Shown: positions 1-64,000 of the stretch, piece after piece | Layout of the letters: the number at the start of each line of letters is the position of its first letter | Position numbering within the stretch: position 1 is the first letter of the stretch | Origin: Candidatus Latescibacterota bacterium | GTDB lineage: Bacteria > Latescibacterota > UBA2968 > UBA8231 | Reading direction: 5' to 3' | NCBI GenBank assembly: GCA_022820485.1 | Contig: JAJEFJ010000011.1 | Span: forward strand, 1-64,000 | Length of the DNA stretch: 64,000 nucleotides | The notes under the pieces: generated by a model | Told to the model about the DNA's origin: nothing | Database searches by the model: none | Seen by the model: only the letters and a program-made list of their open reading frames with translations | Translations under genes and position numbers: made by a program

Positions 1-37
1 AATAGATGGCAATGACAAATTCTTCTACATTATACAT

Positions 38-107
38 GATGGTGATCCCTCCGAGATAAGCCCTATCTGTTTGCGTGCACAAATAAGATAGGCGAGGGAT
101 CGCCATC
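38..107. repeat. Imperfect inverted repeat upstream of the DUF262 gene
   Basis: Arms at 38-51 and 94-107 pair over 14 positions (GATGGTGATCCCTC against GAGGGATCGCCATC) with one G-T pair, and secondary ATCT/AGAT pairing lies inside. No T-run follows on either strand, so a rho-independent terminator is not supported. It could be an element boundary or a regulatory structure ahead of the AT-rich island. The rest of 1-170 shows no gene. Confidence 0.45.
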
Positions 108-170
108 AACGAAAAAAAGTCACACATCACGTGAAAGTTAATAATCACGTAAGTCACTACGGAGAGTACT

Positions 171-1472
171 ATGACTCATTGGAATTCAAGTCCTCATCCT
201 ATTTCTGATATTCGCGACTGGAGCAAGGCTGGACGTCTTGAGCTCAGGCCGGACTTTCAAAGACGTGAGGTATGGTCCGCTCCTGCAAAAATAATGCTCA
301 TGGACTCTATTCTTCGTGGTATACCGATGCCTAAAATTTTTCTGGCAAATACTATTCGAGACGAAAGCACTTACAGAATCGTAATAGATGGCCAGCAACG
401 GATAAACGCTATACTCGAATATTTAAGTGATGGATTTGCTTTGGATGACCCGTATGTAGGAAATGAAAAAGGAAGAAAGTTTTCAGAATTGAACAAAGAC
501 TATCAGAACCGCTTTTTGAGTTACCAGATTGACTTCAATGAGGCAACGAATCCTACAGATAAAGAGGTTCGTGACGTCTATGCACGTGTAAACAAATATA
601 CGGTACCTCTCAACAAACAGGAGCTACGAAGAGCTGATTTTCCCGGAGACTTTCTTGACTTAGCTGAAGAACTAGCAGTTCACAAATATTTCGATAAGGT
701 AGGAATTTTTTCGGCGGCCAATCGTCGGCGCTACGCTGATGTTGAATACGTGTCCGAATTGTTAGCAGCCATGATAGACGGAATCCAGGATAAGAAAGCC
801 ACACTGGACAACTTTTATATCAGATACTCGAAGTGGGAAGAAAATCACAAAAAAGAGATTGCCACTAGGTTTTCAAACGTCTTGAGAGAACTGCAATTTA
901 TATTCAATGAAGCATTGGACATTTCGAAAACGCGGTTCCGGCAGAAGTTGGACTTCTATACTCTGTTTTTGGTTCTCGATGAATTTGTCTCTAAAGGGCG
1001 GACAGTCGACGGAAAGGATATAGATTATCTACAGGATGATTTGAGAATGTTACAAGAGAACATTAGACCCGAGTCTGATATCCAAATCTGTAGCGAATAT
1101 GCAATCAAATGCGTCTCTCAAGCAAACTCGGCGTCAAGTCGTAAATGGCGGCACCGATTTCTCAAGCCGATTTTGTCAGGAACCTATATCGGTAGGCAAT
1201 CAGATGGTGAAGGCGCGCAAGTATTTTACAGGCTCATGGACAAGTTGAGCATGGGCGATTCAATGGGATTCTGTCCAGTGCCCGTGTTTAATTGCCAAGT
1301 TTGCGAGGGGGAAATTTCGGGAAATTTTGCTGATTGTGTATTGGCTTGGCACCGATCTGCTACTGTGAAACAAATCGCCAACGCAGTTTGGGTCCACCAT
1401 TCATGCATTGAAAACCAGTTAGATTGGCTATTTTTGGAGCGTCCAAACGATGACCAGCTACCTCTTTTTTGA
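171..1472 (+). CDS. DUF262 (GmrSD N-terminal-like) protein, candidate defence nuclease/NTPase
   Basis: This 433-residue protein opens with a DUF262 domain. RPDFQRREVW at about residues 26-35 matches the family's substrate-loop motif, SILRGIPMPKIFL follows, and the ParB-like VIDGQQR motif lies at 71-77. DUF262 is known from GmrSD-type modification-dependent restriction and related defence proteins. The C-terminus has C375-x2-C378 and H409/H410-x2-C412, resembling the zinc knuckle of an HNH nuclease, but the expected DHI core is not recognisable (it reads ADCVLAWH). Nuclease activity there is therefore doubtful. The ATG has a GGAGAG ribosome site. The next gene starts inside its last codons, so the two are probably translationally coupled. 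Base composition is visibly AT-richer than most of the window, suggesting transfer. Confidence 0.8.
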   Translation: MTHWNSSPHPISDIRDWSKAGRLELRPDFQRREVWSAPAKIMLMDSILRGIPMPKIFLANTIRDESTYRIVIDGQQRINAILEYLSDGFALDDPYVGNEKGRKFSELNKDYQNRFLSYQIDFNEATNPTDKEVRDVYARVNKYTVPLNKQELRRADFPGDFLDLAEELAVHKYFDKVGIFSAANRRRYADVEYVSELLAAMIDGIQDKKATLDNFYIRYSKWEENHKKEIATRFSNVLRELQFIFNEALDISKTRFRQKLDFYTLFLVLDEFVSKGRTVDGKDIDYLQDDLRMLQENIRPESDIQICSEYAIKCVSQANSASSRKWRHRFLKPILSGTYIGRQSDGEGAQVFYRLMDKLSMGDSMGFCPVPVFNCQVCEGEISGNFADCVLAWHRSATVKQIANAVWVHHSCIENQLDWLFLERPNDDQLPLF

Positions 1473-2319
1473 CTCTAATGAATATGAGAGAGGCAACTTC
1501 TTCAACCTAGGTAGTAAAATTCAGACTGAGGAAGGACGTTCCTACGAGCTTGAAGAATGGATTGGTCGCGGAGGAAATGCAGCGGTCTTTCAATGCCGAG
1601 AGAGTGCTACAGGCGAGGAGTACGCCATAAAATTTCTCATGCGAACCAGAATAAGAAATACTAAACGATTTCTTCGAGAAGTAAAACTACTCAAATTGGT
1701 GACAGGAGACCATATTGCGAAATATCACGGGACCGGAAGGGTCCGTGTGAGACATAATAATAGTAAGAAAGAAAATAGCTTACCATTTATCGTAATGGAA
1801 TTGGCAAATTGCAACTTACAACAGATGATGTCCGCCGAATCGGGAGCACTCCGTTACGAGCAGTACGCTGGTCAGTTTCGCGGGCTCGCAAAGGCATTGG
1901 CTTCGCTCCATGACCACGCTGTGCATCGGGATATTAAGCCGGAAAATATCCTCGTTGTCGGTGAACGTTGGCAGCTCAGTGACTATGGTCTTTGCACCTT
2001 TGTTAGTGTGGAGGAAGAGGATTTAACACGTGAAGAGCAAAATGTTGGACCAAAATTTTGGTTGTCGCCAGAGGCACATAACCGTCGCTTAGGTCGCAGA
2101 GATCAGATCAATGCCGCATCCGATGTATTCCAGTTAGCTGCCGTTTTCTGGTATGTCGCGACAGGTCGCCATCCTAGTGGAATCTTGACATTTGAAGATT
2201 GGAAGGGGCCAGACAAGCTTTTTCACCTTCTGCACAGGTCGCTTTTCCACGATTATAAAAAACGACCACAGAATGGAATGGAGTTCTTCACAGCCTTAGA
2301 GGAAGCACTGATCCAGTAG
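1450..2319 (+). CDS. Ser/Thr protein kinase, partner of the DUF262 gene
   Basis: The protein is a 289-residue, single-domain Hanks-type kinase without a membrane segment. Visible motifs are the glycine loop GRGGNAAVF (39-47), the ATP-binding lysine K61 in YAIKF, an alpha-C glutamate in REVKLLK, the catalytic loop HRDIKPEN (159-166), the metal motif as DYG (178-180, usually DFG) and SPEA for APE. All catalytic residues are present, so activity is expected. It starts 23 bp inside the DUF262 gene, and no downstream ATG in frame fits the N-terminal lobe better. Cytoplasmic kinases coupled to DUF262 or ATPase genes occur in phage-defence contexts. The substrate is unknown, and its neighbours are the obvious candidates. 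Composition is AT-rich like its partner. Confidence 0.88.
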   Translation: MTSYLFFDSNEYERGNFFNLGSKIQTEEGRSYELEEWIGRGGNAAVFQCRESATGEEYAIKFLMRTRIRNTKRFLREVKLLKLVTGDHIAKYHGTGRVRVRHNNSKKENSLPFIVMELANCNLQQMMSAESGALRYEQYAGQFRGLAKALASLHDHAVHRDIKPENILVVGERWQLSDYGLCTFVSVEEEDLTREEQNVGPKFWLSPEAHNRRLGRRDQINAASDVFQLAAVFWYVATGRHPSGILTFEDWKGPDKLFHLLHRSLFHDYKKRPQNGMEFFTALEEALIQ

Positions 2320-2340
2320 AAGATATAGCTGGAAATTATC

Positions 2341-3183
2341 GTGAAAATTGTAGACATCACTCGTACCCGACTGTTTCAGCATAACAGCCAGACGCGGCTC
2401 ATTCGCTTCGACGAACAACCTGTATCAATGGCCGGGCTGGATGATTTATCGCCAGATCTCTGGGAGCGATTTCGCACGCCGCGCTCAGACGATGACCGAG
2501 AAGTATTGCTCCGCAAGCTGGGCATTGCGAGTGCGGATGACGATGGTACGATCAGACCGACGGTTGCCGGTGTGTTGATGGCCTCGGCTGATCCTCGTCG
2601 TTGGCTCCCCAATGCCTACATCCAAGCCGTTGCCTACCGCGGCGACCAAATCCAGTCAGACGCGCCCGGCGGGTACCAGCTCGATGCGGCCGACATCGCG
2701 GGTCCACTCGACAGTCAGGTTGAGGAAGCCTGCCGGTTCGTTGCCAGAAACATGAAGACTGCGGCCTTTAAGGATCAAGGACGGCGAGATGTGCCGCAAT
2801 TCGACCTGACGGCGGTGTTTGAGGCGGTCGTCAATGCAGTGTCGCATCGGGACTATTCGATATACGGCTCCAAGATCAGGCTACGTCTGTTTGGGAATCG
2901 ACTGGAGCTGTATTCGCCAGGGACGCTCCCAAATACCATCACCATCGAGAGCTTGGCATTTCGCCAGTCGGCGCGGAATGAGGCAGTTTGCAGCTTGCTG
3001 ACCAAGTGTGCGGTGCCCGACGCGCCTTGGCTGACGACAGAGCGCCGGACCCTGATGGACAAACGCGGCGAGGGAGTGCCCATTATCCTGAGCAACAGCG
3101 AAAGACTATCCGGCCAGGAACCAGAATACCGGTTGCTCGACGATGCGGAACTGCTGCTGACGATTTACGCGGCCGGCGAGTGA
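2341..3183 (+). CDS. HATPase_c_4-type ATP-binding protein lacking the N-terminal AlbA_2 domain
   Basis: The 280 residues match the C-terminal part of the AlbA_2/Schlafen-like ATP-binding regulators once annotated as RecG-like. RLFQ...RFDEQPV is at the very start, the GHKL N-box EAVVNAVSHRDY at 161-172, then LELYSPGTLP and KRGEGVP. Full-length relatives carry about 150 more residues (the AlbA_2 DNA-binding domain) before the RLFQ/FDE motif. Here an in-frame TAG lies only 15 nt upstream of the GTG start. The gene is therefore either 5'-truncated or relies on another protein for that domain. Composition changes from AT-rich upstream to GC-rich at its start, consistent with a junction near 2320-2360. 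Spacing of 21 bp from the kinase would allow co-transcription. Confidence 0.7.
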   Translation: MKIVDITRTRLFQHNSQTRLIRFDEQPVSMAGLDDLSPDLWERFRTPRSDDDREVLLRKLGIASADDDGTIRPTVAGVLMASADPRRWLPNAYIQAVAYRGDQIQSDAPGGYQLDAADIAGPLDSQVEEACRFVARNMKTAAFKDQGRRDVPQFDLTAVFEAVVNAVSHRDYSIYGSKIRLRLFGNRLELYSPGTLPNTITIESLAFRQSARNEAVCSLLTKCAVPDAPWLTTERRTLMDKRGEGVPIILSNSERLSGQEPEYRLLDDAELLLTIYAAGE

Positions 3184-3198
3184 TATTTCGACTCGACG

Positions 3199-3570
3199 CT
3201 ATAGCAGTTTCCGATAATCACAGTCTAGTATCTCCGCCAACTTCTTGGCGTTCACTTTTCCCAACACCCGCTTGTTGTTTTCCATCTCAGATAGATGATG
3301 CTGACGGATACCGCTCCGCTTGGCAAGAGTCGCTTGAGTCAGTTCTGCACGCTGGCGGTACAGACGGAGGTAATAACCGGTGCTTAGATAGTACTCACCG
3401 TGGCGTTCTCTGACTTTATCATGGATTTCCTTTGCCGGTACACGGTCTTCGGCCAGATATTGATCTAGGGTTGAGCAGATCATCTTTTTTAACCGTTTTT
3501 GGTTCACTGTGACACTGGGCTTGACGATTACGTCAGCTAGGTCGTGATGGATTTCCAATGCTTGGTTCAT
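3199..3570 (-). CDS. HTH (XRE-type) antitoxin
   Basis: The protein has 123 residues. The C-terminal half carries a Cro/C1-type helix-turn-helix (RQRAELTQATLAKRSGIRQHHLSEMENNKR) followed by NAKKLAEIL. The first 70 residues are a separate segment that probably wraps the toxin. It follows the RelE-like toxin with a 4-bp ATGA overlap, the reversed toxin-first order typical of HigBA-like pairs. It would neutralise the toxin and repress the shared promoter, most likely by binding the palindrome at 3840-3862. Confidence 0.85.
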   Translation of the reverse strand: MNQALEIHHDLADVIVKPSVTVNQKRLKKMICSTLDQYLAEDRVPAKEIHDKVRERHGEYYLSTGYYLRLYRQRAELTQATLAKRSGIRQHHLSEMENNKRVLGKVNAKKLAEILDCDYRKLL

Positions 3571-3833
3571 CTGTATGCCTCCCGTCGGTGCCCAATATAG
3601 AACACTTCAATTTCCAAGGTCTGCCTATCCGTGACGCGATAGCGCATTCTATAGCGATAGTTTAGACGCAAGCGATACTCGTTATCGCCAGTTTTCAAAA
3701 TATTCCAGCCTTGTGGATTAATGCCCTGTTCTTCCATGTCAGCGACTGCAAGGTCGGCCAAGTCCCAGATCCCCTGCGGTAGCTTCGCCAGTTGCTTATA
3801 TGCTCTTCGAGTCAGGTAAACTGTCCATGGCAT
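3567..3833 (-). CDS. RelE/ParE-superfamily toxin
   Basis: This 88-residue basic protein has the RelE fold signature: MPWTVYLTRRAYKQLAKLP at the start, then GDNEYRLRLNYRYRMRYRV and a C-terminal EVFYIGHRREAYR. Members are usually ribosome-dependent mRNA interferases or gyrase poisons. Which one applies cannot be told here, although the conserved R/Y/H-rich C-terminus favours RNase activity. It is the first gene of a two-gene operon with the antitoxin and starts 6 bp downstream of a palindromic operator. The length is normal for the family and the frame is intact. Confidence 0.87.
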   Translation of the reverse strand: MPWTVYLTRRAYKQLAKLPQGIWDLADLAVADMEEQGINPQGWNILKTGDNEYRLRLNYRYRMRYRVTDRQTLEIEVFYIGHRREAYR

Positions 3834-3839
3834 GGTTAG

Positions 3840-3862
3840 AATATACCATTTAATGGTATATT
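3840..3862 (-). promoter_or_regulatory. Palindromic operator/promoter of the toxin-antitoxin pair
   Basis: AATATACCATT and AATGGTATATT form a perfect 11-bp inverted repeat around a single T, ending 6 bp before the toxin start codon. The AT-rich core overlaps plausible -10 sequences. Autoregulatory operators of this form are standard for type II toxin-antitoxin operons. Binding by the downstream HTH antitoxin is an inference. Confidence 0.75.
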
Positions 3863-3930
3863 ATCAAGCTAGCCTAGGAGAACGGTGTGGCAATGTTCCG
3901 GCATCCTCTACTTCACCGCGTCATTCTCCA

Positions 3931-4929
3931 CTATCCCGCCAAATCCAGTTTATCCAACACTTCTTTGTTGACCACGTGATCGGGGACTTTGCCCTGCAGT
4001 AGCGCGACGATACTCTGCGCGGCGACGAGGGCCATGCGCTTGCGGGCGGTTAGGGTTCTGGAGCCGGTGTGGGGCAGGGCCAGCACCTTGTCGCGGCGGA
4101 CTAGGTCGAGGGATTGGCCTTGCGGCGGCTCGGTGGCTTGGCAGTCGAGGCCCGCGCCGCCTAAGTGGCCGCTGTCGAGCGCGGCGATCAGGGCGGCTTC
4201 GTCAACTAAACCGCCGCGGGCGGTGTTAATCAGGTAGGCTCCCTCTTTCATAAGGCCGAGGAAGTCGGCGTTGACGAGATGATGGTTTTCCTCGGTCAGC
4301 GGCAGGTGCAAAGTAACGGCGTCGGCTTGGGACAGCAGGGTGGCGCAGTCGGCAGGCTCGGCACCGAGGGCGCGGATTTGCGCGTCGTCGATCCAAGGAT
4401 CGTGGACGAGGACTCGCATCTTGAAGCCGCGGGCGCGGCGCACGACTTCGGCACCGATGCGGCCACAGCCGACCAGCCCCAAGGTCATAGCGCAGAGGTC
4501 TTCGCCGACGGGAACGTCGTAGGCGTCTGCTGTTTTGACCCGATGGTCGCCTAACTTTAGCGAGCGCACCATTCCGAGGAGCAGGGCGAAGGTCAGGTCG
4601 GCTACTGCGTCGGCCATGGCACCGGGGGTATTGGTGACGACGATGCCGCGCTGGGTGCAGTAATCGAGGTCAACCTTGTCGAAGCCGACGCCGTTGCGGG
4701 CGATGATCTTGAGGTTGGCCGCTTGGTCCATGGTGGCGGCGTTGAGGTTTTCGCCGCCGGCCAGCAGGGCGTCGAGGCCGTCCAGCTTGGCGCGGGTTTC
4801 CTCGTCGGGCCAGCCGGGTTGGGGATGCCGGACCTCGATAGAGAAACCGGCGCGTTCAATAAGCTCGCGGGCTTGGCTTTGGCCTTGAAACTCGATCTCG
4901 ACGCTGGACAGGATGCGGGGTTGGGCCAT
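3931..4929 (-). CDS. D-3-phosphoglycerate dehydrogenase-like 2-hydroxyacid dehydrogenase
   Basis: Starting at the ATG preceded by AGAGGAA gives 332 residues. A longer reading would run into the upstream gene. The NAD-binding core shows GLVGCGRIGAEVV, the substrate arginine region INTARGGLVDEAAL, a glutamate in EPPQG and the catalytic histidine in LPHTGSRT. The family reduces 2-keto acids or oxidises D-2-hydroxyacids with NAD. No C-terminal ACT domain is present, so it is not a standard regulated SerA and may act on another hydroxyacid. It lies 11 bp downstream of an Ldh_2-type dehydrogenase in the same direction, so the pair may handle related hydroxyacids. Confidence 0.85.
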   Translation of the reverse strand: MAQPRILSSVEIEFQGQSQARELIERAGFSIEVRHPQPGWPDEETRAKLDGLDALLAGGENLNAATMDQAANLKIIARNGVGFDKVDLDYCTQRGIVVTNTPGAMADAVADLTFALLLGMVRSLKLGDHRVKTADAYDVPVGEDLCAMTLGLVGCGRIGAEVVRRARGFKMRVLVHDPWIDDAQIRALGAEPADCATLLSQADAVTLHLPLTEENHHLVNADFLGLMKEGAYLINTARGGLVDEAALIAALDSGHLGGAGLDCQATEPPQGQSLDLVRRDKVLALPHTGSRTLTARKRMALVAAQSIVALLQGKVPDHVVNKEVLDKLDLAG

Positions 4930-4940
4930 CTGTTCCTCTT

Positions 4941-5942
4941 CTATTGGGCAGTGAAGCGGGTGTGTTCGTAGTCGGCGAAGGGAGTGGTCACTCCCAGCTC
5001 GTCGGCTAGTTTCTGAATGTGCTCCTGATGTTGGATGCTGATGGGCACGCCGTCGCGGGCGTATTCGCGCTCCCGTTGCCACTCCAGATTGCCGGGCAGC
5101 TCGGCGCGGTCGAGGCCGGGGAAAGGCCGCATGTTGCGGGCGGCGGCGACGAACGCGTCCATCTGCGCTTGAAATTCTTCTAAAGGCATAAAAGCGCGCA
5201 CGTCAAAGGCGGCGAGAAAGGATCCTTGGTTGGATTCCCACGGCGATGTCGGCGGGATAAATTGCGGCAGGTAAATCCCGGCTAGCACGCCGCCCAGCGC
5301 CCGGTTTACCGCGCCGATGCCCAGCTCCTTGAAGAAGGCGAAGGGGATCTGCGCGAAGAGTTCCTCGCCCCAAGGCAGCATGTGCGCGCCCATGTCGAGC
5401 ACGAGGGGTGGTTGCTCCCCGTTGGGGAAGGCGATGCTGATCGGCGAAGTGGCGTTGACCCCTTTTATTATGGATTCCGGCGGCAGGTCGTAGCGGTGCG
5501 AGGAGATGGCGATCCCCACGCAGCCGGCCGCGGCAGCTATCCGCGAGTACTTGCCGGCACTGCCAAAGTGGAAGTGGTTGCGGGTGGTCGCTGCGGCGGT
5601 GCCGTACTCCGCGGCCGTCTCAGCTACCCAAGTCATGGCTTGGTGGCAGGGAAAGTGCCCCATGCCGCCATCGCCGTCATAGACGCGGGCAGTGGTGGTT
5701 GAACTGGTCACCTTTATATTAGGGCGGGGATTGACGCGGCCTTCGAGCATCATATGCGCGTACCCGTGAATCTGCCAGGTGCCGTGGCTGTGGACGCCGC
5801 GCAGGTCGGTGGCAGTCAAGAGGTCGGCGAGGAACTGGGCGTCCGCGGAGTTGGTACCGGCTTTTTGGAAGAGGTCGGCGGTGAGTTCGCGCAGGACAGC
5901 GACTGGGATGCGGATGCCTTCGGCAGGCGGAGTGTTTCCCAT
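4941..5942 (-). CDS. Malate/L-lactate dehydrogenase family (Ldh_2) oxidoreductase
   Basis: This 333-residue protein belongs to the Ldh_2/YlbC family of NAD(P)-dependent dehydrogenases, which act on malate, L-lactate, ureidoglycolate or sugar acids. Family motifs are DLRGVHSHG near residue 46, NHFHFGSAGKY and the C-terminal region RDGVPI. Its ribosome-binding site is weak. It is first of a two-gene unit with a phosphoglycerate-dehydrogenase-like gene, so the substrate is likely a hydroxyacid from sugar-acid breakdown. The exact substrate cannot be assigned. Confidence 0.85.
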   Translation of the reverse strand: MGNTPPAEGIRIPVAVLRELTADLFQKAGTNSADAQFLADLLTATDLRGVHSHGTWQIHGYAHMMLEGRVNPRPNIKVTSSTTTARVYDGDGGMGHFPCHQAMTWVAETAAEYGTAAATTRNHFHFGSAGKYSRIAAAAGCVGIAISSHRYDLPPESIIKGVNATSPISIAFPNGEQPPLVLDMGAHMLPWGEELFAQIPFAFFKELGIGAVNRALGGVLAGIYLPQFIPPTSPWESNQGSFLAAFDVRAFMPLEEFQAQMDAFVAAARNMRPFPGLDRAELPGNLEWQREREYARDGVPISIQHQEHIQKLADELGVTTPFADYEHTRFTAQ

Positions 5943-6048
5943 AGCGGCTCTCTGGTTGGAGGAAAAAAGCGAATTATATACGGGTTTGGAACTAGGCGTG
6001 TCAAGCAGCCGCAGAGGGTTTCAATATAGCAATCCTATTTATAAGAGT

Positions 6049-6067
6049 ATCCGCAGATGGACGCAGA
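6049..6067 (+). repeat. Dispersed repeat ATCCGCAGATGGACGCAGA, copy 1
   Basis: The 19-bp core recurs at 9820, 11036, 28604 and 34260, always between genes. Here it lies between divergent genes and shares the flank ATAAGAG with the copy at 28604. No coding or terminator role is visible. Confidence 0.85.
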
Positions 6068-6132
6068 ATAGGATGCACAACTAGGATCGTTCAAATCATG
6101 TCGGATTGCTACATGAGCACGGAGGAAGGGAA

Positions 6133-7356
6133 ATGGCCTACGATCTGTTGTTAAAAGGCGCGCGGGTGATGGACCCAGCGCAGGGCGTGGATGGGATCCG
6201 CGACGTGGGGATTGTCGGGGAGCAAATCGCCGCAGTGGCCGAGGAAATAACGACTCCGGCGGTGGAGACAATAGATCTGTCCGGCAAAATCCTTACGCCG
6301 GGGTGGATCGATATCCACGCGCATCTCTACGCGGGATGCTCGACTTGGGGCATTCGCGGCGATGCGCTGTGCTTGGCTACGGGCGTGACGACGATCGTCG
6401 ATGCTGGAAGCGCGGGGTGGGCCAACTTTCAGGGATTTGTCGATTACGTCGTCGAGCCGGCGCGGACCGAGGTTTTGGGGTTCGTACACATTTCGGCGAT
6501 TGGTTTGACTTGTGGGCCGGTGGGGGAGATGGTGGATTTGCAGTACGGCGATCCAGAGCGCACGGCGTTTGTGGCCCATCACTGGCAGGAGCACTGCGTC
6601 GGCGTCAAAGTGCGACAGGGTGGGTTCCAGGTCGGCGAGAATGGGACTAAGCCCTTGCAGTTGGCGGTGCAGGCGGGCGAATGGGCGGGGGTGCCGGTGA
6701 TGGTACACATCGCCCGGGGGGTACCGATTGTGGATGTGTTGGCTCTGCTGCGGCCCGGCGATGTGGTGACCCATTGTTATCAAGGTACGGGAGACTGCGT
6801 GGTGGACGATGCGGGGACGGTGGTGCCGCAGGTATGGGAAGCGCGGGAGCGGGGTGTGCTTTTCGATGTGGGGCACGGCGGCGGCAGCTTCGACTACGGG
6901 ATCGCAATACAGGCGCTGGCCGGCGGCTTTGTCGCCGATGTGATCAGCACGGATTTGCACGCGCATAGCTGGGACAGTCCGATTGAGAGTATGCCGGAGA
7001 CTGCGTCGAAGTTGCTCAACCTAGGCGTGCCGCTCGAGCGCGTCGTGCAACAGAGTACGGCGGCGGCAGCCGACGCCATTGGGCGCGGCGAGGAGTTGGG
7101 TACTCTGCGGGAGGGGACGGTGGCGGATCTAGCGGCGTTTGAGGTGCTGGAGGGGACGTTTGAATTTCAAGACGTGCGAGGCCGGCGCGAGCAGGGCGAT
7201 CGCAAAATCGAGCCGGTATTGACCGTGCGTCGGGGCCGGGCGTATCGACCGGAGGACCTGCGCGAAGAGCTAGAGGAAGCGCGCGAGCGGGCGCGCTTTA
7301 CGCGGAGTCTCACCGGCAAGAATTTTGCAGCCTTGGGTTGGGTGCCGGGTGGTTAG
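6133..7356 (+). CDS. Amidohydrolase/deacetylase-family metallohydrolase
   Basis: The ATG after GGAGGAAGGG gives a 407-residue protein beginning MAYDLLLKG, as in this family. The metal site of an amidohydrolase TIM barrel is visible: HIHAH near residue 62, a candidate carboxylated lysine in VGVKVRQG, histidines in VMVHIARG and THCYQG, and the aspartate in ISTDLHAH. The beta-sandwich segments PGWIDIH and GTVADLAAFEV flank the barrel. Relatives (EF_0837 type) hydrolyse cyclic amides or acylated amino sugars or acids. The substrate is not known here. It stands alone, upstream of DAHP synthase but separated from it by a palindromic repeat. Confidence 0.85.
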   Translation: MAYDLLLKGARVMDPAQGVDGIRDVGIVGEQIAAVAEEITTPAVETIDLSGKILTPGWIDIHAHLYAGCSTWGIRGDALCLATGVTTIVDAGSAGWANFQGFVDYVVEPARTEVLGFVHISAIGLTCGPVGEMVDLQYGDPERTAFVAHHWQEHCVGVKVRQGGFQVGENGTKPLQLAVQAGEWAGVPVMVHIARGVPIVDVLALLRPGDVVTHCYQGTGDCVVDDAGTVVPQVWEARERGVLFDVGHGGGSFDYGIAIQALAGGFVADVISTDLHAHSWDSPIESMPETASKLLNLGVPLERVVQQSTAAAADAIGRGEELGTLREGTVADLAAFEVLEGTFEFQDVRGRREQGDRKIEPVLTVRRGRAYRPEDLREELEEARERARFTRSLTGKNFAALGWVPGG

Positions 7357-7387
7357 GGTGGCGAGTGGCGACACCTACACCTAGGTA

Positions 7388-7477
7388 TGAGATACTTCGC
7401 TCCGCTCAGCATGACAGGAACTGGCACCGTCTGGCCTGTCATGCTGGGCCGTAACGCAGTGGAGGCGAAGCATCTCA
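7388..7477. repeat. Palindromic element with ~30-bp terminal inverted repeats
   Basis: The left end TGAGATACTTCGCTCCGC...CAGCATGACAGG is mirrored by the right end CCTGTCATGCTG...GTGGAGGCGAAGCATCTCA, around a short unique centre. It is non-coding and lies between two genes, like a MITE or composite REP element. It contains no transposase. Confidence 0.75.
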
Positions 7478-7562
7478 TAGCGACAAGACGTTCAAGGAAA
7501 ACCAATGCCTGAACGATGCGAAAATCACTTTATAACAGCTACTAGTAAAGGAGTAGAAAGAC

Positions 7563-8621
7563 TTGTTTGAATCAACTGACGATCTGCGCATTGACCAACT
7601 CAAACCCTTGATCCCCCCGGCGATTCTAATGGAAGAGTTGCCCATTTCGGAGGAGGCCTCCCACACTGTGGCCGCGGCCCGGCGCGCATTGGACGCCATA
7701 CTGGCCGGAGAGGACGACCGGCTAGCGGTGGTGGTCGGCCCGTGTTCGATCCACGATCCCCAAGCCGCGCTCGAATACGCGGACCGGCTCAAGGAAAAGG
7801 CCGCGGCTCTAAGCGACGCGTTGTACGTGGTGATGCGCGTGTATTTTGAGAAGCCGCGCACGACCGTTGGCTGGAAGGGGTTGATCAACGACCCGCACTT
7901 GGATGACAGCTTCGATATTAACAGCGGTTTGCGAGCCGCGCGCGGCCTGCTGGTGCAATTGGGGGATATGGGTTTGCCGGCCGCTTCCGAATTCCTCGAT
8001 ACCATCACGCCGCAGTTTATCGCCGACTTGATTGCTTGGGGGGCCATTGGTGCCCGTACTACTGAAAGTCAGGTTCACCGCGAATTGGCTTCGGGCCTGT
8101 CGATGCCCGTTGGTTTCAAGAATGGGACCGCGGGCAATGTGCAGATCGCCCTCGACGCCATTGGTGCCGCCCGGCATCCACATCACTTTCTCTCGGTGAC
8201 CAAGCAGGGCATTGCGGCGATTGTCGGGACTTCGGGTAATGAGAGCTGTCATTTGATTTTGCGCGGCGGCAGCGACGGCACTAACTACGATCACGCCAGC
8301 GTTGGCGCGGCTGCGGCCCAGCTCAAGGAGGCGGACTTGCCGCACCGGGTGATGATCGATTGCAGCCACGGCAACAGCGCCAAGGATCACAAGCGCCAGC
8401 CGGCAGTTGCAAGTGCGATCGCCGCGCAGGTGGCGGGGGGCGCGGAGGATGTTTTCGGGGTGATGCTGGAAAGTCACTTAATCGAGGGCAATCAGAAACA
8501 GCAGGTGGGTAGTGAGTTGGTTTACGGGCAGAGTATTACCGATGCCTGTATTGGGTGGGAGGATACGGTGGAGGTGTTGGAGGAATTGGCCACAGCGGTG
8601 GAGACGCGGCGACAAAAATAG
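7563..8621 (+). CDS. aroG: 3-deoxy-7-phosphoheptulonate (DAHP) synthase, class I
   Basis: This 352-residue enzyme condenses phosphoenolpyruvate and erythrose-4-phosphate, the first step of the shikimate pathway. AroFGH-family motifs are VVGPCSIHDP, the PEP/E4P region YFEKPRTTVGWKGLINDP, GARTTESQVHRELASG, GFKNGT, and CSHGNS with the metal histidine. It starts with TTG at a normal distance from an AAAGGAG ribosome site, and no ATG fits the conserved N-terminus. Which aromatic amino acid regulates it cannot be read from the sequence. No other aro gene is adjacent. An MFS transporter follows after 30 bp. Confidence 0.93.
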   Translation: MFESTDDLRIDQLKPLIPPAILMEELPISEEASHTVAAARRALDAILAGEDDRLAVVVGPCSIHDPQAALEYADRLKEKAAALSDALYVVMRVYFEKPRTTVGWKGLINDPHLDDSFDINSGLRAARGLLVQLGDMGLPAASEFLDTITPQFIADLIAWGAIGARTTESQVHRELASGLSMPVGFKNGTAGNVQIALDAIGAARHPHHFLSVTKQGIAAIVGTSGNESCHLILRGGSDGTNYDHASVGAAAAQLKEADLPHRVMIDCSHGNSAKDHKRQPAVASAIAAQVAGGAEDVFGVMLESHLIEGNQKQQVGSELVYGQSITDACIGWEDTVEVLEELATAVETRRQK

Positions 8622-8651
8622 TAAACGGCGGGGCCGACTGGCCGGGCTAAT

Positions 8652-9815
8652 TTGAAAAATCTTTCGCTGCTCTTTTTGTGCGAGGCTCTCTCGCGCACCG
8701 CCAGTCTCGTCATGCTGTCGAGTATGGCGCTCATCGGCCAGCGGTTGACGCCGAATCCCGCGCTGGCGACTCTGCCGTTGGCACTGGCACCGGTGGCCAC
8801 GATGATAATGACGGTGCCCGCGGCGCAGCTAATGCAGCGGCGAGGTCGCAAGATAGGTTTTGCTTTGGGTGCGGCGTTGGGCATCCTCGGAGGTGCGGTG
8901 GGGTGTCTGGCCGTGTACCAGGGTAATTTCGCGCTGCTTTGTTTGGGCGGGTTGGGCATTGGTGCGGTCAATGGCTTTGCCACCTATTATCGCTTTGCCG
9001 CTGGCGAGGTGGTGGCCGAGGATTTTCGCAGTCGCGCCATTTCGCTGGTGATGGCTGGGGGCGTTGTGGCCGCGGTATCGGGATCCAATCTGGCGGCGTG
9101 GTCGCGGGAGTGGTTTCCCGACTATTTGTTCGCTGGCTCTTTTTTGGGGATTGCCGTCGTTCATGCGCTGGTTTTGCCGGTACTCTGTTTGGTTTCTTTT
9201 CCCGCGCCTAGTACCGAGGAGCAGCGGGCGGGTGGACGTTCGCTGCGGGAGATCGCGCGGCAGGCGGATTTCGCGCTGGCGGTGATTGGTTCGGTGGCTG
9301 CTTGGGGGCTGATGTCTCTGTTGATGAATGCCACGCCGCTGGCGATGAAGCGGCATTTGCATTCCTTCGCCGATACGGCTTGGGTGATTCAGTGGCATGT
9401 GTTGGGCATGTACGTGCCGTCTTTTTTTACTGGGCATCTGATCTCGCGTTGGGGCGAGCACCGGATTATGTTCGCCGGCATTGCGTTGCTCGGGTGCTCC
9501 ATTGCGGTCAATTTGAGCGGTATTGGGCTCTATCACTACACGATTGGGTTGGCCCTATTGGGCGTAGGGTGGAATTTTCTTTTCGTAGGGGCAACGTCGC
9601 TGTTGGCGATGACGCACCGGCCCGAGGAAAAGGCGCGGGTGCAATCGTGCAATGACTTTTTGATTTTTGGTCTGATGGTGCTGACTAGTTTTGGGGCGGC
9701 ACCTTTGGAGGGGATGCTGGGCTGGGATAGGCTCAATCACTTGGCGGTGCCCTTTTTGGTGGCGGTGGCGGTGGTGCTAGGGCTGCTGTGGGCGCGGGCG
9801 GACCGGAGCGGCTGA
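8652..9815 (+). CDS. MFS transporter
   Basis: The 387 residues form about twelve hydrophobic segments. A basic loop after TM2 (MQRRGRKIGFALG) matches the major facilitator A-motif region, and a duplicate loop (HLISRWGEHRIMF) lies in the second half. It begins with TTG, and the protein's N-terminus enters the first membrane segment directly. The substrate is unknown. The TTG start and 30-bp spacing after DAHP synthase are compatible with co-transcription. Confidence 0.83.
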   Translation: MKNLSLLFLCEALSRTASLVMLSSMALIGQRLTPNPALATLPLALAPVATMIMTVPAAQLMQRRGRKIGFALGAALGILGGAVGCLAVYQGNFALLCLGGLGIGAVNGFATYYRFAAGEVVAEDFRSRAISLVMAGGVVAAVSGSNLAAWSREWFPDYLFAGSFLGIAVVHALVLPVLCLVSFPAPSTEEQRAGGRSLREIARQADFALAVIGSVAAWGLMSLLMNATPLAMKRHLHSFADTAWVIQWHVLGMYVPSFFTGHLISRWGEHRIMFAGIALLGCSIAVNLSGIGLYHYTIGLALLGVGWNFLFVGATSLLAMTHRPEEKARVQSCNDFLIFGLMVLTSFGAAPLEGMLGWDRLNHLAVPFLVAVAVVLGLLWARADRSG

Positions 9816-9819
9816 CGAG

Positions 9820-9838
9820 ATCCGCAGATGGACGCAGA
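9820..9838 (+). repeat. Dispersed repeat ATCCGCAGATGGACGCAGA, copy 2
   Basis: The same 19-bp core as at 6049 begins 4 bp after the MFS stop codon. Its right flank (ATAGTAGAAACGAGACGAT) closely matches the flank of copy 28604, so the repeated unit is longer than the core. Confidence 0.85.
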
Positions 9839-9890
9839 ATAGTAGAAACGAGACGATTCGTAAGTTCTATACTCAAGGAGGGTTCCGACG

Positions 9891-11006
9891 ATGGCTAAAT
9901 ATCGCGTGGGGTTGATCGGGGCTGGGCGCAAAGGCACGCAGCACGCGCGCGCCTATATGCTCGACGAACGCACGGAGTTGGTGGCCGTGGCCGATGGAGA
10001 CCCGGAGAATTTGGCGCTGTTTCAAAAGCGCACGGGCGTGCCCGGTTACGCCGATTATCGCCAGATGCTAGAAAAAGAGGCGCTCGATATTGCCGCGCCG
10101 ATATTGCCGGTCGGCGTCAACCCGGAGGTCGTCATCGCCTGCGCGCAAGCCGGGGTCAAGGCCATCCTCTGCGAAAAGCCGATCGCGGCCTCACTTGAAG
10201 AGTCCGACCGCATGGTCGCCGAGTGCAAGAGCCGACGCATCTCCTTTGGCGCGGGCGACTTGGACGTCAATCTGCCGGCCTACCAAAAGGCCCTAGAGTT
10301 CATTGAGGCGGGCGAGTTGGGGGCGGTCAAGCGGATCACGTTGCTCGGCGGGTCGGGCACGGAGATGTCGGGTGGCGGCTGTCAGCGCTTTACGCTGATG
10401 CGCCACTTTGCTGGATGCGACGAGGTGGCGTGGGTGTCGGGTTGGGTCAGTGACGATCCGCTGAGCGAGCACGACCAAGGCGGGGCTGGGTACGTGCGCT
10501 TTGCCAATGGAATCGAGTCGTTTATCTACCGCGACAAGGATGCGCGAGGCCGCGGCTACGAGGTGGTCTGTGAGGACGGAGTCTTCTACTCAGACGACAA
10601 TCTCGCCGGCTTGTACCGCTACGTCGAAGGCGATGGGGCGAGTTGGGAGAAGTTGGAAAAAATTGAGGGCGTCTTGCCGGAAGGGCCGATCTACGGCGGA
10701 GCGCGCGGGTACGACGCCGAGGGTTGGCGCTGGCCTGGGGACCGCAACAGGGCTAGTTGCAAGGCTATCATCGACGCACTGGAGCGGGGCGAAGATCCGC
10801 CCGGCAGCGGCGAGAACGGCGTCAAGGTCCTCGAAATGGCCATCGCGGTGCGCGAGTCGCACCGGCGGGGCTGTGCGCCCGTGATGCTGCCGCTGACCGA
10901 CCGCAGCCTGCGCATCATTCCCCGTCCAAGTCGGATGTACAACAAGAAGCCGATCTTTGGCCGCGAAAATTACATGGATCAGGTTTTGTCGCAAAAGAAG
11001 GACTAA
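9891..11006 (+). CDS. Gfo/Idh/MocA-family oxidoreductase
   Basis: The 371 residues start with the Rossmann motif GLIGAGRKGTQHA, followed by the conserved CEKP of the family at about residue 101. The C-terminal alpha/beta substrate domain has YVRFANGIESF. These enzymes oxidise or reduce sugars, inositols and derivatives with NAD(P). It precedes a TIM-barrel glycosidase-like gene and an epimerase on the same strand, suggesting a small carbohydrate-modifying group. A clear AAGGAGG ribosome site precedes the ATG. The substrate is unassigned. Confidence 0.88.
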   Translation: MAKYRVGLIGAGRKGTQHARAYMLDERTELVAVADGDPENLALFQKRTGVPGYADYRQMLEKEALDIAAPILPVGVNPEVVIACAQAGVKAILCEKPIAASLEESDRMVAECKSRRISFGAGDLDVNLPAYQKALEFIEAGELGAVKRITLLGGSGTEMSGGGCQRFTLMRHFAGCDEVAWVSGWVSDDPLSEHDQGGAGYVRFANGIESFIYRDKDARGRGYEVVCEDGVFYSDDNLAGLYRYVEGDGASWEKLEKIEGVLPEGPIYGGARGYDAEGWRWPGDRNRASCKAIIDALERGEDPPGSGENGVKVLEMAIAVRESHRRGCAPVMLPLTDRSLRIIPRPSRMYNKKPIFGRENYMDQVLSQKKD

Positions 11007-11035
11007 GTGCTGTATGGAAAACCCGGCGGCAATGT

Positions 11036-11066
11036 ATCCGCAGATGGACGCAGATGGGCGCAGATG
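11036..11066 (+). repeat. Dispersed repeat, copy 3 (extended form)
   Basis: ATCCGCAGATGGACGCAGA continues into a second and third GATGGRCGCA unit, showing that the element is itself built of a roughly 10-bp tandem unit. It lies between the Gfo/Idh gene and the next gene. Confidence 0.85.
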
Positions 11067-11134
11067 CGAGATGACGTTGCTCGGAGCGCACTTGGAATTT
11101 GAGACGGATTCTCAAGCAAATTAGGAGCTTAGCC

Positions 11135-12706
11135 ATGGACCGCCCCCGCTTGATTTACTACAACGACGCGCACCACTTTCACGCCAAGCGACTCGAACCA
11201 CCGGCCAGCCGCCACCTCCTGAACTGGCCGGTGGATGAGGTGTTGGGCACGGGCGTGGATTTGCTGGTTTTGGGATTGGGTTATAGCGATGTCTTTTTCC
11301 ACCAGAGCGAGGTCGGCCGCGTGGTGGGGCAGGGCAAGGAGGTGTGGGAAAACTATATCGACTGGCGGATCATGCGGATGGTCGAGGTGGCTAAGGAATT
11401 GGGGACGGACCAGGTACGAGCCGTCGTTGAGCGCGGCCGGGAGACGGGGATGAAGGTCTTTCCCAGCCTCAAGCTCCAGGACTCTGCCCGGCCGGGAAGC
11501 GAGCGCTTCGGGCGGCTCAAGGAACAGTACGGAGCCGCAGTGTGCATTGGCGACGCTGGCCGAGCCGAGTGGTGTTACGACTACGCGCAAGAGGCCGTGC
11601 AGGAGTACAAGCTGGCCCTCATCGGCGAATTGCTGGAAGGCTACCAGCCGGATGGGTTGGAATTGGATTTTTGCTTTGACAACTTCTATTTCAAAAAGGA
11701 TGAGATTGAGGAAAACGCGCCGCTGATGACTGAGTTTGTGGCCAAGGTGCGGGCGTTGGCCGAGGAAATCGGCGCGCGACAAGGCCGTAAAATTCCGCTT
11801 ATGGCGCGGGTACACCTAAAAGAGGAAGACAATCTCGCGGTGGGGCTGGATGTGGAGGCGTGGCTGCGGGCTGGCAGCCTCGACTGGATCGTCGGCCAGG
11901 ACGCGAACGTGCTGGTTGACGTAGGTATTCAGACACCGTGGCTGGCCGAGGTGGCCGAGAATGCGGGTGCGGTCGCGTATTATCGGCCGCCGCGCCGGAT
12001 CTACGACGAGCGGGTGGGGTTGCCGAGCATTGAGATGTACCGGGCACTTAGCCAGACTCTCGCTTGGCAGGGCTACGCCGGGATGTATTTGGGCTATATG
12101 CCTTGGCCCCTTGCCGAGCGCGAGTACCAGATCCTGCGCGAGGTGGCCTATCCGCAGGTACACGCTCGGCGCGACAAGCGCTACCTGCTGCAGCCGCGCG
12201 AGGGGGTGTTGGACGAGGAGACTTCTACGCCGGAGCGCCAAGTGCCGGAACAGCTCTTGGAGGGGGAGACGGTCGCGCTCGACGTTTGGGTGGCTGACGA
12301 TGTGGAGAGCGCCCGCGGCGATGGGGAGATGCGCTCGGCCATTTTGACGCTGCGCTTTTCCTTTTTCTGCATTGAGGACGAGATCGAAATGCGCTTTAAT
12401 GGCCGGGTTTTGTCTCGCGCCGAAGCCGAGATTAGCGACGAGCGCGCGCTGACTATTCCCGTTCAGCTCGCCGGGGGTATGGCGGTGCAGGCTCCGTTGG
12501 GTTTTTCAGCGCACTGGTTCCGCTTTCGCTTGGCACCGGAGGAGGTAAGGCGCGGGGCCAATCGGGTCGAGATTGAGGTGAAGAAGCTGGAGGCGCGGGC
12601 GGGTTTTGTCCGCAGCATTAATGGGGCGGAAATTCTGGTCCGCTACAAGGATTTTGTGCGACCCGAGGGCTTGGTGCTGGAGCGGATCGCCCCGCCGGGA
12701 GGTTGA
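11135..12706 (+). CDS. Putative glycoside-hydrolase-like TIM-barrel protein, function unknown
   Basis: The ATG after TAGGAG gives 523 residues without a signal peptide. The first ~370 residues alternate strand and helix like a barrel. They contain an acidic strand-end motif DGLELDFCFDNFYF, typical of catalytic or substrate-binding carboxylates in hypothetical GH families, and GYMPWPL later. The last ~150 residues look like a beta-sandwich. I do not recognise a named family. Its position between a Gfo/Idh oxidoreductase and an NAD-epimerase suggests work on a sugar or glycoside. The downstream gene starts 2 bp after its stop region, so they are probably one operon. Confidence 0.6.
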   Translation: MDRPRLIYYNDAHHFHAKRLEPPASRHLLNWPVDEVLGTGVDLLVLGLGYSDVFFHQSEVGRVVGQGKEVWENYIDWRIMRMVEVAKELGTDQVRAVVERGRETGMKVFPSLKLQDSARPGSERFGRLKEQYGAAVCIGDAGRAEWCYDYAQEAVQEYKLALIGELLEGYQPDGLELDFCFDNFYFKKDEIEENAPLMTEFVAKVRALAEEIGARQGRKIPLMARVHLKEEDNLAVGLDVEAWLRAGSLDWIVGQDANVLVDVGIQTPWLAEVAENAGAVAYYRPPRRIYDERVGLPSIEMYRALSQTLAWQGYAGMYLGYMPWPLAEREYQILREVAYPQVHARRDKRYLLQPREGVLDEETSTPERQVPEQLLEGETVALDVWVADDVESARGDGEMRSAILTLRFSFFCIEDEIEMRFNGRVLSRAEAEISDERALTIPVQLAGGMAVQAPLGFSAHWFRFRLAPEEVRRGANRVEIEVKKLEARAGFVRSINGAEILVRYKDFVRPEGLVLERIAPPGG

Positions 12707-12707
12707 G

Positions 12708-13550
12708 ATGCGCGTATTGATTACGGGAACTAGCGGTTTTATTGGCCGAGCGTTGGCTGCGGATATGGCGGCGGACCACGAAGTGGTCTGTCTGTCGCGC
12801 CAGCCGACGGAGGTCGCGGGGGTGGCGGTGGTGGTTGGCGATTTTACGCGGGTGGAGGATCTGCGCCGATTGGATCGGTGGGACTTTGACGTGCTGGTCC
12901 ATCTGGGGGCGGTGACGGGCGCGGGTGCCGAAGCGGATCTCATGCGGGTCAATGTCATGGGGTCCTACGGCTTGTTGCGCTATCTGATTGATCGGGGTTG
13001 CCGTAAATTCGCATTGGCCTCGTCGATTGCCGCGGTCGGGATGCAGTCGGTGCATTTTCGGCCGCTCGAATTGCCGATGTCGGATGAGCATCCGTGTCTG
13101 GACCGCGACGGCTACGGTTTTTCCAAATACATGATGGAGGAGACAACCCGCTATCTGGCGCGGCAGCGGGAGGAGTTGGACTTCATCAATATTAGGCTGG
13201 CTTCGATTTGGCCCGAGGACCGGGTGCCTGCGCCACGGCAGCCGGGGCCGGTGGGACCGTGGGGAATGGGGGCGATTTCGTGTATGTATTTGAGCGATGC
13301 GGTGCGGTGCTTCCGGCTGGCGGCGGAGAGTGCGCACAAGGCGGGGGTGCGGATTTTGAACGCGGTGGGGACGCAGGCCTGTGTGGCCTGTACGGTGCCG
13401 GAGTTGATGCGGGTTTGGTATGGGGCGGATGCGGAGAAGATCGACATGGCGCACTACGAGCGGGCGGGGCACGAGCGGGATCCGGTGTACGATATTGCGC
13501 GGATTGAAGCGGAGTTGGGATTTGTGCCGGCGCGGAGTGTGTTGCCCTAA
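12708..13550 (+). CDS. NAD-dependent epimerase/dehydratase (extended SDR)
   Basis: This 280-residue protein has the nucleotide motif TGTSGFIGRALA at residues 5-16, a DFTRVEDL acidic pair, the substrate serine in LASSIAAVG and the catalytic YGFSKYMMEE (YxxxK). It is a typical extended SDR acting on nucleotide sugars or other polyols. The ATG follows GGGAGG and sits directly after the preceding gene's stop. A longer upstream reading overlaps that gene and lacks a ribosome site. Confidence 0.85.
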   Translation: MRVLITGTSGFIGRALAADMAADHEVVCLSRQPTEVAGVAVVVGDFTRVEDLRRLDRWDFDVLVHLGAVTGAGAEADLMRVNVMGSYGLLRYLIDRGCRKFALASSIAAVGMQSVHFRPLELPMSDEHPCLDRDGYGFSKYMMEETTRYLARQREELDFINIRLASIWPEDRVPAPRQPGPVGPWGMGAISCMYLSDAVRCFRLAAESAHKAGVRILNAVGTQACVACTVPELMRVWYGADAEKIDMAHYERAGHERDPVYDIARIEAELGFVPARSVLP

Positions 13551-13618
13551 ATCAGGCTTTCGACCAGCGTCGGCTGATCGGGGCTACGGACAATGTCGGC
13601 TACGCGCCCTTCACCCAT
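13547..13618 (-). other. Orphan 23-codon reading frame, possible gene remnant
   Basis: Just downstream of the sulfatase stop, the reverse strand reads MGEGRVADIVRSPDQP...ESLI and stops at a TAG overlapping the stop of the convergent epimerase. The residue pattern looks like the C-terminus of a protein, and other 3'-end ghosts occur nearby, but no parent gene is in the window. It may be chance. Confidence 0.25.
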
Positions 13619-13627
13619 TGCCACTGC

Positions 13628-15055
13628 TTACTCCTGCGCGAACGGTTGATTTTTGCTGGTCGCAGAGTCTTCCCACTGGCCGCCCACCGGCCTGAGCTGA
13701 CCCTTGCCCGTCACCGCGAAATTGCGGCCGTCGCGCTCGGGTACTACGTAGCGTTCGTACCACGCCTCCAACCGCTGTTTTAGGTCGCCGATTCGCTCGG
13801 CTTGGCTGGGATCGTCCGCCAGATTGGTGCGCTCGTCCGGGTCGTTGGTTAGGTCGTAGAGTTCGTGTGGCCCTTCGGCTGAGCTCAGGTCGAAGCCATC
13901 TGGATAGCGGTGGACGTATTTCCACGCCTCGGTGCGCATCATCCGCGTAGCCCCATACTCGTCGTAGATGACGACTTCCTGCCGACCGGTGGCTTCTGCT
14001 CCCAACAACAGCGGCAGTGCGCTTTGTCCGGGCAAATTGGGGCCTTCGGGTAGTGGCAGTCCGAGATAATCGAGCAGGGTCGGCATAAAGTCGTAGGCGC
14101 TGACCATGCCGTCTTGGACGCTCTCCACAGGGATGCGGTTGGGGTGGCTGACGACGAAGGGTACCTTGATTGAATTCTCGTACATGTTCGGCGGATAGGT
14201 GCCGTTGCCCTTGCCCCAGAAACCGTGGTGGCCGCAGCTAAAGCCGTTGTCGCTGGTGAAGACTACTAGCGTGTTCTCGCGCAGACTTTTTTCCTCCAGC
14301 TTGTCGAGGATCCGCCCGATGTCGCGGTCCATCGCCGTCACCGCGGCGAAATAGCCCTTGAGCATCTCGCGGTTGCCCAGACATTTCTCGCTCAGCGAAT
14401 GGCCCACTGCCCAGGGATGGATCGCTTCCTGCGGACAGGAGTCGAACGCGCAGTCGTCGTAGGAATCGACGATTGCCTGCGGGTGGCCAGTCCACGGGCT
14501 GTGCGGCGCGGTGTAGTGGACGCCTAAGTAAAAGGGCGCGTCGCCGTCGGCGTGGCGATCGATAAAGGCCAGCGCGTCGTCGGTGATCGCCGTGGTCACG
14601 TAGCCCGGCTCGGTGATCAGTTCGCCGTCACGGATCATGGGCGCGTCGTTGTACGGCCCGCCGCCCTGCTGATGGACGTACCAATGCGCAAAGCCGTGCT
14701 GCGCGAGTTGGCTGTGCCCGAGGTGCCACTTGCCGCTCAGGCCGCAGACCCAGCCATTTTCCGCGAGGATGTCGGTGTAAGCGACCTCGCCGGCGAGATA
14801 AGCGGCTGCGGACTCGCCGACGTTGCCCTGTCTGATCCAGTCGTGGACCCCGTGCTGCGAGGGAATCCGCCCGGTCAAAAAGGTCGCGCGGCTGGGCGAA
14901 CAGACCGGCGTGGCGACGAAGAAATTGTCAAAGCGCATGCCGGTTTGGGCGATGCGGTCGATTGCCGGAGTGCGGATTTCTGCGTTGCCGTAGCAGCCGG
15001 CGGCCCAAGGGCCTTGGTCGTCGCTGAGGATGAAGACGATGTTGGGACGATTCAT
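13628..15055 (-). CDS. Sulfatase (arylsulfatase family)
   Basis: Starting at MNRPNIVFILSDDQGP gives 475 residues without a signal peptide. The formylglycine signature CSPSRATFLTGR is complete, with the cysteine that must be oxidised by a maturase. Metal ligands are visible in LSDDQG and FTSDNGFSCG. Late NDPDERTNLADDP is the common sulfatase C-terminal motif. It would hydrolyse sulfate esters of glycans or other organosulfates. An 82%-identical 66-bp copy of its own 3' end lies just upstream of its start, so it was probably one of two tandem sulfatases. Confidence 0.93.
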   Translation of the reverse strand: MNRPNIVFILSDDQGPWAAGCYGNAEIRTPAIDRIAQTGMRFDNFFVATPVCSPSRATFLTGRIPSQHGVHDWIRQGNVGESAAAYLAGEVAYTDILAENGWVCGLSGKWHLGHSQLAQHGFAHWYVHQQGGGPYNDAPMIRDGELITEPGYVTTAITDDALAFIDRHADGDAPFYLGVHYTAPHSPWTGHPQAIVDSYDDCAFDSCPQEAIHPWAVGHSLSEKCLGNREMLKGYFAAVTAMDRDIGRILDKLEEKSLRENTLVVFTSDNGFSCGHHGFWGKGNGTYPPNMYENSIKVPFVVSHPNRIPVESVQDGMVSAYDFMPTLLDYLGLPLPEGPNLPGQSALPLLLGAEATGRQEVVIYDEYGATRMMRTEAWKYVHRYPDGFDLSSAEGPHELYDLTNDPDERTNLADDPSQAERIGDLKQRLEAWYERYVVPERDGRNFAVTGKGQLRPVGGQWEDSATSKNQPFAQE

Positions 15056-15063
15056 TGGCTGGC

Positions 15064-15129
15064 CTATTCCTGAACTAAAGGTTGGTTTTTGCTGGTCGCG
15101 GGGTCTTCTCAATGTCCGCCCACCGGCCT
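15064..15129 (-). pseudogene. Decayed 3' end of a second sulfatase
   Basis: The 66 bp align without gaps to the last 66 bp of the intact sulfatase (13628-13693), with about 12 mismatches. The reading is RPVGGH-stop-EDPATSKNQPLVQE-stop against RPVGGQWEDSATSKNQPFAQE-stop, so a Trp codon has become TGA. Only the end of the paralogue remains. Confidence 0.8.
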
Positions 15130-15153
15130 AACGCGTAGGCGCGGCTGATTTCC

Positions 15154-16572
15154 TCATTCCGTAGCCTCGATGACAATGCCTCTGGCCAGTTCGTTATAGC
15201 CTCGTTCCTCGTCCCAAATCCCCTCGTTGGCGATCCGATATGCGTAGCGTGGATCGCCAACAAGCCTGGGACTGGGATCGGGCAAGTGCAAGTACGCGGT
15301 ATATTCGCCCAGCGCCATAGTAGAGGATAGCTGAACCACGGCGGAAAGCACGTGGGATGCCCCCGGCTTCCAAGTGCGCGGATCGACATCGACCACAAAG
15401 GCTTGGACCGCTCCGCTCTCTTCGTTTTCCAATACGATCTCCACATCACGCCTATTGTAAAGCGAGGCGAAACCGCGATTGTCTAGGTCTATTTCCACTG
15501 CGAGCCGCCCACCGGGACTGGCGGTGGCCGCGATGCGGCTCTGAGTCAAGACAAACCGCGCTCCCAGCCTCCTCTTCACCTCGTCGAAACAACCCTGTGC
15601 GGCCCACTTGTCGAGTACCTCGGGGTGATAGCTGCTATTGAGATAGCTGCCTTTGAGGGTTTCCAGTTCGGTAATGGTCCGCTCGCAATCGTTGAGTACA
15701 TGCGTTCGGCAGGTCTCCCCGCCGAACGCGGTGTAGAGGGTCTCGTTTGCAAGATAGGCCACTTCCTCCTCGCGTGTCATTTCTCCCCGCTCGTACGTGC
15801 CGACGTCGACCGGTGAGGAGAGGAAACAGTCGTTGTGATGGCCGACACGAGCGACATGCTCGCCGCTATAGGCATTATTGGCATCCACTGCGGCGAAGCC
15901 GCCGTCAGATATTTTGAAAATCTGTTGTTTCAGGTAGGGATAGCGGACTAAGACTAAGCGGTCGGTGGGGGTGTGGTCGAGGATGTGGAACAGCATCTCC
16001 CGGCCTTGATCGTAGTCTTTTGCGATGGCTGTCGTGTGCCACTCGCCCCACGGGCCGACAAACCCTGCCTCGAAGAGGGCGATGACATCCTCGTTGGCGG
16101 CGAAAATGGGAGATAGCTGCGCGATATGGTTTTTGATGTTCGGCTTTGGCGGATCCTCGTACGATCTGTAGTCGCCGTCTGGACCTTTGAAACCGTAAGA
16201 TCCCCGGACGATGACTTTCATTCCCTGGTCCCGGGCGATGGCGAACCCGTTTTCTACTGCGGCGAGGAACGACTCCGGCAAGAACGAGACCTCGCGATAG
16301 TCCTCCATGAAGATCCGTCCCCGGAGTAACGTATGCCCCTCGTCACGCCTCTTGCCAATCGCGGGGTCCAGTTTGTGCAAATTAGTATATATGTAAAATC
16401 CTCGTTCGGGGTTGGTAAAGATGCTTGCGTCGGGCTCGTAGTGAGTCGCGATGACACCGGTACGCATTTCATTCGTATTTGCTCCCGTTTTCGCGTCGGC
16501 CATTTTTTCTTTCCCACAGGATAGTACACCTAGCACAATCACCGCGACATATACTGCCATAGTTTTGAACAT
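15154..16572 (-). CDS. DUF4874/DUF4832-type putative lipoprotein
   Basis: The 472 residues start with a lipoprotein signal (hydrophobic stretch then VLSC, Cys19). The N-terminal domain contains NPERGFY, the hallmark of DUF4874, and RGSYGF; the middle has EAGFVGPWGEWH. The remainder (RFVLTQSRIAATASPGG onward) matches DUF4832, a beta-sandwich carbohydrate-associated domain. Such proteins are thought to be secreted glycosidase-like enzymes, but no activity is established. It lies beside a sulfatase and a mannonate-dehydratase-like gene, pointing to polysaccharide use. The ATG has AAGG upstream. Confidence 0.8.
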   Translation of the reverse strand: MFKTMAVYVAVIVLGVLSCGKEKMADAKTGANTNEMRTGVIATHYEPDASIFTNPERGFYIYTNLHKLDPAIGKRRDEGHTLLRGRIFMEDYREVSFLPESFLAAVENGFAIARDQGMKVIVRGSYGFKGPDGDYRSYEDPPKPNIKNHIAQLSPIFAANEDVIALFEAGFVGPWGEWHTTAIAKDYDQGREMLFHILDHTPTDRLVLVRYPYLKQQIFKISDGGFAAVDANNAYSGEHVARVGHHNDCFLSSPVDVGTYERGEMTREEEVAYLANETLYTAFGGETCRTHVLNDCERTITELETLKGSYLNSSYHPEVLDKWAAQGCFDEVKRRLGARFVLTQSRIAATASPGGRLAVEIDLDNRGFASLYNRRDVEIVLENEESGAVQAFVVDVDPRTWKPGASHVLSAVVQLSSTMALGEYTAYLHLPDPSPRLVGDPRYAYRIANEGIWDEERGYNELARGIVIEATE

Positions 16573-16661
16573 TCGGGCCTTGCCCTGTTGCAGAAGTCGG
16601 ACAATGGTCTGTGCTGCGAATCCTTCGGGCAGATCGTGCTTACTTCTGTCCTACATATGGA

Positions 16662-17732
16662 TTAACCGTAGATCGCCTGAATCATGGCGTTGATGTAGCC
16701 GAAGCAGTACGCATAGGACTGATAGTAGCCCTTTGGATCGTCGTCGGTGCGCGGGACGTGGTCGGGATCAATGCCGTAACAGTAGCCTGTGTCCTTGAGG
16801 CCCTTTAATACCCGGTGGAAGTCCATATCGCCTTCATCGGGCAGAGCCTCGCGGAAGCTGTAGAGTCCCCCGAGGAGGTTGCGATAGTGAACTAGGAAGA
16901 TCGTATTGCGGCTGCCAAAGTATTCTATGATGGGGTAGATTTCACTGGCCGAATCTTTGAGCCCTTCAGCGATGGAGCCGACGCAGAAGTTCCAGCCGTG
17001 ATACGGACTGCGCTGAATCTCGATGAAACGCTTCATGCCCTCAAAGTCATTGAGAACTTTGTCAACGCCCTTATAACCGGGAGGTGTGGCTGGGTCTTCC
17101 TGGGAATTGCCCATGCGAACCTTGAATTCTTCTGCCACCGGAATCATGCGTTCGAGCAGATACTCAATTCGCTCCCAGTGCATATCTGCGGTGACGCGCC
17201 CGGCCTCGGTCAGCTTGGCCTGTTCTTCTGCCGGGACCTTGTCGAGGCGGAAGGCCGTGTGGACGTAGCCGCCGCGACCTTCTTCTTCTTCGGTGCGGTC
17301 AATGGGCAGGATGCACGTGTTATAGCGCAGAGAATCGATGCCGGCGCGCGAAGCGGTGCGGATCATTTCGCAGACGAGGTCGATTTCCCGGTCGCGCTCT
17401 GGGCTTTTGCCAAAATAGATGATGTTGGGCAAGTGCTGGTATATGGGTAGCAAGCTCATATCCAGCGTCAGCCCGAAGGACTCGTGGTGCTCTCTTTCTC
17501 GGACCAACTCGTCGAGATCCCAGCCCCGGTCGGGGTGGAAGGGAAAGTTGGCGGCTTTGTGGCGCACGCCACAGCGCTGCAAAAAGCGCAACTCGGCATC
17601 GGTTGACCCAAAACTCTGGGTGCGCACATACATGCGCCCGCCGTTCGCCGATGATTGTGATGTGTCTCTGGCGGCAGAAGCCGCGGCCTCACCGGCTGCG
17701 AGGCCCTTTTCAAATGGATCGGATGTCTTCAT
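16662..17732 (-). CDS. Mannonate dehydratase (UxuA)-like TIM-barrel protein
   Basis: The ATG after AAAGGA gives 356 residues. The second half follows the UxuA pattern: IPVAEEFKVRM, NFCVGS, FLVHYRN, DEGDMDFHRVLKGL, GIDPDHVP and the final GYINAMIQA. UxuA dehydrates D-mannonate to 2-keto-3-deoxygluconate using a divalent metal. In E. coli UxuA a metal histidine lies in MAVHPDDPP; here the site reads MGNSQEDPATPP with no histidine, while the Cys, second His and Asp-His motifs persist. The true substrate or metal site may therefore differ. It sits in a catabolic neighbourhood. Confidence 0.7.
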   Translation of the reverse strand: MKTSDPFEKGLAAGEAAASAARDTSQSSANGGRMYVRTQSFGSTDAELRFLQRCGVRHKAANFPFHPDRGWDLDELVREREHHESFGLTLDMSLLPIYQHLPNIIYFGKSPERDREIDLVCEMIRTASRAGIDSLRYNTCILPIDRTEEEEGRGGYVHTAFRLDKVPAEEQAKLTEAGRVTADMHWERIEYLLERMIPVAEEFKVRMGNSQEDPATPPGYKGVDKVLNDFEGMKRFIEIQRSPYHGWNFCVGSIAEGLKDSASEIYPIIEYFGSRNTIFLVHYRNLLGGLYSFREALPDEGDMDFHRVLKGLKDTGYCYGIDPDHVPRTDDDPKGYYQSYAYCFGYINAMIQAIYG

Positions 17733-17770
17733 GGGTGATTCCTTTCGTTGGGGTGGTGTCGAATTTGCAA

Positions 17771-17837
17771 CCCCTATTATGGGGGTTCTAGGTTGCGTAA
17801 GACAAGTAGTTAGGTGCGGTGCCACTAGGCGCTGTTG
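17771..17837 (-). pseudogene. Decayed 3' end of a peptide-type binding protein gene
   Basis: The 67 bp align without gaps to the 3' end of the intact binding-protein gene (19825-19891), with about 11 mismatches. The remnant reads SA-stop-WHRT-stop-LLVLRNLEPP where the intact protein ends SAYWHRTWLLVLLNLEPTR. The copies bracket the ABC transporter gene 17865-19685. Confidence 0.8.
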
Positions 17838-17864
17838 CAGATTGGCAGGCTTTTCTTGTCAATT

Positions 17865-19685
17865 CTATCTGTACCGTTCTGCTTGTGTATTGAACATTCG
17901 GGCATATTGGCCATCTTGACGCATCAGGCCATCGTGAGAGCCTTCTTCTATCAATTCTCCATTTTGCAGGACGAGAATATGACTTGCCATGCGAACTGTT
18001 GAGAATCGATGAGAGATAAAAATAGTCATTTTCCCGCCGGTAAGGTCTGCAAATCGCTCGTAGATCTCGTGCTCTGCGAAAGCATCCAATGCAGCGGTTG
18101 GCTCATCGAGAATCAGAATCTGTGCATCCCGCATAAACGCTCTACTCAGAGCCAATCTTTGCCACTCCCCGCCGGATAGATCCACCCCTTCATCAAAGGT
18201 GCGTCCCAAAACGGTGTCGAATCCCTTGGGTAGTCCAGCAATAATGGACCTAGTTCCTCCCTGTTCAGAGGCGCGAACAATGCGATTCATATTATCTACA
18301 TGCTCGATCTGGCCCAAACCAATATTCTCTTTTACTGTGAGATCGTAGCGTATGAAATCCTGGAAGATCACGCCAATTTGGTGCCGCAAATCCTCCAGAT
18401 CATATTCGCGCAATTCCTTTCCGTCGAGAAGGATAACTCCTTCAGATGGATCGTAAAATCGGGCCAGAAGTTTTACCAATGTTGTTTTTCCCGCACCGTT
18501 TTCACCTACCACAGCTATCGTCTCTGCTGGTCTGAGCGTAAAGGATAGATTCTTAAGGACAAGTCGGTCTGAGCGCGGATAATGAAATGAGACATTCCGA
18601 AATTCAATGCCTTGCTGGATTGGCCTTGGAACGCGAATCTGCGATCGATGCCTTCGCGATAAAGCACCTTCCACCGAATCCGGGGACAGATCCAAGAAGG
18701 ATAGAAGATTTTCTGCGAAAAGTGTGTCCTCGTAGAGACGGCCTATCGTCCGAAAGAAGGACCCCAACATGCTGCGGCTCCGCTCCGCAGCCTGAAAAAC
18801 CAGTACGACGTCTCCAATAGTGATAGTTCTCCAGATAGCCTGTACCACGGCATAGATCCAGATACCCGCGGTTCCAGCGCTGGATGCGAGACCTAAAAAA
18901 GCATTCGCGCGTTCCTTTGAAAGCCGTACCCGTTTTTCTGCGACGAAATATTGCTGCCAGAACTCTCGGAAGCGCCTCAGAAAGGGTTTACCAAGGCCGA
19001 ACACGCGGATTTCTTTTACGGCATCCCGGGATTTCAGGAGACTCGAAAGATATGTAGCCATCCGCCTTGCCGGCACACGGCTGTTCTCTATACGCCACCA
19101 CCGGTTTGCATAATAGGCGTGGACGATAGCTTGTGGAGCAGAGGTGAGAAGGAGAACGACAATTGCTAATGGATGCAGCTTGAGCAGGAGGGCGAGAACA
19201 GCACTTAGAGAAAGAAAAGACCCAAAGAAGCTCAGGGAGCCCCACGCCAAGTTGTGAGCCTTTGGAATGTTTTTGAGGGCGTTCTCCATTTTATCGTAAA
19301 ACATCGGCGTCTCAAAGAAGGCGACATCCAGTTCTGTAGCTTTCTTGAGGACAAGAAACTCCGCATAATTTCGGAAATGTAGGCTGACAAACATGCTTGC
19401 TTCGGTACTCAATGATTGACACGTTCCTCCCACTGCCCATACAATGAAAATAGCACCTATGGGAACGAGTAACGCATACCAATCGACCACCTGAGCTTGT
19501 GAGGATACTTGAAGAATTTCACTTATGCGATCGAGTATGACTTTCGATAGCCAAATCTGAGCAGGCAGCACAGCCGCACTGATCACAGTAAGAAGAATCG
19601 CGAGAGCCATATACGAAGGCTTGGCTTTCCACACTAACTTGAGCACGCGGAAATAGCTTCGAAATCTGCTGTCAATAAATTTCAC
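17865..19685 (-). CDS. ABC transporter, fused permease and ATPase
   Basis: The 606 residues form a half-size exporter. About six membrane helices lie in residues 1-320, followed by an ATPase with Walker A GENGAGKTTL, Q-loop VIFQDF, signature LSGGEWQRLALSRA, Walker B ILILDEPTAALD and H-loop ISHRFSTV, all canonical, so a homodimer is possible. It starts with GTG after GAGGA. Codon and base use is more AT-rich than its neighbours. It is bracketed by a live and a ghost copy of the binding protein's 3' end, suggesting later insertion between them. The exported substrate is unknown. Confidence 0.9.
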   Translation of the reverse strand: MKFIDSRFRSYFRVLKLVWKAKPSYMALAILLTVISAAVLPAQIWLSKVILDRISEILQVSSQAQVVDWYALLVPIGAIFIVWAVGGTCQSLSTEASMFVSLHFRNYAEFLVLKKATELDVAFFETPMFYDKMENALKNIPKAHNLAWGSLSFFGSFLSLSAVLALLLKLHPLAIVVLLLTSAPQAIVHAYYANRWWRIENSRVPARRMATYLSSLLKSRDAVKEIRVFGLGKPFLRRFREFWQQYFVAEKRVRLSKERANAFLGLASSAGTAGIWIYAVVQAIWRTITIGDVVLVFQAAERSRSMLGSFFRTIGRLYEDTLFAENLLSFLDLSPDSVEGALSRRHRSQIRVPRPIQQGIEFRNVSFHYPRSDRLVLKNLSFTLRPAETIAVVGENGAGKTTLVKLLARFYDPSEGVILLDGKELREYDLEDLRHQIGVIFQDFIRYDLTVKENIGLGQIEHVDNMNRIVRASEQGGTRSIIAGLPKGFDTVLGRTFDEGVDLSGGEWQRLALSRAFMRDAQILILDEPTAALDAFAEHEIYERFADLTGGKMTIFISHRFSTVRMASHILVLQNGELIEEGSHDGLMRQDGQYARMFNTQAERYR

Positions 19686-19828
19686 AGGGATGTCCTCATA
19701 ATGGAGGTTCCAGTTTCATGGGCGGACCGGAGGAATGGGGAAAATCTGCAATTGCACTTAACTGCTTGTACCCGAACGATTGATTAGGGCAGTGGTCGCT
19801 AGGTGAGACAATGCTGAATAGCCGACCC

Positions 19829-21595
19829 CTATCGCGTGGGTTCCAAATTGAGTAAGACAAGTAGCCAGGTGCGGTGCCAGTAGGCGCTGTTGACGTAGGG
19901 GTTTTCGGCCGTGGGCCAGTTTTTCCAGTAGGTCTCGTTGTGGGGGATTCGGTGATACCACTGGATTAGCGGAATTGAAGGTAGTTCGCGTAGCCAGATG
20001 TCCATTGCTTTGCGGAAGAGCGCGACTAGCTCGGGGTCGTCCGGCGCGACTTCCGCCATGCGATCGACGATGGCGTCGAATTCCTCATTTTTCCAACGCC
20101 AGAAGTACTCGGCCGCTGTCCCCGTCGGCTGCACGAAGCGACTGTGGTAGAGGCGCAAGGTGAAATAAGGATCTCGCACCGAAGCTGCGTGTCCGATCAC
20201 AAAGGCCCTTGCCTTGCCTTGGGTCATGCGGGTATAGGCGTCGTTGGTGGCGCGGAAGCTGGCGTCAAAACCGGCCTGGCGCAATTGTTCGATCAGCACC
20301 GGCGTGAAGTCTTGGAAGAGGTTGGGGAAGACATCAACCACTATCTTGAAGCGCGCTCCGTCCTTGCTCCAGAACCCGTCCTCGTCCTTGTGCCATCCTT
20401 TGCGCTCCATGATCTCCGCCGTGCGGGCCGGGTCGTAGGTATTTAGCTGATATTGCGCGAGAAGATCTTGGATCTGGTCGATATAGCGCATTAGCGGGGG
20501 AAATTCGGGATATGGATGCAGCGTGAACGTGCCCGCTCCCTGCCAACCGACGTCAACTACTTGGGCGCGATTGATCGCGTAGTTGATGGCCCAGCGAATC
20601 TCTGGGTCGCTGAAGGGTTCTTCGAGATTGTTGAAACCGAGGGACAGCGGCCACCAATCCAGATAGCCGTAGGGCGCTTCTCTGCCTGTCCAGGTGGAGA
20701 TGTTGGGGTTTTGTTCGAGAACGGTCTTGATATTGACGGGGCGCAAGTCGATGCTCGAATCGATCTCGTTGGCCAAGAGTTGCTGGGACCACTTGGCTTC
20801 ATTGCCGAAGGGCAGGTAGATGATGCGCTCCACCTTGGGTAGGCGCTGGAACCCCAGTCCGGCCGCCCACCAGTCCGGCCGCAGATCCCAAACGCGCTGT
20901 TCGGGGGCGGCAATCGCTAGGCGATAAGGCCCGCTGACTACCGGCCAGCCCTTGGCTAGATCGAGGTTTTTGAAGGTATTGGCGTCCTGATCCTTCCAGA
21001 TGTGCTCGGGGACGATGCGGACCCCATTGCCGAAACAATCGGTGAAGTACGAAAACAGAAATCTTGGATTGGACGCCCGCAGGGTGATGCGCGCTGTCAG
21101 CGCGTCCACGGCGACCGCCTCGGCGACCCAGGTTTGCATATCGGTGGACAGCAGCAGTTCCGGTGCATGGGCTTTGAGCATGTTGATGGTGAAGACTAGG
21201 TCGCGCGCCGTCCACGGCATGCCGTCGCTCCACAGGACACCGTCGCGGATTTTGATGGTGACTTCGGTGTAATCCTCGTTGTATTGGTGGCTCTCTGCGA
21301 TCCAGGGGATGAGGTTATTTTCTTCGCTATAGGCATTGTAGTAGTAGAGCGGCTCGAAGAGGAAATTAGATCCTGTCGAAGACACCATGCCGGGGATAAA
21401 GGGGTTGAAGGCGTCGTAGTCCAACATTTGGGTCAACCCGAGGATCAGCGTCCGGTCGCGCGGGACTTGTTGCACACTTGGCTCTTGTTGCGCTTGGTCG
21501 TCGGTGCCACTGCACGCTAAGAGCAAGGCGCAACAAAGCCAAGAAAACCAAATCCGCGTTTGGTTTGCGTATTGCATGTGCAATTTATTCGGCAT
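19829..21595 (-). CDS. Peptide/solute ABC transporter substrate-binding lipoprotein (family 5)
   Basis: This 588-residue protein has a lipoprotein signal (CCALLLACSG) and the extracellular solute-binding family 5 (OppA/DppA) pattern: DFNPFIPG-like start, RDGVLWSDGMPWTARDLVFTINML, and later YAINRAQVV. It would bind oligopeptides or related solutes for an importer. No matching OppBCDF genes are in the window; the neighbouring ABC protein is an exporter type. It starts directly at the stop of the upstream PhyH gene, suggesting coupling. Confidence 0.88.
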   Translation of the reverse strand: MPNKLHMQYANQTRIWFSWLCCALLLACSGTDDQAQQEPSVQQVPRDRTLILGLTQMLDYDAFNPFIPGMVSSTGSNFLFEPLYYYNAYSEENNLIPWIAESHQYNEDYTEVTIKIRDGVLWSDGMPWTARDLVFTINMLKAHAPELLLSTDMQTWVAEAVAVDALTARITLRASNPRFLFSYFTDCFGNGVRIVPEHIWKDQDANTFKNLDLAKGWPVVSGPYRLAIAAPEQRVWDLRPDWWAAGLGFQRLPKVERIIYLPFGNEAKWSQQLLANEIDSSIDLRPVNIKTVLEQNPNISTWTGREAPYGYLDWWPLSLGFNNLEEPFSDPEIRWAINYAINRAQVVDVGWQGAGTFTLHPYPEFPPLMRYIDQIQDLLAQYQLNTYDPARTAEIMERKGWHKDEDGFWSKDGARFKIVVDVFPNLFQDFTPVLIEQLRQAGFDASFRATNDAYTRMTQGKARAFVIGHAASVRDPYFTLRLYHSRFVQPTGTAAEYFWRWKNEEFDAIVDRMAEVAPDDPELVALFRKAMDIWLRELPSIPLIQWYHRIPHNETYWKNWPTAENPYVNSAYWHRTWLLVLLNLEPTR

Positions 21596-22432
21596 TCAAA
21601 CGCTCTCTGCGGGTGTGGCTAAGTCGCGCAGTTTGCGTTGCCAGCCGTATTTGTCCCCGCCGGTGAGCAAGGTGGCCCGTTCTGCGGGTAGGCTGGCGAC
21701 GAATTCGGGATCGGGGTCGTAGCCGTTCCACGCTTGGAACATCGTCGGGGTGTAGCCGCCGAGAATCAAGACGCGGTCCCGCTGCGAGCGGATGATGCCG
21801 GAAGAGTGCATCAGCGACTCGTAGAAGAGCAGCGTCGATCCCGCCGGCGCTTCGACTTGGTGGACGAGCGCGGGATCGGCCAAGGCTGCGTCGATGATCG
21901 CTTGGCGGTCCACTTCTTGAGGAATTTTGTGCGTTCCGGGGATGACGGTGGTGCCGCCGTCGTCGGGGCCGAGGTCGGTGAGATTGGTGAGCGCCTTGAC
22001 GAAGGAGAAGTGATAGAGGCCGTTGCCGGTGTGAGAATAGGCGGGGTTGATACCTCGGTGGAAGCCGTATTTTTGCTCTCCGCCCGGACGCCGGATATGG
22101 GCGTCTGACTGCTCTAGGCGGACGGTGCCGCCGACGATTTCCTCGGCCATTCCTAGGATTCTAGGATGGGTCAGATATTCGTAGAATCGCGGGGACAGAT
22201 GGGGGAGGTTGTCGATGCGGAAAAACTCCCGCGTCGAACTGGACAAATGGCAGTTTGCTTGGGGTAGTTGACCCGTGCGCTGAAAATCGGCTTCAATTTG
22301 GTAGATGACTTCTAGGAGCGCGGCGACTTCGGCCTCGGTCAGGAGTTTTTCGAGGACGACGTAGCCGTAGATTTCGAGGTGTAGGCGTTGGGATGGAGTC
22401 AGTGCGGGGAAAGGCGTATTATCTGTGAGCAT
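21596..22432 (-). CDS. Phytanoyl-CoA dioxygenase (PhyH) family protein with HxG instead of HxD
   Basis: The 278 residues have the PhyH cupin pattern: an N-terminal YGYVVLEKLLTEAEVAALL, PGTHK at about 166-170, a distal iron histidine in LMHSSG (H209) and the 2-oxoglutarate arginine in SQRDR (R220). The proximal motif, normally HxD, reads FHRGI (H125-R-G127). Loss of the carboxylate is the hallmark of Fe/2-oxoglutarate halogenases, though it also occurs in inactive paralogues. The gene is divergent from a second, canonical PhyH gene across a 107-bp promoter region, and its stop abuts the start of the binding protein. Confidence 0.82.
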   Translation of the reverse strand: MLTDNTPFPALTPSQRLHLEIYGYVVLEKLLTEAEVAALLEVIYQIEADFQRTGQLPQANCHLSSSTREFFRIDNLPHLSPRFYEYLTHPRILGMAEEIVGGTVRLEQSDAHIRRPGGEQKYGFHRGINPAYSHTGNGLYHFSFVKALTNLTDLGPDDGGTTVIPGTHKIPQEVDRQAIIDAALADPALVHQVEAPAGSTLLFYESLMHSSGIIRSQRDRVLILGGYTPTMFQAWNGYDPDPEFVASLPAERATLLTGGDKYGWQRKLRDLATPAESV

Positions 22433-22539
22433 GGTGAATTCCTCGTTTGGAACGGGGCGGACGAGCGGGTAGAAAGGTAGGAAAATTTGACACGGGGGAG
22501 AACATTGCTCATTTCTAGGGAAACGGAGGGAAGTAGGTA

Positions 22540-23310
22540 ATGCAATACAGCGACGAACACCACGCCCACTTTGAGGAGCACGGGTACGTGCGGCTCGGCA
22601 AGGTCCTCGACGACGCGGGATTGGCCGAGCTACAGCAGCGCATTGACGCGATCATGCTCGGCGAGATCCCCTACCCGGAGATGGAGTTTCAGCTCGACGG
22701 GGAGGACGCCGACTACGCGAAGATGCCGACCGTCTCTACCGGCCACAAGGGCACTACGCTCCAGTATCGCAAGATCATGGGCTTGGAGCAGGACCCCGTC
22801 CATCTGGCCTACATGCAGCATCCGCTCTTCCGCCAGATCACTCGGCGCTATATCGGCGAGGACGTGTCGATTTTCCGGGCGATGTTTATGAACAAGCCGG
22901 CGGAAAAGGGCACGATACTGCCTTGGCATCAAGACGTGGGCGTGGGCTGGGGCGTGGGTTACAATCCGACGACCACGGTGTGGACCGCGATCGATCCGGC
23001 GACGGTGGCAAATGGCTGTATGCAGGTGGTGCCCGGCAGCCACAAGCGCGGGGTGATCACTGAAGGGCATTTTCCCTCGGCAGAGCAATTGGCCGAATAC
23101 GCGCCGCCGGGCGCGGAAATCGACCTCGAAGCCGAGGCGGGCGAGGCGATTTTGCTCAACAACCTGCTGCTGCACCGCTCGGGGATCAACCCAACGGGTC
23201 AGTCGCGCCGCGCCTTTAGCATTGCCTATATGGACGGAGCCTCGCGTTCCGTGCGCACGGGCGAAGGCTATCCGATGATTTTTGGCGCAGAGGCGCTGGT
23301 TCCGGCCTAA
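22540..23310 (+). CDS. Phytanoyl-CoA dioxygenase (PhyH) family Fe(II)/2-oxoglutarate oxygenase
   Basis: The 256 residues carry the complete iron triad pattern: LPWHQDVG (HxD), then VVPGSHK, LLLHRSGINPTGQSRRAF with the distal histidine and the arginine for 2-oxoglutarate. Members hydroxylate diverse small molecules, and the substrate cannot be read. A CGGAGGGA ribosome site precedes the ATG. It is convergent with an enolase-superfamily gene; the two stop codons overlap within 4 bp. Confidence 0.88.
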   Translation: MQYSDEHHAHFEEHGYVRLGKVLDDAGLAELQQRIDAIMLGEIPYPEMEFQLDGEDADYAKMPTVSTGHKGTTLQYRKIMGLEQDPVHLAYMQHPLFRQITRRYIGEDVSIFRAMFMNKPAEKGTILPWHQDVGVGWGVGYNPTTTVWTAIDPATVANGCMQVVPGSHKRGVITEGHFPSAEQLAEYAPPGAEIDLEAEAGEAILLNNLLLHRSGINPTGQSRRAFSIAYMDGASRSVRTGEGYPMIFGAEALVPA

Positions 23311-24362
23311 CCGGGCCAGCGCTGCGCGGAGACTGTGTAGCGGGCGACGGCGTCCTCGTCCAATTCCACGCCCAAACCCGAGCCGGTGGGCACGATTGCG
23401 TAGCCGTCTTGGACCAGCGGCTTTTTGAGCAGGCTGTGTTCGTGCGCGAAGTTGCCGCAGAGGTCGGAGCCAAAGGTGCAGTTGGGCGCGGCGGCTGAGG
23501 CGTGGAGGCGGAAGGCGTCGAAAATTCCCAGATCGACATTGGAGGCTTGCCACACGGGGATGTCCGCGCTTGCGGCGATGCGCGCCATGTCGAGAAAATC
23601 CCAATCCGAGGGGGCGACGTTGAAGGCGTCAACCGCTTCGAGATGCACCGCGTCGATGATCTGGCGGGGGTTCTGGAAGTGCGGGGCGACGAGGACGCTG
23701 GTCTCTCCCTTGAGGCGGCGATATTCGCTGAGATCGGTTTTGGGGAAGGGATCTTCGAAGACCACGTCGAGTCCGTCGAGACGGCGGGCTAGGTCGAGGG
23801 CGTTTTTGAGGTTGTAGAAGCGCTCGTTGGGGTCTAGGACTACCCGCAGGTGCGGCGCAACTTCGAGGGCGGCGCGGACCCGGTCCTCCATGTTGGCATC
23901 TTCCCACTTGCACTTCATCTTGATACCGTGGAAACCTAGCTCGGCGGCGCGTTGGGCTGCGCGGGCGGTATCTGCGGCGCTCATCCGACTGATCCAGTAG
24001 TCGACCAGCACCTTGTCCTGTAGTTTGCCGCCGAAGATGCGGCATAGCGGCCAGCCGATCATTTTGCCGATTAGGTCGAGGAGGGCAATGTTCCAGCCGC
24101 CGCTGTGCAAGGCACGTGGCTCAAAGGTGTTGGGATCTTTGCCGATCAGATCGGGTGGCTGCTCCGTGCGGTCGCCGTAGTACGGGCCGCTCATACCGAG
24201 GCCGGTTAGTCCTTGGTCGGTGTGGATTCTGAGGATGTCTTGACGCCGGGCCGAGAGGGGCTCGGGATAACTAGGATTAGGCTCGTCGTACTCGGGCGGG
24301 GGGAGGATGCCCGGGAGGAAGGGGACGCAACAGACGGTGCGTTCGAGGTGGGTAATCTGCAT
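23307..24362 (-). CDS. Enolase-superfamily (mandelate racemase/muconate lactonizing type) enzyme
   Basis: The 351-residue protein, started at MQITHLERTVC, shows the catalytic GIKMKCK (KxK), the metal ligands in VVLDPNERF and VFEDP, and a C-terminal WQASNVDLGIFDA. The usual third carboxylate after the second ligand is not obvious (LVAPHFQNP), so the metal site or the assignment of that strand is uncertain. Members are acid-sugar dehydratases or racemases. It precedes a thioredoxin-like gene in reverse order with 7 bp between. Confidence 0.8.
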   Translation of the reverse strand: MQITHLERTVCCVPFLPGILPPPEYDEPNPSYPEPLSARRQDILRIHTDQGLTGLGMSGPYYGDRTEQPPDLIGKDPNTFEPRALHSGGWNIALLDLIGKMIGWPLCRIFGGKLQDKVLVDYWISRMSAADTARAAQRAAELGFHGIKMKCKWEDANMEDRVRAALEVAPHLRVVLDPNERFYNLKNALDLARRLDGLDVVFEDPFPKTDLSEYRRLKGETSVLVAPHFQNPRQIIDAVHLEAVDAFNVAPSDWDFLDMARIAASADIPVWQASNVDLGIFDAFRLHASAAAPNCTFGSDLCGNFAHEHSLLKKPLVQDGYAIVPTGSGLGVELDEDAVARYTVSAQRWPG

Positions 24363-24369
24363 GGCGTGC

Positions 24370-25245
24370 TCAGTACAGGGCTTGGTAGAGTTTGCGCTGG
24401 TAGTCGGCCACCAGCGGATTGTCGCGGCCGAGTAGGTGGAAGACGGCGACCATGGCGTCCTTGGCGGCTTGGTCGCCGTTCGATTTTTTCCCCACGATGT
24501 GCAGCCATTCCTGCAACGCGGTTTCGTAGTCGCCTTCGGAGGCGGCGCAACAGGCGAGTAGGTAGCGGGCCTCGTGGTCGTCTGGCTGACTGAGCACTCG
24601 CTGGGCGCAGGCGGCGCGGCCTCCAGCCTGCTGGCACTGGTGGGCAAACTCGATCTGGGTGAGCAGGGCTTGGGCCTGTGGGTACTCGGGGGCGTCTGTT
24701 TCGACGAGATTGACCAGTTCTTGTACGGTCTCGAAGCGGCCTTGCTGCAGGTGGATTTTCGCTAGGCCGAGGAGGGCGGGGCCGTCGGTGGGATTTTCCT
24801 CAAGCATCTGCTCGTACTGGCGCGCGGCCGCGGCGAAGTCGCCGGTGGCTGCCAAGTCGTCGGCTTGGTCAATCACTTGGGCTTCGGGGATGGGGGCATC
24901 GGCGACCAAAGGGCGGAGAATGGCTTCGATCTGCTCTCTGGGCAGCGCGCCGGTGAATTCTTGGGCTAGCTGGCCGTTCTTGACGATTTTGACTGCGGGG
25001 ATGCCTTGGACCCGAAAGGCCATGGCGAGCTGCTGGTTTTCATCGACGTTGACCTTGGCTAGGGCTACGCTGGGGCCGAGCGACGCGACGACGTCTTCGA
25101 GGATGGGTCCTAAAGTTTTGCAAGGGCCGCACCAAGGGGCCCAAAAATCGACGACGATGACGCGCTCCTGCGAGCCTTGGAGGACCAATTCTTCAAAGTT
25201 TTGCTCGTTGACGTCGAATATCTGCGGTTGGGGTTGGATTTCCAT
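24370..25245 (-). CDS. cnoX: Thioredoxin-domain TPR protein (CnoX/YbbN type)
   Basis: The 291 residues begin with a thioredoxin domain containing WAPWCGPCK (C39 and C42) and a cis-proline region GIPAVKIV. Four TPR-like helical repeats follow (residues ~130-290), as in the chaperedoxin CnoX (YbbN). E. coli CnoX has a non-CGPC motif, whereas this one keeps the reductase motif, as many CnoX relatives do. Its role is likely protection or folding of redox-sensitive client proteins. The ribosome site is AAAGGA. Confidence 0.85.
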   Translation of the reverse strand: MEIQPQPQIFDVNEQNFEELVLQGSQERVIVVDFWAPWCGPCKTLGPILEDVVASLGPSVALAKVNVDENQQLAMAFRVQGIPAVKIVKNGQLAQEFTGALPREQIEAILRPLVADAPIPEAQVIDQADDLAATGDFAAAARQYEQMLEENPTDGPALLGLAKIHLQQGRFETVQELVNLVETDAPEYPQAQALLTQIEFAHQCQQAGGRAACAQRVLSQPDDHEARYLLACCAASEGDYETALQEWLHIVGKKSNGDQAAKDAMVAVFHLLGRDNPLVADYQRKLYQALY

Positions 25246-25297
25246 GGCGTCCTTTCGGTGTGGAAAAGGGGTATATGTTGGTTTTAGTTAGATGTTG

Positions 25298-25383
25298 GTA
25301 GGGGCGTCCCTTGTGGGCGCCCTCGATTGAGGCCGGGTGGGCAACCATGGCGACGAGTGGGCAACCACGAGGGTTGCCCCTAC
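25298..25383. repeat. Paired palindromic (REPIN-like) element, copy 1
   Basis: It is bounded by GTAGGGGC and GCCCCTAC. The left hairpin is GGGCG-TCCCTTGTGGG-CGCCC and the right GGGCAACCACGAGGGTTGCCC. The same architecture recurs at 34148-34234. The element ends in the last codons of the aldolase-like gene. Confidence 0.85.
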
Positions 25384-26429
25384 TGGGCGCGGCCGCGGCC
25401 GGCGACTGCCCATTCTTCGACGACCTCGCCGTTGCGGAGGGCGAAGATGCGGTCGTGGAGGTTGGTGGTCATGCCGCCGTGCAGGGGGATGAAAGAGAGG
25501 ATATCTCCTACGTTGACTGGACGGTTTGCGGCGGTGGTATCGACGTGGCCGTGCTCGACGGACATGCCTTTGAGAAAAAGCTCGGGCTGTTCGAGGCAGT
25601 AGCCATAGGGGGTCGGCGGATAGCTGGTAAAGGCTTTCTGGCCGGCATCGACGATGGCTTGCCCCGGGCGGGAGGTGCTGACCACGGTGACGACCAAGCG
25701 CAGCGGACAGCGGGTGGGGTCGAGGTCTTCGCGCTTGCCCACGCGGGTCATGCCTTCGTAGGCGTACGAGCCGATGCGGGTCTCGGTGCAGCCGAGGGAT
25801 TTGGAGATGGATTCGCTGCCGGTGCCGCCGCCGCTAATGATGTGCAGTGGCAGGCCGCTCTTGTGCGCTCCTTCGCGCACTTCGTCGAGGAAGGGGCGGG
25901 CGCGCTCGCTGCTGGGATAGGTCATCACGCCGGTAAAGTCCAGTCCCGGTAGCTGGTCGATGTGCTGGGCCAGCGCGAGGGTGTCGGCGGGCGATTGGGT
26001 GCCGACGCGACCGCCGCCGGTGTCCATCTCGACGATCGCGCGGATGCGGCAACCGGCGGCCGTGGCGGCCTGTGAGAGTCCGTCAACGGTGGCGGCGGAG
26101 TCCGAAGCGACTGTTATGGTACTTTTGCCGCTTTGGATCAGGCGCGTCAGGCGGGCTAGTTTGGGCTGGCCGACGATGTTGTAGGGAATCAGGATGTCTT
26201 GGATGCCGCCGTCGGCCATGGCCTCGGCCTCGCCTAACTTCTGGCTGACGATGCCAATGGCCCCCGCGGCGATTTGCATGCGGGCAATGGCTGGCGTCTT
26301 GTGGGTCTTGGTGTGGACGCGCAGGCCGATTTCGAGCTGGTCGCAGGCGCTTTGCAAGTCGCGGATATTTTTTTCTAGCACGTCGAGATCGACGCAGAGG
26401 GCGGGAGTGTCGAGTTCGGTAAAGTGCAT
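25380..26429 (-). CDS. D-threonine aldolase-like (DSD1 family) PLP enzyme
   Basis: The 349 residues have an alanine-racemase-type barrel with the PLP lysine in RVHTKTHKTP, a phosphate-binding ISGGGTGS and a C-terminal metal motif LHGGMTTNLHD comparable to the metal-binding His/Asp site of D-threonine aldolase and D-serine dehydratase. It would cleave or dehydrate D-beta-hydroxy amino acids. Its stop lies inside the right edge of a palindromic repeat. Start chosen at MHFTELDTPALCVDLD; the longer reading overlaps the upstream glycosyltransferase. Confidence 0.85.
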   Translation of the reverse strand: MHFTELDTPALCVDLDVLEKNIRDLQSACDQLEIGLRVHTKTHKTPAIARMQIAAGAIGIVSQKLGEAEAMADGGIQDILIPYNIVGQPKLARLTRLIQSGKSTITVASDSAATVDGLSQAATAAGCRIRAIVEMDTGGGRVGTQSPADTLALAQHIDQLPGLDFTGVMTYPSSERARPFLDEVREGAHKSGLPLHIISGGGTGSESISKSLGCTETRIGSYAYEGMTRVGKREDLDPTRCPLRLVVTVVSTSRPGQAIVDAGQKAFTSYPPTPYGYCLEQPELFLKGMSVEHGHVDTTAANRPVNVGDILSFIPLHGGMTTNLHDRIFALRNGEVVEEWAVAGRGRAQ

Positions 26430-26434
26430 GGCGT

Positions 26435-27520
26435 TTAGATCCTTCCAGTAAATAGATCCATGTATTGGGCGGCGATTTTTTTCTGAGCGTATTCGCGCTG
26501 GACGTAGGCGCGGCACTGGCGGCCTAGATTGGCGCGTTCCGTTGGACTGAGGGCGAAGAAGCGGTGAATTTGTTCGACGAAGGCTGGGTAGTCCTCGGGG
26601 TCAACGAGAAATCCGCCTTCGCGCACGCTCTCGGTGAGGGCATCGACGGCAAAGGCCATGGCTGGGGTGCCGGCGTACATACATTCGAGTTGGGTTTGGC
26701 CGAAGCCTTCGACATCGCCGGGTATGTGGATGTTGGGCATGAGGAAAAGATCGCAACTGGTGCGCAGCATGGCCAGCACGTCGTCGGGGACTGGCCCGAG
26801 CAGGACGACGCGGTCTTTTAGATCGGATTGACAAAGCGTCTGCAAGCGCGCGGTTTCACTGGCGGGGGGGCCGCAGATCAAGAGGCGAATATCTGCGTCG
26901 AGCAGGGGCATTCCCTTTTGCAAGAATTCGACCATGCCCTTGCGGGGGACTTGGCGGCCGAAGAGCAGCAGGATACGGTCTTGGCCAAAGCGCAGGCCGT
27001 GTTCTTCCTCGAAACGCGTTCTAACTGTCTCCAGCGCGTCTGGTGACAATTCCAGCGGCTCCACTCCTAAGTAGATGATCTCCAACTTGTCCTCGGGGAC
27101 GCCGCTTGCCGCGGTAATGCGGCGGCTGTGTTCGCTGATGACGACGACCTTGTCGCAGGCGCGAACTCCCCAGTGCATCAGCGCGCGCGCGAGGGGATTT
27201 TTGTAGGTCATTTCGAGGCCATAGACGGTGGTGATGAATCGCGCTGGACCCAAAGGACGCAGGAGCGGAGCCAGCGCCGCGGCGACCCCGTCGGCGAAGT
27301 ACACGGCATCGACGCGGCGGCAGAGCACGGCCCACAAGGCGGTCACAAAGCAATAGGGGAGGAACCAAGCTAGGTGCAAAAGCGACTGGCGGCCCAGTGC
27401 GATGAGACGGACTTGGGCTTGGTTGACCAGCCGGGTATAGAGCGCGTGACAGTGGGTCTGGATGCCGCCGATGGTGGGTGGGTAGCGGCGGGCGAGGAAG
27501 AGGATGCGAGGATTTGGCAC
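26435..27520 (-). CDS. Glycosyltransferase family 4
   Basis: This 361-residue GT-B enzyme has the N-terminal glycine loop YPPTIGGIQTHC, VVVISEHSRR, the donor-binding segment LLFGRQVPRKG and the C-terminal EX7E region EGFGQTQLECMYAGTP. It transfers a sugar from a nucleotide donor to a lipid, protein or polysaccharide acceptor. It sits between selD and the aldolase-like gene with short spacings. The acceptor is unknown. Confidence 0.9.
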   Translation of the reverse strand: MPNPRILFLARRYPPTIGGIQTHCHALYTRLVNQAQVRLIALGRQSLLHLAWFLPYCFVTALWAVLCRRVDAVYFADGVAAALAPLLRPLGPARFITTVYGLEMTYKNPLARALMHWGVRACDKVVVISEHSRRITAASGVPEDKLEIIYLGVEPLELSPDALETVRTRFEEEHGLRFGQDRILLLFGRQVPRKGMVEFLQKGMPLLDADIRLLICGPPASETARLQTLCQSDLKDRVVLLGPVPDDVLAMLRTSCDLFLMPNIHIPGDVEGFGQTQLECMYAGTPAMAFAVDALTESVREGGFLVDPEDYPAFVEQIHRFFALSPTERANLGRQCRAYVQREYAQKKIAAQYMDLFTGRI

Positions 27521-27528
27521 AGGTGCGG

Positions 27529-28590
27529 TTACGGCTCGACGAGGATGCGGCCGGGATTTTCTTCGGTTACCTCGCCGACGAGGGCGGCAGCGTCTAGTTG
27601 GAGGGCGTGGAGGAGGGCTTCGGCCTCGGCTGCGGCTACGGCGATGAGCAGGCCGCCGGAGGTCTGGGCGTCGAAGAGGAGATTGGCACGGGCCGGATCG
27701 ACGCCGTCGGCGACGGTGACTTTGGGTTCCAAGAAGAGCTGGTTGTCGCGGGAGCCGCCTTCGAGTCCTTTGGCGGCTAGCGCCAAGCTGTGCGCTAGGG
27801 CCGGAACTTGGGCCGCGTAAAAAATCATTCCCACTTGGCTGCCTTCGGCCATTTCCGCGGCGTGTCCCAAAAGGCCGAAGCCGGTGATGTCAGTACAGGC
27901 GTGGACGGCGAAGTCCGGCAGGATTTCGGCACCTGCCTTGTTGAGCGCAAGCATGGATTCCACGGCCTCGGCGAGGTCGGCTTCGGCGAGGTGATCGGCC
28001 TTGAAGGCGTTGGCGATTAGTCCGGTGCCCAGTTTCTTGGTGAGGATGAGGCGGTCGCCGGGCTGGGCACCGGCGTTGGTGTAGATGCGGTCGGGGTGGA
28101 CGAGACCGGTGACGGCGAGGCCGTATTTTAGTTCGGGGTCTTGGACGGTGTGGCCGCCGACGAGTGTGCAGCCGGCTTCGGCAGCCTTGGACTGACCGCC
28201 GAGGAGAATCTGGTTGAGGACCTCTGGATCAAGGTCGTTGGCGGGAAAACCCGCGATGTTGAGCGCGGTAAGCGGTTTGCCGCCCATGGCGTACACGTCG
28301 CTGAGCGAGTTGGCCGCGGCAATGGCTCCAAAGGTGTAGGGATCATCGACGATGGGGGTGAAAAAATCGACGGTTTGCACGAGAGCCTCGCGCTCGTTGA
28401 GGCGATAGACGCCGGCGTCGTCGGCGAGGCTGAAGCCGACGAGCAGGTTGGGATCGGTGTTTGCTGGCAGACCTGCCAGGGCGCGCCGCAACTGGTCGGG
28501 GCGCAGCTTGGAAGCTCAGCCGCCGCAGGCGACCATTTGCGTCAGGCGCTTGGTCTTTTTATAGGTGAATATCTTTTGCCAACGATTCAT
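27529..28590 (-). CDS. selD: Selenide, water dikinase SelD, itself a selenoprotein (in-frame UGA)
   Basis: SelD makes selenophosphate from selenide and ATP for selenocysteine and selenouridine synthesis. Reading through a TGA at 28516-28518 gives 353 residues starting MNRWQKIFTYKKTKRLTQ. The UGA codon (residue 25) falls in RLTQMVACGG-U-ASK, exactly where E. coli SelD has catalytic Cys17 (RLTQYSHGAGCGCK). The rest is a complete SelD: FSLADDAGVY, VQTVDFFTPIVDDP, NSLSDVYAMGG, GHTVQDPELKYGLAV and TSGGLLIA. Stopping at the UGA and restarting at the TTG at 28491 would delete the active site. A hairpin directly follows the UGA. No strong ribosome site precedes the ATG. The dispersed repeat at 28604 is 14 bp upstream. 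Confidence 0.92.
28483..28518 (-). promoter_or_regulatory. Probable bacterial SECIS hairpin of selD
   Basis: Eleven nt after the UGA, GCGCC (28504-28500) pairs with GGCGC (28487-28483). Inside, CGA pairs with UUG around a CCAG loop, with one C-C mismatch. Position and size fit a bacterial SECIS recognised by SelB. Confidence 0.65.
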
Positions 28591-28603
28591 AATTCATAAG
28601 AGA

Positions 28604-28632
28604 ATCCGCAGATGGACGCAGATGGACGCAGA
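28604..28632 (+). repeat. Dispersed repeat, copy 4 (extended form)
   Basis: ATCCGCAGATGGACGCAG followed by a second ATGGACGCAGA unit, flanked by ATAAGAG on the left and ATAGTAAAAACAAGACGAT on the right, as in copies 6049 and 9820. It lies between divergent selD and the MlrC gene. Confidence 0.85.
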
Positions 28633-28759
28633 ATAGTAAAAACAAGACGATCCGCAGCTCGAATCGTTCAAGTCCTATATCTAGTTTGAGAAAGATAGCA
28701 CTATATTCTACAGCAAGCGAGGAAACAAAGCGATCTGTTCGCTAGAAAGGTGATACCGA

Positions 28760-30220
28760 ATGCGCATTGCAACAGCAGGTTTTTCCCACGAGTCGAATTC
28801 GTTCTATTCGCAGCCGACGCAGTTGGAGGATTTCGGGGTCTGCGAAGGCGCGAATGTGATCGATCAGTACGCGGGAACGTTCCACGAGATTGCTGGCTAT
28901 GTCGCCGGGGCCGAGGAGTTTGGCTATGAACTCTATCCGCTCTTGGCGACGTCGGCGATGCCGGGCGGTCCGGTGACTGCGGACGTGTACGAGCACTTTG
29001 TCGGGCGCATCCTCAGCGAGCTTGAGGCAGCCCCCAAGCTCGACGGGGTGCTGTTGGCTCTGCACGGGGCCATGGTCGCCGAGGGGTTCCCCCAAGCCGA
29101 TGGCGAGACTGTGCGCCGGGTGCGCGCGCTGGTGGGCGACTTGCCCATCGCCGTGACTCACGATTACCATGCCAACGTGCCTCCAGAGCTGGTGGAGGCA
29201 GCGGATTCTTTGATCATCTACAAGACCAATCCCCACATTGACCAGCGGGAACGAGGCTTGCAGGCTGCGTCTATTTTGACGCGGCAGATTCGGGGCGAAG
29301 TTCAGCCCAAGATGGCGCTAGTCAAACCGGAAGTGCTCTTCAACATCTACTTCCACAACACGAGCGTCGCGCCCATGCAGCCGCTGATGCAGGCGGCGAT
29401 TGAGTTGGAATCCCAGGTGGGGATCCTCGGGTGCAGTATTGCCGGAGGTTATCAATACGCGGACGTGCCCTATATGGGGCCGGCGATTGTGGTGATTGCC
29501 GATGGGGACGAAGAAAGGGCGCGGCGCGAGGCCGAGCGGTTGGGCGAGCAGATGTGGGCCAGCCGCGACCAGCTAAAGCACTCGGTGCCCGATCCAGCCG
29601 AGGCCGTGCGGTTGGCGTTGGCGAGCGAGGAGACGCCTGTGTGTCTGCTCGACATGGGCGACAACATCGGCGGCGGCTCGTCGGGGGATTCGACGTTTGT
29701 GTTAGAGCAATTACTCGCGCAGGAAGCGGATGGTTGGGTCGTGTCGGTCTGGGACGCTGAAAGTGCGCAGGCGTGCTTTGCGGCTGGCGTCGGCGGGCAG
29801 GTTCAGCTTCGCGTGGGCGGCAAGACCGACGACATGCACGGGCCGACTTTGGAAATCGCCGGCCGGGTGCGGACGCTGCACGATGGCTCGTACGAAGAGC
29901 GCGAGCGCCGGCACGGTGGGGGCCGCTATTTTAATCAGGGGCCGACCGCGGTTGTGCAAGTCGAACAGGCCGGGAGCAAAGGGCTGCTCTTGCTCAACAG
30001 CGAGCGGTCCTGTCCCAACAGCATCCACCAGATTACCTGTGCGGGGATCCAGCCCGAGCACCAGCGGATTTTGGTGGCTAAGGGTGCGGTAGCGCCTAGA
30101 GCAGCATACGAGCCGGTGTGCGGTCGCCTTATTGAGGTGGCTTCGGGCGGAGCGACGGCGATCGACCGGCCCGCTGATGATTACCAGCTAGCGCGGAAGT
30201 CGCTTTATGAGTGGCGTTGA
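28760..30220 (+). CDS. M81-family (MlrC-type) putative metallopeptidase
   Basis: The 486 residues match the MlrC family, first known from microcystin-degrading bacteria: MRIATAGFSHESNSF at the start, LDGVLLALHGAMV, VTHDYHANV (metal site), YKTNPHIDQ, then DMGDNIGGGSSGDST and the C-terminal LLLNSERSCPN. It probably hydrolyses small cyclic or linear peptides or amides with zinc. Homologues are common in sponge-associated and sediment bacteria without a toxin link. A Gfo/Idh gene follows after 71 bp. Confidence 0.9.
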   Translation: MRIATAGFSHESNSFYSQPTQLEDFGVCEGANVIDQYAGTFHEIAGYVAGAEEFGYELYPLLATSAMPGGPVTADVYEHFVGRILSELEAAPKLDGVLLALHGAMVAEGFPQADGETVRRVRALVGDLPIAVTHDYHANVPPELVEAADSLIIYKTNPHIDQRERGLQAASILTRQIRGEVQPKMALVKPEVLFNIYFHNTSVAPMQPLMQAAIELESQVGILGCSIAGGYQYADVPYMGPAIVVIADGDEERARREAERLGEQMWASRDQLKHSVPDPAEAVRLALASEETPVCLLDMGDNIGGGSSGDSTFVLEQLLAQEADGWVVSVWDAESAQACFAAGVGGQVQLRVGGKTDDMHGPTLEIAGRVRTLHDGSYEERERRHGGGRYFNQGPTAVVQVEQAGSKGLLLLNSERSCPNSIHQITCAGIQPEHQRILVAKGAVAPRAAYEPVCGRLIEVASGGATAIDRPADDYQLARKSLYEWR

Positions 30221-30291
30221 CAGGCGCGAGGGGGGCGGCTAGCTTAGGCCACCTTTAGGATTCGACTAACCCACATAGGAGGAGAATTGCC

Positions 30292-31317
30292 ATGACGCTT
30301 CGCATCGGCCTAATCGGCGCGGGGGCCAATACCCGCCTACAGCACATCCCCGGTTTTCAAGGCATTGACGGAGTTGAAATAACTGCGGTCTGCAACCGCT
30401 CGCGCGAATCGGGCCAACGGATCGCCGATGAGTACGGCATCCCGCAGGTTTTTGAGGACTGGCGGGCGCTAATTACAAGCGACGATGTCGATGCGATCTG
30501 CATCGGCACGTGGCCCTATATGCACTGTCCGATGACGCTGGCCGGGCTTGAAGCGGGCAAGCACGTGCTGACCGAGGCGCGGATGTGCATGAACTTGGCT
30601 GAGGCGCGGCAGATGTACGCGGCCTCGCAGCAGACGGACAAGGTGGCGATGATCGTGCCAGCGCCCTTCTACTTGTCGGCTGAGCCGCTGTTGCTCGACA
30701 AGCTGCACAGCGGTTTTTTCGGCGACCTATTGGAAATTCACTTCACTGGCCTCTCCGGCGGCTACGCCCCGGACGCGCCGTTGCACTGGCGGCAGCGCCG
30801 CGATCTGTCGGGCAACAACATCATGGCGATGGGCATTGGCAACGAGACCGTGCGGCGCTATGCCGGGCACGAAAAGGCCGTGATAGCCTACGGCAAGACG
30901 TTTACGACCGAGCGGCTCGACGAAGAGACCGGGCAGAGAGCACCGGCCGATGTGCCAGAGAGCTTGGGCATTGTCGCCGAGCTGGAAAGCGGCGCGACCG
31001 CGGTCTATCACTTGAGCAGCGTCGCGCGCTTAGGCCCTTCCTTTGGCTTTGCCTTTTACGGCACCAAAGGTTCGTTTAAGATGGACGAGGGTGGGATATG
31101 GATAGCTGGCGAGGGCGACGACGAGTACCAGTCCTTCGACATCCCCGAGCATCCGCGCGACGGCTGGCAGGTGGAAGAGGACTTTGTCGATGCCATCCGC
31201 GACGGCCGGCCCGTGACCCACACCAGCTTTGCCGACGGCGTCAAATACATGGAATTTACCGAGGCCGTGCAGATTAGTATGGCGGAAGGGCGGCGGGTGG
31301 AACTGCCGCTTGATTGA
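30292..31317 (+). CDS. Gfo/Idh/MocA-family oxidoreductase
   Basis: The 341 residues have the Rossmann start GLIGAGANTRLQHIPG and the family pattern VDAICIGTWPYMHCPMTLAGLEAGKHVLTEARM, where the usual EKP reads TEA, so the conserved lysine is replaced by Ala. The second domain contains YHLSSVARLG and FYGTKGSFKMDEGG. AGGAGGAGAATTGCC precedes the ATG. Its terminator at 31341 is duplicated downstream of the next toxin-antitoxin pair. The substrate is unknown. Confidence 0.85.
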   Translation: MTLRIGLIGAGANTRLQHIPGFQGIDGVEITAVCNRSRESGQRIADEYGIPQVFEDWRALITSDDVDAICIGTWPYMHCPMTLAGLEAGKHVLTEARMCMNLAEARQMYAASQQTDKVAMIVPAPFYLSAEPLLLDKLHSGFFGDLLEIHFTGLSGGYAPDAPLHWRQRRDLSGNNIMAMGIGNETVRRYAGHEKAVIAYGKTFTTERLDEETGQRAPADVPESLGIVAELESGATAVYHLSSVARLGPSFGFAFYGTKGSFKMDEGGIWIAGEGDDEYQSFDIPEHPRDGWQVEEDFVDAIRDGRPVTHTSFADGVKYMEFTEAVQISMAEGRRVELPLD

Positions 31318-31340
31318 GTGGGCAAAAAATGCGAGAAGAG

Positions 31341-31375
31341 AAGCGGCTGGGGCTTTTGCCTCGGCCGCTTTTTTA
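31341..31375 (+). terminator. Rho-independent terminator of the Gfo/Idh gene
   Basis: AAGCGGCTGGGGC-TTTT-GCCTCGGCCGCTT forms a 13-bp stem with two G-U pairs, followed by a T-run. A nearly identical sequence lies at 32126-32160. Confidence 0.9.
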
Positions 31376-31433
31376 TGCGTCGAGTGAGGTTTTAATAGTT
31401 GTAGTTACATCATAAATGACGTTAAATTGATAT

Positions 31434-31823
31434 ATGCCTTCACAGTGGAAGATTATCTACTACGAAACAGCCGAGGGCGAATGTCCCGTCCAAGGGTTCA
31501 TCAATGGTCGTAAGGAGCGGGAGCAAGCCAAGATTCTGAGTTGGCTTTCCCTACTGGAAGAACAAGGGCCTCAGTTACCTAGGCCCTATGCGGATCTTTT
31601 AGACGATGGTATCCATGAACTCCGCATCCATCTTTCGGCAACTCAGATCAGGATTCTATACTTTTTCTGCTACCAAAAATTCATTGTGCTGACACACGCG
31701 TTTCCCAAGCACACGCAGCGCGTCCCGCGTCCAGAAATTCGCCGCGCTCAGCGCTGTAGATCTGACTTCTTCGCTCGATATGATGACAACTCGATTAGGG
31801 AGGCTTACGATGAAGACGCTTAA
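31434..31823 (+). CDS. Gp49-like (HigB-type) toxin
   Basis: This 129-residue protein belongs to the phage-derived Gp49-like/HigB family: WKIIYYETAEGECPVQGFI, LPRPYADLLDDGIHELRI, QIRILYFFCYQKFIVLTHAFPKHTQ. It is a RelE-fold toxin expected to cleave mRNA at the ribosome. No strong ribosome site is seen. The antitoxin begins inside its last codons. The pair lies between two copies of the same terminator, which suggests it was inserted into, or duplicated with, the end of the Gfo/Idh gene. Confidence 0.88.
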   Translation: MPSQWKIIYYETAEGECPVQGFINGRKEREQAKILSWLSLLEEQGPQLPRPYADLLDDGIHELRIHLSATQIRILYFFCYQKFIVLTHAFPKHTQRVPRPEIRRAQRCRSDFFARYDDNSIREAYDEDA

Positions 31824-32103
31824 AGGGCACCTCGAAGGCAAGCTGCGGGACGAGCGCTTTCGCAGGTTGTTTGCAGAAGAAAAGCAGTTGGCCCAGCTTT
31901 CGCTGCAAATCCTTCAGGTCCGGCAGCACCTTGGTTTGTCCCAGCAGGAGGTCGCGAAAAAAGCAAAAGTTACGCAGCAGCAGCTATCGAAGCTGGAGCA
32001 TGGAGCCAATTGCAATGTTTCGACGTTTCTCAAGGTGTGTAACGCCTTGGGCGTGAGTGTCGAATTAGAAACGCCAGAGTTTGTGGAAGATCCCGTCGTA
32101 TAA
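31810..32103 (+). CDS. XRE-family antitoxin (HigA-like)
   Basis: The ATG after GGGAGG gives 97 residues overlapping the toxin's end by 14 bp. The C-terminal half is a helix-turn-helix: VRQHLGLSQQEVAKKAKVTQQQLSKLEHG, then NVSTFLKVCNALGV. The N-terminal ~35 residues (KTLKGHLEGKLRDERFRRLF) form the toxin-binding arm seen in HigA partners of Gp49-like toxins. It is likely autoregulatory. Confidence 0.87.
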   Translation: MKTLKGHLEGKLRDERFRRLFAEEKQLAQLSLQILQVRQHLGLSQQEVAKKAKVTQQQLSKLEHGANCNVSTFLKVCNALGVSVELETPEFVEDPVV

Positions 32104-32125
32104 AATTTGCGCGGCGGCACATGCG

Positions 32126-32160
32126 GAAGCGGCCGGGGCTTTTGCCTTGGCCGCTTTTTT
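32126..32160 (+). terminator. Terminator after the toxin-antitoxin pair
   Basis: GAAGCGGCCGGGGC-TTTT-GCCTTGGCCGC followed by a T-run. It differs from the terminator at 31341 at only two of about 37 positions. It also touches the end of the convergent ion-channel gene. Confidence 0.9.
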
Positions 32161-32950
32161 ATTCTTCAAGCAACTCGCCGCAGTGCGGGCAACGGCGCTC
32201 CGATTCTTCTGAGCGGTTTGCTGCTAGGGCCTCGACAAAGCCCGCGCCGAGAATGCCGGCCGGCAGCGCGAACATGCCGATTCCCAAGATGGCGATGGTG
32301 GCGGCGATGGTCCGGCCGAGGGGGGTGATCGGATAGGTGTCGCCGTAGCCGACCGTGGTCAAGGTGACGATGCTCCACCACATGGTGGCCGGGATGCTGG
32401 CGAATACTTCGGGCTGGGCCTCGTGCTCGACGAGGTACATCAGCGACGAGGAGAGGGCCAGAAGGATCAGCAGCACTAAGAAGATGCTGACCAGCTCTTC
32501 TTTGCGATCGGCAATGACTTGGCCGAGCAAGCGCAAGGCGCGGAAGTAGCGCACTAACTTGAGGACGCGGAAAATGCGGATCACGCGGATCACGCGGATA
32601 AAGCGCGCATCTACGGTCGGAGGCGGCAGGAGCAAGGGGAGGATGGCGAGGAAGTCGATGATGGCCAGAGGCGTTAAGACAAAGCGGATGCGTCCGGTCA
32701 CGGGATGCGAAAACCGCGGGTTGGCGGTAATGGCCCACAGGCGCACTAGGTATTCAATCGCGAACACGGTCAGCGAGAAATCCTCAAAAAGTTCAAAAGC
32801 GGCGCGATTGAGGTTGTAGATCGGCTCGACGGTTTCGAGGATCAAGGCGACGATGTTGAGCAAGATCAGGACGATGATGGCCACATCGACGATGCGCCCC
32901 GGCTCATGGTCTGGCTCGATAAAGTGATAGACGCGCTCTCGGATGCTCAT
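32159..32950 (-). CDS. Voltage-gated potassium channel (ion transport protein)
   Basis: This 263-residue, six-helix channel has an S4 voltage sensor with arginine at every third position (RFIRVIRVIRIFRVLKLVRYFR) and the K+ selectivity filter TVGYGD near residue 205, preceded by a pore helix (MWWSIVTL). Unusually, the short cytoplasmic C-terminus carries a CPHCG half zinc ribbon. It would form tetrameric K+ channels in the inner membrane. It starts 4 bp from the end of the FAD oxidoreductase gene and runs the same way, so it may be transcribed with the phosphonate cluster. Confidence 0.9.
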   Translation of the reverse strand: MSIRERVYHFIEPDHEPGRIVDVAIIVLILLNIVALILETVEPIYNLNRAAFELFEDFSLTVFAIEYLVRLWAITANPRFSHPVTGRIRFVLTPLAIIDFLAILPLLLPPPTVDARFIRVIRVIRIFRVLKLVRYFRALRLLGQVIADRKEELVSIFLVLLILLALSSSLMYLVEHEAQPEVFASIPATMWWSIVTLTTVGYGDTYPITPLGRTIAATIAILGIGMFALPAGILGAGFVEALAANRSEESERRCPHCGELLEE

Positions 32951-32954
32951 TGGC

Positions 32955-34088
32955 TCACTCCCACTCGGCGAAGACCTCCTCGGCCAGCCCGAAAGCAGTG
33001 GTCATGCCGTTGCCGCCGATGCCGTTGACGATGGTTACGCCGCGCGCCGGCTCGGCGATGAAAGTGGCTTGGTCGGGGTGTTTGGCGTAGATGCCGTGCC
33101 AGCGCTGGGCAATGTGCAGGGCTGGAGCGGCGAGGAAGGTCTGGAGGTAGTCGAGGATTAGCTGGTCAATTGCGGGGTTGTCAAACGGGTTGACGATCCA
33201 GTCGTACTCGTGCGAGTCGCCGATGGTGATCTCGCCGCGGCCGTTTTGCGAGGCCATGACGTGGATGCCCCAGCGGTCGAATTCGGGGCGCTCGGCGGCG
33301 ATGCGCTGGGTGTAGGCGGCCAGCGCTTGGCAGCCCTCGAAGGCTGGGTAATGGCGCAGCGTAAGCCCGGCGGCGAGCATCGGCCCGAGACGCCAATTGC
33401 CGGGCTGGGGCGCGGTGCGCATCATCTGCAACTTGCAGCGGGTGAGTCCGCTGTGGGCGAATAGTTGGGGGTAGAGCGATTCAAAGTCGGTGCCGCTGCA
33501 GACGATGGCGCGGTCAACGGACCAAGTTTCCGCTGGGGTGTGGATTTGGGGCAGGTCGATGTGGTGGACTGGGGTGGAGAAGCGGAGGGTGATGCCGTGC
33601 TCGCGCGCTAGGTAATCTGGCAGTGCGGCAATGGCTTCGCGGGGATCGACGCAGAGTTCGGTCGCGCTCCAGAGGCCGCCTTTGAGTCCAGTGGGTTGTA
33701 CGGCGTGGCTGCGAGCCAGTACGGCGTCCCGGTCGAGTAGCTGGACTGCGTAGCCGAGGGCCGGGGCGCGGTCGGCAAACTCCGCCAGCACGGCGTACTC
33801 GTCGTCGGCATAAGCTAGGTGCAAGGAGCCGGTCTGGGCGCACCAGATGTCCGCTTTAGGGGCGAGGTCGAGCCATAGCTGGCGCGTGTGGAGGGCGCGT
33901 TGGTGAATGAGACCGGGGGCTTGGCCGATGGGCCAGATCATGCCGAAGTTGCGGATAGAGGCCCCTTGGGCCTGGGGAGTGCGCTCGAAGAGGACGACGC
34001 GGTGGCCGCGCTTGGCCGCGGCAAGGGCATGGGCCAATCCGACGATGCCGGCGCCGACTACGGCGATATCTGCTTTGAGGTCGGGCAT
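32955..34088 (-). CDS. FAD-dependent oxidoreductase of the phosphonate-associated type (TIGR03364-like)
   Basis: The 377 residues are a DAO-fold flavoenzyme with the dinucleotide motif VVGAGIVGLAHALAAAKRGHRVVLFER, then SIRNFGMIWPIGQAPG and a C-terminal GVTIVNGIGGNGMTTAFGLAEE. This subfamily typically lies in 2-aminoethylphosphonate or phosphonate catabolism loci and acts on N-methylated or amino compounds. Here it follows phnA on the same strand, separated by two dispersed repeats, which supports the role. Confidence 0.83.
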   Translation of the reverse strand: MPDLKADIAVVGAGIVGLAHALAAAKRGHRVVLFERTPQAQGASIRNFGMIWPIGQAPGLIHQRALHTRQLWLDLAPKADIWCAQTGSLHLAYADDEYAVLAEFADRAPALGYAVQLLDRDAVLARSHAVQPTGLKGGLWSATELCVDPREAIAALPDYLAREHGITLRFSTPVHHIDLPQIHTPAETWSVDRAIVCSGTDFESLYPQLFAHSGLTRCKLQMMRTAPQPGNWRLGPMLAAGLTLRHYPAFEGCQALAAYTQRIAAERPEFDRWGIHVMASQNGRGEITIGDSHEYDWIVNPFDNPAIDQLILDYLQTFLAAPALHIAQRWHGIYAKHPDQATFIAEPARGVTIVNGIGGNGMTTAFGLAEEVFAEWE

Positions 34089-34147
34089 ATAGCAATCCTA
34101 CCGCAATTTACAAGGTGGCGTTACGCATTGGTGCCGAATCGGTCGGT

Positions 34148-34234
34148 GTAGGGGCGTCCCTTGTGGACGCCCAAGCGACCCAGCGCATTCAGTTAGCGGA
34201 ATCCTACGAGGGCAACCACAAGGGTTGCCCCTAC
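34148..34234. repeat. Paired palindromic (REPIN-like) element, copy 2
   Basis: It has the same borders (GTAGGGGC ... GCCCCTAC) and two-hairpin layout as 25298-25383, with a different central spacer. The right hairpin is GGGCAACCACAAGGGTTGCCC. It lies between phnA and the FAD oxidoreductase gene. Confidence 0.87.
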
Positions 34235-34259
34235 AATACGTAACGTCAGTTACAAGGTG

Positions 34260-34280
34260 ATCCGCAGATGGACGCAGATA
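34260..34280 (+). repeat. Dispersed repeat, copy 5
   Basis: ATCCGCAGATGGACGCAGATA lies 25 bp after the palindromic element and just downstream of the phnA stop codon. Two unrelated repeat families have landed in the same 210-bp gap. Confidence 0.85.
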
Positions 34281-34297
34281 GGCGCGAAGGGGATGCA

Positions 34298-35515
34298 TCA
34301 GGCTAGGACTCCATTGCAGAGAAAGTCGAAAAGGTCCCAGTTGCGCGCTTGGCCCGAGGCCAATCGCTCGGCGTATTGGTCGGTTAGCGGCCTATTGCAG
34401 ATCATGGGTACCACGCCTTCGTGCAGACCGCCGTGCGAGCGCAGGCCCTCGGCGACGTCGGCGAGTTCGTGCCAGTCGGGAGTGCGGCCGAGGACGGTAT
34501 CTTGGTCGGCGAGGACGACTAGTTCGCCGATGCGGTCGGGGGGGAGTTGGTAGGTGGCGGCCGCTTGCTCGCGGCTGAGCACCTGTTCGACGCCGGGGAT
34601 GGCGCGGAGGATTGCAGTGGCTCGTGCGGTGTGCGCGTCGTCAATATAGACGGTGGCGTAGGAGCCCAGCGCGCCGTGGTGGACGACATAGGGGTCGGTG
34701 ATAGGTAGGATGACCCGGGCTTCGGCGATGCCGGCGGCGACGAGTTGGGTCTCGATAAACTGCACCTTGGGGGCACCGTCGGCGTTGGTTTTGGCGTTCA
34801 TGCCGTGGTCGGCGGTAATGCCCAAGATAATGTCTTGGGAGTCGAGTGCGCCGATAAAGCGGTCGAGGCGGGAGTAAAAGGCGTTGGCTTCCGGCTCACC
34901 GGGTGCCCACTTGTGCTGGACGAAATCGGTGGTTGAAAGGTAGAGCAGGTCGAGGTCGTAGCGCTCGAGTAGACGCGCGCCGGCCTCGATGCAGTACACG
35001 CTGGCTTCGGGATCGTAGATGCCGGGATTTTCTCGGCCAACTAGGTCGAGGATGTCGGCGATGCCGTGGGTGGCTAGTTCGGCTTCGTGCGCTTTTTCGA
35101 CGGAGAAATTGATGCCGTGCCAGCCGTGGGCCAAGAGCAGGCGCAGCTTGTCTTTGGTGGTGATGGCGGCGACTTGTTGGTCGGCTTGATGGAAGGCGGC
35201 GAGGATCGTCGGAGCGCGCAGGAAGCAGGGGTCGTTCATCATCACTTCCTCAGCGGCATCTAGGTCGTAGTAGAAATTGCCGGGAATGCCGTTTACGGCC
35301 GGCGATGCACCCGTGATGATGGCGACGTTGTTGGGATTGGTGAAAGAGGGAATGACGGTGTTTACTTGGCCGTGGACGCCGCGCTCGATGATCGAACGGA
35401 GATTGGGCATCTGATCGGCAGCTTCGTCGAGATAGGCTTGGGCGCAGCCGTCGAGGCAGATGCCGACGATGGCTTTTTCGCGCGGGCAATAGCCCCGGTC
35501 ATTGACTTGAATCAT
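34298..35515 (-). CDS. phnA: Phosphonoacetate hydrolase
   Basis: This 405-residue alkaline-phosphatase-superfamily enzyme cleaves phosphonoacetate to acetate and phosphate. Family landmarks are IVGICLDGCAQAYLDEA, the nucleophile threonine in IPSFTNPNN, the long match GNFYYDLDAAEEVMMNDP, TTDFVQHKW, ITADHGMN and HGGLHEG (zinc ligands). The start at MIQVNDRGYCP overlaps the stop of the upstream alcohol dehydrogenase gene as ATGA. With the dehydrogenase and the FAD enzyme it forms a phosphonate (probably 2-aminoethylphosphonate via phosphonoacetaldehyde) breakdown cluster. No PhnW or PhnY is in the window. Confidence 0.92.
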   Translation of the reverse strand: MIQVNDRGYCPREKAIVGICLDGCAQAYLDEAADQMPNLRSIIERGVHGQVNTVIPSFTNPNNVAIITGASPAVNGIPGNFYYDLDAAEEVMMNDPCFLRAPTILAAFHQADQQVAAITTKDKLRLLLAHGWHGINFSVEKAHEAELATHGIADILDLVGRENPGIYDPEASVYCIEAGARLLERYDLDLLYLSTTDFVQHKWAPGEPEANAFYSRLDRFIGALDSQDIILGITADHGMNAKTNADGAPKVQFIETQLVAAGIAEARVILPITDPYVVHHGALGSYATVYIDDAHTARATAILRAIPGVEQVLSREQAAATYQLPPDRIGELVVLADQDTVLGRTPDWHELADVAEGLRSHGGLHEGVVPMICNRPLTDQYAERLASGQARNWDLFDFLCNGVLA

Positions 35516-36537
35516 GCGTTGGGAGCAACGGCGACGCGGATGTGCTGGCGGGTTTCGGCCAAGGCGATGGCTTGCGCTAGCTCGGCGAGGGCAAAGGGAG
35601 CGCTGACTAGCGACGAGTACGGGTAGCGGTCGGTGGTGCGGGAGAGGAAGGCGAGCGCCTCGTCGAGATGGTGCGGGCTGTAGTTGTGGACGCCGCGAAT
35701 CGTCAGGCACTTGCGGATGACCTGCTCGCCGGTCAGCTCTAGCCGGGTGTTGGGGTGGACCATGCCGACGAAGACGTAGCTGCCGCCCGGGCGCAGGGCA
35801 GCGATCCCCGAAGGAATCAAGGCCGCGTTGCCGGCGACTTCAAAAACAGCGTCGAGTCCTTCTGGTGGCGGATCGGTCACGGGTATAGCGCCGAATGCGC
35901 TGGACAGCGCTAGGCGGTCGGCGTCAATGTCGGTGCAGTAGATTTGCTCGAGGCCGCGCTCGGCGAGTAGGGCGCATGTATAGAGGCCGAGCAGACCAGC
36001 GCCCTGGACCAGAGCCCTGTGGCAGGGGGTGGGTAGCACTGCGATGGCATTGACCGCAGTGGCCAAGGCGCAGTTGGCCGGGGCGACTGCGGAGTCGGGC
36101 AGTTGGTCTGCTACTTTGGCGATGTGAGTGCCGGGTCTAATGAGCAGATGCGTGGCGTAGCAGCCGTTGAGTCCGCTGCCGTCGGTGAGCGTGGCGTGGC
36201 CGTACTTAAAGAGCGCGGCGCATTTTTCCGGCAGGCGATGTTTGGTGCAGGGCAGACAGGTGCCGCAACTGTCGGCGATGGTCCAGCTTACGCGGTCGCC
36301 TAGGGCCGAGGTAGGACGCTGCGAGGCGACGACGCGGCCGACGGCCTCGTGGCCGAGGATCAGGGGCGTAGGCTCCGTGCGCAGGCCGGACAGCGTGTGG
36401 AGGTCGGAGCCGCAGATCGTGGCTAGATCGATCTCGACGAGCACTTCACCGGGCGCGAGGGCGTCGGGCAGGGGCAGGTTTTCGCAGCGGAGCGGATGGC
36501 CTAGGCCGTCGAATATCTGTGCGGAGGCCGTGGGCAT
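35512..36537 (-). CDS. Zinc alcohol dehydrogenase, phosphonate-catabolism associated (TIGR03366-like)
   Basis: This 341-residue medium-chain dehydrogenase has the catalytic zinc site ATICGSDLHTLSG and GHEAVGRV, a structural zinc cluster SCGTCLPCTKHRLPEKC and the NAD motif VQGAGLLGLYTCALLAE. The N-terminal and zinc pattern matches the subfamily found beside phosphonate genes. It overlaps the next gene, phnA, by 4 bp. It may oxidise or reduce an aldehyde or alcohol intermediate, but the exact step is unproven. Confidence 0.85.
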   Translation of the reverse strand: MPTASAQIFDGLGHPLRCENLPLPDALAPGEVLVEIDLATICGSDLHTLSGLRTEPTPLILGHEAVGRVVASQRPTSALGDRVSWTIADSCGTCLPCTKHRLPEKCAALFKYGHATLTDGSGLNGCYATHLLIRPGTHIAKVADQLPDSAVAPANCALATAVNAIAVLPTPCHRALVQGAGLLGLYTCALLAERGLEQIYCTDIDADRLALSSAFGAIPVTDPPPEGLDAVFEVAGNAALIPSGIAALRPGGSYVFVGMVHPNTRLELTGEQVIRKCLTIRGVHNYSPHHLDEALAFLSRTTDRYPYSSLVSAPFALAELAQAIALAETRQHIRVAVAPNA

Positions 36538-36540
36538 TGG

Positions 36541-37275
36541 CTAGCCCTGCGGCTTGCGCCAGTAGCCCTCTAACAGGTCTTGCGGCATCCAGCCCAGCAG
36601 GCGTCGGGCCTTGGCGTTGCTGTAGCGGCCGTGGGGCGTGTCCGTGGTGATGTGGAAGATCTCGCAGCGCGAGGGCAGGGACGCCAAATCTATCTCTAGG
36701 CACTTTTGCAGGGCGCGGGCGGCGTCGGGAAAAGTGACGGAAAAGGGATTGGTGCCGCTGCCGAGTTGCTCGGCGGACGGTTCGGCGTCGCGAAAGCTCA
36801 AAAAGAGGGTGGTGAGTACGTGGATGGGATGGTTGGCGGAGAAGACGCGGCAAATCTCTTGGCCGAGCGATTTGCTGTGCGCGTAGAGGCCGACGCCCGA
36901 ATGCAGAGGGACTTCCTCGTTGATGTCGAAATCGTAGTGCTCGTACGAGGGGCCGGCTTGGGTGAAGTGGGGCCCGGTGTTGACGAAGCGGGTGTGGCCG
37001 TTCTCGACCGCGGCGCGGATGCCGTTGTACGTGCCGGTGGTACTGACGTCAAAGGCGATCTTGCGGTCGTGGCGCAGTACTGAGCAGTTGATGGTTACAT
37101 CGGTGCCTTCGGTGGCGCGGCGCACTTGATCGAGGTCGGAGACATCGACCTGCATGGTCTCGTGCGGGCTGTCGATGGGTACGATGTCGGTGACGCGCAA
37201 CTCGTAGGTGTCTTGGAGCTGTTTGACCACGTGCGGGCCGAGAAAGCCGTTGCCGCCGAGGAGCAAAACTTTCAT
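36541..37275 (-). CDS. NAD-dependent epimerase/dehydratase-like SDR
   Basis: The 244 residues begin MKVLLLGGNGFLGPHVV (Rossmann GxxGxxG). The catalytic pair appears as YAHSKSLGQE (YxxxK). It is shorter than most epimerases and lacks an extended C-terminal domain. It overlaps the preceding reverse-strand SDR by 4 bp and precedes the phosphonate dehydrogenase by 3 bp, so it belongs to the same operon. The substrate is unknown. Confidence 0.8.
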   Translation of the reverse strand: MKVLLLGGNGFLGPHVVKQLQDTYELRVTDIVPIDSPHETMQVDVSDLDQVRRATEGTDVTINCSVLRHDRKIAFDVSTTGTYNGIRAAVENGHTRFVNTGPHFTQAGPSYEHYDFDINEEVPLHSGVGLYAHSKSLGQEICRVFSANHPIHVLTTLFLSFRDAEPSAEQLGSGTNPFSVTFPDAARALQKCLEIDLASLPSRCEIFHITTDTPHGRYSNAKARRLLGWMPQDLLEGYWRKPQG

Positions 37276-37961
37276 GGGTTGGCCTCAAAGTTGTATTGGG
37301 GATCGAACGTTAGGTGGCTCTTGGCGTGCTCGACGGAGAAGCGGGCGCGCGTTGCCACAGACTGGATGTGGATGGCGCTGTACTGGCCGGAAGGCCCCTT
37401 TTGCACAAGCTGGGCCACGGCTTGGACGGCGTCGCGCTCGTCGAGCCACATGGAATCGTAGGGCTGGTCAGCGACCTCTTCGGCGCGGACGAGGTGGCCA
37501 AGGCGGGCAATGGTGATGTGGAGTTCGTGGCTGTGGGCAAATTCGCGGGCAGTAAACTCGGCTAGGTGAGCGCCGAGAACGGCCGGTGCGCAGGAGGGCA
37601 GCGGCTTCCAAGTCTCGTCAACGGTGAGGTCTTCTTCGTACGGGGCGAAAAGGTCGAGCGTGCTCACGAGGATGATGTGTTCGACCTGCGCGGCGGCCGC
37701 GGCCAAGAGCAGGTTGTACGTGCCGCGCGTATTGCGGTCCAGCCAAGTGTTTTCGCCGTCGCCGTCGCGCGGCGCGTAGGCGAGGTGGACGATGATGTCG
37801 ATGTCTTTGACGAGTTCGTCGGTCTCTGAGTCGTGCCCCAGATCGCACTGAATCCCGAACCCAGGCTCGGGGTCGGTCAAGCGCAGTTGGTGTGCGTCGC
37901 CGAGGCCAGCGGCTAGGGCTTGGCCGAGCGAGGTAGCGGCGTTGGTAATGAGTACGTGCAT
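37272..37961 (-). CDS. NAD-dependent epimerase-like SDR, divergent
   Basis: The 229 residues start MHVLITNAATSLGQALA, a degenerate Rossmann loop (glycines partly replaced), then IIVHLAYAPRDGD and VSTLDLFAPYEED. The usual catalytic YxxxK is not evident: the expected position reads VLGAHLAEFTA. It may be inactive or structural and could pair with the overlapping SDR. It starts 4 bp before guaB ends. Confidence 0.75.
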   Translation of the reverse strand: MHVLITNAATSLGQALAAGLGDAHQLRLTDPEPGFGIQCDLGHDSETDELVKDIDIIVHLAYAPRDGDGENTWLDRNTRGTYNLLLAAAAAQVEHIILVSTLDLFAPYEEDLTVDETWKPLPSCAPAVLGAHLAEFTAREFAHSHELHITIARLGHLVRAEEVADQPYDSMWLDERDAVQAVAQLVQKGPSGQYSAIHIQSVATRARFSVEHAKSHLTFDPQYNFEANP

Positions 37962-37965
37962 AGCC

Positions 37966-39447
37966 TTAGAGGACCTGTTGGTCGGTCGGGGTGGGAACGA
38001 TGTCGTGGATCTGGCTGTCCATCAGCGCGGTGGGCGACTGCATTTCGAGCACGGCCTTTTCGTGCAGCTCGTCGATGGTGCGGCAACCGGCTGTGGCGAG
38101 GGTGGCGCGCAGCATCTGGATGCGGATCGGCAATTTGTCGTGCATTGAGCCGATGTGGGGCACGTAGCCGGAGATGCCCTCCTCGAAGAAGTTCTCTTGC
38201 GTCTGCGCGTAGCGCCGCATGTTGTGGGCGCGCAGCGAACCTTCCATCCAGTACTCTTTGACGATGTCGCCGGCCGCGGTGCGCACGAGGTTGCCTTGGC
38301 TTTCGGTGTAGCCGGCGAAGAAGCTCCCCATCATCACGGCGTTGGCACCCAAGGCCATGGCCACGGCGATCTCGGCCGGGCCTGAAATGCCGCCGTCGGC
38401 GATGATGGGTAAGTAGGCGTTGCTATCCTGCTGCCACTGGTTGCGCGCCGCGTTGATTTCCATCAAGGCCGTGCCTTGGCCGCGGCCGGTGGCTTTGACT
38501 TCCTGCGTAATGCAGCCCGAGCCGATCCCCATGCCGACTTTGATGGCGTCGGCACCGGCCTCGGCCAAGAAGCGAAATCCCGCGGCCGTGACGACGTTGC
38601 CGCCGATGACCGGGGCGTCGGTGCGCTCTTTGAGGAATTGGATCATTTGCCGCTGGTACTCGGTGTGGCCGTCGGAGGCGTCGATGACCAGCACATCTAC
38701 TTCTTGCGCGATGAGGGCTTCGGCCCGCTCGCGGTCTTCCGGGTGGGTGGAGACGGCCGCGCCGACGAGCAGGCGCTTCTTTTCGTCGATGGATTCGTTG
38801 GGGTGCCGCAGGTGCTTGTCGAGGTCCTTTTTGAAGACCACTGCTTGTAGCACGCCCCCTTTGGATAGAATGGGCAGGAAGCCGCGGCCGTAGCGGATCA
38901 TCAGCTCGTTGGCGGCTTTGAGGTCGCTTATTTCGCGGCCGGCCTGCACGTCGGTTTTCATGCGAGAGGCGACTTGGCAGTCGAGGTCGCGGCGCTCGTC
39001 GAAGTCCTTGTCAGTGAGGATGCCGAGGAGCTGGTCGTGGAACTGGCCGCTGGTGGTGACCGGAAAGGTCGTATAGCCGGTGCGGTGGATGATTTCGACG
39101 ACCTCGGCGATGGGCTGCTCGGGGGCCAAGGTGAGAATATCGGTCTGAAAGCCGGCCTTGAAGCGCTTGACTTGGCCGACCTTGGCGCACTGTTCGTCAA
39201 TGGGCTGGCTGACGGGCAGGATGCCGATGCCGCCAAGCTGGGCCAAAGCAATGGCCATCTCGCCGCCGGTCACGGCCTGCATGGCGGCGCTGAGAAAGGG
39301 CACGTGCAGGTAGAGAAAGTCGTCTCCCTTGCGGCAGAGCCGGGTTTTGAGCGATGTGTTGGGCGCGTTGCCGTCGGTTGGCGTGTACCCAGGCAGAAGG
39401 CGAAATTCTTTGAGGCTGTGCGAAGAGGTGCTCAGGACTTGGGCCAT
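37966..39447 (-). CDS. guaB: IMP dehydrogenase
   Basis: The 493-residue enzyme, started at MAQVLSTSS after GAGAGGA, oxidises IMP to XMP in guanine nucleotide synthesis. It has two CBS segments (residues ~100-225), the barrel motif VIDASDGHTEYQ, the catalytic loop GMGIGSGCITQEV with the nucleophilic cysteine, IIADGGISG and the flap EGISGYVPHIG. The loop reads GSGCIT where most have GSICTT. It is first in a run of reverse-strand genes leading into the SDR/phosphonate cluster, which may be coincidental. Confidence 0.9.
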   Translation of the reverse strand: MAQVLSTSSHSLKEFRLLPGYTPTDGNAPNTSLKTRLCRKGDDFLYLHVPFLSAAMQAVTGGEMAIALAQLGGIGILPVSQPIDEQCAKVGQVKRFKAGFQTDILTLAPEQPIAEVVEIIHRTGYTTFPVTTSGQFHDQLLGILTDKDFDERRDLDCQVASRMKTDVQAGREISDLKAANELMIRYGRGFLPILSKGGVLQAVVFKKDLDKHLRHPNESIDEKKRLLVGAAVSTHPEDRERAEALIAQEVDVLVIDASDGHTEYQRQMIQFLKERTDAPVIGGNVVTAAGFRFLAEAGADAIKVGMGIGSGCITQEVKATGRGQGTALMEINAARNQWQQDSNAYLPIIADGGISGPAEIAVAMALGANAVMMGSFFAGYTESQGNLVRTAAGDIVKEYWMEGSLRAHNMRRYAQTQENFFEEGISGYVPHIGSMHDKLPIRIQMLRATLATAGCRTIDELHEKAVLEMQSPTALMDSQIHDIVPTPTDQQVL

Positions 39448-39585
39448 AAAAGTCCTCTCAGCGTTGGCGGGGGAAAGGAGGAAGGATTTAGCCTTAAAGT
39501 ATAAAAATAGCATTGGTTTTATTCAACCCACTTTATTTTCTTTAATTAGATAGCAATCACATCCATAAGCTAAAGGAGCTTTGTT

Positions 39586-39837
39586 ATGTTCTACGAAAAA
39601 ATCTATCCGAGGAATAACCATTCGACCGACGGCATGACGTGCCTGTTGGCCGGTTTTGTGGCTGGCGTCGCGGTCGGCGCAGCCGTGGGGGTGTTACTGG
39701 CCCCGAACAAGGGCGAGGACACCCGGCGCTTGATCAAGGACCAAGCCGAAGAAACGCGCGACCAAGTGGTGAAGGCTGTGAACGGGGTGACGGCGCGGTT
39801 CGAAAAGAAGGCCCCACAGGAAGAAGAGGCGGCCTAA
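39586..39837 (+). CDS. YtxH-domain small membrane protein
   Basis: The 83 residues have one hydrophobic segment (LLAGFVAGVAVGAAVGVLLAP) followed directly by NKGEDTRRLIKDQAEETRDQVVKAV, the YtxH/DUF948-like hallmark APxxGxETR. These are general-stress-associated envelope proteins of unknown mechanism. It has a good AAAGGAG site. Its stop codon overlaps the stop of the convergent ABC gene. Confidence 0.83.
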   Translation: MFYEKIYPRNNHSTDGMTCLLAGFVAGVAVGAAVGVLLAPNKGEDTRRLIKDQAEETRDQVVKAVNGVTARFEKKAPQEEEAA

Positions 39838-41618
39838 GAGCGGCCGTAGTTGAGGCGGTAGAGGCGTGCGTAGATGCCGTCTTGGAGCAGCAGATCTTCA
39901 TGGCGGCCTCGCTCGCGCACCTCGCCGCGGTGCATCACCAAGATCTGGTCGGCACTGCGGATGGTGGAGAGGCGGTGGGCGATGACGATGGAAGTGCGCT
40001 CGCTCATCAGCTTGGCGATGGCGTCTTGGATGAGCTGTTCGGTCTCGGTGTCGATGCTGGAAGTGGCCTCGTCGAGGACGAGGATTGCCGGGTCGAAGGC
40101 GAGGGCGCGGGCAAAGGCCAATAGCTGGCGCTGGCCGGCCGACAGGGTCGAGCCGCCTTCGGCTACGGGGTGGGCAAAGCCTTGGGGGAGGCGTTCGATG
40201 AAGGGCGCGGCGTTGACGTAGCGGGCCGCGCGCTCGACTTGGGCGTCGTCGATGGCGTCGTCGCCGAGGCGGATGTTGCCGCTGATATTCCCAGAAAATA
40301 AGAAGACCTCCTGCTGGACGATGCTGATGCGGCGGCGCAATTCGGCCGCGTGCCACTGGCGCACGTCGCGGCCATCGACGAGGATTTCCCCGCGCTGGAT
40401 GTCGTAGAAGCGGCAGAGGAGGCTGACGATGGTGGTCTTGCCCGAGCCGGTGGCCCCGACCAGCGCCAAGCTCTGCCCGGCCCGTAGTTCAAACGAGACA
40501 TCCTTGAGGATCCAGTCTTCGGCTGCTGGATCGTATTTAAAGAACACGTTGCGGAATTCAATCTGTCCGCCGCGGCTGGTCACGGGCAGATTGCGCTGCG
40601 GTCCGCCGGTGAGTTCGCTGGGGACGGCCAACATCTCGAAGATGCGCTCGGATGCAGCCATGGCGCTCTGCAGCAGGGCATAGCGGTCGGAGATGTCCAT
40701 GATCGGGCGAAAGAAGCGGCGGATGTATTGGAGAAAGGCCACCAACACCCCTAACTCGATGCGGCCGTCGATCACGTCCGAGGCCCCGTACCACAGCACC
40801 AGCACCATGCCGACCGTGCCGAGTAATTCGGTGAAGGGGAAGAAGATGGCATAGAAGTGGATTTCGCGGTCTTCGGCGCGGCGATAGGGCAGGTGCTCGG
40901 CGTCGAAGTCGCGCAAATTGCGCTGCTGGCGGTTGAAAAGTTGCACCACCTCCATGCCGGTAATGTTTTCCTGCAAATAGGCATTGAGCCGCGCCAAGCG
41001 CGTGCGCAACTCGCGATAGGCGCGTATGGCGAGGCCCTGGAGGTAGAAGGTCGAGACGCCGATGACCGGGACCACTGTGCAGCAGATCAGGGCCAGCTCA
41101 AAGTCGATATAGGCCATGAAGCCGACGATGGCCAGCAAAGTGAAAAAATCCATGAAAACCGAGACGACGCCCTCGCTGAAAAACTCGTTGAGGGCGTCGA
41201 TGTCGTTGGTGGCGCGGGTCATAATCCGGCCCAGCGGCGTGCGGTCGAAGTAGCGCAGCGGCAGCTTTTGCAGGTGGGCAAATAGGTCGCGGCGCATGTC
41301 GTACATGACGCGCTGACCGATCATGCCGGTGACCAAGGTCTGGGCGTATTGAGCGCCGTACTGCACGGCGACGCTGCCAAAAAAGGCCGCGATCATCCAC
41401 CGCAGCCCCGCCCAGTCGCCAACGGCGATGTGGTCGTCAACCGCGACCTGCGTGATATAGGGCCCGACTTGGCCGAAGCCGGCGGCGAGGACAATGGTGC
41501 CAAAGGCGAGGATCACATGCCCTCGGTGGGGCTTGAGATACCCCAACAGTTGCAGCGTCAGCCCCAAATTGAAGGCGCGTTGCTGGATTTCTTCTTCTTG
41601 GTTGAGTTCGGTGCTCAC
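39834..41618 (-). CDS. Heterodimeric ABC exporter subunit with canonical catalytic site
   Basis: The 594 residues have six predicted helices then an ATPase: Walker A GATGSGKTTI, Walker B ILVLDEATSSID with the catalytic Glu, H-loop IAHRLSTI. The signature reads LSAGQRQ rather than LSGGQ. In exporters such as TM287/288 the degenerate site combines a weak signature from one subunit with a non-catalytic Walker B from the other, exactly the pattern seen with the partner gene at 41615. The genes overlap by ATGA. It is probably a multidrug or lipid exporter. Confidence 0.92.
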   Translation of the reverse strand: MSTELNQEEEIQQRAFNLGLTLQLLGYLKPHRGHVILAFGTIVLAAGFGQVGPYITQVAVDDHIAVGDWAGLRWMIAAFFGSVAVQYGAQYAQTLVTGMIGQRVMYDMRRDLFAHLQKLPLRYFDRTPLGRIMTRATNDIDALNEFFSEGVVSVFMDFFTLLAIVGFMAYIDFELALICCTVVPVIGVSTFYLQGLAIRAYRELRTRLARLNAYLQENITGMEVVQLFNRQQRNLRDFDAEHLPYRRAEDREIHFYAIFFPFTELLGTVGMVLVLWYGASDVIDGRIELGVLVAFLQYIRRFFRPIMDISDRYALLQSAMAASERIFEMLAVPSELTGGPQRNLPVTSRGGQIEFRNVFFKYDPAAEDWILKDVSFELRAGQSLALVGATGSGKTTIVSLLCRFYDIQRGEILVDGRDVRQWHAAELRRRISIVQQEVFLFSGNISGNIRLGDDAIDDAQVERAARYVNAAPFIERLPQGFAHPVAEGGSTLSAGQRQLLAFARALAFDPAILVLDEATSSIDTETEQLIQDAIAKLMSERTSIVIAHRLSTIRSADQILVMHRGEVRERGRHEDLLLQDGIYARLYRLNYGRS

Positions 41619-43399
41619 AGCGTTTCTAGTTCGGCGCTAAGCTGCTGGTGCTGGTACAGCTCGGCGTAGAAGCCGCCGCTGTTGACCAACTCGGCGTGGG
41701 TGCCCAGTTCGGCGATGCGACCGTCTTCGAGCACGGCGATGCGATCAGCGTGGCGCAGGGTCGAGATGCGGTGGGCGATGATGAGGGTGGTGCGGCCCTG
41801 CATGAGGGCGTGCAAATGGTCGAGGATGGCTTCTTCGGTATGGGTATCCACTGCGGCGAGCGCATCGTCGAGGATGAGGATCTGCGGGCGGCGAATGAGC
41901 GCGCGGGCCAAGGTCGCGCGCTGCTTTTGGCCGCCGGACAGGGTGACGCCGCGCTCGCCGATGAGGGTGTCGAAGCCTTCGTCGAACTGGTCGATGTCCT
42001 TTTTGAGCTGGGCCTCTTCGGCCACGGCGTGGATCTGGGTCTCCTCAGCCGCGTCCACGCCGTAGGCGAGATTGGCGCTGAGGGTATTGGAAAACAGAAA
42101 GGGGTTTTGCGGGACGTAGCCGATGGCGTCGCGCAAAGTCGCTAGGGGCCATTCCTCGATTGGCACCCCGTCGATGAGGAGTTGGCCTGGTCCGGCTTGA
42201 ATCAAGCGCGGCACCAAGCGCGCTAGGGTCGTCTTGCCAGAGCCGACGCGGCCGATGATTCCGAGCGTCGTGCCTTGGGGAATTTCGAGATCGATCTGAT
42301 GCAGGACTTGCTCTTCGCCGTAGGAAAAGCTGAGCTTGCGGAAGGCGATGTGCCCGGCGATTGGCTGCGGCGTTGCCGGAGGCTGGCTTCGATCTGAGAC
42401 TTCGGCGAGCTCAGTCGAGTCGCTCAGCCCAAGGGCGCGGTCTTGGATCTCAGGCTCGACGGCGAGGATTTCGTTGATGCGCTGCATGGACACGAGGGCG
42501 CGCTGGGCGCGGTCGATGACCCAGCCGATGTACATGATCGGGCGGATGAGCTGGGTCAGGTAGGCGTTGAAGGCCACGAAGGCCCCCAAGCTGAGTTCGC
42601 CGTCAATGACCGCGCGCCCGCCTAGCCACAAATTTAGCCCCAAGCAGAGCGAGGCGATGACGTAGGACAGCGGTCGGTAGTTGGCGCGGGTGCGGATATA
42701 GGCGCGGTTTTTTTCGAGGTACGCCAAGTTGAGCTGGTCGAACGCGGCGTTTTGCGCGGATTCTTGGGTGTATGCCTTGACCACGCGAATGCCGGAGAGG
42801 TTTTCTTGGATGAAGGTGCTGATGCGGCCGAAGTAATCTTGGATGGCCTTGTAGCGGGTGTTGATGACTGCGGCGATGCGGATCATCACGACGCTAAAAA
42901 GCGGCATGGGTATCAGCACCAGTAGAGCTAGCTTCCAGTCGAGCAAGCACATGCAGGCGAGGGTGAAGGTCAGACCCAAGGCGGTATCGACGATGCCGCG
43001 AATGCCATAGATCCAAAAGAGATGCACCGAGTGCAGATCGTTGGTCGCCCGCGCCATGAGATCGCCGGTGCGGCGCTGCTGGTAGTACGACAGTGGCAGC
43101 TTGAGTAGGTGGGCAAAGTACGCGACGCGAATGTCGTATTCGATGCGATTGGCGGCGCGGCCTAAGAATATCCGCATGGCGTAGCCGCACACGGCCACGC
43201 CCAAGGCGTAGGCGAGGATGTAGAAGACATAGGTTGCGACTTCCCCAGAGGCTGTATCCGGCGCTAAAACCGCATCGACGGCATCGCCCACTAGCAGCGG
43301 GATGCGCACAGTCGCCGCCTGCCCCAGCCCAATGCAGAGCGCACCGAGCAGGATGTGACTTCGATAGGGACGGACGTATTGGGAAAACGGACCAAACAT
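41615..43399 (-). CDS. Heterodimeric ABC exporter subunit with degenerate catalytic site
   Basis: The 594-residue half-transporter has Walker A GRVGSGKTTL, a canonical LSGGQKQRATLARA signature, but Walker B ILILDDALAAVD with Asp in place of the catalytic Glu. With its overlapping partner (39834-41618) it would form one active and one degenerate nucleotide site. Its start overlaps the rdgB stop by one base, placing it in the selW-TPR-rdgB operon. The transported substrate is unknown. Confidence 0.92.
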   Translation of the reverse strand: MFGPFSQYVRPYRSHILLGALCIGLGQAATVRIPLLVGDAVDAVLAPDTASGEVATYVFYILAYALGVAVCGYAMRIFLGRAANRIEYDIRVAYFAHLLKLPLSYYQQRRTGDLMARATNDLHSVHLFWIYGIRGIVDTALGLTFTLACMCLLDWKLALLVLIPMPLFSVVMIRIAAVINTRYKAIQDYFGRISTFIQENLSGIRVVKAYTQESAQNAAFDQLNLAYLEKNRAYIRTRANYRPLSYVIASLCLGLNLWLGGRAVIDGELSLGAFVAFNAYLTQLIRPIMYIGWVIDRAQRALVSMQRINEILAVEPEIQDRALGLSDSTELAEVSDRSQPPATPQPIAGHIAFRKLSFSYGEEQVLHQIDLEIPQGTTLGIIGRVGSGKTTLARLVPRLIQAGPGQLLIDGVPIEEWPLATLRDAIGYVPQNPFLFSNTLSANLAYGVDAAEETQIHAVAEEAQLKKDIDQFDEGFDTLIGERGVTLSGGQKQRATLARALIRRPQILILDDALAAVDTHTEEAILDHLHALMQGRTTLIIAHRISTLRHADRIAVLEDGRIAELGTHAELVNSGGFYAELYQHQQLSAELETL

Positions 43400-44007
43400 T
43401 AGCGGGCGAGGGCTAGCTCGGGAAAGGTGCTAGCGAGGAGCGGGCGCATGGCTGCCAGTGCCTCGGCGCGGTGACTGAGGCGGTTTTTTACCTGCGGGTC
43501 GAGCTGGGCCATGGTCTTGGCGTAGGTGGGAACAAAAAAGACCGGATCGTAGCCAAAGCCGTTGGTGCCGGCAGGGGCAGGGGCGATCCGCCCTTCACAC
43601 GTGCCTTCGGCGCGGCACTGGCGGCCATCGGGACTTACGGCGCAAAGGACGCAGCGGAACCTAGCACGGCGCTGCGCTGGCTCGGGATAGGGCGCGAGCT
43701 GGGTGAGTAAGAGCTGGCAGCGGCCAGCGTCGTCGAGGCCGGGGCCGCCGTAGCGAGCCGAGTAGATGCCGGGCGCGCCGGCGAGGGCATCGACCTCGAG
43801 CCCGGAGTCGTCGGCGAGGGCGATCTGGCCGCTGGCCGCGGCATAGGCGCGGGCCTTGAGCTGGGCGTTGGCGGCAAAGGTATGGCCGCTTTCCTCGACG
43901 TCGAGTTCAAGGCCCAACGCGGTCGGCGCGACGACCGCGATATCGGCGAGTAGGGCGCGAACTTCGCGCAGCTTGCCGGCGTTGTTCGAGGCCAGAAGCA
44001 GCGCCAT
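43399..44007 (-). CDS. rdgB: dITP/XTP pyrophosphatase (RdgB/HAM1)
   Basis: Starting at MALLLASNNAGKLREV gives 202 residues. The nucleotide motif SNNAGK, ALADDSGLEVDAL, PGIYSARYGG, NGFGYDPVF and the final NRLSHRAEALA are all conserved. The enzyme removes non-canonical purine triphosphates. It sits 5 bp after the TPR gene and overlaps the ABC gene. A longer N-terminal reading has no family support. Confidence 0.93.
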   Translation of the reverse strand: MALLLASNNAGKLREVRALLADIAVVAPTALGLELDVEESGHTFAANAQLKARAYAAASGQIALADDSGLEVDALAGAPGIYSARYGGPGLDDAGRCQLLLTQLAPYPEPAQRRARFRCVLCAVSPDGRQCRAEGTCEGRIAPAPAGTNGFGYDPVFFVPTYAKTMAQLDPQVKNRLSHRAEALAAMRPLLASTFPELALAR

Positions 44008-44012
44008 TGCGG

Positions 44013-45071
44013 CTATTGGGGCTGCTCGTCGATCTCTGCCAGTTTGCTCGCTGCGTAGTCCTTGTAGCGGCTGTCGTTCACCGCGAGGTTGTACCAGCGC
44101 CGCGCTTCCTTTCGTTGGCCGAGTTGAAAATGCGCGTCGCCCAGCAGCACTTCGGCGGCTCGGTAGTCGGCTTGACAACTCGTGGCGCGCTGGCCGTACT
44201 CAACGGCTTGGCGGAAGTTGCCCATGCCGTAGTGCGCCTCGCCCAGCCGGTAATGCGTCTCGCAGTAGTCTTTGTCTAGATCGGCGGCCTTGTTCAGCGG
44301 GGCAATGGCTTCGTGGAAACGGCCGAGCTGGTTGAGCGCAATGCCGAGCAAGCGCTGCCCTTCGGCGTACGTGTCGTCGATCTTTAGGGCGTTTTGCAAA
44401 AGCGGCACCACGCCCTCTATATCGTCGGTATTGAACTTCACCCGCGCCAAGTCGCCGTACGATTCCATGTACGTGGGGTCGGCCTCTATGGAACGCTGGT
44501 AGGTGACGACGGATTTGCCGTAGTCGCGGTTGAGGCGCTGGATGTCGCCGAGGGCGTTGTAGGGTCTGGCGTCGGTGGGATCGGCTGTTATGGCCTCGGC
44601 ATAGGCCATCGCCGCTTTGTCTTTCTCGCGCAGGCCGCTGTAGGAAAGGCCCATGATGTAGAGCGATTGGGCGTCGAGTACGCCAAGCTCCTGGCTGTCG
44701 GTAAAATAGGTGATGACCTCGTTGTACTTTTTTTGCCGAAAGCTGTTGAGAGCGGCCTTTTTATAGAGTTGAGCTAGGGCCTTGGCGGATTTCTCCGGCT
44801 TGGTGCCGAGGGCATGGGCTGCGGTAAAACTGGCGATGGCTTTGTCGTACTCATTGAGGGCCTTGTAGGAAATGCCGAGGACGTAGTGAGCGTTTCCGTA
44901 GGTAGAATCGACCTCCACGGCCTTTTCTAACTCAATGGCGGCGTTGCGGTAGTTGCCCTTTTTGACCAAGTCGTAGCCTGTGCGGAAGTAGTTGAGGGCT
45001 TCGGGCGATTGGGCGAGGGCTGGGGCACTCAAAAGCGCGAGAGCGAGACTGAGCAAGCGGCAGTACTGCAA
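44013..45071 (-). CDS. Exported TPR-repeat protein
   Basis: The 352 residues have a signal peptide (LLSLALALLSAPALAQ) and about eight tetratricopeptide repeats, for example EALNYFRTGYDLVKKGNYRNAAIELEKAV-type units and GNFRQAVEYGQRA. TPR domains mediate protein contacts in the periplasm. It starts with TTG, 6 nt after a perfect AGGAGG. It follows the SelW-like gene by 43 bp and precedes rdgB by 5 bp. Partners are unknown. Confidence 0.87.
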   Translation of the reverse strand: MQYCRLLSLALALLSAPALAQSPEALNYFRTGYDLVKKGNYRNAAIELEKAVEVDSTYGNAHYVLGISYKALNEYDKAIASFTAAHALGTKPEKSAKALAQLYKKAALNSFRQKKYNEVITYFTDSQELGVLDAQSLYIMGLSYSGLREKDKAAMAYAEAITADPTDARPYNALGDIQRLNRDYGKSVVTYQRSIEADPTYMESYGDLARVKFNTDDIEGVVPLLQNALKIDDTYAEGQRLLGIALNQLGRFHEAIAPLNKAADLDKDYCETHYRLGEAHYGMGNFRQAVEYGQRATSCQADYRAAEVLLGDAHFQLGQRKEARRWYNLAVNDSRYKDYAASKLAEIDEQPQ

Positions 45072-45114
45072 AGCGGATCCTCCTAGGCAAAAATGGTAAA
45101 AGGCGTGGGTGGGC

Positions 45115-45348
45115 TTAGCGGCGGGCGTCGAGTCGGGCCTTGACTTCGCCGTCGTCGGGAAAGCGGCCTTCTTGCAGTTTGGAAAAGATCAGTTCACCAT
45201 TGAGGCTAACTTCAAACCGCCCTCGGTCTGAGGGCACTAGCGAGAAGGCGTCGATGTCGGTCTTGTAGGCGACGAGTAGCTGTTCCGCCAAACTGGCGGC
45301 TCTGGTTTCGTAGCCTCAAGCAGAGCAGTAAATGAGTTCCAAGTTCAC
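45115..45348 (-). CDS. SelW/Rdx-family selenoprotein (CxxU), hidden by an in-frame UGA
   Basis: A GTG start 6 nt after AGGAGG opens a 77-residue frame with TGA as codon 11 (45316-45318), giving NLELIYCSA-U-GYETRAASLAEQLL: the CxxU redox motif of the Rdx (SelW/SelT/SelH) family after the first beta strand. The remainder fits SelW: a long helix, then FSLVPSDRGRFEVSLNGELIFSKLQ and EGRFPDDGEV, where G-x-F-E-V and LIFSK-x2-x-GRFP are family landmarks. The protein is a thioredoxin-like small redox protein. A perfect hairpin follows the UGA. Ending at the UGA would leave a 10-residue peptide, so standard gene calling misses it. It leads the TPR-rdgB-ABC operon. Confidence 0.9.
45285..45318 (-). promoter_or_regulatory. 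Probable bacterial SECIS hairpin of the SelW-like gene
   Basis: Sixteen nt after the UGA, CCGCCA (45299-45294) pairs perfectly with UGGCGG (45290-45285) around a GUU loop. A GU-containing apical loop at this distance is the accepted bacterial SECIS form recognised by SelB. Confidence 0.75.
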
Positions 45349-45542
45349 GGGAAACCTCCTTGGGAATAGGGGTTGAAAAAGTATAAAAGTCCCTAGGCGC
45401 GTTGTCAAAAACGGCAGGCGAGCGCAGTGGACGAGGTTATAGACGGCTCTTATCTTTATCATACATTCTTGAATAAGAATCAGCCTCCGCAAATTCCTTA
45501 GACGGTTCCACCAATATCCACCTCATCAATAGAAAACGCGGT

Positions 45543-46472
45543 ATGGCGGGCACTTTGTTCGACAAGCAAAAATGTGGCAGTGCGCGGCTCGTCCTTGGGG
45601 CCTTGTTAGTAGGCTTGGGCATCGCGTGTGGAGGCCCCGCGCCAGAAGCGTATATTCACCAGCTCAAAAGCCTGCAAAAAGCCGAGCGCCTCAAAGCCGC
45701 CAACCAACTCATCCGCTTTGAGGCCGACGAAGTCGTCCCCCTGCTGATTGAGGAAGCCGACTCCGGCTACATCCGCGTGCGGTTTGAGGTAATACAACTG
45801 TTGGGCCGTTTTAAGGACGAGCGCGCCGTGCCGACGTTGATCGCGGCCCTAAGAGACAAGTCGCCGCGGGTGGCGGCCGCCGCGGCGTGGGCGTTGGGCG
45901 AGATCGGTTCGCCCGCCGCGCTCGCTCCGCTGCTCAAGTACGCGCGCGATCCCACGGTAGAAGTGCGCCAATACGTGCTCGGTGCGCTCGGGCCGTGCCA
46001 TTCGTACGAAGCCGAGCCAGCCTTGAGCGACTCGGCTTTCCGCGTGGTGCGCCGCGCCTTGCGTGCCCCCAAGCCCAAGTGGCGGGTCGCCGCCTTGCAG
46101 AGCCTGCGCGCCTACGGGTACCGCGACGCAGTGCAAGAGGTCATTCGCATGTCGGTGGATCCTTCAAATGAGGTGCGCTATGTCGCGGTGCAGGCTCTCG
46201 GCCAGATCGGCAGCGCCGCGCTCCGCCGGCCCGCCCGCAATGCCATCTACGAGGCCCTGCTGGTCGCCCTCGACGCCGACGAGCTGCAAAGCATCCGCAG
46301 CAAGGCCATGCACGCCCTCGCCGAGATGGGCGATAAGCGGGCCGAGCCGCACTTGCAGCAGCTAATGCGCGAGGGCACGGAAGAAGACCAAACCGCGGCG
46401 CGGCTAGCCCTGTACAAGCTAAGCCCCGAAGTCGCCGAAGCGATGAGACAGACTGAGTTAGGAGCGAAATGA
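45543..46472 (+). CDS. HEAT-repeat lipoprotein
   Basis: The 309 residues begin with a lipoprotein-like signal (VLGALLVGLGIACGG). HEAT/PBS-lyase-type repeats of about 31 residues follow, such as RVRFEVIQLLGRFKDERAVPTLIAALRDKSPRVAAAAAWALGEIG and NEVRYVAVQALGQIG. Such scaffolds bind partner proteins and no enzyme site is visible. Its stop overlaps the hisG start as ATGA, so it leads the his operon, an unusual companion. The 194 bp upstream, to the SelW-like gene, hold the divergent promoters and nothing else recognisable. Confidence 0.85.
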   Translation: MAGTLFDKQKCGSARLVLGALLVGLGIACGGPAPEAYIHQLKSLQKAERLKAANQLIRFEADEVVPLLIEEADSGYIRVRFEVIQLLGRFKDERAVPTLIAALRDKSPRVAAAAAWALGEIGSPAALAPLLKYARDPTVEVRQYVLGALGPCHSYEAEPALSDSAFRVVRRALRAPKPKWRVAALQSLRAYGYRDAVQEVIRMSVDPSNEVRYVAVQALGQIGSAALRRPARNAIYEALLVALDADELQSIRSKAMHALAEMGDKRAEPHLQQLMREGTEEDQTAARLALYKLSPEVAEAMRQTELGAK

Positions 46473-47347
46473 AGGAGTTGAAGATCGGCTTTCCGTCCGG
46501 GAGCTTGCAGGAGTCCACGTTTGACCTGTTTGTCCGCGCTGGCTATCGCGTGCGGCTGACGCCGCGCTCGTACGTGCCCGACATCGACGATCCCCAGCTT
46601 GCGGGCCTGATGTTTCGGGCGCAGGAAATCGCCCAGTACGTGGCGCGCGGCGTCGTCGATGTGGGCCTGACGGGCCGGGACTGGATCCTCGAAAGCGAGG
46701 CCGAGGTGATCGAAGTCGGCGAGCTGACCTACAGCAAGAGCACGGCGCGGCCCCTGCGCTGGGTCATTGCCGTGCCCGAGGATTCCCCCATCCAAGGCGT
46801 CGAAGATCTCGCGGGCTGTCGCATTGCCAGCGAGTTGATTGGCGTGACGCGCCGCTTCTTGCAGGAGCGCGGCGTGGAGGCCGAGGTGGAGTTTTCGTGG
46901 GGTACGACCGAGGTTAAGGCCGGCATTCCCGGGCTGGTAGATGCCGTCGTCGAGGCGACCGAGACGGGCACATCGCTCAAGGCCAACCGGCTGCGCATCG
47001 TCGATACGGTTTGCGAATCGACGCCGCGCTTGATCGCCAGCAAGGCCGCGTGGGCCGATGGCTGGAAGCGGGAGAAGGCCGAGAACTTGCTGATGCTGCT
47101 CAAGGGCGCGCTCGAAGCCGAGCACAAGGTCGGCCTCAAGATGAACGTGCCGCGCGCCCAGCTCAACCGCGTCATTGCCCGGCTGCCAGCTCTGCACACG
47201 CCCACGGTCTCCAGCCAGATGGACGACGAGTGGGTGGCGTTGGAAATCGTCGCTGACGAGCGCGTGGTGCGCGAGTTGATTCCCCAGCTCAAGCGGCTCG
47301 GGGCCGAAGGCATCATCGAATATCCGCTTAACAAGGTCGTGTACTGA
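46469..47347 (+). CDS. hisG: ATP phosphoribosyltransferase, long form
   Basis: The 292-residue HisG catalyses the first step of histidine synthesis. Motifs are KIGFPSGSLQESTFDLF, GLTGRDWI, the PRPP loop in ATETGTSLKANRLRIVDTV, and a C-terminal regulatory ACT-like domain (PTVSSQMDDEWVALEIV) that allows feedback by histidine without HisZ. It overlaps the HEAT gene by 4 bp and hisD by 1 bp. Confidence 0.95.
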   Translation: MKELKIGFPSGSLQESTFDLFVRAGYRVRLTPRSYVPDIDDPQLAGLMFRAQEIAQYVARGVVDVGLTGRDWILESEAEVIEVGELTYSKSTARPLRWVIAVPEDSPIQGVEDLAGCRIASELIGVTRRFLQERGVEAEVEFSWGTTEVKAGIPGLVDAVVEATETGTSLKANRLRIVDTVCESTPRLIASKAAWADGWKREKAENLLMLLKGALEAEHKVGLKMNVPRAQLNRVIARLPALHTPTVSSQMDDEWVALEIVADERVVRELIPQLKRLGAEGIIEYPLNKVVY

Positions 47348-48651
47348 TGGTGCCGATTGCGTCCTATCCCTCGGAGCCGCTGGCCGCTCCGCTCGCGGCC
47401 CTGCTGGCGCGCCGTCCTGAATCCGACCCCGAGGTCGAGGACGCGGTGCGGGATATTCTGCGGCAGGTGCGGAAAGAAGGCGATGCTGCGCTGTGTGCGC
47501 TGACGCAGCGCTTCGATGGTGTGGAGGTGTGCCCTAAGCAGTTGCGGGTGTCGGCGTCTGTGCTAGCCGAGGCCGAGGCGGCGCTCGACCCGGACCTGCG
47601 CGCTTCTATGGAGGCGGCGGTAGCTAACATTCGCGCCTTCCACGAGCGGCAAAAGCTCAATTCGTGGTTTGTCGAAGACGGCGACGGGGTGATGCTGGGT
47701 AAGAAAATCACGCCCATCGAGCGGGTGGGATTGTGCGTGCCGGCCGGTGAGGTGCCGCTGTTTTCGAGCTTGCTGATGATAGCCGTGCCCGCGCAGGTGG
47801 CTGGCGTTGACCAGGTCTGCGTGGTCACGCCGCCGGTAGCGGCTGGTCGCCCGGCCCCGGTGATTGCGGCGGCGGCGCGCTTGTTGGGCATTGACGAGGT
47901 GTACGCCGTGGGTGGGGCGCAGGCCGTGGGTGCGCTGGCCTATGGCACGGAGAGCATTTCGCCGGTACACAAGATCGTCGGCCCGGGTTCTCCCTATACG
48001 GTGGCTGCGCAGCGGCAGGTCTTCGGCACCGTGGGCATCGCGCTGTTGCCCGGCCCGTCGGAAATTGTGGTGCTCGCCGACGCGGGGGCTGACCCGCGCT
48101 TGGTGGCCGCAGATTTGCTCTCACAGGCCGAGCACGGCTGGGGAGTGGCGTGCGTGTGCATCACGGATTGCGCGGCCTTGGCGCGCCGGGTGCAGGAGGA
48201 ACTCGAAGCGCAGCGAGCGGCGCTTCCGCGCTATTCAATTATAGATAGTGCTTTAGAAGAATACGGCGCGATTGTCGTGGTGCCTAGCCTTGAAGTGGGG
48301 ATTGAGCTGCTCAACCGCTTGGCACCGGAACACGCCGAATTGCAGGTGGCCGACCCGTGGCGCTGGGTCGATTCCGTTCGCCATTGCGGCGCGCTGTTCC
48401 TCGGCGCGGCGGCCACTGAGCCGGTCGGCGATTACTTCGCTGGCACCAACCATGTGCTGCCGACGCAGGGCGCGGCCCGCTACGCCTCGTCGTTGGGGTG
48501 GGCTGATTTTGTCAAGACGACGAGCATCATCGCGTACACGCCCGAGCGCTTGGCGCACGCGGCCGAGCACATTGCCCGCATGGCGCAGGCCGAGGGATTG
48601 GAAGCCCACGCGCAAGCCGTGCGCATCCGCCAACAGCAGGACCCACCATGA
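47347..48651 (+). CDS. hisD: Histidinol dehydrogenase
   Basis: This 434-residue enzyme performs the last two oxidations of histidine synthesis. Conserved are GLCVPAGEVPLFSSLLM, VGGAQAVGALAYGTESI, IVGPGSPYTVAAQRQVFG, LPGPSEIVVLAD, SQAEHGWG with zinc ligands, and FAGTNHVLPT. The stop codon overlaps the hisB start (ATGA). The length is normal for the family. Confidence 0.96.
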   Translation: MVPIASYPSEPLAAPLAALLARRPESDPEVEDAVRDILRQVRKEGDAALCALTQRFDGVEVCPKQLRVSASVLAEAEAALDPDLRASMEAAVANIRAFHERQKLNSWFVEDGDGVMLGKKITPIERVGLCVPAGEVPLFSSLLMIAVPAQVAGVDQVCVVTPPVAAGRPAPVIAAAARLLGIDEVYAVGGAQAVGALAYGTESISPVHKIVGPGSPYTVAAQRQVFGTVGIALLPGPSEIVVLADAGADPRLVAADLLSQAEHGWGVACVCITDCAALARRVQEELEAQRAALPRYSIIDSALEEYGAIVVVPSLEVGIELLNRLAPEHAELQVADPWRWVDSVRHCGALFLGAAATEPVGDYFAGTNHVLPTQGAARYASSLGWADFVKTTSIIAYTPERLAHAAEHIARMAQAEGLEAHAQAVRIRQQQDPP

Positions 48652-49244
48652 GCGCAGATCGCCGCACGGCGCAGATTGAGCGCCGGACGACTGAGACCGA
48701 GATCGAGTTGCGGTTGTGTCTCGACGGCACTGGCCAGTGCCGCGCCGATACTGGCCTCGGCTTCTTTGACCACATGCTGCACGCTTTTGCGCGGCACGGC
48801 CTGTTCGACTTAGAGGTACAGTGCCGTGGCGATTTGCACGTGGATGCTCATCACACGGTGGAAGACGTGGGCATCTGCCTCGGCCAAGCCATTGCTCAAG
48901 CCCTCGGCGACAAGGCCGGTATCCAGCGCTACGGCCACAGCTATGTGCCAATGGACGAGGCGCTGGCGCGGGCGGTGGTGGATTTGTCGGGTCGGGCCTA
49001 TTTGGTCTTTGCTGCGGCTTTTAGCGAGGAGCGGGTCGGTGCGCTGGATGTGTCTTTGGTGCGGGAGTTTTTCTACGCGGTGGCCGATCAAGGCCGGATG
49101 AATCTGCACCTCGACCTCATACGCGGCCACAATGCCCACCACGGCATTGAGGCGCTGTTCAAGGCGTTCGCTCGCGCCCTGCTGATGGCTGTGCAGCAAA
49201 GCGAGCGGGTCCAGGGCATTCCTTCGACCAAGGGCGTGCTCTGA
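48648..49244 (+). CDS. hisB: Imidazoleglycerol-phosphate dehydratase
   Basis: This 198-residue monofunctional HisB lacks the phosphatase domain found in E. coli. The two metal motifs are present in duplicate form: FFDHMLHAFARHG with DAHHTVEDVGI, and MNLHLDLIRGHNAHHGIEALFKAFA. It removes water from imidazoleglycerol phosphate. Later his genes are not in the window; a glycosyltransferase follows 18 bp after its stop. Confidence 0.95.
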   Translation: MSADRRTAQIERRTTETEIELRLCLDGTGQCRADTGLGFFDHMLHAFARHGLFDLEVQCRGDLHVDAHHTVEDVGICLGQAIAQALGDKAGIQRYGHSYVPMDEALARAVVDLSGRAYLVFAAAFSEERVGALDVSLVREFFYAVADQGRMNLHLDLIRGHNAHHGIEALFKAFARALLMAVQQSERVQGIPSTKGVL

Positions 49245-49262
49245 GGCGCGAGCTTGCCTCCC

Positions 49263-50387
49263 ATGAAAATTTGCCATCTGATGTACGACGACATTGCCAA
49301 CCCGTGGCTGGGCGGCGGCGGTGCGGTGCGGGCGATGGAACTCTACCGCCGCTTGGCTAGCCGCCACGAGATTACCGTCGTCAGTGGTCTGTTTCCCGGA
49401 GCTGAGTTAGAAACCGAACGGCACGGCCTGCGCCTGTTGCGCGTTGGCTCGGCCCGGAGCTATGCCCTGAGCCGGGTGGGCTATTGCCGCGCGGCCGTGG
49501 CGCAGTTGCAGCGGCTGGAGTGGGATTTGTGGATCAATGAGTTTTCGGCGTTTGCGCCTCTACGAGTTCCGGCGGCACTGCGGCGGCAGGGGTTGCTGTT
49601 GTTTTATCACTTCATGGGACTTCATGCGCTTGCCAAGCATCCGCTGGTGGGTGGCGTGGCGTGGTTGTGCGAGCGGCGTGCTCTGCGGGCTTATGGCCGG
49701 ATTTTGACGATTGCGCCTAGCGTGCAAGCGCGCATTCAGGGACGCGCCCGCGATGCTAAGGTTGATCTGGTGTACAGCGGCGTCGATCGGCGTTTTTTTG
49801 GGCTGGTGCCCGAGGAAGCGCCGTATTTGCTCTACTTTGGGCGCATGGATATTCACACTAAGGGGATTGACCTATTGATCGCCGCGTTTGCCGAGATTGC
49901 TGACGAGCACCCGGATATTCGCCTCAAGTTGGCTGGGCGTGGGACTCCTAAGCAACTCGCTAAGGTGCGCGACTTGGCGCGGCGGGCGGGACTGGAAGGC
50001 CGGGTGGAGGTTATCGGGAGTGTAGAAGAGGAACGACAAGGTGAGCTTTTGCGCCGTGCGCTCGTGGTCTGTGTCCCGTCGCGCTACGAGGGGTGGTGCA
50101 TGGTGGCGGTGGAGGCTGCGGCGGCGGGGAAAGCTGTGTTGGGTACGGACATTGACGGCTTGCGGGATGCTGTGCGCCACGATGAGACTGGGGTGTTGGT
50201 GCCGCCCGAGGATGTGGGGGCTTTGGCGGCTGGGATGCGGGCGTTGATTGCTGACGACGCGAGGCGGAGGGTGTTGGGATCGGCGGGCCGGGTGTGGGCT
50301 GGGCGGTTTAGTTGGGATCGGTTGGCTGAGGATTTGGAGGGCGTGTATTTGCGGGCGGTTGAGGAAATGAGGCGGGGTGGGGATTAG
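49263..50387 (+). CDS. Glycosyltransferase family 4
   Basis: Started at MKICHLMYDD, the 374-residue GT-B enzyme has the N-terminal GGGGAVRAMELYRRL, the donor-binding YFGRMDIHTKGIDLLI and the C-terminal VPSRYEGWCMVAVEAAAAGKAVLGTD with the EX7E motif. It likely adds a sugar to a cell-surface glycan. It follows hisB closely but is functionally unrelated. Its stop codon overlaps the stop of the convergent small membrane gene. Confidence 0.9.
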   Translation: MKICHLMYDDIANPWLGGGGAVRAMELYRRLASRHEITVVSGLFPGAELETERHGLRLLRVGSARSYALSRVGYCRAAVAQLQRLEWDLWINEFSAFAPLRVPAALRRQGLLLFYHFMGLHALAKHPLVGGVAWLCERRALRAYGRILTIAPSVQARIQGRARDAKVDLVYSGVDRRFFGLVPEEAPYLLYFGRMDIHTKGIDLLIAAFAEIADEHPDIRLKLAGRGTPKQLAKVRDLARRAGLEGRVEVIGSVEEERQGELLRRALVVCVPSRYEGWCMVAVEAAAAGKAVLGTDIDGLRDAVRHDETGVLVPPEDVGALAAGMRALIADDARRRVLGSAGRVWAGRFSWDRLAEDLEGVYLRAVEEMRRGGD

Positions 50388-50641
50388 TTCAGCTTCATTA
50401 GAATGGAGACCAATAGGCTGCCGATAGCTAATAAGCTAGCGACCTGCATTCCCACTAACCAGCGTGTTTGCGCGTCGAAGCGGGCATTGGTATCGCGGCG
50501 CAGATTGATGATCTCTTGCTGAATTTCGCTTATAGTGCGCTCGATTCGGTCCAAGCGGGGCGTTATCCCTTGCTCAACGGTCCCTTCCAGCTTGCCGATG
50601 CGGCGGTCGTGATCTTGGGCTTGGGTTACGGGTTCGTTCAT
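50384..50641 (-). CDS. Small coiled-coil/membrane protein, duplicate copy A
   Basis: From MNEPVTQAQDHDRRIGKLEG the protein is 85 residues: a heptad-like segment (RLDRIERTISEIQQEIINLRRD) followed by a C-terminal membrane helix (GMQVASLLAIGSLLVSILMKL). Copy B at 50762-50971 shares both ends but lacks about 16 residues of the coil. The function is unknown. Tail-anchored coiled-coil proteins of this kind could oligomerise with the coiled-coil protein at 53529. Confidence 0.7.
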   Translation of the reverse strand: MNEPVTQAQDHDRRIGKLEGTVEQGITPRLDRIERTISEIQQEIINLRRDTNARFDAQTRWLVGMQVASLLAIGSLLVSILMKLN

Positions 50642-50701
50642 GGTTGGGTCCACTTTGCGTGTGGGTGATTTCTTGAAATAGAATATAAAAAATGAGGTTT
50701 C

Positions 50702-50761
50702 ATGGTTAAAAAAAATAAACGCGCCAAAATCCAAGCGCCGGCAAAGGCCGAGAGGCCGCCA
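50702..50761 (+). pseudogene. Ghost of the 5' end of the YfhO-type gene
   Basis: The 60 bp reproduce the first 20 codons of the gene at 51032 (MVKKNKRAKIQAPAKAERPP), including its GAGG site and the upstream intergenic sequence, then run into the end of copy B of the small membrane gene. It is the product of a tandem duplication of about 330 bp. Confidence 0.88.
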
Positions 50762-50971
50762 CTAGGGCAGCTTGAGGAGGATGGACACCAACAAACTGCC
50801 GAGTGCTAATAGGCTGGCTACCTGCATCCCAATAATCCAGCGAATGGACGCACGCAGCTCGCGCATGTCCTGACGCAAATCGATGATCGCTTGGGCGGTC
50901 TGTTCGGCGATTCCTTCCAGCTTGCCGATGCGACGGTCGTGATCTTGGGCTTGGGTTGTGGGTTCGTTCAT
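50762..50971 (-). CDS. Small coiled-coil/membrane protein, duplicate copy B
   Basis: The 69 residues MNEPTTQAQDHDRRIGKLEG... end with the helix GMQVASLLALGSLLVSILLKL. It is the diverged twin of copy A with a shorter coil (AIIDLRQDMRELRAS). Both copies keep open frames and similar residues despite many silent changes, hinting that they are maintained. It is divergent from the YfhO gene with a 60-bp gap. Confidence 0.7.
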   Translation of the reverse strand: MNEPTTQAQDHDRRIGKLEGIAEQTAQAIIDLRQDMRELRASIRWIIGMQVASLLALGSLLVSILLKLP

Positions 50972-51031
50972 GGTTGAGTCCACTTTGCGTGTGGGTGATT
51001 TCTTAAAATAGAATATAAAAAATGAGGTTTC

Positions 51032-53473
51032 ATGGTCAAAAAAAATAAACGCGCCAAAACCCAAGCGCCGGCAAAGGCCGAGAGGCCGCCGCTGTGGAAT
51101 CACCGATTTTTTCCGTTGGTCTTTTTTCTCGCCCTGAGTCTGTTGTACTTCTACGAATTTCCGCTGTCGGACAAGATCGTCTTTGGTATGGATGTGGGGA
51201 CGGATTATCACAAGGGTGCGGGCCTGAGTTTTTGGGATAAGGTGCAGACTGTGGACCAGCCGATGTGGGATCCCAAGATGGGTGGCTTTCCCCAGTCCGA
51301 GGCGATTCGTCCGCAGTACTTTCCGGCCTACGTCTTGTACTTTTTTACGAGCTTTCAGCGGTATATTGGCTGGCGCTACATTCTGACGATGTGCGTGGCT
51401 GGTTTGGGGATGTACGCGTACTTGCGGCAAATTCACGTGGGGGGTCGCGCTGCGCTGTGGGGTGGGGTGGCGTTTATGTCTGCGCCGACGTTCTTGGCGT
51501 TTCCGTTGGCGGGGCACTATGCCAAGATGGGGGTCATCGCGCTGTTTCCGTGGATTATTTGGGCGTTGGAAAAGGCGCTGGCGCAGCGGCGGCTGATTTA
51601 TTGGGCGGCTCTTGGTGCGCTGATTGGGGCGTGTATTTACTCGCATCCGCCGATGACGTACTTCGCGCTGTTGGGTCTCGGCGTCTATTTCCTATTTAGG
51701 TTGTACCAGATGCGCCGCGAGCGGGCCGCTTTGGTCCGGCGCTTTATTCATTTTATAGGTGCGGTGGTGCTGGGGTTGGCGCTGGGGGCTGAGGGGGCGT
51801 TTCCGGTGATGATGTACACTCGCGCCGAGTCCAAGCGGGCTACGGGGGATGAGGTGGGAGGCAAGACGGCGGCGGAACAGCTTGCGTATGCGCGGAGTTG
51901 GTCGCTGCATCCCGAGGAGGTGGCGTCGCTGGTGGTGCCGGAGTTTGGGGGGTACGACGATGTGTTGGTGCAGGGCGGCTCGCGCTATTGGGGCCGCAAT
52001 GCGTTTAAGATCAACTCCGAGTACTTTGGCGCGTTGGCCTTGCTGTTGGCCTTGCTGATGGTGCCGGAGAGTCGGCGACGACCGCAGGTGGCGCTGTTGG
52101 GGGGCGTGTTTGTGCTGGCGTTGGCTTATGTGTTGGGCGAGCACACGCCCGTGCATTGGCTGGCGTTTCACGTGCTGCCGGGGGCCGATGTGCAGCGCGC
52201 CATTGGCATGGGGTCGTTTGTGTTTGCGTTTGCTGGGTGTGCGATGGCGGGGTTGGGGTTGCAGCGGGTGTTGGATGCGGATGCGGATGAGCGGGCGTTG
52301 TTGCGGGGTCGGTTGGCGTATGTCGGCGGCATCCTCGCGGCGTTGGCTTTGCTGGTGGCGCTTTTTCCAAAGGGGACGACTGAGGCGTGGATACATTTGT
52401 TTTATGGCGATATTGCGCCGCAGAAGCGGGCGGTGTTGGCTGGGAGTTACGATTGGATTGCGCGTGGGGGTTGGTACGTGGTGGTGGCTTTGGGGGTGGG
52501 GTTGGCGTTGCTCTTGCTGCGGCTGGGGGGGCAGCTTTCGGCGACGGTGTTGGTGGGGGGGTTGTGTGTGGTGACGGTGTTTGATACGTGGCGGGTGGAT
52601 CGGGTTTATTTGCACTATCGGGATCCGGGGCACTATGCGGATATTCGCCGGGAGAATCCGCGCGCGGTGCAGTTTTTGCAAAGCGATGAGTCGCTTTTTC
52701 GCGTGTTGCCCTTGCCTAGCTTTCGGGTGTTGGAGGAGCCGGGGTATCATTTGCACGGGGTTTGGTCCATTACGGGTTTTCACGATTTGACGGTGGGGCG
52801 CTACGATCGGATGCTGAAGGAGTTTGAGCCGTTGGTGCAGCAGTTTATGCGTTCGGGGGTGCCGTCGGCGGGGTTTCAATCGCTGTTGAATTTGCTCAAT
52901 GGGAAGTATTTGGCGGTGCCTAAGCTGCTAGAATTGGATATGGCGGCGTATCCGCTGCGCTTTGAGGGGGCGCGCTATCGGCTGTACGAAAATCCGCAGG
53001 CGTTGCCGTGGTTTTACCTTGCGCCGGAAGCCGAGGTGTTGGACAGCGGCGAGGCTGTGTTGGCGCGGTTGTTGAGTGGGCGGGCCGATCCGCAGGGTGT
53101 GGCGTTGTTGGAGAAGGCACCGGCGGTGCGGCTCGATGGGGCCGGGGATCGGGCCGGGGATCGGGTGGAGCGGCTGGCGTACGATCCAAAGGAGGGGTTG
53201 ATTCGCGTGCGGACGCAGAGTGCCGGGGCGCGGGTGTTGGTGGTGTCGGAGAATTACCAGTCGAATTGGTCGGTGTGGGTGGATGGGGAGGAGGCCGAGA
53301 TGTTGCGGGTGAATTACGTGTGGAAGGGGGTGGCGTTGCCGGCTGGGGAACACGAGGTGGAGTTGCGCTATTTTTCGCCGGTGTTGGCTTGGGCGCGGGG
53401 TGCGGGGTTGGTGGGGTTGATTGTGGTTGGGATTGTGGTGGTGGGGGCATGGCGGCAGCGGCGGGTTGGTTGA
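51032..53473 (+). CDS. YfhO-family multi-spanning membrane protein (GT-C type)
   Basis: The 813 residues contain a basic N-terminus and then about 12 membrane helices. The first outer loop has MDVGTDYHKGAG...WDPKMGGFPQSEAIRP, matching the acidic catalytic loop of YfhO/GT-C proteins. A long C-terminal extracytoplasmic domain follows (DIRRENPRAVQFL, FRVLPLPSFRV, YQSNWSVWVDGEEAEMLRVNYVWKGVALPAGEHEVELRY). Relatives glycosylate cell-envelope polymers using lipid-linked sugars. Its first 20 codons are duplicated upstream as a remnant. Confidence 0.85.
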   Translation: MVKKNKRAKTQAPAKAERPPLWNHRFFPLVFFLALSLLYFYEFPLSDKIVFGMDVGTDYHKGAGLSFWDKVQTVDQPMWDPKMGGFPQSEAIRPQYFPAYVLYFFTSFQRYIGWRYILTMCVAGLGMYAYLRQIHVGGRAALWGGVAFMSAPTFLAFPLAGHYAKMGVIALFPWIIWALEKALAQRRLIYWAALGALIGACIYSHPPMTYFALLGLGVYFLFRLYQMRRERAALVRRFIHFIGAVVLGLALGAEGAFPVMMYTRAESKRATGDEVGGKTAAEQLAYARSWSLHPEEVASLVVPEFGGYDDVLVQGGSRYWGRNAFKINSEYFGALALLLALLMVPESRRRPQVALLGGVFVLALAYVLGEHTPVHWLAFHVLPGADVQRAIGMGSFVFAFAGCAMAGLGLQRVLDADADERALLRGRLAYVGGILAALALLVALFPKGTTEAWIHLFYGDIAPQKRAVLAGSYDWIARGGWYVVVALGVGLALLLLRLGGQLSATVLVGGLCVVTVFDTWRVDRVYLHYRDPGHYADIRRENPRAVQFLQSDESLFRVLPLPSFRVLEEPGYHLHGVWSITGFHDLTVGRYDRMLKEFEPLVQQFMRSGVPSAGFQSLLNLLNGKYLAVPKLLELDMAAYPLRFEGARYRLYENPQALPWFYLAPEAEVLDSGEAVLARLLSGRADPQGVALLEKAPAVRLDGAGDRAGDRVERLAYDPKEGLIRVRTQSAGARVLVVSENYQSNWSVWVDGEEAEMLRVNYVWKGVALPAGEHEVELRYFSPVLAWARGAGLVGLIVVGIVVVGAWRQRRVG

Positions 53474-53528
53474 CATAGGGATGGGGGTAAGTGATATTTG
53501 CAGCGAAAGTTTTGGAGGAGATCTAGGC

Positions 53529-54173
53529 ATGGAAAATGCGGTTGCTTGGACGGTTATCGGCGTCGGTGTCGTGTTGGCCGGGTTGATTTTGGTGACGACG
53601 CAGCGTATGCGCGCCGATATGAAGGCGCTTGAAGATCGGCTGAACAAGCGGATGGATGAGCGGTTGGGGCGGTTGGAACAGGAGCAGGTGGGGATGTCTG
53701 AGCGATTGGGTCGGCTGGAGAAGGAGCTGGCGGGGATGTCTGAGCGGTTGGGTCGGCTGGAGGAAGGGCAGGCTGGGATGAGTGAGCGGTTGGGGCGGTT
53801 GGAGGAAGGGCAGGCTGGGATGAGTGAGCGGTTGGGTCGGCTGGAGGAAGGGCAGGCTGGGATGAGTGAGCGGCTGGGGCGGTTAGGGCAGGAACAGGCG
53901 CGGATGAATGAGGTGTTGGAGACGCTGTCTGAGCGGTTGGGTCGGCTGGAGGAAGGGCAGGCTGGGATGAGTGAGCGGTTGGGGCGGCTGGAGCAGGAAC
54001 AGGCGCGGATAGATGGGGTGTTGGAGACGTTGCCGGAGCGGTTGGGTCGGTTGGAGCAGGAGCAGGCGCGGATGAATGGGGTGTTGGAGACGCTACGGGC
54101 GGGGCTTTCGTATCGGGTGGATGCGGGGGAGCGGGTGGCTGAGGCGTCGGAATCGTACGAGGCGCAGGAGTGA
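53529..54173 (+). CDS. Membrane-anchored coiled-coil protein of 14-residue repeats
   Basis: Starting at the ATG after TTGGAGGAG gives 214 residues: an N-terminal membrane helix (WTVIGVGVVLAGLILVTTQRM), then about nine copies of a 14-residue unit of the form MSERLGRLEEGQAG (two heptads), with variants EQEQARMNEVLETL. The unit is encoded by near-identical 42-bp tandem repeats. A parallel coiled coil reaching into the periplasm or cytoplasm is likely. Repeat number probably varies among strains. The function is unknown. Confidence 0.8.
   Translation: MENAVAWTVIGVGVVLAGLILVTTQRMRADMKALEDRLNKRMDERLGRLEQEQVGMSERLGRLEKELAGMSERLGRLEEGQAGMSERLGRLEEGQAGMSERLGRLEEGQAGMSERLGRLGQEQARMNEVLETLSERLGRLEEGQAGMSERLGRLEQEQARIDGVLETLPERLGRLEQEQARMNGVLETLRAGLSYRVDAGERVAEASESYEAQE
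53654..54090 (+). repeat. 42-bp tandem repeat array inside the coiled-coil gene
   Basis: Units of the form GAGCGGTTGGGGCGGTTGGA + GGAAGGGCAGGCTGGGATGA recur in phase. Three central copies are almost identical and outer copies are diverged. Being contiguous and in frame, they are not CRISPR repeats. Confidence 0.85.
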
Positions 54174-54185
54174 GGGGGTAGGCGC

Positions 54186-54224
54186 GTGGCGGAAGATGCC
54201 GAATCGTACGAGCGAGAGGGCTGA
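54186..54224 (+). pseudogene. Ghost of a coiled-coil gene 3' end
   Basis: Directly after the coiled-coil stop, the sequence reads VAEDAESYEREG-stop, echoing the intact C-terminus VAEASESYEAQE-stop, with the same GAATCGTACGAG core. It is short, so chance or a small tandem duplication are both possible. The rest of 54174-54380 shows nothing else recognisable. Confidence 0.55.
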
Positions 54225-54382
54225 ACGGTAGGAAAGTTTCAATGCAGCAGACCCGCAAACCGAACTCCAACCCATTTGCACAAGCTCCCGTTTACTCTTG
54301 GCTAGTCTTGGTGCTTTCTTAAATGAAGGCTTACAGGGGGGATAGGGGTTTTTTATTAAGTATTTTAATAGGGAATTTACAC

Positions 54383-54411
54383 TTGACACTTCTATTTTTT
54401 CTCGGTATAAT
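54383..54411 (+). promoter_or_regulatory. Consensus sigma-70 promoter of the secreted-protein genes
   Basis: TTGACA (54383-54388), a 17-bp spacer and TATAAT (54406-54411) match the sigma-70 consensus exactly in an AT-rich stretch. Transcription would start near 54418, leaving a leader of about 155 nt before the 1306-residue protein. Confidence 0.88.
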
Positions 54412-54473
54412 TAGCTCTATTGTAGAGGAAAACGCGTATGCGTTATGGACGAGAAAGCCGCGAAAGGGGGCAT

Positions 54474-54575
54474 ATGAAACACGCAAAAACGCAAATTCTT
54501 AGTGGGTTTGAAGTAAATCCATCTTTTCATATCACTTTCATAATCAGGGACGCGATCCCTGGGGAGGTTTCATAA
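54474..54575 (+). CDS. Leader reading frame, 33 codons, coupled to the secreted protein
   Basis: An ATG after AAAGGGGG opens a 33-residue frame (MKHAKTQILSGFEVNPSFHI...) whose TAA shares its last A with the ATG of the large gene (TAATG), the classical arrangement for translational coupling. It passes through the hairpin at 54545-54561. It may control translation or be a short peptide in its own right. No homologue is recognised. Confidence 0.5.
   Translation: MKHAKTQILSGFEVNPSFHITFIIRDAIPGEVS
54545..54561 (+). promoter_or_regulatory. Hairpin overlapping the ribosome site of the secreted protein
   Basis: CAGGGA-CGCGA-TCCCTG ends at the first G of the GGGGAGG ribosome site. When folded it would crowd the site; a ribosome translating the leader would melt it. 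Confidence 0.6.
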
Positions 54576-57500
54576 TGATACACATGAAGTCGCTAATCCG
54601 GCGTTTGGATTGCGTCCCTTGGTTACTGGCAGCCTGCTTTGCATTAGTATGGGCCGGAGAGGCGCAGGCGCTGTCTGTAGGTCAGGGTGGCCGGCTTGCT
54701 GTGAATCCAGACACTGATACTACTACTGACGGGGTCCAGTATGACGAGATTGCGCTGTCGTTGGACGTGACGGAAGTAAGCGAGGGTGAATTAGGTGCGC
54801 TTGGTTTGCATAAGGATGCGGCCTCGGTCCCGATCAAAGTCACCGCTACGCGCCTTAACGCTGATGGTTCTGCGAGGAATGACGACCAATCGAAGGGTAT
54901 GGCGATGACGCGAATCTCCTTGGGGTCCATTTCTGGTGCAGGAACTGTAACGGCCGGCAGTAATCCTACAACGCTGACTCGGCCACAAGCTCTAAGCGGT
55001 GCCGCACCAGTAAACAGTGAAACTCCAGTAAAGCCTCGCTATGTCATAGATATGCCTCTGCTCGTGATTCCGAAGGACAAGGCATCGGCATCGGCAACAG
55101 TTTACTTCGTTCCCACGGACGATGGTCAGGCGGGAGCCGACGCTGAGAGCGGGGCGCGAGGGACGGGAGGCGACGATCTTCGGATCTGGATTACAGGCAA
55201 TGACAACGATAACGACGACGCCACCACAGTTCGCCCGGAATATTTTATGCTGCGCGACAACGACAGGGTCAGCCAAGCGGTTACCTTATCGCTTGATAAA
55301 ATTTCTCTAAGCAAAGAGAATGACAAGGTTGATATCACCGTGACCGCGGCCTTGGACGCAAAGCTACCAGGAAAAGCTCTGACGTTTTCTTTTAAGGATG
55401 TTATAGATCCTACAGGGGCTCTTGGTATTGGTAGTGGTGAAACAGCTGCTGTTGATGATGAAGGCTTTAATGCCCTCGGAACTATGGATAAGCTTGCGCG
55501 TCGCGATGCGTTTTATTCGGGCTCTGGCTTTGGCAATATAGTCATCGCGGCGGATAAGAAGCGGGCGACGAAGAAGTTTTCCATTGATCCTATAAACGTA
55601 AACGATGCCTTACTAGCCATGAGCCCCGCGATGACTTGGATCGCGCTAGGGTCAGAGGACAGCCCGCTAATGGGGGAGCAGACAGCAGGTGCAGATACTC
55701 CTACTGATGCATCAGATGATACATACGCTATGATCAATATAGTCCCCGCCTTCATCAAGCTAACGGCACAAGGGCTGCCTAAGGTGGACAAGCTGGCAGA
55801 GGTCTCTTCCGCGCTCTACGAGGATGGCGGGGATGACCAGGCCGCTCATATAGACATTACCTTGAAGGCTGCTGCTCCAGCTGGGGGGACGACTGTGAGT
55901 GTCAGGGTTGCCGGGATAAATGGGAAGGGGAGACGCGATATTGATTACGTGGCAGACGTAGCGGAGAGTCGGGTGGTCATTGCCGAAGGCCAGAAAGTGG
56001 GGAGGGCCGTTGTCATTGTTACTCCCGTCGATAACGATGGAACGAACGATTGGCAGTTCAACGTGTATGCCACGGTCGGAGACGTGACCGAGGCGGATCC
56101 ACTGGCGGTCAAGATCAACGACGACGAGGCGGCCCTCGGTGAGATCAGGCTGAGAGCGACGATTGGTGAGAGTACTGACAGTCCTCCGACGATCTCCGAG
56201 ATCGACGGTGAGACGGTTGTTACGATCACCGCGTACGTAATCGGCAAGCCGTCCGCCGCCGCCGTGCATATACCCTTGACTGCGATTGCGGGTTCTGCGG
56301 TCCGCGATGTTGACTACACAGGAGTCTTTCCTACTCTGACGATTGCTGCTGGCGAGACAACTGGTGAGCAGAATATCATCATTACCCCAAAGGCAGATGA
56401 GAAAGACGACGGAGATGGTAAGGCTGCGGACGAGACGATCATAGTAGGGACGACGATGGCGAAAACTGACACTCCGGGGATCGTCAAAATCGGAGGTAAG
56501 GACATTTCTGTCCAGCGGGCAACGATAAACCTGAAAGACGAAAAGATGCCTGCTGACGATCCGGCGGAGGAAGGGGAAGCAGCGCCCATAGCGCTAGCTG
56601 CCGAAGAGACCGCCATCTCGGCCACGGTTGGCGAGGAGCTGGAGGAGGAACTGCCGGCAGCGGACACTGCGGACGAAGATGCCGAAGTGACGTACCTCCT
56701 CTCTGGAGATCTCCCCGCTGGTCTGTCGTTTGACGCGGATATGCGGACGATTTCAGGTACGCCGGCTGCGGCGGGAGAAGCCGAGGTTACTCTCTACGCC
56801 ACGGACGGCACCAACGCCGCGAGCTTGACCTACACCATTACTGTCTCGGATGCGCCGACGCCCGAAGTTAATCTCGAGGGCATCTCCTCGACTCATAACT
56901 CGGTTCGCGAAAACGGCGGTGAGGTTACCATCACGCTGACTGTGACGTTGGAGGATGCCGCTGGAGCTGGTGGCGAGGATGTTACTCTCACTATTGGCGC
57001 TCCTACAGAAGGCAAAGCGGCCCATCGCGATGTGGATTTCGACGCGACCTTAGACGGAAGCATCACTATTGCAGAAGGTGAGACCTCCGGTACGGCGGCG
57101 CTGACCATGACGCCCAAGGACAACACGACGGCGGATGGTCATAAGGCCTTCGGTGTGCAGGCTACTTCGTCGAGCGGACACTCGGCCATAGTCAATATCG
57201 GGATCTCCGATAACGAGTCGGACAGCCAGGGTATCGCGCTGTCGGTGGATCCGGACGAGGTAAGCGAGGGTACTACGACTGATGTCACAGTAACCGCGTC
57301 CTTGGACGGCAAGGCATCGGAAAGCGATGTAACGGTGTCCATTTCCATTAGTTCCGAGTCGTCAGCGACCCGCGATGTAGATTACAGTGCAGTGTTCGAC
57401 GGCGGGGCTGAGGTTACGATTGCGGCCGGAGATATATATGGTATGGCGACCGTGACCATCACCGCAGTAGCCGACGATGACGGCGACGAGACCATCGTCC

Positions 57501-58495
57501 TAGTGGGTTCAGCCGACGCCTTAGGTATGGGGTCGGCAGCCATCACGCTGGTAGAAGGCATGATGGATGACGGCGACGGCATGGATGACGGCGACGGCAT
57601 GGATGACGACGGCGACGGCATGGCCGACGACGGCGACGGTATGATGGCAGCTCTCCATTTCACCGAGGAGATCGCAGACCAGGCTTATACCGCTGGTACG
57701 GCGATCACTGCTTTGGTCCTGCCGGAAGCTATGGGCGGTGAAGGCGATGTGACGTATCAAGTCTTCGGCTTGCCTGCTGGTCTGTCGTTTGACGCAGAGA
57801 CGCGGACGGTTTCGGGTACGCCCGCAGCCGCCGCGGAGGCCGATGTCCTTTACTTGGCGACAGACAGCACAGGAGAAGACGAGGCGTTGGAGTTCTCCAT
57901 CACGGTCAACGCGGCGCTGAGCTTCGGCGACTTGTTCGGCGCTGGTAAGATCGTGCCGGATTCGCACGGTTTGACTGAAATCCGCGAATTCGTCGTTGGT
58001 CAGCCCGTGGAGGGCCTCACGCTGCCGGAAGGCACGGGCGGCACGGCACCGTTGACGTACAGCCTCTCGCCGGCCCTGCCGGTGGGCCTGACGTTTGACG
58101 CGGCTACGCGGACGATTGCGGGTACGCCGATGGCGGCGAGCGAGACCGTATATACGTACACGGTCACGGATGCCAACGGCGCGAGCGTATCGATGTCGTT
58201 GCAGACGCTGCCAGCCGCATTCTCCTTGGCAGACAACTTTCCGAACCCGTTCAACCCAGCGACGACGATCCAGTATGCGTTGCCGCAGGCGGCGGACGTG
58301 GAACTGACTGTGTATAACGTACTTGGTCAGCCTGTTCGGACGCTGGTTGCCGAGCATCAGAATGCCGGTCGCTACGTCGTGGAGTGGGACGCGACGAACG
58401 ACAGCGGGCACAGCTTGTCTTCGGGGATGTATTTCTACCGCTTGCAGGCGGGCGGTGAGTTCCGAGAAGTCAAGAAGATGCTGCTACTCAAGTAA
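54575..58495 (+). CDS. Large secreted surface protein with Calx-beta/Ig-type repeats and T9SS-type C-terminal sorting domain
   Basis: The 1306 residues start with a signal peptide (LLAACFALVWAGEAQA). Repeated Calx-beta-like units follow (AAPAGGTTVSVRVAGINGKGRRDIDYVA; RDVDYSAVFDGGAEVTIAAGD), then three putative Ig domains of the He_PIG type (LPAGLSFDADMRTISGTPAAAGEAEVTLYATD). Between them lies an acidic Asp-Gly-Met run (about residues 995-1026), likely calcium-binding. The end has NFPNPFNPATTIQYALPQ ... SGMYFYRLQAGGEFREVKKMLLLK, the FlgD-like sorting domain of type IX-secreted proteins. It is expressed from the consensus promoter at 54383 and followed by a related secreted gene. Confidence 0.88.
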   Translation: MIHMKSLIRRLDCVPWLLAACFALVWAGEAQALSVGQGGRLAVNPDTDTTTDGVQYDEIALSLDVTEVSEGELGALGLHKDAASVPIKVTATRLNADGSARNDDQSKGMAMTRISLGSISGAGTVTAGSNPTTLTRPQALSGAAPVNSETPVKPRYVIDMPLLVIPKDKASASATVYFVPTDDGQAGADAESGARGTGGDDLRIWITGNDNDNDDATTVRPEYFMLRDNDRVSQAVTLSLDKISLSKENDKVDITVTAALDAKLPGKALTFSFKDVIDPTGALGIGSGETAAVDDEGFNALGTMDKLARRDAFYSGSGFGNIVIAADKKRATKKFSIDPINVNDALLAMSPAMTWIALGSEDSPLMGEQTAGADTPTDASDDTYAMINIVPAFIKLTAQGLPKVDKLAEVSSALYEDGGDDQAAHIDITLKAAAPAGGTTVSVRVAGINGKGRRDIDYVADVAESRVVIAEGQKVGRAVVIVTPVDNDGTNDWQFNVYATVGDVTEADPLAVKINDDEAALGEIRLRATIGESTDSPPTISEIDGETVVTITAYVIGKPSAAAVHIPLTAIAGSAVRDVDYTGVFPTLTIAAGETTGEQNIIITPKADEKDDGDGKAADETIIVGTTMAKTDTPGIVKIGGKDISVQRATINLKDEKMPADDPAEEGEAAPIALAAEETAISATVGEELEEELPAADTADEDAEVTYLLSGDLPAGLSFDADMRTISGTPAAAGEAEVTLYATDGTNAASLTYTITVSDAPTPEVNLEGISSTHNSVRENGGEVTITLTVTLEDAAGAGGEDVTLTIGAPTEGKAAHRDVDFDATLDGSITIAEGETSGTAALTMTPKDNTTADGHKAFGVQATSSSGHSAIVNIGISDNESDSQGIALSVDPDEVSEGTTTDVTVTASLDGKASESDVTVSISISSESSATRDVDYSAVFDGGAEVTIAAGDIYGMATVTITAVADDDGDETIVLVGSADALGMGSAAITLVEGMMDDGDGMDDGDGMDDDGDGMADDGDGMMAALHFTEEIADQAYTAGTAITALVLPEAMGGEGDVTYQVFGLPAGLSFDAETRTVSGTPAAAAEADVLYLATDSTGEDEALEFSITVNAALSFGDLFGAGKIVPDSHGLTEIREFVVGQPVEGLTLPEGTGGTAPLTYSLSPALPVGLTFDAATRTIAGTPMAASETVYTYTVTDANGASVSMSLQTLPAAFSLADNFPNPFNPATTIQYALPQAADVELTVYNVLGQPVRTLVAEHQNAGRYVVEWDATNDSGHSLSSGMYFYRLQAGGEFREVKKMLLLK

Positions 58496-58516
58496 GCACC
58501 CACTGCACAGCGAGTT

Positions 58517-58560
58517 AGTGAAATGGGACCTCAAGCCTCAAATTGGGGTCCCATTTCACT
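58517..58560 (+). terminator. Strong hairpin between the two secreted-protein genes
   Basis: AGTGAAATGGGACC pairs perfectly over 14 bp with GGTCCCATTTCACT. No T-run follows, so it could be a terminator, attenuator or mRNA processing site. A relative at 60710 follows the second gene. Confidence 0.7.
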
Positions 58561-58585
58561 ATATAAACTAGAAGGAGAAGCAACT

Positions 58586-60655
58586 ATGCAGAACAGCGTG
58601 CGCAAGACGTTTTCTCTTGCCATCGCCCTGTTGCTCGCACTCTGTGGTGCTGCTGTCGCCGGGGATAACGCGAACGTCGTCATTTCGCTGGATGGGGAAC
58701 ATGCCGCCGCCGGTGCTGGAGAGCAAGTGGAGGTGGCAGTGTCGGCCGCTGGAATGGTCGGGGTAAATCAGTTTGAAGTTACTCTGACGGTATTGCCCGC
58801 GGAAGCCTTTGATCTAGCGGCGACGACGTTTACCCCTGCTTTTGGTTTTTCGCCTGGCGTGGAATTATTAGGGGATGGGCAGGTCAAAAGTGGTGCGGCC
58901 GCTCTCGGCGAGACGGTAGATGGCGATGGTTCTTTGGGTGTTTTTACCCTCACGATGTCGAGTAGTTTTAGCAGAAATTCCCCGGCCGAGGTTGTGGTGA
59001 ACAGCGTGTCCATTGGGTCGTCGTCTGTGGACCGGGATGTCCTTGGTGCCGAGGGATTGTTTATCGTCAATTGGGCTGTGCCCCCGCCGGATATGATGGC
59101 GACCTCAGAGCTTTCCTTTAACCCGGCCTATTCCTCGATCGGCACAGGGGCGGCTGCGGATGGCAGCCCCGGCGAGATCGAGTTTTCGGTCAATTTCACC
59201 GATGATGGTGCCCCGGCCAAGGGCCAGACCATTGCTTGGGACATCACTAATACTGGCTCGCGGTCGGTCTATCTGCTTGGCGTCGGTGAGGTTCCCTCTG
59301 GCGTGTACGTATGCCTGCGGAATGTGACTGATGAGGCTGGCAATGCCGCGGTACAGTTTGACGCCGAAGGCAACTTAAAGGCGGCTGCGACTTCGCTCGA
59401 CGTTCGGGCGCGCACGACTGCTGTAAATCCGGCCGGTGACACCATTGATTTGGCGGTTGATTTCGACGCCACATGGGCGGTGCCAGACCCCGATCAATTG
59501 ATGTTCGTCTCGCAGGTTTCCCTGAATGATGATGACAATGCCCGCAACGAGCTAGTCGCGGGTGCGGGTGCGAACATTCCAGTCGTGCTGTCCGCGGCCG
59601 GGCTAGCCGGCGTGAAGCAAGTTGAGGTCATCGTGACCGTGTCGCCTGCGGATGCCTTTGATCTGGAGGCTACTACGTTTTCGGGTTCTTCTGCGGTTGC
59701 CCTGTCGGCACCGGGCGTGGAAGTCTCCGGCAATCAGGTGCGGGGCGGCGCAGTCGTTACTCTCAATGACGATCCCGTATCTGGCGATAGTGTTCTGGGG
59801 ACCTTCACCCTCGTCACCTCGGACAGCTTTACCGAGGAGATGGAGGCGGATATTGTGGTCCACAGCGTGTCCCTCGGCCCGTCCTCTGGCGAGCGCGATT
59901 ATTTGGACACCGAGTTGTTAGCCGAGATGTTTAATCGCCACAGCATACACCTCAACCGGCCGGATCCAGTGCTGGTGGCCACCGCGCCGCTGGTTGGCAA
60001 CGCCTTGACTTCTGGGGCCGATACGGGCGCTATTGATGATGACAGCCCCGGCGAGATCACGTACTCGGTCAATTATACCAACCCCTGGGGTGAGCCGGGC
60101 GAAGGTCAGGCCATCTTGTGGGATGTGTACAACCGCAGCGCGGAGTGGGTGTCCGTGCTCGGTATTGGCACGATTCCCCCCAAAGGCAGCGCGTTTGTGC
60201 GCAATACGACCGATGCCGACGGCAATTCGTCGATTGAGGTTGACGCCGATGTCGTGTCTTTCCTCAGCATTACGGCGAAGACCGACACGGAGAATGCGGC
60301 CGGCAAGGCCCTCAACTTGGCGATTGACTTCAGCGCGGCTTGGGCCGCTGCTAAGCCGCTAGCCGCCCTGCCATTGGCTAACTCGCTGAATCAGAACTAT
60401 CCCAACCCTTTCAATCCGGAAACCACGATTCCCTACGCGCTGAGCAGCGATGCGATCGTCTCCCTGACGATCTACAACATCGCGGGTCAGGTCGTGCGCA
60501 AGCTGGTTGACGGCGAGGCGCTGGCCGCAGGTCAGTACCAAGCCTTATGGGATGGTCGGAGCGAAAGCGGCGCTAGCGTCGCCAGCGGCATGTATTTTTA
60601 CTTGCTGCACACCGGCGACTTTGTAGCTAAGCGCAAGATGGTGCTGCTGAGGTAG
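58586..60655 (+). CDS. Secreted protein with two cohesin-like/Ig-like modules and T9SS-type sorting domain
   Basis: The ATG after GAAGGAG gives 689 residues with a signal peptide (SLAIALLLALCGAAVAG). Two homologous halves each contain a cohesin-like beta domain (AGAGEQVEVAVSAAGMVGVNQFEVTLTV; AGAGANIPVVLSAAGLAGVKQVEVIVTV) and an Ig-like domain (SPGEIEFSVNFTDDGAPAKGQTIAWDI; SPGEITYSVNYTNPWGEPGEGQAILWDV). The C-terminus NYPNPFNPETTIPYAL ... SGMYFYLLHTGDFVAKRKMVLLR is the type IX/FlgD-like sorting domain. Cohesin-type domains bind dockerins or mediate adhesion; none of the partners is visible. Similar hairpins flank the gene. Confidence 0.85.
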   Translation: MQNSVRKTFSLAIALLLALCGAAVAGDNANVVISLDGEHAAAGAGEQVEVAVSAAGMVGVNQFEVTLTVLPAEAFDLAATTFTPAFGFSPGVELLGDGQVKSGAAALGETVDGDGSLGVFTLTMSSSFSRNSPAEVVVNSVSIGSSSVDRDVLGAEGLFIVNWAVPPPDMMATSELSFNPAYSSIGTGAAADGSPGEIEFSVNFTDDGAPAKGQTIAWDITNTGSRSVYLLGVGEVPSGVYVCLRNVTDEAGNAAVQFDAEGNLKAAATSLDVRARTTAVNPAGDTIDLAVDFDATWAVPDPDQLMFVSQVSLNDDDNARNELVAGAGANIPVVLSAAGLAGVKQVEVIVTVSPADAFDLEATTFSGSSAVALSAPGVEVSGNQVRGGAVVTLNDDPVSGDSVLGTFTLVTSDSFTEEMEADIVVHSVSLGPSSGERDYLDTELLAEMFNRHSIHLNRPDPVLVATAPLVGNALTSGADTGAIDDDSPGEITYSVNYTNPWGEPGEGQAILWDVYNRSAEWVSVLGIGTIPPKGSAFVRNTTDADGNSSIEVDADVVSFLSITAKTDTENAAGKALNLAIDFSAAWAAAKPLAALPLANSLNQNYPNPFNPETTIPYALSSDAIVSLTIYNIAGQVVRKLVDGEALAAGQYQALWDGRSESGASVASGMYFYLLHTGDFVAKRKMVLLR

Positions 60656-60683
60656 GGGGCGGTTTGAAACCGCGCCCCCTACC
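60651..60683. repeat. GC-rich palindrome overlapping the stop codon
   Basis: GGTAGGGGGC-GGTTT pairs with AAACC-GC-GCCCCCTACC. The outer GTAGGGG/CCCCTAC resembles the borders of the REPIN-like elements at 25298 and 34148. The TAG stop of the secreted gene lies in its left arm. Confidence 0.7.
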
Positions 60684-60709
60684 CGGGTGCGTAACAGCAG
60701 TTAGTGAGT

Positions 60710-60747
60710 GAAATGGGGCCTCAGTGAGAGGTCCCATTTCCTTTTTT
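60710..60747 (+). terminator. Rho-independent terminator after the second secreted gene
   Basis: GAAATGGGGCCTC-AGTGA-GAGGTCCCATTTC, a 13-bp stem with one G-U pair, is followed by CTTTTTTAG. It is related in sequence to the hairpin at 58517, including the preceding AGTTAGTG. Confidence 0.88.
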
Positions 60748-60793
60748 AGTCGTGGATTGTTGTGTAAGACTGCGGTGCTATTTGCGCTTGGCT

Positions 60794-61039
60794 ATGAAAA
60801 TCAAGGTTCTATTTTTTGCTTCCTGCCGCGATGCCGTCGGCCATAGAAGCTGTGAGTGGGAGCTCGCCGAAGGTTGCCGAGTCGCGGACTTACAGCGCGA
60901 ACTTGTGGCCGCGTATCCGCAACTGGCCGCGGTGCAGCAGGTGTTGTCGATTGCGGTCAATTCCGAGTACGCAGGGAGCCATACCGCGTTACAAGCGGGC
61001 GACGAAGTGGCTCTTATTCCGCCTGTAAGTGGGGGCTGA
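60794..61039 (+). CDS. moaD: Molybdopterin synthase sulfur carrier subunit MoaD
   Basis: The 81 residues form a ubiquitin-like fold: MKIKVLFFASCRDAVG, VADLQRELVAAYP, and the obligatory C-terminal Gly-Gly (VALIPPVSGG), which is thiocarboxylated to deliver sulfur for molybdopterin. The ATG at 60794 is preferred because the family begins there. It is followed directly by moaE. Confidence 0.92.
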   Translation: MKIKVLFFASCRDAVGHRSCEWELAEGCRVADLQRELVAAYPQLAAVQQVLSIAVNSEYAGSHTALQAGDEVALIPPVSGG

Positions 61040-61040
61040 C

Positions 61041-61469
61041 GTGTTCAAAATTACCGAAGACTCAATTGAACCCAGCGATTTGTTTGCCGACGTGGTGCGC
61101 GCTGAAAATGGTGCGGTGGCCACGTTTGCCGGGGTGGTGCGCAATCACTCCGGGGACAAGCAAACCGAGTATTTGGTGTACGAAGCGTATCCGGCTATGG
61201 CCGAGAAGAAGATGGCCGAGATTGGCAAAGATCTGAAGGCGCGGTGGGGCGTTGTGGACGTCGGGATGATTCACCGCGTCGGGAAGCTCGAAATTGGGGA
61301 GATCAGCGTGTTAATTGCCGTCGCTAGCCCGCATCGAGCCGAGGCGCTGGCCGCGTGTCAGTACGCCATTGATCGGCTCAAGCAGATCGTGCCGATATGG
61401 AAGAAGGAAGTAGGGGTTGAGGGTGAAAGCTGGGTTGAAGGGCCACAGGCAGCCTATGAAGGCCGCTAA
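61041..61469 (+). CDS. moaE: Molybdopterin synthase catalytic subunit MoaE
   Basis: The 142-residue protein from GTG (after AGTGGGGG, one base after the moaD stop) has GAVATFAGVVRNHSGDKQTEYLVYEAYPAMA, HRVGKLEIGEISVLIAV, SPHRAEALAACQYAID and the catalytic lysines in IWKKEVGVEGESWVEG. It inserts the dithiolene sulfurs of molybdenum cofactor. A GTG 12 nt earlier in frame is an alternative start. Confidence 0.93.
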   Translation: MFKITEDSIEPSDLFADVVRAENGAVATFAGVVRNHSGDKQTEYLVYEAYPAMAEKKMAEIGKDLKARWGVVDVGMIHRVGKLEIGEISVLIAVASPHRAEALAACQYAIDRLKQIVPIWKKEVGVEGESWVEGPQAAYEGR

Positions 61470-61472
61470 GCA

Positions 61473-61946
61473 ATGGTGTTCAACTTTGGTTGGCTATTAG
61501 AGGGCCGGTTGGCAGGGGCCGGGCAGATTGGTGGTTGGGAGAGGGACGAGCGGCTGGAGGACGATCTCGATTTGCTGGCGGCGCAGGGCGTAAAGGCGAT
61601 TGTGTCGCTGACTGCGGATGCCCTGCCGGTGGGCGAGGTGGCAGCGCGCGATATGGCGTACTTGCACTTGCCCATACAGGATATGCAGTCGCCTTCGCTC
61701 GGGGAGATACGAGCGTTTGTCCAATTCGTTGACGAGGCCGTCGAGCAAGGACGGCCGGTTATAGTCCATTGCAGTGCGGGCTTGGGGCGCACGGGCACGA
61801 TGTTGGCGAGTTATTTGGTGCGAATAGGCAGCAGTGCGGCAGACGCCCTGACACAGGTGCGGAACCTGCGCCCCGGCTCGGTGGAAACGGCCGCCCAAGA
61901 ACGGGCCGTATATGAATACGCCGTGCATCTTGGGCAATTGACATAG
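61473..61946 (+). CDS. Dual-specificity protein phosphatase-like enzyme
   Basis: The 157 residues contain the cysteine-phosphatase loop VIVHCSAGLGRTG (CX5R) at about 98-110, a candidate general acid Asp in LHLPIQDMQSP, and a helix after the loop (TMLASYLVR). The fold resembles DUSP/PTP proteins of the tyrosine phosphatase superfamily. It starts 3 bp after moaE, probably in one transcript although the functions are unrelated. Substrate could be phosphotyrosine, phosphoserine or a small phosphate ester. Confidence 0.87.
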   Translation: MVFNFGWLLEGRLAGAGQIGGWERDERLEDDLDLLAAQGVKAIVSLTADALPVGEVAARDMAYLHLPIQDMQSPSLGEIRAFVQFVDEAVEQGRPVIVHCSAGLGRTGTMLASYLVRIGSSAADALTQVRNLRPGSVETAAQERAVYEYAVHLGQLT

Positions 61947-62021
61947 TGGGGCGGCACCAGTACATTGAAATAATAGTGTAGTCCCGAGCGGCTACACGCT
62001 AAAACCGGAGGAGAGGGTCGG

Positions 62022-62216
62022 ATGGAAAAGGTTGATTTTCCTGAGTGTTTGAAGTGCAGAGAAGGCGTTTTGATTCCGCTTTCTGACTATGGCAGAGACG
62101 GCGCGGCTATTCACTACAAAGCGTGGGCCTGCACGAATCCAAGTTGCGGATACCATATAAGAATTGACAACGGCGAGTTGAGTATCGGCGAGGAACTCAA
62201 GAAATCGTTTAAGTAA
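62022..62216 (+). CDS. Small zinc-ribbon protein
   Basis: The 64-residue protein has C9-x2-C12 and C37-x4-C42, a likely zinc ribbon, with basic and acidic tail residues (ELSIGEELKKSFK). GGAGGAG precedes the ATG. No named family is recognised. Followed by a hairpin at 62264. Confidence 0.72.
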   Translation: MEKVDFPECLKCREGVLIPLSDYGRDGAAIHYKAWACTNPSCGYHIRIDNGELSIGEELKKSFK

Positions 62217-62263
62217 GCGGTTCCGTCTTCGCCTTTGGCACGCGGTAAAAGTAGTAGATCACG

Positions 62264-62294
62264 AGAAGAGGCCCCCTTTTGTGGAGCCTCTTCT
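62264..62294 (+). terminator. Hairpin after the zinc-ribbon gene
   Basis: AGAAGAGGC pairs perfectly with GCCTCTTCT around a 13-nt loop and is followed by TCTTAT. It overlaps the most upstream possible start of the YbbR gene, so that gene may really start later. Confidence 0.65.
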
Positions 62295-63238
62295 TCTTAT
62301 GGGGTCTGTTGTTGGCCAACATCAGTGTAAGCAATTGGGGAATCAGGGCAGGTGCCTTGGTCTTATCTTTTGCGCTGTGGCTTCACGCAGTTACAGAGAA
62401 GTACTACGATAAAGAAGTTGCAGTGCGCCTCTGGGTCGAAGTCCCGCCGGGCGAAGGGGTGGACGGGGATATGGTGCTAGCCAGTCAAGTGCCCTCCACG
62501 GTTCGCGTCTTGGTCACTGGCGGGGGCAAGGATCTGCTGTTTGACTTGGACGACGATTCCTTTGTTCTGAAGTTGCGGGCCGAAGGCAAGAATCGAATCC
62601 ACCGCTTGACTCCTTCCCAAATCACCAAGCGGGTGGCCGACTTGGATGTCGAAGTCAAGGAAATTCTCGAACCAAAAGAAATTGAAATCGCGCTAGCGCC
62701 GAGGATGGAACGGGATGTGCCCGTGCGGGTGCAAGCGAGTCTAGAAGTGGCTGCTGCCCACGTACAGGTGACGCCGATGCAAGCCGATCCCGCGCTCGTC
62801 CGGGTGAGCGGCCCGCAGCAGCAGGTCGCCGCATTGCGCTATGTGGATACGGATTCGCTGGTCTTGCAGGATATCCGGGAAGATGTGGATGTGAAGTGGT
62901 CTTTGCGCCATCCCGAGCACACGCAACTCGCGTTCGTGCCCGAGGCTGTACGCGTGCGCGCCACCGTGCAGATGTTAGCCGAGGACGATTTAATCGGAGT
63001 GCCGATTACTGTGCGTCATGCCGGCGCGGCGCGCCGGCGTCCCGAGCCGGCCACTGCCCAAGTCAAGGTGCGCGGCGGGGTTGGCGTGATCGCCCAGCTC
63101 GACCCGGCCCGCGACATAGAGCTGTACGTAGATTACGCCGAATATCAGGGAAATGCACTGCCAGTGCACAGCGCGGAGACATCGCTTTTTGAGGTGCGCC
63201 AGATCGCTCCAGCATACGTCGATTTGGTGAGCTACTAG
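62279..63238 (+). CDS. YbbR (CdaR)-domain membrane-anchored protein
   Basis: The frame gives up to 319 residues from TTG at 62279; TTG codons at 62309 or 62312 are alternatives and would avoid the upstream hairpin. NWGIRAGALVLSFALWLHAVTE is the characteristic N-terminal membrane segment of YbbR proteins. YbbR beta domains follow (VQVTPMQADPALVRVSGPQQQVAALRYVDT is the best match). In Firmicutes CdaR regulates the c-di-AMP cyclase CdaA, but no cdaA lies alongside here. tsaD begins 2 bp after its stop. Confidence 0.8.
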   Translation: MWSLFFLWGLLLANISVSNWGIRAGALVLSFALWLHAVTEKYYDKEVAVRLWVEVPPGEGVDGDMVLASQVPSTVRVLVTGGGKDLLFDLDDDSFVLKLRAEGKNRIHRLTPSQITKRVADLDVEVKEILEPKEIEIALAPRMERDVPVRVQASLEVAAAHVQVTPMQADPALVRVSGPQQQVAALRYVDTDSLVLQDIREDVDVKWSLRHPEHTQLAFVPEAVRVRATVQMLAEDDLIGVPITVRHAGAARRRPEPATAQVKVRGGVGVIAQLDPARDIELYVDYAEYQGNALPVHSAETSLFEVRQIAPAYVDLVSY

Positions 63239-63239
63239 C

Positions 63240-64000
63240 ATGTTGGTACTGGGGCTGGAGACCTCCTGCGATGAGACGGCCGCGGCCGTTGTCGATGAGT
63301 CGTACGCCGTGCATTCCAATATCATCTTCTCGCAACAAGATCACGCGCCATACGGGGGCGTGGTGCCCGAGTTGGCTTCGCGCGCCCATATGCGTGCTTT
63401 GGTGCCGGTCGTGCGACAGGCCCTAGCGACTGCTGGCGTTGGGTGGGAAGAAGTGGATGGGGTGGCTGCGACGCGCGGGCCTGGCTTGGTCGGGTCGTTG
63501 ATCGTGGGGCTATCGCTGGCCAAGGGGCTGGCGTTGGCGCGCAACAAGCCGCTGGTCGGCGTCCATCACCTAGAGGCCCACGTGTTTTCTAACTTGGTCG
63601 CCGCGCAGGTCGAGGTTCCCTTCCTGACGCTGCTGGTGTCGGGCGGGCACACCGAGTTGATTTTGGTGCGCGAACTCGGCTCATACGAGGTGCTGGGCCG
63701 CACGCGCGACGACGCGGCTGGCGAGGCATTTGACAAGGTCGCCAAGCTGCTGGGGCTGCTGCCCGGGGAAGGGGTGGTGGCCGGTGGTCGGCTCATCGCC
63801 GAGCTCGCCGAGGATGGCGATCCCGAGGCCATTGACTTCCCACGCGCCCTCGTGGACGAGATGGACTTCAGCTTCAGTGGCCTCAAAACCTCGGTGTTAC
63901 ACTACGTGCGCGCGCTTTCTCCGCAAGAGCGCACGGCCCAGCTCGCCCATATTGCCGCTAGCTTCCAAGAAGCCGTAGTGGATGCTTTAGTCGCCAAGAC
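63240..64000 (+). CDS. tsaD: tRNA threonylcarbamoyladenosine transferase TsaD (partial, runs off the window)
   Basis: The first 253 residues are present: MLVLGLETSCDETAAAVVDE, SQQDHAPYGGVVPELASRAH, the metal motif HHLEAHV, LLVSGGHTELILV, TRDDAAGEAFDKVAKLLGL and SFSGLKTSV. TsaD transfers threonylcarbamoyl to A37 of ANN-decoding tRNAs as part of the TsaBDE complex. The gene is intact to the window edge. Confidence 0.94.
   Translation, partial: MLVLGLETSCDETAAAVVDESYAVHSNIIFSQQDHAPYGGVVPELASRAHMRALVPVVRQALATAGVGWEEVDGVAATRGPGLVGSLIVGLSLAKGLALARNKPLVGVHHLEAHVFSNLVAAQVEVPFLTLLVSGGHTELILVRELGSYEVLGRTRDDAAGEAFDKVAKLLGLLPGEGVVAGGRLIAELAEDGDPEAIDFPRALVDEMDFSFSGLKTSVLHYVRALSPQERTAQLAHIAASFQEAVVDALVAK

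Follow-up and report, generated by a model that had tools for sequence, protein, structure and literature searches.

A probable SelW-like selenoprotein gene with a short bacterial SECIS-type hairpin in a Latescibacterota genome

Does a short reading frame interrupted by UGA encode a selenoprotein, or is it a damaged or differently decoded gene? The frame considered here lies in a stretch of 64,000 nt, referred to below as the window, from the draft genome of a Candidatus Latescibacterota bacterium (GCA_022820485.1, contig JAJEFJ010000011.1, positions 1 to 64,000). The original prediction, made from the sequence of the window, was of a hidden SelW-like selenoprotein gene, and this interpretation is supported: the locus is almost certainly a functional selenoprotein gene of the SelW-like (Rdx) family. 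The frame itself, its homology, a complete set of selenocysteine (Sec) genes, a UGA that is conserved, and a downstream hairpin under selection all point to a selenoprotein gene.

The selW-like reading frame

The gene and its signals are arranged as follows.

45115..45348, minus strand: selW-like gene, GTG to TAA, 77 residues, with predicted Sec at residue 11 (CxxU)
45355..45360, minus strand: Shine-Dalgarno sequence AGGAGG, 6 nt upstream of the GTG
45348-45346, minus strand: GTG start codon of the selW-like gene
45316..45318, minus strand: in-frame UGA (predicted Sec) codon, codon 11, in CSAU, at the second redox position of CxxU
45285..45299, minus strand: putative bacterial SECIS-type hairpin CCGCCA-GUU-UGGCGG, starting 16 nt after the UGA; apical loop GUU 22 nt after the UGA
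45117-45115, minus strand: TAA stop codon of the selW-like gene

The coordinates and the 77-codon frame had been given correctly, with the strand unstated; the gene is on the minus strand, and a plus-strand reading of 45115-45348 is broken. The perfect AGGAGG site that had been described is present at 45360-45355, and relatives have similar Shine-Dalgarno sequences. A single UGA lies between the GTG and the TAA. With this UGA read as Sec, the product would be VNLELIYCSAUGYETRAASLAEQLLVAYKTDIDAFSLVPSDRGRFEVSLNGELIFSKLQEGRFPDDGEVKARLDARR, in which the expected FEV..LIFSK..GRFPD tail is found downstream of the UGA in the same frame. Standard ORF calling (table 11, at least 60 aa) gives no ORF at this locus, in agreement with the original prediction that conventional calling would skip the gene.

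Family membership

The read-through protein scores 77 bits against Pfam Rdx (PF10262; cut-off 22.6, E 1.3e-21) and 67.8 bits against TIGR02174 (SelT/SelW/SelH; cut-off 34.2), so the alignment to Rdx/SelW families that had been proposed as a check places it over the cut-off of both models. The score against the Campylobacter-type SelTWH equivalog NF041051 is 77.3 bits, below the cut-off of 88; the selW product is a relative of that equivalog, and lies outside it. Solved Rdx/SelW homologs align across nearly the full length of the protein. CSAU occupies residues 8–11, both redox columns are invariant in the alignment, and the UGA aligns with the second Cys or Sec of the family CxxC/CxxU, where the original prediction had put it. 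By both its model scores and its N-terminal CxxU/CxxC pair, the protein belongs to the Rdx/SelW-like family.

Conservation of the UGA codon

The selW-like gene was found in 44 of the 47 genomes of the class, the window's own included, with UGA in all 44. These orthologs have protein identities of 44–99% and frames that are otherwise open, and those inspected one by one run open both before and after the UGA. A random codon at this position or a broken frame in orthologs had been named as grounds for rejecting the prediction; within the class, the UGA is kept and the frame is intact. Extra stops noted in some relatives (G011, G015, G019–G024) were natural terminators caught by the alignment, and these frames too are unbroken.

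Homologs from named genomes were also compared. UGA is present in all 80 of the loci read, which are the best 80 of 264 and may be biased toward the Sec form. The closest of them carry the title Latescibacterota (in some cases Gemmatimonadetes) and are 64–99% identical; more distant ones come from Poribacteria, Planctomycetota, Chloroflexota, and other groups. Among 386 genomes sampled more widely, UGA is again present in most SelWTH matches. The search for CxxC orthologs suggested with the original prediction yielded about a dozen Cys forms in this sample, all outside the window's class and none within it.

That this gene is a pseudogene, left by a nonsense mutation in a CxxC Rdx gene, is hardly conceivable on these distributions. 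The frame does look broken to a standard gene caller, but every ortholog found in the class shares the UGA, across a wide range of identities and in a frame that is otherwise open, and the class has yielded no Cys form.

Some variant forms were seen among the homologs. One, in a record titled Singulisphaera sp. (L110, 4001-4231), has the sequence YUSMUGY, in which the first Cys position is UGA as well (UxxU); it may carry two Sec residues, or the extra UGA may be a sequencing error. Three others (L032, L036, and L037, family f4, g12) are about 113 residues long, with a Cys-containing C-terminal extension, and their genomes each have a second SelW match.

The hairpin downstream of the UGA

The 6-bp hairpin with a GUU loop, 16 nt past the UGA, was borne out in exact position and sequence. 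As a single sequence, the fold of this region is not unusual (z = -0.20); support for the hairpin comes from comparison of sequences. Among 23 distinct relatives, 97.8% of cells are paired, compared with 21–49% in slid controls, and one stem pair is seen as UA, UG, and CG; further compensated pairs occur across 78 distinct Sec sequences. The inner 5 bp are kept in 66 of these 78, where synonymous recoding expects 5.3–7.5 (5–8 of 78), and for the window gene about 5% of recoding trials yield the stem; because the sequences are phylogenetically related, the shuffle and recoding figures overstate independence. Much less open to this objection is the contrast in codon usage inside and outside the stem. 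The Ser codon in the stem-loop is AGT in 59 of 61 cases (1.07 effective codons), while the Leu codons just past it are free (3.8–4.1 effective codons).

The peptide encoded here, A-(A/V)-S-L-(A/T)-E, is itself conserved, and the hairpin might be a by-product of it rather than a SECIS, with the Sec signal located elsewhere. The ordinary stability of the lone fold would fit such an origin. There is very little chance of it, however, given how far the observed number of stems exceeds that obtained by recoding the same peptides, and given that the choice among synonymous codons hardly varies within the stem-loop and is free past it.

The inner stem is in register in none of 12 Cys homologs. It is in register in three of eight distant Sec homologs, and each of the other five has a stem whose loop falls at +21 or +22 and opens with a G. 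Judged by these comparisons, the hairpin behaves as a bacterial SECIS and is under selection; its position just past the UGA and the G in its small apical loop are those predicted for such an element. A search of the genome with the SECIS model RF00031 gave no match, but likewise gave none in any control genome and is uninformative. Rfam searches of the window found nothing at gathering thresholds, and at the selW locus no more than chance-level matches.

The SelW-like genes of Latescibacterota, Poribacteria, Planctomycetota, and Chloroflexota could conceivably share a family-specific, very short class of SECIS, although this is rather doubtful. Its members would have a 5–6 bp stem closed by CAGUUUG, which is nearly sequence-fixed across phyla even though synonymous sites immediately past it vary freely, and which has no Rfam match in the searches of this window. 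If the class is real, its sequences would be well suited to studying how SelB recognizes a minimal stem.

Selenocysteine machinery and selD

The window's genome (G000) is a draft assembly of 6.26 Mb in 107 contigs, with an estimated contamination of 8%. The bacterial Sec gene set in it is complete: SelA (572 bits), SelB (349 bits), SelC (tRNA-Sec, 69.9 bits, over cut-off, with anticodon TCA by ARAGORN), and SelD (378 bits; its frame contains a single UGA). The gene for the last of these is in the same window, 17 kb from the selW-like gene.

27529..28590, minus strand: selD, selenophosphate synthetase, with an in-frame UGA at 28518-28516 in ACGGUASK

The UGA in ACGGUASK is at the usual Sec position of SelD. 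selD would be the window's second selenoprotein gene, and standard calling truncates it too. About 37 nt downstream of its UGA is a stem, CUGGCA-GGUC-UGCCAG.

SelA is over cut-off in most relatives of the same class. Close relatives without SelA, SelB, or SelC had been put forward as a possible argument against a selenoprotein, and the prediction survives it, with Sec machinery present in its own genome and in relatives. Individual genomes show several combinations. One (G013) is without both SelA and SelW, and another (G014) has SelA and no SelW. A third (G033), 91% complete, has SelW with UGA and no SelA over cut-off, perhaps because of an assembly gap, or else through loss. In a further one (L129, G023:C105), SelW is about 2.4 kb from selA on one contig.

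The internal UGA might also be decoded as an amino acid other than Sec, through a general code change or leaky suppression, and the identity of the inserted residue is indeed judged here from sequence alone. Many selW genes of the class themselves terminate in UGA, so that the codon continues to signal termination in these organisms, and its position decides how it is read. With tRNA-Sec, SelA, SelB, and SelD all present, and a downstream hairpin that UGA forms retain and Cys forms lack, decoding as another residue is highly improbable, and insertion of Sec is the preferred reading.

Gene neighborhood

Downstream of selW, three genes follow on the same strand.

44013..45071, minus strand: TPR-repeat protein, the next gene downstream of selW, adjacent to it in congeners
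43399..44178, minus strand: rdgB/Ham1 family gene, its true start probably near 44010
41615..43399, minus strand: ABC exporter, with transmembrane and ATPase domains

The original prediction had selW heading a TPR-rdgB-ABC exporter operon. This gene order is present in the window and in congeners, being kept in nine of nine close loci (L049–L057), in most of which a divergent HEAT-hisG side adjoins selW; it does not hold beyond the genus, and was absent from all other genera and families tested. Since it is conserved only inside the genus, the neighborhood says little about function. Reading a role for selW from its TPR, rdgB, and exporter neighbors finds no support, as these change outside the genus.

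Proposed function

At codon 11 of selW the ribosome would meet the UGA, and SelB carrying Sec-tRNA-Sec would bind the hairpin 16 nt downstream, within the coding sequence. Sec would then be inserted at the UGA, yielding a thioredoxin-like protein of 77 residues with CxxU as its redox pair. The binding of SelB, the insertion of Sec, and the role of the product are proposed from the established bacterial Sec pathway and from what is known of the SelW family. The product is most likely a small thiol/selenol oxidoreductase with a thioredoxin-like fold, active through the CxxU pair. SelW has been reported to interact with glutathione (PMC1088965).

Comparison with known systems

SelW-like CxxU selenoproteins with a bacterial SECIS were already known by 2005, and the family is not novel. 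In the Sargasso Sea set no other family was as abundant (PMC1088965), and in marine metagenomes they rank among the most abundant selenoproteins (PMC9312934). They are reported to have few or no Cys homologs in Sec-using organisms (PMC1794560). For Latescibacter and selenoproteins, a literature search found no report for the phylum, which is weak evidence of absence. The results correct a gene missed by standard annotation, indicate that SelW-type selenoprotein genes are carried across an entire class of little-known bacteria, here with a Sec-containing SelD nearby, and provide a large and clean collection of sequences for comparing bacterial SECIS elements. The picture of the SelW family is unchanged.

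The closest known system is the bacterial SelW-like selenoprotein (PMC1088965, PMC1794560), whose Sec form predominates in Sec-using bacteria. Family, CxxU pair, in-frame UGA, and small downstream hairpin with an apical-loop G are all the same, and nothing essential differs; the present copy is in a Latescibacterota-type genome. Cys-type Rdx proteins, with solved examples 2fa8 and 2p0g, belong to the same family and are of similar length, but have no UGA, and the Cys homologs tested are without a hairpin in this register. Eukaryotic selenoprotein W also has the Rdx family and CxxU pair in common with the selW product, but is distant in sequence (2npb, E 0.0012). In eukaryotic SELENOW the SECIS is outside the coding region, whereas the hairpin here is inside it, right after the UGA.
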